In this document: piece after piece, positions 1 through 34,576 of the stretch | Numbering within the stretch: position 1 is the first letter of the stretch | Layout: each line of letters starts with the position of its first letter | Assembly: GCA_021323915.1 (NCBI GenBank) | Contig: JAJPKB010000635.1 | Location: 1 to 34,576 of the forward strand | Length of the DNA: 34,576 bases | Origin: Chloroflexota bacterium | GTDB lineage: Bacteria > Chloroflexota > UBA6077 > FW602-bin22 > CADDYW01 | Reading direction: 5' to 3' | The notes under the pieces: model-generated | Told to the model about the DNA's origin: nothing | Seen by the model: only the letters and a program-made list of their open reading frames with translations | The model's database searches: none | Position numbers and translations under genes: made by a program

Positions 1-2
1 CC

Positions 3-764
3 GTCGTCGAGCGACAAACCGCCGACGAGATCGAGACCCTGGTCGGCATGGCCGGCGGGGTGGCGATGCCGGTCCGGGCCCAGGGCAAGCAAGTCGGCGC
101 CTTTCTCTTCGTTCTGACGAAGCCGGTCCCCGAGATCACCGTGCTCGAGCGCGAGCTGATGCGGGACTTCGTCGACACGATCGGCATCGCGCTGGAAAAC
201 GTTCGCCTCTACTCCGAGGCGGCGCAGCTGATGGTGACCGACAGTCTGACCGGCATCGCGAATCGGCGGCGCTTCGAGCAGGCGCTGGGCGAGGAGATCA
301 CCCGGGCCCGCCGACTCGGGTATCCGGTCGGTCTGCTGCTGATCGACGTGGATCACTTCAAGGACTTCAACGACCGCTACGGTCATCAAGTCGGGGATCG
401 GGTGCTCGAGGCGATCGCCCGACGCCTGTCGACGAGCGTTCGCCAGACCGATCTGGTGGCGCGTTACGGTGGGGAGGAGTTCACCGTGATCCTCCCCGGT
501 ACGCCGGTCCAGGGCCTGACGGCGATTGCCGAGAAGCTTCGCCAGTCGGTCCACTCGCTCGACCTGGATGGCGTCCCCGCGACCCCGCCGGTGACGCTGA
601 GCATCGGCGCCACCTCGGCCGAGCCGCCCGGTCTCTCGGCCGAATCGCTGATTCGCGACGCCGACGCGGCGATGTACCTGGCCAAGGTCACCCACGACTG
701 CGTGCGCGTTGTCGATCGCGGCGGGAGCGGGCCCGGGGCTACTGGCTCAGCCGGACTTCGGTGA
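3..764 (+). CDS. GGDEF-domain diguanylate cyclase, C-terminal part (gene starts upstream of the window; GAF-like segment before GGDEF)
   Basis: Frame is open from base 3 (VVERQTADEIETL...). Contains TDSLTGIANRRRFEQAL, LLLIDVDHFKDFNDRYGHQVGDRVL and ARYGGEEF signatures. Confidence 0.93.
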   Translation, partial: VVERQTADEIETLVGMAGGVAMPVRAQGKQVGAFLFVLTKPVPEITVLERELMRDFVDTIGIALENVRLYSEAAQLMVTDSLTGIANRRRFEQALGEEITRARRLGYPVGLLLIDVDHFKDFNDRYGHQVGDRVLEAIARRLSTSVRQTDLVARYGGEEFTVILPGTPVQGLTAIAEKLRQSVHSLDLDGVPATPPVTLSIGATSAEPPGLSAESLIRDADAAMYLAKVTHDCVRVVDRGGSGPGATGSAGLR

Positions 765-1611
765 TCAGGCGTCGCTCGGCCTCGCCCTCGGTCGTCGCCA
801 GGACTTCCACGTAGGGCTCGAGCCCGGACCCGCGCAGCTTTTCCTTCAAGAGCCCGTCGAGCTGGAAGATGCCGGCCGAGTTGTTGAGATAAATCGTGAT
901 TCGGATCGGACGAGTCTCGCCCGCTCCGATCGCCACTCGGTCGACCGCCGCTGCCGAGACCGAATGGATGTTTACCTTGCCGGCCTCGAACGGGATGCGC
1001 GAACGTCCCTTGGCCATATCCAGCGCGTCGGCGACGCGAACGATGCCCGCTTCCAGGGTGAGCGGCCGCCCGTCGGCGCGGTGGGCGATGATCGCGTGGA
1101 GGATCTCCGAGATCATCACCCGCCGGGTAGCCGTCGGATAGAAGTCGCCCAGCAGCTCGCGCAGCTTGTCCTGGGCGATGAACAGGCTGTACCGCTCGTG
1201 GTCGTCGCGGTGAATCGACATGCCCACGTCGTGAAGCAGGCAGGCGAGCACGACGACGACTTCGGCGTCCTCGACCGCGAGCTGGTAGTCGCGGACGATG
1301 CTCGGGACGATCTCGCGGTTGATCAGCAGGCGAAAGAGGCGCAGGCCGATGTTGGCGACGATCTGAACGTGAACCGGTCCGTGGTCGCTCATGCCAAGGC
1401 GATCGACGGCGTTGACGTTCGCGCAGCGCCAGATGGTGTAGAGATCGTCGTCGGCGTTGACGCGCTCGACGATCGCCTGGAGGGTCGCGTTGTGGCGAGC
1501 TGGCACCTGAATCTGCACGCGCCGGTGCTCCTCGACCGGCGCCGCGACCTCCACGTCCTCCGGAGCCGGCACGGCGAAGTCGCCGGGCCGGGGTGGTTGA
1601 ATCGATTCCAT
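739..1611 (-). CDS. HD-domain protein (predicted metal-dependent phosphohydrolase)
   Basis: 290 aa ORF with LACLLHDVGMSIHRDDHE and later IAHRADG...ADALDMAKGRSRIPF. Confidence 0.85.
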   Translation of the reverse strand: MESIQPPRPGDFAVPAPEDVEVAAPVEEHRRVQIQVPARHNATLQAIVERVNADDDLYTIWRCANVNAVDRLGMSDHGPVHVQIVANIGLRLFRLLINREIVPSIVRDYQLAVEDAEVVVVLACLLHDVGMSIHRDDHERYSLFIAQDKLRELLGDFYPTATRRVMISEILHAIIAHRADGRPLTLEAGIVRVADALDMAKGRSRIPFEAGKVNIHSVSAAAVDRVAIGAGETRPIRITIYLNNSAGIFQLDGLLKEKLRGSGLEPYVEVLATTEGEAERRLITEVRLSQ

Positions 1612-1643
1612 GGGTTCCTTTTCCAGGGGGTGAGGCCGCGCTC

Positions 1644-3350
1644 CTATTCCCCGCTCGCGCTCGTGATCGCACCGCGCGCGGCGGACGAGACGAGCGCGGC
1701 GTACTTGGCGAAGACGCCGCCGGTGTAGCGCGGCGCCGGCGGCCGCCAGTCGGCCAGGCGGCCGGCGATCTCGGCGTCGGATAGCTCGACGTCCAGGCGC
1801 CGCTTTTCGACGTCGATAACCACCGAATCGCCTTCCCGAACCGCGGCGATCGGACCTCGGCGGGCGGCCTCGGGCGCGACGTGGGCGACCATGAAGCCAT
1901 GGGTCGCACCGCTGAATCGGCCGTCGGTGATCAGCGCGACGCTGTCGCTCAGCCCGGCGCCGACGATCGCCCCGGTCACGCCGAGCATCTCGCGCATGCC
2001 CGGCCCGCCGCGCGGCCCTTCGTAGCGGATGATCACCACGTCGCCGGCCTGGATCTTTCCTCCGGTCACCGCCGCCATCGCGTCTTCCTCACGGTCGAAG
2101 AGGCGCGCCGGACCGCGGTGGAAGGTGCGATCGTGGCCGGCCAGCTTCACGACGCAGCCCTCCGGCGCCAGGTTTCCCTTCAAGATCGCCAACCCGCCGA
2201 TCGGCTTCAGTGGCTCGGACAGGGGGCGCACTACCTTCTGGCCGGGCGTCTCGACCGCGAGCGCGGCTTCCTCGGCGATGGTGCGGCCGGTGACCGTCTG
2301 CTGACTACCGTCGAGGTAGCCACCCTCGAGCATGCGCTGGGCGACCAACTGGATGCCGCCCGCCCGGTCCAGGTCCACCGCGACGTAGCGGCCGCCGGGC
2401 CGCAGATCGGCGAGGATCGGCGTGCGCTGGTTCACCGGATCGAAGTCCTCGATCGAGAGGTCGATGCCGGCCTCGTGGGCGATGGCGAGCAGGTGGAGCA
2501 CGGCGTTGGTCGAGCCGCCGGAGGCGGCAACGCCGGCCATCGCGTTCTCCAGCGACTGGCGGGTGACGATCTCGCGCGGCCGAACGCCCCGGCGCAAGAG
2601 GTCCATGACCAGGCTGCCACAGCGCCTCGCGACGTCGGCCTTGCGCGGATCAACCGCCGGCACGCTGCCGCTCCCCATCGGGGCGATGCCCAGGAACTCC
2701 AGCGCCATCGCCATGGTGTTGGCGGTGTACTGGCCGCCGCAGGCGCCGGCCCCCGGGCAGGCGAAGTTCTCGATCTGACGCAGCTCGTCGTCGTCGATCT
2801 TGCCCGCGGCGTGGGCGCCTACCGCCTCGAAGACTTCCATGATCGTCAGGTCGCGCCCGCACCAGTGGCCCGGCATGATCGAGCCGCCGTAGAGCGCGAG
2901 ACCGGGCAGGTTCAGGCGCAGAAGGGCCATCGCGCCCGCGGGAATCGTCTTGTCGCAGCCCACCAGGACGACGAGCGCGTCGAGCCCTTCGCCCCGACCA
3001 ACCAGCTCGATCGAGTCGGTGATCACCTCGCGGCTGATCAGCGACGCCTTCATCGCCTCGGTGCCCATGGTGATGCCGTCGCTGATCGAGACGGTGTTGA
3101 TCTCGATCGGGGTGCCGCCGGCCGCGCGAACCCCTTCCTTGATGTGGACGGCGAGATCGCGCATGTGATAGTTGCAGGGACCGTACTCGATCCAGCTGTG
3201 GGCAACGCCGACGAGTGGCCGCGAAAGATCCTCGTCGGTGAAACCCACCGCTTTGAGCATTGCTCGAGCCGGCGCCCGATCGCGCCCCTCGAGGATCGTG
3301 CGGCTGTTTTGCCGGGGGTCGAAGGTAGCCACCTGGGTGTCCTCCTGCAC
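1644..3350 (-). CDS. ilvD: Dihydroxy-acid dehydratase
   Basis: 568 aa; [60 protein letters not shown] motifs of the IlvD/Edd family. Confidence 0.96.
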
Positions 3351-3464
3351 GGGAAGGCAAGTCGCGAAGAACGCGCGCCGACGGGGCGTCGAGGATCCGA
3401 TCGGATGAAGATCTCTCGGTCACTCGGCGGTGAACGTCTTCCCAGCCTCGCTTCACCGTCGTCT

Positions 3465-3478
3465 ACTTTGGCCAAAGT
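3465..3478. promoter_or_regulatory. 14-bp perfect palindrome ACTTTGGCCAAAGT upstream of ilvD (candidate operator)
   Basis: Direct reading; lies about 115 bp upstream of the ilvD start in the ilvD/BON intergenic region. Confidence 0.35.
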
Positions 3479-3559
3479 GTATCACAGGCACTCCGGTTCT
3501 GGTACGTATGTTGCGCCGGGGCACGTTCTCACGGACGCTATGCAATAGGGAGACGTGCG

Positions 3560-4225
3560 ATGGCAACAGCAGTCAGCGACGCGCAGATCCGCCAGGACGT
3601 CCTGGACGAGATTCGTCACGACGTGCGGATCGACTCGAGCAACGTGACCGTCGACGTGAGCAACGGCGTCGTCCACCTCCTCGGGACGGTTCCGACCTAC
3701 TTTCAGAAGATCACCGCTGGCGACGATGCCCGACGGATCAAGGGCGTGCGCAACATCACCAACGACCTGGTCGTGACGCTCGTCGCGCCGTGGACCGACG
3801 AGGAGATCGCCAACACGGTGCGGGCGAACCTGGCGCGCGACGTTCGGATCGCCAACCCGGGTCAGATCCAGGTGACGGTCGTCAACGGCGTGGCGACCCT
3901 TTCGGGGACGGTTGGCACCTACGCCGAGAAGTCCGACGCCGCCGACGACGTCTGGACGGCGCCCGGCATCGTCGACGTGGTGAACGACCTCACCGTCGTG
4001 CCGCCGTTCACCCGTACCGACGCGGACATCGCCGCCGACGTCCGCAACGCGCTGACGACCGATCCGACGGTCGACGCCCGAAACATTCAGGTCAGCGTGG
4101 TGAACGGGACGGTCTACCTCCGCGGCACCGTGCCCACCTACTACCAGGCCCAGCAGGCCGGCAACGACGCCTGGGGCGTTCTCGGCGTTCTCAACGTGGT
4201 CAACGAGCTGGGCGTATCGTTCTAG
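3560..4225 (+). CDS. BON-domain protein with three tandem BON repeats
   Basis: Three repeats of the form D..I..dV...L..D.rvd..ni.V.V.nG.V.L.GtV.ty..k..A..........V.nDL.V. Confidence 0.9.
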   Translation: MATAVSDAQIRQDVLDEIRHDVRIDSSNVTVDVSNGVVHLLGTVPTYFQKITAGDDARRIKGVRNITNDLVVTLVAPWTDEEIANTVRANLARDVRIANPGQIQVTVVNGVATLSGTVGTYAEKSDAADDVWTAPGIVDVVNDLTVVPPFTRTDADIAADVRNALTTDPTVDARNIQVSVVNGTVYLRGTVPTYYQAQQAGNDAWGVLGVLNVVNELGVSF

Positions 4226-6009
4226 CGTCGGTGGAAGTCGCGCTCGAGCTGGGTCACCGAGAGGTGGACGACGACCGGGCGGCCGTGCGGGCAGTACCGG
4301 CTGACGTCGGTCTCCTCGAGTCGAGCCAGCAGCACGGTGATCTCCTCCATCGTCAGGGAATCGCCGGCTCGGACGGCGCCGTGACAGGCGAGGGTGGCGG
4401 ACAGGCGATCGGTGCCGTCGGCCGCCGTCGCGTCGCCGGTCAGCACGTCGGCGGCGTCGCGGAGCGCCCCGGCGAGGTCGGCGCGGGCCAGTCGGGGCGG
4501 CACCGCGCGCAGGACGTACGCGTCGGGACCAAACGCTTCGAACCGGAAGCCGAGCCGGCTGAGCGCTTCACCGCGCTCCTCCAGCGCGGCCCGCTGGGGA
4601 GCGCTGAGCGGAACGACGACCGGGGTGAGCAGCGCCTGGGAGGGCCCGTCCGGCACGTTCCGCTGGGCGACGATCTCCTCGTAGAGGACGCGCTCGTGGG
4701 CGGTGTGCTGGTCGATGAAATAGACCCCCCCGGCTCCCTCGGCGACGATGTAAGTATTCTGCACCTGACCGACCGGGCGCAGGGTGGTCGGGCGGAAGGG
4801 AGAGGGCGTCACCCCCTGCCCCTCTCCACCTCCGGTGGAGAGGGGAGACGGACCGGGCGCGCCAGGCGCGCCATCAACCCCTTCTCCATTTCCAATGGAG
4901 AAGGGGCGCGGGGGTGAGGCGACGTCGGTTGGAGGCAATGCGGTTGCTTGCTCGAACCAGTCGCCGGCTCCCCGCCACGCCGCGGGCGCGAGCGGCGCGC
5001 CGACCTCGGGGAGCGGCGCGACGTCCAGGAGGGCGGCGCGGACGGCCCGGTGGGCGGCGCCGTGAACCTGGCGCTCGTTGACGATTCGGACCTCGGCCTT
5101 GGTCGGATGAACGTTGCAGTCGACGTCGCTCGCCGGTAGCTCGAGGTGCAGCGCGACGATCGGGTGGCGGCCGGGAAGCAACGCCGGCCGATAAGCCTCC
5201 TCGACGGCGTAGCCGAGGGAGAGACTGTTGATCCATCGCCGGTTGATGAAGAACGACAGCCCCGCTCGATTGGCCCGGGTCAGGTTCGGCGGGCCGATCA
5301 GGCCCCAGATCCGGACGTGGGACGATTCCGACTCCTCGTCGATCGCGACCATCGCGTCGGCGATCGACGTTCCGTAGACCTGGCGCAGGGCCTCGCGCAG
5401 GTCGCCCGAGCCGGGGGTTTCGAGGACGCGGCGGCCTTCGTTGACGAACCGGAAGCGTACCTCCGGGTGGCCGAGGGCGAACTGCTCGACCAGGTGGCCG
5501 ATCTGGCCGGCCTCGCTCGTCGCCGAGCGGAGGAACTTGAGCCGAGCCGGCACGTTGAAGAACAGGTTGCGGACGAGGATCGCCGTCCCGCGGGGACCGG
5601 CCCACGGCTTCTGCTCGACGATCTGGCCGGCTTCGAGGGTGAGCGAGGCGCCGGTCTCCTCGTCGCGGTGACGGGTGTAGAGAACGATCTGCGAAACCGC
5701 GGCGATGCTGGCGAGCGCTTCGCCGCGAAACCCCAGGGTTTGGATCGAGGAAAGGTCAGCGGCGGTGCTCAGCTTGCTCGTCGCGTGGCGCTGGAAGGCG
5801 AGCGCGACCTCGGCGGAGGGTATCCCCTCACCGTCGTCGGCCACCCGGATCAACCCGAGTCCACCCGAGCGGATCTCGATCTGGACCTGGCTGGCGCCGG
5901 CGTCCAGCGCGTTTTCCACCAGTTCTTTGACCGCCGAGGATGGCCGCTCGACGACCTCACCCGCGGCGATCTTCTGGGCTACCTCGGGATCCAGCACACG
6001 TATCGGCAT
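4222..6009 (-). CDS. mutL: DNA mismatch repair protein MutL
   Basis: IAAGEVVERPSSAVKELVENALDAGA, DDGEGI, RHATSKL, TLGFRGEALASIAAVS and C-terminal MutL dimerization domain. Confidence 0.97.
   Translation of the reverse strand: MPIRVLDPEVAQKIAAGEVVERPSSAVKELVENALDAGASQVQIEIRSGGLGLIRVADDGEGIPSAEVALAFQRHATSKLSTAADLSSIQTLGFRGEALASIAAVSQIVLYTRHRDEETGASLTLEAGQIVEQKPWAGPRGTAILVRNLFFNVPARLKFLRSATSEAGQIGHLVEQFALGHPEVRFRFVNEGRRVLETPGSGDLREALRQVYGTSIADAMVAIDEESESSHVRIWGLIGPPNLTRANRAGLSFFINRRWINSLSLGYAVEEAYRPALLPGRHPIVALHLELPASDVDCNVHPTKAEVRIVNERQVHGAAHRAVRAALLDVAPLPEVGAPLAPAAWRGAGDWFEQATALPPTDVASPPRPFSIGNGEGVDGAPGAPGPSPLSTGGGEGQGVTPSPFRPTTLRPVGQVQNTYIVAEGAGGVYFIDQHTAHERVLYEEIVAQRNVPDGPSQALLTPVVVPLSAPQRAALEERGEALSRLGFRFEAFGPDAYVLRAVPPRLARADLAGALRDAADVLTGDATAADGTDRLSATLACHGAVRAGDSLTMEEITVLLARLEETDVSRYCPHGRPVVVHLSVTQLERDFHRR
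4819..4845. repeat. Palindromic hairpin 1, CCCCTCTCCACC-tcc-GGTGGAGAGGGG, inside mutL
   Basis: 12-bp perfect arms with 3-nt loop, located in the region encoding the MutL linker. Confidence 0.85.
4878..4906. repeat. Palindromic hairpin 2, CCCCTTCTCCATT-tcc-AATGGAGAAGGGG, inside mutL
   Basis: 13-bp perfect arms, same 3-nt TCC loop, 32 bp after hairpin 1. Confidence 0.85.
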
Positions 6010-6048
6010 GGCACGCTACAACACCCAGTATCTCTTTAACACGATCCT

Positions 6049-6525
6049 CTATTCGTTGACGATAAGACAACCCGGGGCCCCTGCCGCGCGGCGTCGCAGG
6101 GCCTGGTCCAGGTAGTCGGCCAGGTTGGTGGTGGTGGGGAGTTGACGGATCTCGTCCAGGGTGAACCAGCCGACGGCGGTCGCATCGGAGGCGGCCCGGG
6201 CGTGCTCGCTAGCGGCGGTTGCCCAGAAGTCGACGATGAGGTAGCGCGAAGTCAGGGTGCCATCCGGGCGGCGGCTGATCCGATCGAGAAGAATCGCGAT
6301 GTCGCCGACCGTCACCTCCAGGCAGCACTCCTCCTGAATCTCGCGGCGGAGCGCCGCCGGCAGGGTCTCGCCGATCTCGACCCGGCCGCCCGGGATGCTC
6401 CAGGCCCCCTCGGCCGGCGGGTGGCCGCGCCGGGCAAGCAGGACCCGGTCGCCCCGGGTGATGATCGCGCCAACGCCGACGACGATGCGGTCGGGAGACG
6501 GCGAGGGGGTTGGACCGTCAGCCAT
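6049..6525 (-). CDS. Nudix hydrolase
   Basis: GGRVEIGETLPAALRREIQEECCLEV Nudix box. Confidence 0.93.
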   Translation of the reverse strand: MADGPTPSPSPDRIVVGVGAIITRGDRVLLARRGHPPAEGAWSIPGGRVEIGETLPAALRREIQEECCLEVTVGDIAILLDRISRRPDGTLTSRYLIVDFWATAASEHARAASDATAVGWFTLDEIRQLPTTTNLADYLDQALRRRAAGAPGCLIVNE

Positions 6526-6850
6526 TCTTGATCGGCGGCTTGACCCAGGCCTGGTCGCTCGGGAAAACGCTGCGGCAGTTGCTAACCTGGGTCGGAGCGG
6601 CGTACCAGTCCTTCACCGTATCCCGCCAGCGGATAAAGTGCGGCGCTTTCAGGTGCTCCTGGAACGCGGCCTCGTCGCGGTAGGCTTCGTACAGGTAGAT
6701 CGTGTTCGGATCCTTCGCGTCCTGTAAGACGTCGAAGCGCAGGCAGCCGGGCTCGTCGGCGACGGAGCCGCGGGCATCGTCGAGCATCGACTTCATGAAG
6801 TCCTCGCGGTGCTCTGGCTGGATGTGCATGGTGACGAGAAGCACGTTCAC
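6518..6850 (-). CDS. Antibiotic biosynthesis monooxygenase (ABM)-domain protein, putative quinol monooxygenase
   Basis: 110 aa; EPGCLRFDVLQDAKDPNTIYLYEAYRDEAAFQEHLKAPHF is characteristic of the ABM family. Confidence 0.88.
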   Translation of the reverse strand: MNVLLVTMHIQPEHREDFMKSMLDDARGSVADEPGCLRFDVLQDAKDPNTIYLYEAYRDEAAFQEHLKAPHFIRWRDTVKDWYAAPTQVSNCRSVFPSDQAWVKPPIKNG

Positions 6851-6909
6851 GGGTTACCTCGATTCGTCTATCTCACCGTCGGTCACCATACCCGATCACA
6901 AAGCGCGCG

Positions 6910-9630
6910 TCAATTCTCGTCGCTCGGCGGGGTCAGGACGCTCGTGTGCCCGTTCGCGTGACCGTTGGTGCGTTCCAGGGAGCCGCGAAGAACCGCGACC
7001 GCGGCCACCCGATCGCCCTTGTCCAGGTTCATCAAGATCACGCCCTGACCCGCGCGTCCGACCTTCGAGATGCCCTCGACCGGCGTTCGGAGGACCAGCC
7101 CGTCGGCCGAGATGACCATGACCTCGTCGCTCAGCCGAACCACCCGCGCCGTCGTGACCGGACCGTTCTTCGGCGCCAGGGTCACCGCGCGCACGCCGCT
7201 GCCGCCCCGCCCGTGGGTCGAAAACTCGACCAGATCGGTGCGTTTGGCGTATCCCCGTTCGTTCACGACGAGCAGCTCGGCGCCCGGCTCGACGACGTCC
7301 GCCGCGACGACCTGATCGCCGGGGACGATCCGCATCCCGCGCATGCCACCGCTGGCCCGGCTGGTGGCCCGCACGTCCTGTTCGTTGAAACGGATCGCCT
7401 GGCCCTGCTTGCTCACCAGCAGCACGTCCTGTTTGCCGCTCGTCCGACGGACCGCGACGAGCTCATCGCCATCGTCGAGCAGCATGGCGATCAGGCCATT
7501 CGAGCGAACCGCGGCGAACTCCTTGAGCTGGACGCGCTTGACGTCGCCCTTCCGGGTCACCAGCACGAAGAAGCCGCCCCGGGCGAAATCGGAGACCGGC
7601 AGCGCCGCGGTGACCGTCTCCTCGGGCGAGACCTTGATGAAGTTGATCAGCGGCATCCCGCGGGCCGAGCGACCGGCGTCCGGCAGCTCGTGGGCCTTGG
7701 TCTGGAAGACCCGCCCGCGGTTGGTGAAGAACAGCACGTCGTGATGGGTGCTGGTGACCAGCAGGTGCTGGACGCCGTCGTCTTCCTTCGTCACCGTCGA
7801 CATCGAGCCCTTGGCGCCGCGGCCGTGCGGACGGTAGGTGTCGCTCGGCAGGCGCTTGACGTAGTCGCGGCGGGTGACGATGATGACGACCTCTTGCTCG
7901 GGGATCAGATCGTCGAGGGTCAGATCGACCGCTTCCTTGACCGAGATCTGGGTACGGCGGGCGTCGCCGTACCTGGTCTTGAGGTCGACCAGGTCCTCGC
8001 GAACCAGGCGCAGAATCTTCAGCGGATTCGCGAGCAAGTTTTCCAGCTTGCCGATCAGCGTCTGAACGTCCTTGAGCTCCTGGAGGATCTTCTGACGCTC
8101 GAGGGCGGCGAGCCGGCGGAGCTGCATGTCCAGGATCGCCTGGGACTGGACGTCGGTGAGCTTGAACCGCGCGATCAGGCTCGCCCGGGCCGTCTCGGCG
8201 TCCGCCGCCTGACGAATCGTCTGGATGACGGCGTCGAGGTTGTCCAGCGCGATCTTCAAGCCTTCGAGGATGTGGGCGCGCTGGCGGGCCTTTTCCAGCT
8301 CGAACTCGGTGCGTCGGGTGAGCACGGTCTTGCGGTAGTTCAAATACTGCAGAAGCGCCATCTTCAGGGTCAGCGTCCGTGGCTGGCCGTCGACCAGCGC
8401 CAGCATGTTGACCGAGAACGAGCTGCGCATCGCGGTGTGCTTGCTGAGGATATTGATGATCTGCTGGGGGATGGCGTCGCGCTTCAGCTCGATCACGACG
8501 CGCATGCCCTCGCGGTCGGATTCGTCGCGCAGGTCGCTGATCCCGTCGATGCCCGGAATCTTGCGCTCTTTGGCCAGCTCGGCGATGCGCTCGATCAGAC
8601 TGGCCTTGTTCACCTGGTAGGGCAGCTCGCGGATGATGATCTGGTATCGTCCGTTCCGGACCTCGTCGATCTCGACGCGCGAGCCGACGACGATCCGGCC
8701 GTGGCCGGTGGTGTACGCCTGCTTGATTCCCTCGATGCCGTGGATGATGCCGCCGGTCGGGAAGTCGGGCCCGCGCACGAGCTCCATGAGCTTGTCGGGC
8801 GTGATGTCGATCATCCCGTTTACGTATTCGAGGAGGGCGTGCGCCAAATCAGACGGGACGCCCGGCTGCTGGACGGGCGTCCGGACCAGGTTCTTCGCCT
8901 CGGCGCGGATCTGCGCCTGGAGGGCGCGCGGCAGCTTCTCAAAGCTGGCGATCAGCGTTGCCTCGTCGACGGTCAGGCCCATCACCCGCGACCAGACCAG
9001 ATCGAACGGGATGCCCTTGCTGATGCAGGCGTCGTAGTGGTCGATGATGTAGATTGCCGCGTCGCAGATCTCGCTGAGGTTGTGGGGAGGGATGTTCGTC
9101 GCCATGCCGACGGCGATGCCCGCCGAGCCGTTCACCAGCAGGTTCGGCAGCTTGCCGGGCAAGACCTTCGGCTGCTTGAGCGTCTCGTCGAAATTCGGCT
9201 CGAAGTCGACGGTGTTCTTGTCGATGTCGACCAGCAGCTCCTCGGCGAGCTGGGTCAGGCGGGCCTCGGTGTAGCGCATAGCGGCCGGGGGATCGCCGTC
9301 CACGCTGCCGAAGTTTCCTTGCCCATCCACCAGCGGGTAGCGCATGGAAAAGTCCTGGGCCAGGCGGACCATCGTGTCGTAGACCGGGGCGTCGCCGTGC
9401 GGGTGGTAGCGGCCCATGGTGTCGCCGACGATGCGGGCGCTTTTCTTGTACGCGGCGTTGTGGCGGACGCCGAGCTCGTCCATCGTGTAGAGGATCCGCC
9501 GCTGAACCGGCTTGAGCCCGTCGCGCACGTCGGGGAGGGCGCGCGCGGTGATGACGCTCATCGCGTAGTCGAGGTACGCGCCGCGCATCTCCTCTTCGAT
9601 TTTCACCAGCCGCACGTTTCCGATGTCCAC
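6910..9630 (-). CDS. gyrA: DNA gyrase subunit A
   Basis: 906 aa; [61 protein letters not shown]-terminal beta-propeller repeats. Confidence 0.95.
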
Positions 9631-9866
9631 GCTTTGCCCCTTTTGCGAAGAATCCAGACGTCAGGAGTTAGCAGCAAGAAGAAGCAGCCACGAATGGAAG
9701 GCCTGCGTCGTGGCCGATCGTGTCTCAGTTCGCCATAAGAATAAGATTATGTGCTACTTTGGTAATTTTAGCGGATTTGGCGTCAGAATGCCATAACGAA
9801 GTGGTGAGAACGGAATGCCTCCAGGCCGCCCGACGCCTCGACACGTGACGTGAGCTCGATAAGCGC

Positions 9867-10382
9867 TCATGCACTGCCGGGTCTGCTCTTCGCCCGCACG
9901 ACCCAATCAGCAGCCCAACCGATTTGCTGACCCAGAATAAAGCTCAGTTGGGCCGCATGCTCCTGGGCGTGGCGCATGTTGTACAGCAGTAGCTCCAAGA
10001 AGCTGATCTCACCCCACGGGAACCGACAGCTTCGATCCGCCGTCTCATCGGTCAGGGCTTCAACCGTCGCTCGGCACTTCTGGCGACAATGCTCGTGAAA
10101 GGAGTGAAGCTCGTCCTTCGTATACGGCCGCTCGGGAAGCAGACCCGCTGGATCCAGCTCCTCGAGGCCGAATGGAGCGGGAGGGGTAAATCCCTCGGCC
10201 GAGCCGGACAGGTACAGATCGAGCCAGAAGAGCGTGTGGTAGGCGACGTACCAGAACTCCGGTTGCCGCGACCGATCGGCCCATAACGTGTCGGGACAGG
10301 CGAGCAAGACGTTGTCCAGCATATCGATCGCGGCCCCGAATTGCTGCCAAATGATCGTTCTCCAGGCGGCGTTCATTAGCAT
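9867..10382 (-). CDS. DinB-like family protein
   Basis: Four-helix DinB-like pattern with YHTLFWLDLYLSG and NMRHAQEHAAQLSFIL. Confidence 0.72.
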   Translation of the reverse strand: MLMNAAWRTIIWQQFGAAIDMLDNVLLACPDTLWADRSRQPEFWYVAYHTLFWLDLYLSGSAEGFTPPAPFGLEELDPAGLLPERPYTKDELHSFHEHCRQKCRATVEALTDETADRSCRFPWGEISFLELLLYNMRHAQEHAAQLSFILGQQIGWAADWVVRAKSRPGSA

Positions 10383-10426
10383 ACCTCAGGAGTATCGCTT
10401 CGTTGGCACGAACATTTCGGGATGCT

Positions 10427-11380
10427 TCAGGTGATCACATTTTGCGCCAGCTCGAGAAACTCCTCCGGGCGCTCGTCGTGGGGCAGCAGGCCGCAGCGGT
10501 CGAAGACCTTCAGGCGGGTCTGGGGGCGCGCCCGGATGAACAGGTTGGCATCGCTGACCGGCGTGACCTTCGCCTCGCGGCCCCAGACGATCTGAACCGG
10601 TTGCTCGAGCGCTGGATAGGTATCGCGAACGCTCTGGTTCAGGGCGCCGGCGATGAACCGGGCCGGGGCGAAGCGCGCGCCGTCTTGGTGCGTCGTGCGG
10701 TAATAGGCGTCGAGCAGCTTGTCGGTGACCTGCGACGGATCGGCGTAGGTCCGCTCGCCGAGAAAGTAGCGCAGGCTCGGGCGCGAGACGAGCAGGTTGA
10801 ACAGCGCGCTGCCGAGGATCGGCGTGCGCAGGATCGTCCCGATCTGTTGCTGCCGGGGATCGGGCGGATCGGCCAGGCGCTCGAGGCCGGTCGGGCAGAT
10901 CAACAGGAGACTGGTTACCCGCTCGGGCGCGCGCGCCGCGACCTCGACCGCGTAGGCCGCGCTGAGCGAGGTGGCGACAATCGCCGCCGGTTGCTGAACG
11001 ACATCGCGCAGGAAGTCGTCGATCAGGTCGACGTAGTCCGCCGCGGTGTAGGCCCGGCCGGGCCGATCCGACAGGCCGAAGCCGAGCAGGTCGACGGCGT
11101 AGACCCGGTGCGACTGGCTCAGCCCGGCGAACGGCTTGCGCATCTCGAAGCTGGACGCCGCCGCGTCGATTCCGTGGACGAGGAGGACCGGCGATCCTTC
11201 ACCCGTGACTTTGTAGAAGATGTTATAAACTTCGTGGTCGCGAATCCAGTGGTAGAAACGAGCGTTGCCGGGCAGGTCGCTCTCCAGGGGCCCGACCTGC
11301 CAGCTCAGCCAGGTATTCAGCGCCCCGAGGCCGGCCACCAGGCCCCCGGCCAGCGCCAGCGCTTTCGTCAATCGTCCCAT
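10427..11380 (-). CDS. Alpha/beta fold hydrolase
   Basis: PVLLVHGIDAAASSFEMRKPFAGLSQSHRVYAVDLLGFGLSDRP. Start placed at MGRLTKAL rather than at the longer ORF start. Confidence 0.88.
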   Translation of the reverse strand: MGRLTKALALAGGLVAGLGALNTWLSWQVGPLESDLPGNARFYHWIRDHEVYNIFYKVTGEGSPVLLVHGIDAAASSFEMRKPFAGLSQSHRVYAVDLLGFGLSDRPGRAYTAADYVDLIDDFLRDVVQQPAAIVATSLSAAYAVEVAARAPERVTSLLLICPTGLERLADPPDPRQQQIGTILRTPILGSALFNLLVSRPSLRYFLGERTYADPSQVTDKLLDAYYRTTHQDGARFAPARFIAGALNQSVRDTYPALEQPVQIVWGREAKVTPVSDANLFIRARPQTRLKVFDRCGLLPHDERPEEFLELAQNVIT

Positions 11381-11396
11381 GCGTCCTTCCTGTTGA

Positions 11397-13355
11397 TTAC
11401 GGAGTGCCGACCGCCGAGGGCACGGCGATGCGCACGTACTGGCGGCGGCGGCCACGAACGACCATACCGGGCGAGACGGCGATCGTCGCCCGGGGATCGG
11501 AGACCTTCTCCCCGTCGATCGACACGCTGCCCTGTTCGACCAGTCGTCTCGCGTCGCTCTTGCTCGACGCCAGGCCCAGCGCGACCAGCAGATCGGCGAT
11601 CGACCAGTCGCCGGCTCGGGGAAGCGCGACCTCCGGAACCTCGGCGGGCACCTCGTGACGCTGAACCTCCCGGGCGAAGCGCTCCGCCGCCACGCGCGCC
11701 AGCTCGGGCGAATGGAACTGGCTGACGACGTCGAACGCCAGCCGCTTCTTCAGATCCATCGGGTTCACCGTGCCGAGGGCGATCCGCTCAACCATCACGC
11801 GAAGCTCGCTCTCCGGCACGTCGGTCAGCAGCTCGAAGTAGCGCACGATCAGATCGTCTTTGAGCGACATCACTTTGCCGTACATCTCGTACGGCGGCTC
11901 AGCGATGCCGATCACGTTGTGGTAGCTCTTGCTCATTTTACGCCCGTCGGTTCCTTCGAGCAGCGGCACGGTGATGACGAACTTTTCCCGGTTCTGCAGC
12001 ACCCGAACGAGGGTACGACCGACGAGCATGTTGAAGGTCTGATCGGTCCCGCCGATCTCGGCGTCGACCTCGAGCGCGACGCTGTCGTAGCCCTGGAGGA
12101 GCGGATACAGGAACTCGTGCAGGCCGATCGGCTTGTTCTCTTCGAGCCGACGCTGGAACATGTCGCGCTGGAGCATCTGCTGGGCGGTGAAGTTGGCGGC
12201 CAGCTCGATCATGTCGCGGGTGGTCATCTTGTCCCACCACTCGCCGTTGTAGCGGATTTCCACCGGATTTGTCGGCGACTTGACGTCGAGAATGCGCGAT
12301 GCCTGCTCGATGTAGCTAGCGGCGTTTTCGAGCACCTCGGCGTGGGTGAGCTGAACGCGCATGGCGCTCTTGTCGGTGGGGTCGCCGATGCGGCCGGTGA
12401 AGTCGCCGATCAGAAAGACAATCTTGTTTCCCAGGTCCTGGAGCTGGCGGAGCTTCCGCAGGGCGACGGCGTGGCCCAGGTGGATGACCGGGCTGGTCGG
12501 ATCGACGCCCAGGTAGATGCGGATCGGCTGGCTGGCTCGCAGGCGGCGCTCCAGCTCCTCGCGCCCGACGATCTCGACGATGCCCCGTTCGAGGACGCGC
12601 TCGACAGGATCGGGCCCGCTGCGGACCGGCACCGGCAGGTCGACGACCGGATTATTCTTATCGACGAATGCCGTCCAGACCTTCGCGCCGAGGAGGGATT
12701 CGAGCGCGCGAGAAAGCTCGGCCGCCGCCTGGCGCACCGCGTCGTCGGTGAGGCCGACGAATCCGTCGATCGGGAAAAAGACGCCGCGGCTGGCGCCAGT
12801 CACTTTACCGCGCTCGCCCAGGCGCCAGACCCAGCGCCGGGTGCGCACGGCCTGCTCGTCGGCAAAGACGATCTCACCCGGCGGCACCGGCTCGCTCTCC
12901 GACTGCCCGAGGGGCGTGAAGCGATCGCCCTCCCGACTCTCCCGCACCCAGAAATCACCGCTCAGTCGATCGAGGTCGTGAGCGCCGACCGGCACCAGGA
13001 ATCCCAGACTCGCGGCGTTGGCGAGATCGACGGCCGGATTGATCCGGGGCGCTCCTTCGCCTTCGATCGCCCGCCGGGCAAGGGCCGCGATCGAGGGAGG
13101 GAACTCGACCGGGTTGATTCCGGCCCGACGAAACGCGTCGAGCCATGCCTTGATCCGCGGATTCGCGTCGAGCGGCTGGCCGTCGACCGTCTGGCGAAGC
13201 GCGCTGGCGGCGCGAGCGAGGAGTTCCTCGGCCTCCGGCGCCGGCCCGGCGTTGTCGAGGCCGGTGGCGACGACCACGCCCACGCAGTAACTCGGGAAGG
13301 ACGCGAGCACCTCGGGCGCGATTCCAAAGCGCATTGGCCTGCTGGCATCAGCCAT
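11397..13355 (-). CDS. tyrS: B3/B4 tRNA-editing-like domain fused to tyrosyl-tRNA synthetase
   Basis: N-terminal ~240 aa resemble B3/B4 domains (FPSYCVGVVVATGLDN, INPAVDLANAASLGFLVPVGAHDLDRLSGD, GEIVFADEQAVRTRRWVWR). C-terminal TyrRS: YLGVDPTSPVIHLGHAVALRKLRQLQDLG, GTDGRKMSKSYHN, C-terminal S4 domain. Confidence 0.93.
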   Translation of the reverse strand: MADASRPMRFGIAPEVLASFPSYCVGVVVATGLDNAGPAPEAEELLARAASALRQTVDGQPLDANPRIKAWLDAFRRAGINPVEFPPSIAALARRAIEGEGAPRINPAVDLANAASLGFLVPVGAHDLDRLSGDFWVRESREGDRFTPLGQSESEPVPPGEIVFADEQAVRTRRWVWRLGERGKVTGASRGVFFPIDGFVGLTDDAVRQAAAELSRALESLLGAKVWTAFVDKNNPVVDLPVPVRSGPDPVERVLERGIVEIVGREELERRLRASQPIRIYLGVDPTSPVIHLGHAVALRKLRQLQDLGNKIVFLIGDFTGRIGDPTDKSAMRVQLTHAEVLENAASYIEQASRILDVKSPTNPVEIRYNGEWWDKMTTRDMIELAANFTAQQMLQRDMFQRRLEENKPIGLHEFLYPLLQGYDSVALEVDAEIGGTDQTFNMLVGRTLVRVLQNREKFVITVPLLEGTDGRKMSKSYHNVIGIAEPPYEMYGKVMSLKDDLIVRYFELLTDVPESELRVMVERIALGTVNPMDLKKRLAFDVVSQFHSPELARVAAERFAREVQRHEVPAEVPEVALPRAGDWSIADLLVALGLASSKSDARRLVEQGSVSIDGEKVSDPRATIAVSPGMVVRGRRRQYVRIAVPSAVGTP

Positions 13356-13388
13356 TCATGCACCTCCTGTCGGATTCCTGCGTGACAA

Positions 13389-13670
13389 CGAAAAAACCTC
13401 TCGCCCACACGGGCGAGAGGCTCGATAGCCTTCGCGGTACCACCGCGTTTTGTCGGCCACGGAACGCGGCCAACCTCGAAGCGCGGTAACGGGCGCGAAC
13501 CGGCGCACGCCTACTAGCTTGACGACCTCACCGTGGAGCGAAGTGGCACGATCGAGCGTTCGGGCGGCGACTCCGGAGGGTAATCACGACGTCGTTCACC
13601 GCGGGTCTCACACCAGCCGCCCGCTCTCTGAAGAGAACCTCGACGCCGCGCGTGTCTCCATCATCGTCTT
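13389..13670 (-). ncRNA. T-box leader upstream of tyrS (probable specifier UAC, Tyr)
   Basis: Minus strand contains GATGATGGAGACACG, AGAGAGCGGGCGGCTGGTGTGAGACCCGC (stem I features), GATTACCCTCCGGAGT (specifier region), T-box bulge CGCGGTGGTACCGCG, then terminator, then tyrS. Confidence 0.88.
13391..13420 (-). terminator. Intrinsic terminator of the tyrS T-box leader
   Basis: On minus strand: CCTCTCGCCC-GTGT-GGGCGAGAGG followed by TTTTTT; 10-bp perfect stem. Confidence 0.85.
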
Positions 13671-13833
13671 TCACGCATATTGTAGCACGCGGAGACGCGA
13701 CGACGGGAACCCGGGCAAGGCCCCGACCACGGTCAGCGCCGGGCCGAACGGAAACGGGCGACACTCCGACGAGGCACGGTCGCGGAGCGGGCTCTCGCGC
13801 GGCGTTCCCAGGCGAGCATTTATAATGGAGGAA

Positions 13834-14829
13834 ATGATTACAGCACGTTGCTTGACCCGTCGATTCCGGAACGTCGTGGCCGTCGACCGGCTTTCGCTGA
13901 GGGTGCCAGATGGCGCGATCCTGGCGCTGCTGGGGCCAAACGGCGCGGGCAAGACCACGACGGTCCGCATGCTGGCAGGCCTGCTCGCCCCGAGCGACGG
14001 CGAGGCCACCGTCGCCGGTCGCGACGTTCGGACCGACCCGGCCGGCGTTCGCGCCCGGGTTGGGCTGGTCACCGACACGCCCGGCCTGTACGAGCAGATG
14101 ACGCTACCGGCGTACCTCGACTTCTTCGGCGCCCTGTATGGAATGCCGGTTGCCGGGCGCGCTCGGCGGATCGACGAGCTGATCTCGTTCTTCGATCTGT
14201 CCGAGCACCGCTCCGAACGGATGACTGGCTTCTCCAAGGGCATGAAGCAGAAAGTGGCGCTCGCGCGTGCGCTGCTGCACGAGCCATCGGCGCTCTTCCT
14301 CGACGAGCCGACCGCCGGCCTGGATCCGCTCGGCGCGAAGGCGGTGCGCGATCTCATCGTCGGGTTGAAGCAGGCGAACCGCAGCATCATCCTCTGTACC
14401 CACGACCTGGACGAGGCCGAGCGGCTCGCCGACGAGATCGCGATCCTCCGACACGGTCGGATCGTCGCGTCCGATGCTCCGGGCGCGCTGCGAGCGCGCG
14501 CCTCCCTCGATACGGTCGTGAGTGTCGAGCTGGCCGAGCCATGTCCGAACGCGCTGGCCGCGGTGGCCGGGCTGGACGGGGTGGAAGATACGACGATGTT
14601 AGCGGACTCGCCCCTGGTAGCGGGCGGCGTCTTGAGGTATCGCACGCGCCGGACGCCCGAGGTCAACCCCGCGGTGATCGCCGCCCTGGTCGGAGCGGGA
14701 GCACGGATCGTCAACGTCGTCTCGGAGAACCGGTCGCTCGAGGACGTGTACGCGATGGCGCTGAGCGACCCGGGGACGTCCGGATCATCCCAAGATGGGG
14801 CCATTACGTCGAATGGTGAGGTCAGGTGA
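13834..14829 (+). CDS. ABC transporter ATP-binding protein
   Basis: GPNGAGKTTTVRMLAGLL Walker A, GFSKGMKQKVALARALLHEPSALFLDEPTAGLDP. Start chosen at ATG after GGAGG. Confidence 0.94.
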   Translation: MITARCLTRRFRNVVAVDRLSLRVPDGAILALLGPNGAGKTTTVRMLAGLLAPSDGEATVAGRDVRTDPAGVRARVGLVTDTPGLYEQMTLPAYLDFFGALYGMPVAGRARRIDELISFFDLSEHRSERMTGFSKGMKQKVALARALLHEPSALFLDEPTAGLDPLGAKAVRDLIVGLKQANRSIILCTHDLDEAERLADEIAILRHGRIVASDAPGALRARASLDTVVSVELAEPCPNALAAVAGLDGVEDTTMLADSPLVAGGVLRYRTRRTPEVNPAVIAALVGAGARIVNVVSENRSLEDVYAMALSDPGTSGSSQDGAITSNGEVR

Positions 14830-15635
14830 GGATCAACGCCAGTGCGCCGTTCGGATCGACGGACCGAGCGTCGGCGCGGCCGACGTCCCTCCAGCCGCCG
14901 GGCGAGCTCAGGTCGACGCTTTTGATCGCGCGGCGAGGAGCGATGGAAGCCTTGCGCGACCGAATGACGGTGCTTATGAGCATCCTGTTCAGCGTGATAA
15001 TTCCGCTCTTCATGGCGCTGGCGATGACTCCGGCGACCTTCAGCCTGGTCAGGGGGCCCTTCGCCAGTGACGGTCGAGTCTCGACGCTGGCGATCTATCT
15101 CCTGATCGTCGGGTTGTTGCCGTCGGCCTCGGCGGTTGGCATCGCGTCCGGCCAGTTCGCGGGCGAGCGGGAGCAGGGAAATCTCCAGCCCTTACTCGTC
15201 TCACCCGCGTCGAACGCGGCGATTTTCGGCGGCAAAGTCCTCGGCGCGATGATACCGGCGATGCTATTCGCGGCGATCGCCGAGGTGGCCTACCTGGGCG
15301 GGGTGGTGTTGGCGTTCGGGTTCGGTACCCTTCACCAGGTGCCGGCCGCCATGGCGCTGGCAATGGTGGGACTCGTACCGGGGGTAACGCTGTTCGCGGC
15401 GACGGTAGCCAGCCTGATCTCCTCGCGGGTACGCACCTACAACGCCGCCCAGCAGATCGGCAGCTTCGTGCTGCTGCCGCTGTGGGGAGGACTGTTCTTC
15501 GTCGTCAACCGGCTGATGGCTCGGGGAGTCTGGGTGCTCCTGGCGGCAGTGGTCGCTCTGCTTCTGGTCGACCTGATTCTGGCTCGGTTTGCCGCCCTGA
15601 CCTGGCGGCGAGAGGAGGTCCTCGCGCAGCGGTAG
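14826..15635 (+). CDS. ABC-2 type transporter permease
   Basis: Overlaps the ATPase stop (GTGA); multiple TM segments, GEREQGNLQPLLVSPASNAAIFGGKVLG. Confidence 0.88.
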   Translation: MRINASAPFGSTDRASARPTSLQPPGELRSTLLIARRGAMEALRDRMTVLMSILFSVIIPLFMALAMTPATFSLVRGPFASDGRVSTLAIYLLIVGLLPSASAVGIASGQFAGEREQGNLQPLLVSPASNAAIFGGKVLGAMIPAMLFAAIAEVAYLGGVVLAFGFGTLHQVPAAMALAMVGLVPGVTLFAATVASLISSRVRTYNAAQQIGSFVLLPLWGGLFFVVNRLMARGVWVLLAAVVALLLVDLILARFAALTWRREEVLAQR

Positions 15636-15764
15636 CCGTCGCGTATTGAATGGTGCGCGGGACGATCATCGCGAAGGCGTGAAGGCGGCGAGGCGAGAAT
15701 CGAGAATGCAGAATCTAGAATTGAGAAGGTCTACGACGACGGGCCGTTTACCATTTCTATTTTC

Positions 15765-15787
15765 GCTCCCAGATTCGATATGGGAGC
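15765..15787. terminator. Possible bidirectional terminator hairpin between convergent ABC permease and Ldh genes
   Basis: GCTCCCA-9nt-TGGGAGC inverted repeat in a convergent intergenic region. Confidence 0.4.
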
Positions 15788-15875
15788 TTCTCTGATCCAT
15801 CGTTCACTTCGCGTCCTTGGCGCCTTCGCGGTGTCGGTCGTCCGTTACTGATCGGTCAGGATGTCCGTCGATTTC

Positions 15876-16901
15876 TTATTCGACGGTCACCCCGAGGCTC
15901 TTGCCGGTCTCGACGATGGCGTTCCAGGTGGCCTCGGCGACCGGGATTCCGTCGCGCAGACGGTCCTCTTTGCTGCGACGCTCTGGCTCGCCGGGGAGCA
16001 TGACTGCCGAGAAGCCCGGCGCCGGGGGGATTTCCTTGATCCGGCCCAGGTGGTAGTCGGCAGACTTCCTGTAGTCGGCGAGGGGATGGAAAGTAGACGC
16101 GTCGACCGCGATGATGACCGCGCCACCGCGGCGCCCCGCGCCGTTGAACTTTTCGCCGGGCGCCAGCGCGCCGCCGAGCAGCTCCACCACCATCGCCAGG
16201 CCGTAGCCCTTGTGGCCGCCGAAGGGCAGGAGCATGCCGCCGGCGTAGAGATCCTCCGGATTGGTGCTCGGATTGCCGTTCTTATCGAGGATGCAGCCCG
16301 GTGGCAACTGCGCGCCCTTCGCGCGCGCGGCCTGGACCTTCCCCTCCGCGATCATCGTCGTCGCGAAGTCGACGAGCATATCGGGCAGCTCGCCGCCGGG
16401 GATACCGATGCTGATCGGGTTGGTGCTGAGGGCTCGCGCCGCGCCGCCGAACGGCGCGGCGATTCCGGGGCCGCCGCTGCCGCCGACGCAGACGAACGCG
16501 ACGACGTCCTTCGCTGCCGCGCGGCTCGCCCATTCTCCCAGCCGACCGATGTGATTGCAGCGGACGATCGAGACGACCACGGCCTTGGATTCCTTCGCCT
16601 TGCGCACCGCGACCTCGGTGGCGAACGCCGCGGCGATGTGTCCGAACGCGTACTTGCCGTCGACCAGAGCGCTGCCGGCGGTCTCCTCGACAACCTCCGG
16701 ACGGGCGTCAGGCACGATTCCGCCCCGACGGATCGATTCGACGTACGCGGGAATTCGGAGAACGCCGTGGGAGTCGTGGCCGACGAGGTTGCTCTCGACC
16801 AGGACGTCGGCCATCTGCCCGGCAAGGTCGGGAGGGGTTCCGGCCGCGACGAAGATCCGTTTGGTCGCGTCGTGAAGGCGCTTGGCGGTGAGCGTTAACA
16901 T
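15876..16901 (-). CDS. Ldh family oxidoreductase (malate/L-lactate dehydrogenase type)
   Basis: VLVESNLVGHDSHGVLRIPAYVES, GPGIAAPFGGAARALSTNPISIGIP, GGHKGYGLAMVVELLGGALA. Confidence 0.92.
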   Translation of the reverse strand: MLTLTAKRLHDATKRIFVAAGTPPDLAGQMADVLVESNLVGHDSHGVLRIPAYVESIRRGGIVPDARPEVVEETAGSALVDGKYAFGHIAAAFATEVAVRKAKESKAVVVSIVRCNHIGRLGEWASRAAAKDVVAFVCVGGSGGPGIAAPFGGAARALSTNPISIGIPGGELPDMLVDFATTMIAEGKVQAARAKGAQLPPGCILDKNGNPSTNPEDLYAGGMLLPFGGHKGYGLAMVVELLGGALAPGEKFNGAGRRGGAVIIAVDASTFHPLADYRKSADYHLGRIKEIPPAPGFSAVMLPGEPERRSKEDRLRDGIPVAEATWNAIVETGKSLGVTVE

Positions 16902-16915
16902 CGGCTTGTCCTCTC

Positions 16916-17647
16916 CTAAAATGGGTTCTGCTTGCGGTATTCTTCGTATTCTCGTAGGACCTCTTCGCTGGGCGGGTAGCACTCGTCGATGGTTCTGAAG
17001 CCCTTCTGGAGGGTCGCGCGAAGGAAGTTCTCCTTGTGCTCGGTGGCGTAGGCGCGATCGGCGACCTCACGGGCAATGGCCCGGGGAATCACCAGCACTC
17101 CCTGGGCATCGCCGAGCAACAGATCCCCGGGCACCACCGCGACGCCGCCGCAGCGAACGATCTCGTTTAACCCGACCCCGATGATCCGTCGCCCGCTTCC
17201 GGCCGCGTGGGCTCCTCGAATGTAGATGGGCAGGTCGACGGTGCGGAGGTAGTGCAGATCGCGAATCGCGCCGTCGACGACCATGCCTGCCCCGCCGCGG
17301 ACGATAAAGCGGGTCGCGATCACGTCGCCGATGAAGCCGGCTCCGGTCTCGCCACCGGAGTCGACCACGAGCACGTCGCCCGGACCGCTGAGCTCGACGG
17401 CCCGTTTGTTGATCGCGCTGCCCAGGGCGGTTTGCTGGTCGCGTACGTCGGGTCGGATCGGGACGTAGCGCAGGGTGATCGCGCGCCCGACCATCTTTCG
17501 GTCGGGTCGGACCGCGGTCAGTCCCTCGATGAAGCTATTGGGGTAGCCGAGACTCGAGCACACCGCCCAGGCCGAATCAGTCGACACCGTGAGTAATCGC
17601 TCGAAGATCTCGCGCTCTTCCGGGTCTTGGGCGCCGTTTGGTGGCAT
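16916..17647 (-). CDS. RraA-like family protein (HMG/CHA aldolase-like)
   Basis: GDVLVVDSGGETGAGFIGDVIATRFIVRGGAGMVVDGAIRDLHYLRTVDLPIYIRG and GDLLLGDAQGVLVIPRAIAREV. Confidence 0.9.
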   Translation of the reverse strand: MPPNGAQDPEEREIFERLLTVSTDSAWAVCSSLGYPNSFIEGLTAVRPDRKMVGRAITLRYVPIRPDVRDQQTALGSAINKRAVELSGPGDVLVVDSGGETGAGFIGDVIATRFIVRGGAGMVVDGAIRDLHYLRTVDLPIYIRGAHAAGSGRRIIGVGLNEIVRCGGVAVVPGDLLLGDAQGVLVIPRAIAREVADRAYATEHKENFLRATLQKGFRTIDECYPPSEEVLREYEEYRKQNPF

Positions 17648-17763
17648 GGTCGTTCCTCCCGCTCAACTGTCACTCGGTCTGGCTGCCGCCGAGGGCGATT
17701 CTATCAGATTTGATCCTGAGGAAAGACAAACCGGGGAGAGATGGGGGAGCAGTCGGTCAGGGC

Positions 17764-17779
17764 CGTTTCACGTGAAACA
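17764..17779. promoter_or_regulatory. parS: parS-like centromere site CGTTTCACGTGAAACA
   Basis: 15/16 match to the bacterial parS consensus TGTTNCACGTGAAACA; intergenic, about 4 kb from parB. Confidence 0.85.
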
Positions 17780-17794
17780 ATCGAGGCAGGTCGT

Positions 17795-18484
17795 CTACCG
17801 ACGGAATATGTCGAGGAAGCGATCTTCGTACTCGTCGAAAAGGCCCCAGCGGTCGAGCTCGGTCTTCAGTTGGACCGGCTCCACTTCGCCCGCGGCGACG
17901 CCGGCGAACATCTCGTCGATTCGGGCCCGGGCGGCGCGCGGCACGCCGCGATCGGTCCCGAGCAAGCCACGTCGTCCGAGATCACCGAGCGTCTGGCCGA
18001 GCGAGCCGATCGTCAGATCGTGGATGAACTTCATCAGCGACACGTCCCAGTAGTGGTCGACGCCACGGATCACCGCGGCGTGAACCTGGTTTTCGCGATC
18101 GAGCTGATCGGCGAGCCGCTGGGCCACAACGTCCGGGGGATCCGAGAGGATCGTCGTCTCCTTCAGCTCGTTGCGGTAGGTATAGAGCAGGCCGGGCGCG
18201 TTGGGCCCGTACGACGTGAGCAGGTAGCGAGCGAACTCGACCCCGTGCTCGAAGCCATCGAACAAGTTCAGCAAGTACGACGGCGTGACAAGCTGCGGTC
18301 GGTTCGCGGTCACCGCGCCGGTGCGAATCACCGCCTCTTCCGACGGACGATCGGCATCGGCCAGGACCGGCGCGGTGACCAGGTGATAGGTCACCGTCGT
18401 GATGCCAAAGGTGGCCAGAGGTTGGCCCGGCGCCCGCACGACCGTCGTCTGTTCGGCGATAGCCTGGATGTCGCTCGGATCCAT
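17795..18484 (-). CDS. Conserved-looking protein of unknown function
   Basis: About 229 aa from MDPSDIQAIAEQ. Plausible promoter upstream on the minus strand (TTGGCG-N18-TATACT). Confidence 0.65.
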   Translation of the reverse strand: MDPSDIQAIAEQTTVVRAPGQPLATFGITTVTYHLVTAPVLADADRPSEEAVIRTGAVTANRPQLVTPSYLLNLFDGFEHGVEFARYLLTSYGPNAPGLLYTYRNELKETTILSDPPDVVAQRLADQLDRENQVHAAVIRGVDHYWDVSLMKFIHDLTIGSLGQTLGDLGRRGLLGTDRGVPRAARARIDEMFAGVAAGEVEPVQLKTELDRWGLFDEYEDRFLDIFRR

Positions 18485-18631
18485 CGGCTGCTTCCTTCGT
18501 TGAGTCGTTTGATGAGGAAGTATACGGTACGCGGGAGATTGACGCCAACCCGATCGACGTTTATGATGGTCACACAAACGTATATATGTACGTCAATCCA
18601 TTCCGTTGGCACCCTTCCTCGGCGACGGCGA

Positions 18632-20296
18632 TCACGTCTCCGCGCTTCCCCGTGGCCACCGTAGACGTGCCACCAGATCCGGTCGGCTAGCCGCGATCAT
18701 TCTTTCCCGGGGGGTCTGCCCATCGGCGTTCCGAGCTTCGATGTCGGCCCCTCGGGAGATCAGGAGATCGATGACCTCTCCGGCCTCGGGCGTCTCCGGC
18801 TTCAGGCAGTGGAGCGGGGTCTCGCCAAGCTCGTCGCGGACGTTGACGAGCGAGGGATCGCCGTCGAGCAGACGGCGCAACCGGTCCGTCAGGCCAAACC
18901 GCGCGGCGTCGTGAACGCCCGCGCGCGGACGGAGCACCTCGACCACGCGCTCGGCGTTGTGGTGATAGGCCCAGCCCAACGGGGTGGCATGGAACCGTGA
19001 GTCTCGCAGGGTGACGCGGGCGCCGTGCTTCAGGAGCAGCTCGATCACCGGCAGCCGACGCTCGTCGTACCGGTGCGGATCGCCACCCGCGCCCAGCGGA
19101 ACCCCTGCCGCCAGAAAGTGCAGCACCGCGCCGCCCGGTCGATTGACCCCGGGGACCTCCTGGTTTACCGCGGCCCCCAGCCCGAGCAGGAATTCGACTG
19201 TCTCCAGCCGAGAGTGCAGACACGCGAAATAAAGCGCCTGACTCAGGATGTTCGCGCGCGTCCGCTCGCAGCGGAACCGATTCTCGTAGGGGTCCGCCAG
19301 GCGACCGGCATCCGACGTCAGGCTCCCGTCGGGATTGACGAAGCGCTTGACCACCTCGAGCCTGCCGAGTCCGGCGGCGAAACGCATGTCGAGCGTGGCG
19401 CCGAAACGGGCCAGGAGCTCGGCCAGGTCGGTGAAGCCGAAGCACAGGGCATAGGCCATCGGCATGCCGCTCCCATCAGGCCCGTCCACCGCCGCGCCGC
19501 CCTCGAGCAGCGCACGGGCCACGCCGACAGCGTTGTAGCTGACCGCGGACTTGAGAGGAGTTCCGTTGTCGACGTCCACGTCCGCGCCGGCCTGGATGAG
19601 CGCGCGGGCGAGCTGGTAATCGTTACGGTGCGGATTGCTGCCGTTGAACACCGCCTCTGCCAGGCAGTGAAGCGGGATCGAGTCATTCGGAATCGTGGTC
19701 GGCGTGACGTCAGCACGCACCCAGCGCGGGTTCGCCGCGGTGGGATCCGCGCGAAGCAGCGCGCGGAGACTGTTCAGATCGCCGGACCGAACGGTGGCGA
19801 TCACTTTCTGAACGCCAGGATCGAGATACAAATAGCTTTCGTACTTCCGCCAGAACGCGTAGCCTTGCTCGTTGGCGACGACCAGGCGCGCATCTTCCTC
19901 GGAGAGCGTATTCGCGTCCGGGTCGTAGTGCTGGAATCGCTCCTTAGTGTGGACGCACGAGAGCAGCCGCACTCTGGTATCCCGATCGGCCGCGGCGAAC
20001 GCCGCGCGAAGCCAGGCGACGCGCTTCTCGACGCGTTCGATGCCCTCGACGTGCGATTTGAGCTTCGGCCAGGAGGCGAAGCCATACTCCCGGGCGACGA
20101 CAAGCTGCGCGTCGCTCAGCGACAGCCTCGCGTCGCGAGCGTTTACCGCGGAAAAGGGGGAGAGCCGCGGGTGCACCGCGCAGCGAGCGATCGCTTCGGA
20201 ATCCCCGGCCTGAAGGCGTCTCAGAAGATCCTTTGCCTGACGGCGGAGCTGAAGCAGATTGGGACGAGGAGGCAAGGTAGCGCTCACGACGAACAT
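18632..20296 (-). CDS. Ankyrin-repeat protein
   Basis: Several ankyrin-like units (e.g. GETPLHCLKPETPEAGEVIDLLISRGADIEARNADGQTPRE); N-terminal LPPRPNLLQLRRQAKDLLRRLQAGD. Confidence 0.85.
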   Translation of the reverse strand: MFVVSATLPPRPNLLQLRRQAKDLLRRLQAGDSEAIARCAVHPRLSPFSAVNARDARLSLSDAQLVVAREYGFASWPKLKSHVEGIERVEKRVAWLRAAFAAADRDTRVRLLSCVHTKERFQHYDPDANTLSEEDARLVVANEQGYAFWRKYESYLYLDPGVQKVIATVRSGDLNSLRALLRADPTAANPRWVRADVTPTTIPNDSIPLHCLAEAVFNGSNPHRNDYQLARALIQAGADVDVDNGTPLKSAVSYNAVGVARALLEGGAAVDGPDGSGMPMAYALCFGFTDLAELLARFGATLDMRFAAGLGRLEVVKRFVNPDGSLTSDAGRLADPYENRFRCERTRANILSQALYFACLHSRLETVEFLLGLGAAVNQEVPGVNRPGGAVLHFLAAGVPLGAGGDPHRYDERRLPVIELLLKHGARVTLRDSRFHATPLGWAYHHNAERVVEVLRPRAGVHDAARFGLTDRLRRLLDGDPSLVNVRDELGETPLHCLKPETPEAGEVIDLLISRGADIEARNADGQTPRERMIAASRPDLVARLRWPRGSAET

Positions 20297-20517
20297 CCTT
20301 GAACAGGCCGATCGAGCCGAGCCACATCGCCATGGCGTCCATCGAGGTCGACTGCTGGACCCGCGCGTTCAAGCGGAGCGCACCTCGACCACGGCCCGGA
20401 GCCAGGAGATTATCCCGCACCGCGGCTGCGCGGTCGGTCCCACCTGGTCAGTCTAGAGATTCATCGCCGGGGGAGAGGGACGGCGGGTATAGCCTGGCGG
20501 ATCGTCGATGGTTCGGA

Positions 20518-21849
20518 TCAGCCGCATGCCTCGTTGAAGACGAGGGGAAAGAAGATCCGGTACGACAATTTCGCGTTGGTGTGGCTTTCCATGCTGGCGA
20601 TTCTCCGCGCGGCGGCGAGTGCCCCGGACGCGTCGACCCGCCCGTAGGCGACGGACGAGCTGGGACAGCCTCCTCCGATGGCGACCGAGCCCTGCTCGAT
20701 CGCCTGGTCGACTTGGGAGTTGGAGAGGCCCGTATCCACCGACCAGACGAGCGCGGCGACTGCCGAGACGTACGGCGCGGCCATCGAAGTGCCGCTCTCC
20801 GACGCGTAGCCGGTGGAGCTCACGAAGCTCGGGACGGTGCTCCAGATACCGACGCCCGGCGCCGCGACGGCGATGTCCGACCCGCGATTCGAAAACGACG
20901 CGATAGCATCGTTCTGATCGGTCGCCGCGACGGATAGCACGTCGGGAATCGAGGCCGGATAGAACGGCTGGCTCGAGCCGTCGTTCCCCGCCGCGGCGAC
21001 CAGCACCGCCCCTTTGTTCCAGGCGTATTGGACCGCCTGGCTCAGGACTGGGTCCGGCGCGGTTCCTCCGAAGCTCAGATTGATGACGTTCGCGCCCGAA
21101 TCGGCCGCGTAGTGGATGGATTGGGCGATGTCGCTATCCGCCAGATTTCCGGTGCAGTCCGCTGCCTTAATCACGAGAATCGTGGCTCCGGGTGCCAGTC
21201 CGGCGACGCCGATGCCGTTGTCGAACGCCGCAGCGACGATGCCGCCGACGTGGGTTCCGTGCCCCTCGTCGTCCTGCACACCATTGATCGGCGGACACGT
21301 CGAGCTTGGCGAGCTGACGAAGGTCTTGCCGGCGATCAGGTGGATTGGCCGGTCGGGATGGCTGAAATCGTACCCGGTGTCGATAACCGCCACCGTCACG
21401 CTCGGCGAGCCGAGCGTCGTCTGCCAGGCGGTGGGAGCGTCGATTTTCGGCAATGCCCACTGCTCGGGATAATACGGGTCGTCGGGGATCATCAAGACGT
21501 GCCGAACGTAATCCGGCGACGCCACGTCAACGAGCCCGCTCTGCCGCAGTCGCCCGGCCGCGGCCTCCTCCTGCCCGGCTGCGACTCGAATCTTCAGGAT
21601 GCCCAGCTGCTGAATCGGTACCGGAGCTGCCAGCGCCCCAGCCACGCCGAGGATCCGCGCCTGATCGGCTCCCGGCTTGGCCTCGACCAGCACGATTCCG
21701 CTGACGAGGGGTTGGGTAGCCGTGGAGCCGGCGGGAGGGGTGGCGCGGCCAGCCGAAGCAGAGGACTGCCAGCCCGCGAGCCCGAGCGCCGTGGCGAGTA
21801 GCAGACCGATCAACAGCCGTCGCCAATTCCGGCGTTCCACGTGAAACAC
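20518..21849 (-). CDS. S8 family serine peptidase (subtilisin-like), with N-terminal signal/TM segment
   Basis: Catalytic triad motifs VAVIDTGYDFSHPD, GHGTHVGGIVAA, SGTSMAAPYVSAVAAL. Confidence 0.95.
   Translation of the reverse strand: MFHVERRNWRRLLIGLLLATALGLAGWQSSASAGRATPPAGSTATQPLVSGIVLVEAKPGADQARILGVAGALAAPVPIQQLGILKIRVAAGQEEAAAGRLRQSGLVDVASPDYVRHVLMIPDDPYYPEQWALPKIDAPTAWQTTLGSPSVTVAVIDTGYDFSHPDRPIHLIAGKTFVSSPSSTCPPINGVQDDEGHGTHVGGIVAAAFDNGIGVAGLAPGATILVIKAADCTGNLADSDIAQSIHYAADSGANVINLSFGGTAPDPVLSQAVQYAWNKGAVLVAAAGNDGSSQPFYPASIPDVLSVAATDQNDAIASFSNRGSDIAVAAPGVGIWSTVPSFVSSTGYASESGTSMAAPYVSAVAALVWSVDTGLSNSQVDQAIEQGSVAIGGGCPSSSVAYGRVDASGALAAARRIASMESHTNAKLSYRIFFPLVFNEACG
21834..21849. promoter_or_regulatory. 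parS: parS-like site CGTTCCACGTGAAACA overlapping the subtilase start codon
   Basis: 15/16 match to TGTTNCACGTGAAACA; 15 bp from the parB stop codon. Confidence 0.87.
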
Positions 21850-21864
21850 CCCCGCGTGTGGCGC

Positions 21865-22722
21865 CTACGACCGAGTCATTGCCTCGTAGAGCCCCTGAAG
21901 CTGCTCGTCGTTATAGAAGTGGATGATCAAGCGACCACCGTTCCCGCGTCGGACGACTTCGACCCGGGTGCCCAGCGCCTCCCGGAAAAGCTCTTCGATC
22001 TGGCGCGCCTCCGGATCCGGCGTCGGCGCCGCGCGCTCGCGCGTTCCGGACGGATTGTCGCGCCGCTGTCGGACGAGCTCTTCGGTTTGACGGACCGATA
22101 GCTGCCTCGCGACAACCTCGAGAAAGAGCGCCAGCACCTCGTCCGCCTCGCTCGCCCCGAGCAGGGCGCGAGCGTGCCCCTCGGAGATCTCTCCCCGCGC
22201 CAGCGCCTGGCGCACCGAGTCCGGCAATCCCAGCAGCCGCAGGCTGTTGGCGATCGTCGGCCGGCTCCGGCCCACGCGCCGCGCGACCTGTTCCTGAGTG
22301 AGGCCGAAGTCGGCCACCAGCTGCTGGTACGCCGCCGCCTCTTCGAGCGGGTTCAGGTCGGCTCGCTGAAGGTTCTCGACGAGCGCAAGCTCGAGCATCC
22401 CTTCCGGCGTCACGTCTTTGATCGCCGCCGGAATCCGCTCCAAACCCGCCTGCTTCGCCGCCGTCCACCGCCGCTCGCCCGCGATCAGGATGAACCCTTC
22501 ACCGCCTTCGGCCCGGGTCACGACGATCGGCTGGAGCACACCGTGGTCGCGGATGGAGCTGGCGAGCTCGGACAACTCTTCCGGGTCCATACGCTGACGG
22601 GGCTGCCGCGGATTCGGTCGGATCTCGTCGACCGGAATCTCGGCGACCCCCGTCCCGGCAGTTGGAATCAGCGCGCCCAGTCCTCGCCCAAGTCCACCTC
22701 TTCCCGCGACCACGTTCGACAC
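21865..22722 (-). CDS. parB: Chromosome partitioning protein ParB
   Basis: GRGLGALIP, IRPNPRQPRQ, LIAGERRWTAAKQAGL, ALVENLQRADLNPLEEAAAYQQL, HTH QEQVARRVGRSRPTIANSLRLL. Confidence 0.96.
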   Translation of the reverse strand: MSNVVAGRGGLGRGLGALIPTAGTGVAEIPVDEIRPNPRQPRQRMDPEELSELASSIRDHGVLQPIVVTRAEGGEGFILIAGERRWTAAKQAGLERIPAAIKDVTPEGMLELALVENLQRADLNPLEEAAAYQQLVADFGLTQEQVARRVGRSRPTIANSLRLLGLPDSVRQALARGEISEGHARALLGASEADEVLALFLEVVARQLSVRQTEELVRQRRDNPSGTRERAAPTPDPEARQIEELFREALGTRVEVVRRGNGGRLIIHFYNDEQLQGLYEAMTRS

Positions 22723-22837
22723 TCCTCATTCGTACGCCCGGACCTTGCTCGACCGAGCTGACGGTCGCGTTTTATCACAACGACCCGTTGGTGGCAAGCC
22801 GCGAAGACCGTTGTATCCCCTCAGGCAGCACCGTTCG

Positions 22838-23347
22838 TCAACGGGCGTTTCGCGGCGCAATCACCGCTGGGCGCCGTCGACGGACAAACACCCGGCCGGC
22901 AAGTGGGACCAATGCGAAAACGCACCGATGGGCGAACGCATCGCCGATCCGGCCATAGATCGTAGTAACGCCGCGCGTCGGGATGCGCGCCAGCAAAATG
23001 CCGCTCTCGCCGGCGCGGCCACGCTGACAGGCGCGAGCCAATGAGGCGGTCAGCACCGTAGGGCAGGGTGTAATGGATTCCCCGGAGCAGCGGCAACGCG
23101 ATCAGACCGACGATCAAATCAAAGAGAGTGCCTTCACCCCCGCGCCTGCCGACGAGGATGCTCACAGCACAAGCGACGAAGACCGATAGCAGCGCGACCC
23201 GCGCGTGCGGCGTGGTGTGGACAAAGCGCAAAAGGAAGATCGGGGCAATCCACGCCGCCAGGGGACGACCGATTGGTACGCCACGAAGGGCAGGAGCAGA
23301 AGTCCGATCAGCGGCCAGAGCCACTTCACACAATCGGCTCTGCCCAT
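22838..23347 (-). pseudogene. Decayed apolipoprotein N-acyltransferase-like (CN-hydrolase) gene: N-terminal TM remnants in two frames followed by a C-terminal remnant in another frame
   Basis: MGRADCVKWLWPLIGLLLLPFVAYQ (frame 1), VPIGRPLAAWIAPIFLLRFVHTTPHARV...ALPLLRGIHYTLPYGADRLIGSRL (frame 2), ARIPTRGVTTIYGRIGDAFAHRCVFALV (C-terminus-like, frame 3); most of the catalytic domain is missing. Confidence 0.55.
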
Positions 23348-23663
23348 CGCACCGTCTCCTCGTCGCCCGCCCCAGGAGACAACGTAACCACGAAAAGTCG
23401 CCGGCCGCGTCGCGGACGGTCAATCGCGGGTCAAAGCACGCTCATGATTTGGAGATTTGGCGCACCTTCACCTGACCCCGGTGCAGCCGGCGCGGCGGGT
23501 CGGTGCAGACTTTGGTGACACGGCTCGGTGACCCACGCAAGCGGTCGCTCGTCATGGACGCCGCGATGGGCGACGACTTCAGCCCATGCGTTCATCCTTT
23601 CACATCCACCAATTGGAATGGCAGCGCCGGACAAGGCATTAGCCACTCGCCTCGGGCCGCGCT

Positions 23664-24386
23664 TCAGTCCCCCTTCCGGCAGCGGCCGAAGAACAGCCAG
23701 GGAACTTCCCGGTTTCCCGGATGGAGACGTCCGCGCTCGCCGGTTTCTGGCGGCTCGATCGTTCGCTCGATCTGTAGACCGGCCGCGACCAGCGCATTGA
23801 GGTAGGTGCTCAGCATGCGGTGATGGGCTCCGACCTTGCCACGAACCCCGGCGAGATTCTCCGAGCGCCAGAACCTCTCGACGAAGTATCCACTGACTCC
23901 GCGACAAGCCTTTCCGTCGGAATGAACGAGCCACTCCGAGCCTGGCGTCTGAAAGCAAGGGTGGACGATCGAGAAGGCGAACCAGCCGCCGGTCCTCAGA
24001 ATCCGGTGGACCGTCTGAACCACGGCGTCGAGATCCGGAATGTCCATCAAGGCCAGGTGGCAGGCGACGCCGTCGAAAGATTCGTCGCGCACCGCGTCGA
24101 GAGTTTGCGCGTCCCCGTAGAGATAGCCGACGCCAAGCGGCTCGTCGCGCTCGTAGCGCCGGGCGATCTCGAGCATTCGGCGCGAGAGGTCGATCCCGAC
24201 TACGCTGGCTCCGCGCCGCGCGAGCGCCCGCGCCAGAATTCCCTGGCCGCAGGCGAGGTCGCAGAGCCGCTGCCCGGCCACGTCTCCGACGATCACCAGA
24301 AAAGGAGACAGCGTGGCATCGTTTGAGATCGCTGGCGCGATCTCATCGTACCAGTCGGCGATGTCGTCGTACGGGGTCGCCTGCAT
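23664..24386 (-). CDS. Class I SAM-dependent methyltransferase
   Basis: GQRLCDLACGQGILARALARRGASVVGIDLSRRMLEIARR motif I and downstream fold. Confidence 0.93.
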   Translation of the reverse strand: MQATPYDDIADWYDEIAPAISNDATLSPFLVIVGDVAGQRLCDLACGQGILARALARRGASVVGIDLSRRMLEIARRYERDEPLGVGYLYGDAQTLDAVRDESFDGVACHLALMDIPDLDAVVQTVHRILRTGGWFAFSIVHPCFQTPGSEWLVHSDGKACRGVSGYFVERFWRSENLAGVRGKVGAHHRMLSTYLNALVAAGLQIERTIEPPETGERGRLHPGNREVPWLFFGRCRKGD

Positions 24387-24419
24387 GCCCCCTGCTCTCC
24401 GGGTGACCCGGCGGCCGAC

Positions 24420-27400
24420 TCAGGTCGAGTAGTACTTCGCCTCGGGGTGGTGCGCGACCAGCGCCGCGGTCGACTGCTCCGGCATGAACTGCCAGCCGTC
24501 GGTGAGGCGCATGCCGGCCTGCTCGATGCGCAGGAGGCGTGCGAGCTTCTCGTGCTCGCTCAGCTCCGGACACGCCGGATAGCCCCAGGAGTAGCGGCGC
24601 CCCTGCTCCGCCGGAATACCAAGCTCCTGACGCACCCGCGCGTGGACGTACTCCGCGAGCGCCTCGGCGCACTGGGTCGCGAAGCCGTGGAGGTAGTAGC
24701 TCTCGGTGTACTTGCCCTGGCGGTTCAGCTCGTCGCACAGCTCGTCGGCGCAGCGACCGACCGTTACCGCCTGGAGCGGCAGAACGTCGACGCGGCCCGA
24801 GCCAACCTCCGCGAAATAGTCGGCGAGACAAAGCCGCTCGTTCGCCGGTTGGCGCGGGAAGCTGAACCGCTCGAGCACGCGCGCCGCGTCGGATCCCGCG
24901 CCGGTGCGCAGCCGGGCCAGCCCCTCGCCATCGTTCGGATCGTAGACGAGAACGTCGTTACCATCCGCCTGGGCCGGGAAGTATCCGTAGACCGCTTCGG
25001 GCTGGATGTCGCCGCGGTCGCGCGCCGCGCGCTTCAGCTCTTCGAGGCGTGGATAGTACTCTTCTTCGAGTAGCTTTTCCCAGGCGCTGCCTTCGCGGTT
25101 CTTCGCTCCCCAGTGCAGGCGGAAAAGCGTCTTGAGGTCCAGGTGCTTGAACACGTCGTCGAGCGGAATCGGCGCGCGGGCCTCCGCCGCGGTCGCTCCC
25201 CGGCGCGCCCGCGCGCGGATCGATCCACCCAGCAGACGGACGCCCCAGAACGGGGGCGTCGGAATCGGCACCGCGCGGCTCACCTTGGAGCGCGCCACGA
25301 GCCGCGCGGCCGGATCCACCACCGAGCGGTCCGGACGGTTCTTTCCGAGATCGATCCTGGCTTTTTCGCTGAGCCGGGCGCGGAGCTCGCCTCGTCGGTC
25401 CGGGTCGGTGAGCTTGTCCACCGTCTCCAAACCCTCGAAGGCATCCTTACAATAGAAGACGCCGGGCTCGTACTCGGTGCCCTCGTCGACGTAGAGCGCC
25501 CGATAACCAAATCCGCGGTTGATCGCCGCGCCGCCGATCAGGACCGGATAGTTCAGCCCGCGCCGGTGCAGCTCCTGAACGCAGAGCGGCATCTGCTTCG
25601 AGGTGGTGACGAGCAGCGCGGACAGGCCAATCGCCGTCGCCTGGACCTCCTGGGCCTTGTCGATAATCGTGTTCAACGGCACCTGCTTGCCGAGATCGTA
25701 GACGGTGTAGCCGTTGTTGCTCAGAATCGTGCAGACCAGGTTCTTGCCGATGTCGTGAACGTCTCCGAAAACCGTCGCGACGACTACCTTCCCTTTGGTG
25801 TAGCCCTCTTTCTTCTCCAGGAACTGCTCCAGGTGGGCGACCGATCGCTTCATCACCTCGGCCGACTGGAGCACGAACGGCAGGATCAGCTCGCCCGCCC
25901 CGAAGCGGTCTCCGACGTCCTTCATCGCCGGCAGCAAGATCTCGTTGAGGACCTCGACCGGCGAGTGTCGGGTCAGTGCCTCGTCGATCAGCGCTTCGAT
26001 GTTGTCTTTTTTACGATGGAGGATCTGCTGGTGAATCCGCTGCTCGGCCGGCAGATCGGCAAAGGGATCTCCGGCTTGCCCCCGGTCGGCCTGATCGGGC
26101 TGCTTGGCTTCGAAGTAGTTGATGTACCGGGCAAGCGCGTCCGGTCGTCGGTTGTAGATCAGATCCTCGGCCAGCCCGCGCTCCTCGGCGGGAATATCGG
26201 CGTAAGGCGTGACGTGATTGGGATTGACGATCGCCAGGTCGAGCCCGTGCTTGACGGCGTGATAGAGAAACACGCTGTTCAGCACCGCTCTGGCCTGCTG
26301 ACCAACGCCGAACGACACGTTCGACACGCCCAGGATCGTCAGAACGCCCGGTAAGCGCTCCTTGATCAGCCGAATCCCCTCGAGGGTCTGGATGCCGGAG
26401 TCGACGAGATCCTCCTGGCCGGTCACCAGGGGGAAGGTCTGCACGTCGAAAATCAGCGAATCAGGGGCGAGGCCGTACTCGTCGCGGGCGATGTCGTGGA
26501 TCCGGCGGGCGATCTCGTACTTCCGCTCGGCGGTCTTGGCCATGCCCTGCTCGTCGATCGTCATCGCCACGACGCAGGCGCCGTGCTCGACGGCGAGCGG
26601 CAGGATCGTATCCACGCGCTCGGCGCGGTTCTCAAGGTTGATGGAATTGAGGATGGCGCGGCCGGGATACTGCTTCAGCGCCGTCTCCATCACCTTCCAC
26701 TCGGTGGAGTCGATCACCAGCGGCGCTTCGACGCCCATCGCCAGCTTCTTCACCAGCGCGCGCATCTGGTCGGCCTCGTCGGTCCGCTCGGTCATGGCCA
26801 CACAGACGTCGAGGGCGTGTGCGCCGCCCTCGACCTGGTCGCGCGCGACCTGGAGCACGCCGTCGTAGTCGTCCTTGATCAGCATGCGCTTGACCGCCCG
26901 GGACCCCACCGAGTTCACCCGCTCGCCAACCAGCATCGGCGCGGGCTCCTGGCGAAGCGGAATGGCACGCATGCCACTCGACACCATCGGCGCCGAGGCG
27001 ACCTCGCGGCGCCGGGGCTTCCGACCGCCGATCCGCTCGACGACCCGGGCCAGGTGGGCCGGGGTGGTGCCGCAGCAGCCGCCGACGACCGACACCCCCA
27101 GGTCGACGACGAACTCGTAAAGCGCATCCGCGAGCTCAGCCGGCTGCAGAGGGTAGCACTCGCCGGTCGGCGTGTTGAGAGGCAGGCCCGCGTTGGGGAT
27201 GACCGAGATCGGCAGGCGGCTCCGCTCGCAGAGGTAGCGGACCGGCTCGCGCATGTGCTCCGGACCGGTCGAGCAGTTGAGGCCGATGATCTGAATCGGA
27301 AGCGCCTGCAGCGTCGCCAGCACCGCGCCGATGTCCGTCCCGAGGAGCATGCGTCCGGTCAGGTCCAGCGTCACCTGGGCCTGGATCGGCACCCGGCGCC

Positions 27401-27962
27401 CGGTACGCTTGAACGTCCGCACGATTCCAGCGATCGCCGCCCTGGTCTCGAGGATATCCTGCTGGGTCTCGATCAGCAGCAGGTCGACGCCGGCTTCGAT
27501 CAGCGCCCGCGCCTGCTCGCCGTAGACGTTCGCCAGCTCATCGAACGTGACGTTGCCGAGGGTCGGATCGTCGGATGACGGCAGCATACCCGTCGGTCCG
27601 AGCGAGCCGGCCACGAAGATCGGGTGCGTTGGGGTCGCGAAGGCGGCGGCGGCTCGGCGTGCGATCTCGACCGCGGCGCGATTGATCTCGTCGTGGCGGT
27701 CTTGCAGCCCGTACTCGGCGAGCTTGAGCCGGCTCGCTTGAAACGTGTTCGTTTCCAGCACGTCCACGCCCACCGTGCAGAAACCGGCGTGAATCCGCTC
27801 GATCACGTCGGGGCGGGTGACGCTCAGGAAGTCGTTACAACCGACCTTGCCGCCAAAGTCCTCCGCGCCCAGGTTGAAGGTCTGGATCGACGACCCCATC
27901 GCGCCGTCGAAGATGACGACGCGCTCGGCCAGGACGTCCAAGAAGCTCGGGTGCTTTTCCAT
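24420..27962 (-). CDS. metH: Cobalamin-dependent methionine synthase
   Basis: About 1180 aa: Hcy-binding (FDGAMGSSIQ, GGCCGTTPAH), pterin-binding (GERVNSVGSRAVK), B12-binding (VFGDVHDIGKNLV), reactivation domain (YSWGYPACPELSEHEKL). Start placed at MEKHPSFL. Confidence 0.96.
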   Translation of the reverse strand: MEKHPSFLDVLAERVVIFDGAMGSSIQTFNLGAEDFGGKVGCNDFLSVTRPDVIERIHAGFCTVGVDVLETNTFQASRLKLAEYGLQDRHDEINRAAVEIARRAAAAFATPTHPIFVAGSLGPTGMLPSSDDPTLGNVTFDELANVYGEQARALIEAGVDLLLIETQQDILETRAAIAGIVRTFKRTGRRVPIQAQVTLDLTGRMLLGTDIGAVLATLQALPIQIIGLNCSTGPEHMREPVRYLCERSRLPISVIPNAGLPLNTPTGECYPLQPAELADALYEFVVDLGVSVVGGCCGTTPAHLARVVERIGGRKPRRREVASAPMVSSGMRAIPLRQEPAPMLVGERVNSVGSRAVKRMLIKDDYDGVLQVARDQVEGGAHALDVCVAMTERTDEADQMRALVKKLAMGVEAPLVIDSTEWKVMETALKQYPGRAILNSINLENRAERVDTILPLAVEHGACVVAMTIDEQGMAKTAERKYEIARRIHDIARDEYGLAPDSLIFDVQTFPLVTGQEDLVDSGIQTLEGIRLIKERLPGVLTILGVSNVSFGVGQQARAVLNSVFLYHAVKHGLDLAIVNPNHVTPYADIPAEERGLAEDLIYNRRPDALARYINYFEAKQPDQADRGQAGDPFADLPAEQRIHQQILHRKKDNIEALIDEALTRHSPVEVLNEILLPAMKDVGDRFGAGELILPFVLQSAEVMKRSVAHLEQFLEKKEGYTKGKVVVATVFGDVHDIGKNLVCTILSNNGYTVYDLGKQVPLNTIIDKAQEVQATAIGLSALLVTTSKQMPLCVQELHRRGLNYPVLIGGAAINRGFGYRALYVDEGTEYEPGVFYCKDAFEGLETVDKLTDPDRRGELRARLSEKARIDLGKNRPDRSVVDPAARLVARSKVSRAVPIPTPPFWGVRLLGGSIRARARRGATAAEARAPIPLDDVFKHLDLKTLFRLHWGAKNREGSAWEKLLEEEYYPRLEELKRAARDRGDIQPEAVYGYFPAQADGNDVLVYDPNDGEGLARLRTGAGSDAARVLERFSFPRQPANERLCLADYFAEVGSGRVDVLPLQAVTVGRCADELCDELNRQGKYTESYYLHGFATQCAEALAEYVHARVRQELGIPAEQGRRYSWGYPACPELSEHEKLARLLRIEQAGMRLTDGWQFMPEQSTAALVAHHPEAKYYST

Positions 27963-27972
27963 TGGCGTTTCA

Positions 27973-27981
27973 AGTATAGCA
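27973..27981 (-). promoter_or_regulatory. Extended -10 promoter element TGCTATACT for metH
   Basis: On the minus strand, TATACT ends 10 nt upstream of the metH ATG, preceded by TGC. Confidence 0.5.
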
Positions 27982-28005
27982 TACCGCAAACGGCGCGCCG
28001 AATCG

Positions 28006-28034
28006 TTGACAACCGGACGACGGCATGGTAGAGT
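28006..28034 (+). promoter_or_regulatory. Sigma70-like promoter for the thrC leader: TTGACA-N17-TAGAGT with TGG extended -10
   Basis: Direct reading; about 25 nt upstream of the SAM-I riboswitch P1 stem. Confidence 0.7.
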
Positions 28035-28057
28035 ACGGCAACAATCGAATAGCACGC

Positions 28058-28171
28058 GCTCTTATCCAGAGTGGCGGAGGGAAACGGCCCGACGAAGCCC
28101 GGCAACCGGTGGCGCTTCGAGCAGCACACGGTGCCAACTCCGGCAGAGCAATTCTGCGAGATAAGGGGAGC
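28058..28171 (+). ncRNA. SAM-I (S-box) riboswitch
   Basis: CTCTTATCCAGAGTGGCGGAGGGAAACGGCCCGACGAAGCCCGGCAACC...GGTGCCAACTCCGGCAGAG...GCGAGATAAGGGGAG matches the S-box core and P1 closure. Confidence 0.95.
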
Positions 28172-28181
28172 GGTAAAGCAG

Positions 28182-28209
28182 ACGCCCCTGCCATCGCGGG
28201 GGCGATTTT
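28182..28209 (+). terminator. Candidate riboswitch-controlled terminator after the SAM-I aptamer
   Basis: CGCCCC...GGGGCG hairpin followed by ATTTTGTT; U-run is short. Confidence 0.5.
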
Positions 28210-28254
28210 GTTATCGCGAGCTGGAAAAAGAGAGAGCGGCGCACAATTACATAA

Positions 28255-28560
28255 TGTACCGGCTGAGACGAGGACGAGTATGCGAGGATACCAGCCACAG
28301 AGAGCCGCGCGAGCTGAGATGCGGCGCCTGGCGTCCCGCTGAAAATGACCTCCGAGCCGCCGACCCAACGACTTCGGTCCAGTAGGATCGGCCGGGTTGC
28401 CCAACCGGGCAGACCAGCGCCCGTTATTGCCGCTGGGGTATCGGGTTCGCGTGCGCGCTGAGCCCCGTACCCGCCAAGGCTGTCGTCGCGAGGCGGCAGT
28501 AAATGAGGGTGGTACCACGAGAAAAAGCCTCTCGTCCCTGTCCAGGGCGAGAGCTTTTTT
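28255..28560 (+). ncRNA. T-box leader upstream of thrC (probable specifier ACC, Thr)
   Basis: GAGGACGAGTATGCGAGG, AGAGAGCCG, CTGAAAATGACCTCCGAGC (specifier region), T-box TGAGGGTGGTACCACG, terminator CTCTCGTCCCTGTCCAGGGCGAGAGCTTTTTT. Confidence 0.9.
28529..28560 (+). terminator. Intrinsic terminator of the thrC T-box
   Basis: CTCTCG(T)CCCTG-TC-CAGGGCGAGAG then CTTTTTT. Confidence 0.87.
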
Positions 28561-28573
28561 ATCGGAGGATATC

Positions 28574-29815
28574 GTGTCACGCATCCGTGGTTTGAAGTGT
28601 CGAGAGTGCGGCCGCCTCTACCCCGTCGAAGCGATCCACGTCTGTGAGGACTGCTTCGGCCCCCTCGAAGTCGATTACGACTACGAGCTTATCCGGACCC
28701 GAATTTCCCGCGAATCGATCGCCGCCGGCCCGCGCGGCCTCTGGCGCTACCGAGACCTGCTTCCGATCGAGGGCGAGCGCGTCGTGGACATCGGCGCCGG
28801 CCTCACCCCCCTCGTGCGGGCGGATAACCTGGCCCGGGAGCTCGGCCTGCGCGAGCTCTACATTAAGAACGATAGCGTCAACCCGTCGTACTCGTTCAAA
28901 GATCGACCGGTGTCGGTCGCAAGCTCGAAGGCGATCCAGTTCGGCTTCGACACCCTCGCCTGCGCGTCGACCGGCAACCTGGCCTGCTCGGTCGCCGCCC
29001 ACGCCGCCCGGGCCGGGCTGCGGGCCTGCGTCTTCATCCCCGCCGATCTGGAGCAGGGGAAGATCCTGGGTGCCGCCATTTACGAGCCGACCTTCTTCGC
29101 CGTCGACGGAAACTACGACGACGTCAATCGCCTCTGCTCCGAGGTCGTCGACCAGTACAACTGGGCCTTCGTCAACATCAATCTCCGCCCGTACTATTCG
29201 GAGGGCAGCAAGACCCTGGCGTTCGAGGTTGCCGAGCAGCTGGGGTGGCGCGCCCCCGATCACGTCGTCGCGCCGATCGCCTCCGGCTCGCTGTTCACCA
29301 AGCTCTGGAAGGGCTTCAACGAGCTCCGCAAGGTCGGCTTGATCGATTCGCTCGACGTCCGCATGAGCGCGGCCCAGCCACTGGGCTGCTCGCCGGTCTA
29401 CACCGCGTTCGTCGACGGGACTGAGACCGTCCGACCGGTCCGCCCCAACACGATCGCCAAGTCGTTGGCGATCGGCAATCCAGCGGACGGCTACTACTGC
29501 CTGAAGATTGTCGCCGAATCGCGGGGAAGCTGCGAGGCCGCGAGCGACCCCGAGATCGTGGAGGGCATCAAGCTCCTCGCCCGGACCGAGGGCATCTTCA
29601 CCGAAACCGCCGGGGGGGTGACGATCGCGTGCTTGAAGAAGCTGGTCGCGGCGGGTAAGATCGACCCGGACGAGGTGACCGTCGCCTACATCACCGGTAA
29701 CGGCCTGAAGACCCAGGAAGCGATCGCCGATCACGTCGTCCAACCGGTGCGCATCGCGCCGACGATCGAATCGTTCCAGGCGGCGTTGCGCGAGCGAGAG
29801 CCCGCGCTGGCTTGA
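28574..29815 (+). CDS. thrC: Threonine synthase (zinc-ribbon-containing, PLP-dependent)
   Basis: LKCRECGRLYPVEAIHVCEDCFGPLEV ribbon; NDSVNPSYSFKDRPVSVA PLP-Lys region; GNLACSVAAHAARAGL. Start GTG after GGAGG. Confidence 0.93.
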   Translation: MSRIRGLKCRECGRLYPVEAIHVCEDCFGPLEVDYDYELIRTRISRESIAAGPRGLWRYRDLLPIEGERVVDIGAGLTPLVRADNLARELGLRELYIKNDSVNPSYSFKDRPVSVASSKAIQFGFDTLACASTGNLACSVAAHAARAGLRACVFIPADLEQGKILGAAIYEPTFFAVDGNYDDVNRLCSEVVDQYNWAFVNINLRPYYSEGSKTLAFEVAEQLGWRAPDHVVAPIASGSLFTKLWKGFNELRKVGLIDSLDVRMSAAQPLGCSPVYTAFVDGTETVRPVRPNTIAKSLAIGNPADGYYCLKIVAESRGSCEAASDPEIVEGIKLLARTEGIFTETAGGVTIACLKKLVAAGKIDPDEVTVAYITGNGLKTQEAIADHVVQPVRIAPTIESFQAALREREPALA

Positions 29816-29868
29816 AAGAGGTTGCGAGCGACCGTGCCTGACCACCAGGAGAAGAGGAAGAACTCGAG

Positions 29869-30144
29869 ATGGCAGTCACCGTGAAAATTCCGGCGCCCCT
29901 GCGCCGGCTCACCGACGGACAGCGCGAGGTGTCGACCGATGCCGCCACCGTTGGCGAGTGTATCGAGCGTCTGGGACAGGCGTTCCCCGGGCTGAAGGAT
30001 CGCATCTGCGAGGAGGATGGATCCGTCCGCCGCTTCGTGAACATCTACGTGCGGGGCGAGGATATCCGCTTCAGCAGTGGTCTGGCCACCGCTCTGCGCG
30101 ATGGCGACGACGTGTCGATCGTGCCCGCCGCCTCCGGCGGGTAG
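29869..30144 (+). CDS. MoaD/ThiS-family ubiquitin-like sulfur carrier protein with C-terminal GG
   Basis: 91 aa beta-grasp pattern, RFVNIYVRGEDIRFSSGLATALRDGDDVSIVPAASGG. Confidence 0.9.
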   Translation: MAVTVKIPAPLRRLTDGQREVSTDAATVGECIERLGQAFPGLKDRICEEDGSVRRFVNIYVRGEDIRFSSGLATALRDGDDVSIVPAASGG

Positions 30145-30155
30145 GGTATAGCAAG

Positions 30156-30199
30156 CGCTCTCCCTTCCCTACGTCAGTAACGATCGGGAAGGGAGAGCG
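30156..30199. terminator. Bidirectional hairpin between convergent moaD-like and membrane-protein genes
   Basis: CGCTCTCCCTTCCC ... GGGAAGGGAGAGCG, 14-bp perfect inverted repeat. Confidence 0.7.
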
Positions 30200-30206
30200 G
30201 CGGGCT

Positions 30207-30635
30207 CTAGCGTCGCCGCTTTCCTCGTTTCCGCTCGGGGGCGTACCGTCGACGGATCTCGGCCGCCCGGACCTCCGCTAGGCGCGACGGATAGCGTCGG
30301 ACCAGGTAGTAGATCAGGAATCCGACGTAGCCGATCGCCGCCAGCATGGTCAGGTAGAGGAGAAAGCGGACCGAGATATACGGTATCCCGAGGTAGCGCA
30401 TCGCGAGGAGAAACAGGCCGATCACGCCGATCGCGATCGCGTAGGGGCCGAACTTGGTGGCCATGCCGATCAGGGCGCCATTGCCGGCAAAGACCTTGCG
30501 ACGGAAGTAGTAAACGTACAAGCTCGCGGAGGTCCAGATCAGAAAGACCACCGCGGCGACGAGATAAATCGGGCTCGGCGGACCGGGAAAGCTATCGAGC
30601 AAGTGGCCGATGTCGAGGAGCTCTTGAAGGTGCAC
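30207..30635 (-). CDS. Multi-pass membrane protein of unknown function
   Basis: 142 aa; four hydrophobic segments, very basic C-terminus (RRRYAPERKRGKRRR). Confidence 0.75.
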   Translation of the reverse strand: MHLQELLDIGHLLDSFPGPPSPIYLVAAVVFLIWTSASLYVYYFRRKVFAGNGALIGMATKFGPYAIAIGVIGLFLLAMRYLGIPYISVRFLLYLTMLAAIGYVGFLIYYLVRRYPSRLAEVRAAEIRRRYAPERKRGKRRR

Positions 30636-30648
30636 CGATGGGGTCTCC

Positions 30649-30921
30649 TTAACGCGGGCCGTACCAGTAGCGGTACATCGCGACTATCTGGAGAACGCCC
30701 AGGACGAGCAACGCCGAGAGGACTGCCGGCATCGCATAGAAGACCAGCCGAACGAGCGTGGGCAGCTGGCTCAGCACTCCTGCCAGGCCAGCCAGCACCG
30801 GAACCCCGATCGCCGCGGTCCCGATCAACCAGATGATGAAGTAGAGGAAGTACAGCCAGACGCGGTAACGTGAGCGTTTCACGGGAACCTGGTCGATACT
30901 CCGAACAGTGGTAGTTCTCAA
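30649..30921 (-). CDS. Small membrane protein of unknown function (start uncertain: TTG or an internal GTG)
   Basis: 90 aa; VWLYFLYFIIWLIGTAAIGVPVLAGLAGVL and LVFYAMPAVLSALLVLGVLQIVAMY. Confidence 0.65.
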   Translation of the reverse strand: MRTTTVRSIDQVPVKRSRYRVWLYFLYFIIWLIGTAAIGVPVLAGLAGVLSQLPTLVRLVFYAMPAVLSALLVLGVLQIVAMYRYWYGPR

Positions 30922-31035
30922 CCCGCCATCTTTTCAAAGAAGCGGCAGAAGTATAGCATACCAGTGATTCGGCATGCCTTTTACAACTATTTTACACTTG
31001 AGGCGCAGAATTGGCTGTCTGACGGACCGTTTCAA

Positions 31036-31064
31036 TTGACCCTACTCTACTGGCGTGCTAGAAT
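31036..31064 (+). promoter_or_regulatory. Sigma70-like promoter TTGACC-N17-TAGAAT with TGC extended -10
   Basis: Direct reading, 45 bp upstream of the 31109 ORF. Confidence 0.7.
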
Positions 31065-31108
31065 TTCTTTACGTAAGCCGATCCATCCGCGGGTGAGGAA
31101 AGAGCACG

Positions 31109-31675
31109 ATGCTGTGGAGAGTTATCCGTCGCCTGCTGGCAGTTGGTATCCGGGCGCTCATCTGGCGCCCGATTGTCAGTTTCACGGTGGTCGCGCTTGC
31201 TTTGGGAGCTATCGGGCTCGTGATCGGCGGACCCCAGGGCGCCCAGCTTCTCCAGGGTAGCGTGACCTCCGGCGCGACCGTGCCGACGTCTACCTCTACC
31301 TCCGCGATCATCCCCGTCACCGCGGCGCAATCAGCTTCGTCGACCACGCCGCCACCGGCCGTCGACGAATACATCAAGGGCATGACGAGCTTCAACGCGC
31401 AGATGATGTGGGATGCCCTCGATCCGCAGGCCGTCCAGGCGATGCAAAGCCAGGGCGGGTCCGAGCAGCAGCTTCAACAGCGACTGAACGACGCCAAGCA
31501 GAAGGGTGCCAGCTACGAGGGCGTCGTCTACATCGGCGGGTATCCTCTGAACAACGGCGACCGATTCCTGTTCTACGTCGTCTCGCGCCGGGGCTTCGCC
31601 GGGCCCGGCGTGGCCGATCAGGTCTTCTTCGTGTTCACCGTCGGACCCAACGGCAAGATCCTCCGGATCGAGTAA
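31109..31675 (+). CDS. Membrane-anchored protein of unknown function
   Basis: 188 aa; N-terminal TM, Ser/Thr-rich linker, C-terminal globular domain. Followed 54 bp later by the FtsH-like gene. Confidence 0.75.
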   Translation: MLWRVIRRLLAVGIRALIWRPIVSFTVVALALGAIGLVIGGPQGAQLLQGSVTSGATVPTSTSTSAIIPVTAAQSASSTTPPPAVDEYIKGMTSFNAQMMWDALDPQAVQAMQSQGGSEQQLQQRLNDAKQKGASYEGVVYIGGYPLNNGDRFLFYVVSRRGFAGPGVADQVFFVFTVGPNGKILRIE

Positions 31676-31729
31676 GCCAGGGCCCGGGCGTGGCTCAGGC
31701 CGCGCCACCAGTGAGAGAGGGGTGTGTCC

Positions 31730-33541
31730 ATGAGCACCACGACCGAGCGCCCAAAGCCACAGGTTGACGAGATCGAAAAGTCGATCGACAGTTTCATGGG
31801 ACGACTCGCGCGTTCCTGGAAGAAGCTGCTGATCCTGGCGATCGTCCTCGCCATCATCTGGTTCGGCATCGCGCCGAACATCGGCGGCTGGCTGCAGTAT
31901 ATCGCCTACGGCTTCTTCATGCTCTTCCAGCTGCTCTTCGCCGTCCTCTTCATGGTGGTCCAGTTCGGAGCGCTCTTCTGGTTCCTGGCTCGCGGTCGTA
32001 CGTACTGGGTCAAGCCGGGTGAGACCGGAGTTGGTTTCCAAGACTACCGTGGGAATCCCGAGGTCCTCGAAGTTGCCACGCGCGTGGTGACGCTGCTCAA
32101 GGGAGTCAAAGAGTTCAAGCAGATGGGCGGCGAGGTTACCCGCGGCATCCTGCTGGTCGGCCCTCCCGGCACTGGCAAGTCCTACCTCGCTCAGTGCATC
32201 TCGACCGAGGCCGGCGTTCCCTTCGGTTACGCCTCGGCGCCAAGCTTCCAGAACATGTTCATGGGCATCAGCAACCTGACGGTTATGATGCTTTACCGTA
32301 AGGCCCGGAAGCTGGCCTTGAAGCATGGCGCGTGCATCCTGTTCATCGACGAGATCGATGCCATCGGTCAGTCGCGCATGGCCAACGGCATGGGCGGCAT
32401 GGGTGGCGCGATGGGCGGCTTGTTTGGCGGTGGCGGCAGCGGCCTGCTCAACGAGCTTCTTCTCCAGATGGACCCGCCCCCACACGAAGACGGCTGGTGG
32501 GCCAAGTTCAAGCGAAACATCGGTCTCCGCAAGAAGAAGGTCGAGCGCCCGCTCGTCCTGACGATGGGCGCGACCAACATCGCCGAGACCCTCGATCCGG
32601 CCCTCCTACGACCGGGCCGATTCGACCGAAAGATCTTCGTCGACGCCCCCGACTTCGATGGTCGCAAAGAGATCATCAAGTATTACCTGGACAAGGTCGC
32701 CCACGAAGACATGGATCTGGATCGCCTGTCGTCGGAGACGATCGGCCAGACCCCGGCCGCCCTGAAGTTCATCATCAACGAGGCGGTGATCAACGCCCAC
32801 TTCAACGGGCGCGTCAAGATCGGCTACCAGGACTTCACCGTCGCTCTGGACAACCACGAGGTCGGTCTGCGGCACCCGATTCGCAACATGCTCGAGGAAG
32901 AGCGGCGTGCCCTTGCCTATCACGAGGCCGGCCACGCGGTCGCGATGCTCAAGCTCTACCGGCGCGAGCGGGTCACCCGGGTCACCATCATCCGCCACGA
33001 GGGCGGCATCATGGGTTTCGCGATGACCAAGCCGGTCCAGGAGACCTACACGACCGATCGCGCCGAGATCCTCTCGCGCATCCAGGTCGCCCTCGCGGCG
33101 CGTGCCTCCGAAGAATTGTTCCTTGGCACCCAGCTCAGCGGCGTGTTCGCCGACCTGCAGCAGGCGACCCGGGCAGCGGCCGCCTACATCGGTTACCTTG
33201 GCATGAACGGCAGCCTCTACTCAACGGCCGCCTTTGGCGAAGGCGTCGACACAGGGATGCGGCGCGAGATCGACAAGCTACTTCACGACCAGTTCCTGAA
33301 GGTGAAGAATCTCCTGAACATGAACCGCGATCTGGTCGTGGCGATCGCCGAGACTCTCCTCCAGCGGCTCGAGTTGAGCGGCGACGACGTCGTTCGCATC
33401 GCCGAGGAGGTCGAGCGCCGCAAGCTGCGCGGCGAAGTGCTGCCACAAGAACCGGAGCTCGACGGGCCGGTCAGCGTGCTCGATCTGCTTCCGACGGACT
33501 CGGCCATCGCGGCCGCCTACACCGAGCCGCGCAAGGATTAG
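31730..33541 (+). CDS. Divergent FtsH-like membrane AAA+ ATPase / M41 metalloprotease
   Basis: TM segments, GPPGTGKSYLAQ Walker A, ILFIDEIDAI Walker B, LLRPGRFDRKIFVDAPD SRH, YHEAGHAVAML zinc motif, FADLQQAT third-ligand motif. Confidence 0.92.
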   Translation: MSTTTERPKPQVDEIEKSIDSFMGRLARSWKKLLILAIVLAIIWFGIAPNIGGWLQYIAYGFFMLFQLLFAVLFMVVQFGALFWFLARGRTYWVKPGETGVGFQDYRGNPEVLEVATRVVTLLKGVKEFKQMGGEVTRGILLVGPPGTGKSYLAQCISTEAGVPFGYASAPSFQNMFMGISNLTVMMLYRKARKLALKHGACILFIDEIDAIGQSRMANGMGGMGGAMGGLFGGGGSGLLNELLLQMDPPPHEDGWWAKFKRNIGLRKKKVERPLVLTMGATNIAETLDPALLRPGRFDRKIFVDAPDFDGRKEIIKYYLDKVAHEDMDLDRLSSETIGQTPAALKFIINEAVINAHFNGRVKIGYQDFTVALDNHEVGLRHPIRNMLEEERRALAYHEAGHAVAMLKLYRRERVTRVTIIRHEGGIMGFAMTKPVQETYTTDRAEILSRIQVALAARASEELFLGTQLSGVFADLQQATRAAAAYIGYLGMNGSLYSTAAFGEGVDTGMRREIDKLLHDQFLKVKNLLNMNRDLVVAIAETLLQRLELSGDDVVRIAEEVERRKLRGEVLPQEPELDGPVSVLDLLPTDSAIAAAYTEPRKD

Positions 33542-33668
33542 TAACGGCGCTCGACGAATACGCCGATCCGCGCGAGCAACGAGGTGAGATCCTCCGGGAC
33601 CCCACCTCGTTCCATCAAATCGCCGTCCGCGTTTTCCGGAGCGGCGTCGCACTGGGAGAGGCCAGGAT

Positions 33669-34235
33669 ATGGTTCAGCAAAAGACCCGTCTGACCGCGGA
33701 TGACTTGCTCAAGCTGCCCGATGACGATCATCGCTACGATCTGGTCGAAGGAGAATTGCGACGGAAGGCACCGGCTGGGGGAGAACACGGCGGCCTGGCC
33801 GCCGACTTCTGCGCTGACCTTATCTCGCAGGTCCGCGAGCATCGCCTGGGGCGCGTCTTCGCCGCGGAGACCGGATTCCGATTGCATGCGGATCCCGATA
33901 CCGTCCGCGCGCCCGACGTGTCCTTCGTTCGCCGGGAGCGCCTGGCCGGTGGGAAGGCCCCGGTTGGCTTCCTCCCGTTCGCCCCCGACCTGGCCGTGGA
34001 AGTCGTTTGCCCCGCTGATACCGCCGAGGAGGTGCAGGAGAAGATCCGCGATTATCTCGAGGCCGGCACCCGCATGGTGGTGACCGTCTACCCCCGGATC
34101 AAGACGCTCGCCGTCCACTTGCCGTCCGGCGAGATCCGCACCCTCGGCGCCGCTGACACCTTCGACGCGGGCGACGTCGTCCCCGGTTTCCGCTATTCAC
34201 TCGCCGATCTCTTCGGACTCGCCGAGGAGGCGTAG
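33669..34235 (+). CDS. Uma2 family (DUF820) putative restriction-endonuclease-fold protein
   Basis: TADDLLKLPDDDHRYDLVEGEL, RAPDVSFVRRERL, PDLAVEVVCPADTAEEVQEKIRDYLEAGTRMV. Confidence 0.92.
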   Translation: MVQQKTRLTADDLLKLPDDDHRYDLVEGELRRKAPAGGEHGGLAADFCADLISQVREHRLGRVFAAETGFRLHADPDTVRAPDVSFVRRERLAGGKAPVGFLPFAPDLAVEVVCPADTAEEVQEKIRDYLEAGTRMVVTVYPRIKTLAVHLPSGEIRTLGAADTFDAGDVVPGFRYSLADLFGLAEEA

Positions 34236-34278
34236 TCCTCACTCCTCATCCGGCGCCCTGGCATTCACCTTGCCCCGA

Positions 34279-34305
34279 TCCTCGTCCCGAATCCCAGGAC
34301 GAGGA
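34279..34305 (+). promoter_or_regulatory. Hairpin overlapping the Shine-Dalgarno of the rhodanese-like gene
   Basis: TCCTCGTCC-9nt-GGACGAGGA; the 3' arm includes most of the GAGGAGG ribosome-binding site ahead of GTG 34313. Confidence 0.55.
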
Positions 34306-34312
34306 GGACACC

Positions 34313-34576
34313 GTGGCGCGTGAAGGTCCGAATCGCGCTCCCGCTTCGCGGATCAGCCCATCCGAGACCGCGGCTTTGCTGAGCCGTGGGCAGGCGGTCG
34401 CCGTGGACGTGCGCTCGCCGACCGATTACGCGAACGGCCACATTCCGGGCGCCATCTCTGCCCCGATCAACCGACTGGCCCGGCTGTTGCCAACCCTGCC
34501 CAACGATAAAACGCTCGTCTTCTACTGAACCTGACCGGAGGAGCACTCCAGCGCCCGTGCGGCGCAGATCGTCTCG
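34313..34576 (+). CDS. Rhodanese-like domain protein, candidate selenoprotein reading through TGA at 34526-34528 and 34532-34534 (truncated by window end)
   Basis: VDVRSPTDYANGHIPGAISAPINRLARLLPTLPNDKTLVFY-TGA-T-TGA-PEEHSSARAAQIVS; frame continues open to the window end with rhodanese-type sequence. Confidence 0.8.

Follow-up and report, generated by a model that had tools for sequence, protein, structure and literature searches.

Leaders in which a SAM-I riboswitch is followed by a T-box for tRNA-Met were described by Sherlock et al. (2022) as NOT A AND B gates before metX and metY, and seven are counted in their Table 2 (PMC9481103). A T-box together with an antisense S-box is indicated for the ubiG operon of Clostridium acetobutylicum by the entry for a 2008 paper listed in PMC7270179. 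In Xanthomonas, the SAM-I riboswitch also binds initiator tRNA and acts mainly on translation (PMC7270179).

On the enzyme side, MetM has been presented as a Streptomyces homocysteine synthase using O-phosphohomoserine; in the account of Hasebe et al. (2024, Appl Environ Microbiol 90:e01247-24) given in PMC12172450, metO is adjacent, a SAM riboswitch lies upstream, and homologues occur in cyanobacteria. Kim et al. (2025) measured, in vitro, threonine synthase activity on O-phosphohomoserine and threonine deaminase activity of the Microcystis counterpart; these authors doubt a full MetM role for the protein in vivo (PMC12172450). A review gives the homocysteine step of Synechocystis as unknown (PMC7133116).

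Here we analyze a leader of an uncultured Chloroflexota bacterium. The window, by which we mean the whole stretch of 34,576 nucleotides under study, comprises positions 1-34,576 of the forward strand of contig JAJPKB010000635.1 (GCA_021323915.1), and the genome it belongs to (G000) is an incomplete, partly contaminated assembly (94% / 8.8%).

Results

An earlier note on this DNA, made from the letters alone, had proposed an S-box aptamer at 28058-28171 with a candidate terminator behind it. Both were recovered. RF00162 matched 28059-28167 (+) with 77 bits against a gathering score of 44.4 (cmscan), with the four-way junction of a SAM-I aptamer, and a pattern scan of the leader strand returned two strong intrinsic terminators, with stems at 28183-28204 and 28529-28553 (terminator-like sites: 4 observed vs 0.7 expected from shuffles). 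The first, extending with its U tail to 28212, belongs to the S-box expression platform; the second reaches 28560 with its U tail and overlaps the 3' arm of the T-box antiterminator. Folding predicted a mutually exclusive terminator and antiterminator for the S-box: AGGGG (28164-28168) may pair with CCCCU and would then compete with P1, the structure with P1 and the first terminator coming to -71.2 kcal/mol and the antiterminator alternative to -60.5, about 11 less stable. Family knowledge suggests that SAM would switch expression off at this aptamer. The only other S-box of the genome (contig C543:26146-26266 (-), locus L001/L063) precedes mtnA-like, sugar-kinase-like, ahcY-like and metK-like genes, identities that were read from sequence alone.

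Directly downstream, RF00230 matched over its full length at 28256-28542 (+) with 76.4 bits and an E-value of 9.9e-17 (cmscan, E-value mode). The covariance check that the earlier note had proposed was thus passed in length and E-value and missed at the gathering score of 93, which is a curator's cut-off and not a structural criterion. The thrS (69.5 bits) and tyrS (67.1 bits) T-boxes of the same genome also fall under that cut-off, so the low score alone is no warning sign. Stem I with a specifier bulge, a UGGN T-box sequence and a terminator are all present. The tyrS element is a second T-box of the window (13406-13673 (-), UAC specifier, Tyr) and precedes the tyrosyl-tRNA synthetase gene at 11397-13355 (-). 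A B3/4 domain (PF03483, 81.9 bits) is fused to the N terminus of the encoded synthetase; we know of no such fusion in standard TyrRS.

A single sigma-70-like promoter (TTGACA-17-TAGAGT) was found on the stretch by pattern scan, at 28006-28034 (+), 5' of both RNA elements. The gene behind the leader starts with GTG at 28574, with no gene in between, as the idea of one common leader had it, and a promoter between the elements, which that idea would not have survived, was not seen in a consensus sigma-70-type scan of the window leader. The two RNA matches, the two terminators and a promoter found only upstream together show that the serial SAM-I/T-box leader exists.

The order of elements was also kept in relatives, including diverged species, which answers the demand for conservation made when the tandem was first noted. 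In G001, G002 and G003, the metM-like gene is preceded by promoter, S-box, terminator, T-box and terminator; G012 and G030 have both elements before it with their terminators and no promoter of the scanned type, the S-box of G030 being weak (37.9 bits). Family f30 shows the identical plan, with an AUG specifier, before metX-metY (G138, G048, G073) and an aspartokinase-like gene. It could be argued that the S-box and the T-box sit on separate transcripts or that one of them is a relic, since promoters of other types lie outside the reach of a consensus-based scan. We regard this as highly unlikely, given the conserved order in diverged species and the nine tandem leaders, all of which keep a terminator after each element and none of which showed a promoter-like site between the two in the consensus scan.

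The two elements also occur singly. At least 32 Chloroflexota genomes have an S-box directly 5' of the metM-like gene; the S-box alone is kept in other Chloroflexota, and the T-box alone in G006. In family f33 (G058, G097, G132), the 500-700 nt interval between S-box and gene held a terminator and linker and no T-box sequence; these leaders (L090, L091, L092) have repeat-like stretches with no recognisable RNA element between the S-box terminator and metM. No RNA element above threshold was found 5' of the cyanobacterial counterparts at 12 loci. In G030, a further T-box, probably for Leu (GAA-CUC), is located just downstream of the metM-metO pair (L079 3205-3631).

Which tRNA the T-box reads was judged from a specifier register calibrated on T-boxes of the same genome that precede known genes: valS (GAAG-GUC-G), thrS (GAAA-ACC-A), trpE (GAA-UGG-A) and tyrS (GAU-UAC-C). 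In this register the window element reads GAAA-AUG-A, placing AUG (Met) at 28345-28347 (+) in the context GAA-A-AUG-A-[CCUC], where the CCUC after AUG-A pairs with GAGG of Stem I. The earlier note had described a complete T-box for tRNA-Thr with the specifier ACC. The T-box itself stood; its threonine specificity did not. ACC does occur at 28348-28350, with its CC lying within the adjoining helix, and it is not conserved: AUG is invariant in 11/11 Met T-box leaders (window and relatives), the following base is A, G or C, and in G030 and G042 the bases after AUG are AUCC. ACC is missing while AUG is kept in G002, G138, G048, G073, G030 and G042.

The T-box sequence AGGGUGGUACCACG (28506-28519 (+)) points the same way. 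Its UGGU (28510-28513) is complementary to a tRNA 3' end ACCA, with A73, and UGGU is found in all 11 Met leaders, against UGGA in both thrS T-boxes. ARAGORN gave U73 in all three tRNA-Thr of the window's genome and A73 in its tRNA-Met. G006 provides a natural control, in that a thrS T-box for Thr (ACC, UGGA) and the T-box for Met that belongs to the metM-like gene (AUG, UGGU) stand there back to back. With AUG in register, UGGU set against U73 and the specifiers of the relatives, tRNA-Thr was rejected as the ligand; by specifier and N73 complementarity, the window T-box is predicted to be specific for tRNA-Met, elongator or initiator.

The gene under this leader (28574-29815 (+)) encodes a 413 aa PLP enzyme of fold II, annotated in the thrC class. 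Its product passed TIGR00260 (thrC) with 307 bits against a cut-off of 167 and fell just short on NF006050 (296 vs 303), where the genome's other ThrC (contig C60) scores 605; comparison with solved structures returned ordinary threonine synthases only. In a maximum-likelihood tree of 43 proteins, which did not include the Streptomyces albulus MetM itself, the window protein and its Chloroflexota, cyanobacterial and Nonomuraea relatives were set apart by a branch with support 100/99, and ordinary ThrC, including the genome's own, fell outside this clade. The active-site motif differs accordingly: NPSYSFKDRP in the window, NP[TS][YF]SFKDR[PV] in Chloroflexota, TLSFKDRV in cyanobacteria and NPTHSFKDRV in Nonomuraea, against NPTGSFKDRG in ordinary ThrC. 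The actinobacterial Nonomuraea relative (52.6%) has SAM-I, metM-like gene and carrier gene in succession, an arrangement also ascribed to S. albulus metM-metO where PMC12172450 cites Hasebe 2024.

A putative metO-like gene follows at 29869-30144 (+), encoding a ThiS/MoaD-type sulfur carrier of 91 aa with a C-terminal GG (PF02597, 58.7 bits), so that a ThrC-like PLP enzyme stands beside a ThiS/MoaD-like carrier, the context of MetM. Across Chloroflexota and cyanobacteria, such a gene lies after the metM-like gene in 114/120 loci, several of the six misses being contig ends; 97 of the 114 carriers end exactly in GG, and nearly all the others have GG near the end. The gene adjoining the leader on the other side is the divergent metH (24420-27962 (-); TIGR02082, 1087 bits), a cobalamin-dependent methionine synthase, an enzyme that uses homocysteine. 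In G006, a homoserine-kinase-like GHMP kinase is part of the metM-like gene's operon. Close relatives G001 and G002 have a gene for a small NIL-domain protein between the metM-like and metO-like genes (L218 4334-4573; L219 4568-4807; PF09383 tested for L218 only), which is absent from the window. NIL domains are known from methionine transport ATPases, and the protein may therefore be a methionine-related accessory. Further downstream in the window lies an FtsH-like AAA+M41 protease (31724-33541 (+)), which with 301 bits against the FtsH model's cut-off of 600 is probably a divergent member.

With the SAM and tRNA-Met switches upstream and the sulfur-carrier neighbour together, the window "thrC" is, in line with published MetM/MetO, a candidate homocysteine synthase of MetM type that has a MetO-type carrier, rather than an enzyme of threonine synthesis. 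The threonine synthase target named in the earlier note was given up on account of the carrier neighbour and the clade separate from the genome's ordinary ThrC. Control of a genuine threonine synthase by a SAM-I riboswitch and a T-box for tRNA-Thr, with O-phosphohomoserine as the point where methionine and threonine are balanced, would account for the ACC, for the passing of TIGR00260 and for the threonine synthase activity of the Microcystis counterpart in vitro (PMC12172450). This explanation is extremely improbable, being opposed by the AUG in register and the pairing of UGGU with A73, by the loss of ACC where AUG stays, by the carrier, by the same tandem on metX-metY, and by at least one further ThrC homologue in 36/36 tested genomes carrying the metM-like gene.

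The distribution of homocysteine genes was surveyed in 151 genomes: 12 had a metM-like gene together with MetX/MetA, 51 a metM-like gene only, 53 MetX/MetA only, and 35 neither. MetM-like and MetX/MetA thus tend to exclude each other (Fisher p 4e-7, by genome, ignoring relatedness); for MetX alone the values are 3e-5 by genome and 0.058 by family. Chloroflexota without a metM-like gene often carry metX. MetX and MetA had no match in the window's own genome, as far as an incomplete assembly shows. thrB was found in it, from which the organism should be able to make O-phosphohomoserine, and one full-length PF01053 enzyme might offer an alternative route to homocysteine.

Discussion

Starting from the aptamer classes, two terminators, specifier register, N73 match, conserved gene pair and separate clade, all read from sequence, we consider it very probable that the leader acts as a transcription attenuator for methionine with two inputs in series, placed before a homocysteine-making metM-metO pair. 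The ligand responses, termination, gate logic and enzyme activity in this organism are those that family knowledge and conservation lead us to expect. Transcription would start near 28040. At high SAM, P1 of the S-box would be retained, the first terminator would form and the polymerase would stop near 28212; at low SAM it would continue and the T-box would be made. Uncharged tRNA-Met would then pair its CAU anticodon with AUG and its ACCA end with UGGU, stabilizing the antiterminator and allowing transcription of metM-metO, and charged tRNA-Met would leave the second terminator to form. Such a leader would act as a NOT A AND B gate, permitting expression only where low SAM coincides with uncharged tRNA-Met. 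The proposed products would make homocysteine from O-phosphohomoserine, with sulfur delivered via the MetO-like carrier, and feed the divergent metH.

Of the two-input leader originally suggested, the tandem of both elements behind one promoter was upheld, and the tRNA-Thr input and threonine synthase target were replaced. The opposition of methionine and threonine at the homoserine-phosphate branch point goes with them, as the T-box reads tRNA-Met and the gene is a MetM-type candidate: both inputs would read one product line, methionine and SAM, and the leader would not set the two amino acids against each other.

A different reading accepts the tRNA-Met T-box and supposes that the enzyme is mainly a threonine synthase/deaminase tied to methionine need, for example for 2-oxobutyrate. 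The in vitro activities of the Microcystis protein are in its favor (PMC12172450), and nothing else speaks as strongly against a pure MetM role. However, a gene switched on at low methionine and SAM would then deepen the shortage of O-phosphohomoserine for methionine, and both the carrier neighbour and the exclusion with metX/metA would be left unexplained. We therefore judge this reading unlikely and retain homocysteine synthesis as the proposed function.

The "threonine synthase" label that databases give to this family in Chloroflexota and cyanobacteria should be corrected, as those members that have a riboswitch in this analysis all come under methionine control. From the side of regulation, the leaders independently support the MetM-MetO route, described only recently, and they are relevant both to the contested function of the cyanobacterial protein (PMC12172450) and to the Synechocystis homocysteine step (PMC7133116). 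With them, the known targets of a rare RNA logic gate with two inputs come to be of two kinds. A broader proposal is that, through transfer or convergence, one SAM-I/T-box-Met gate has come to serve two unrelated homocysteine operons (metX-metY in one Chloroflexota family, metM-metO in others), and that many Chloroflexota and cyanobacteria make their homocysteine mainly through metM-metO, which would also be the missing step of Synechocystis; the chances for and against this seem to us evenly divided.

No report of a SAM-I/T-box-Met combination on metM-metO was found in the literature searched, most subscription journals lying outside it; leader class and enzyme class are each already known. 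CysM-CysO of Mycobacterium tuberculosis shares with the window pair a PLP enzyme of fold II that takes its sulfur from a ThiS/MoaD-like carrier, and differs in product (cysteine) and substrate (O-phosphoserine). The ubiG operon likewise has one S-box and one T-box on one sulfur operon; there the S-box reportedly gives rise to an antisense RNA, with a T-box said to be for Cys, whereas the window elements stand in series on the sense leader. The Xanthomonas SAM-I riboswitch resembles our leader in tuning a met operon to both SAM and uncharged Met tRNA, but does so with one aptamer and platform and with no T-box or specifier (PMC7270179). With Streptomyces MetM-MetO, as far as it is described in PMC12172450, the window shares a ThrC-like PLP enzyme whose gene has a SAM riboswitch upstream and a sulfur-carrier gene beside it; it differs in adding a Met T-box between riboswitch and gene, in belonging to the Chloroflexota and in being a candidate from its sequence. 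Closest is the gate of Sherlock et al. (PMC9481103), with the same two elements in the same order on a methionine-pathway target; its metXY form also occurs here in family f30, but the target in the window is metM-metO and not metX-metY.
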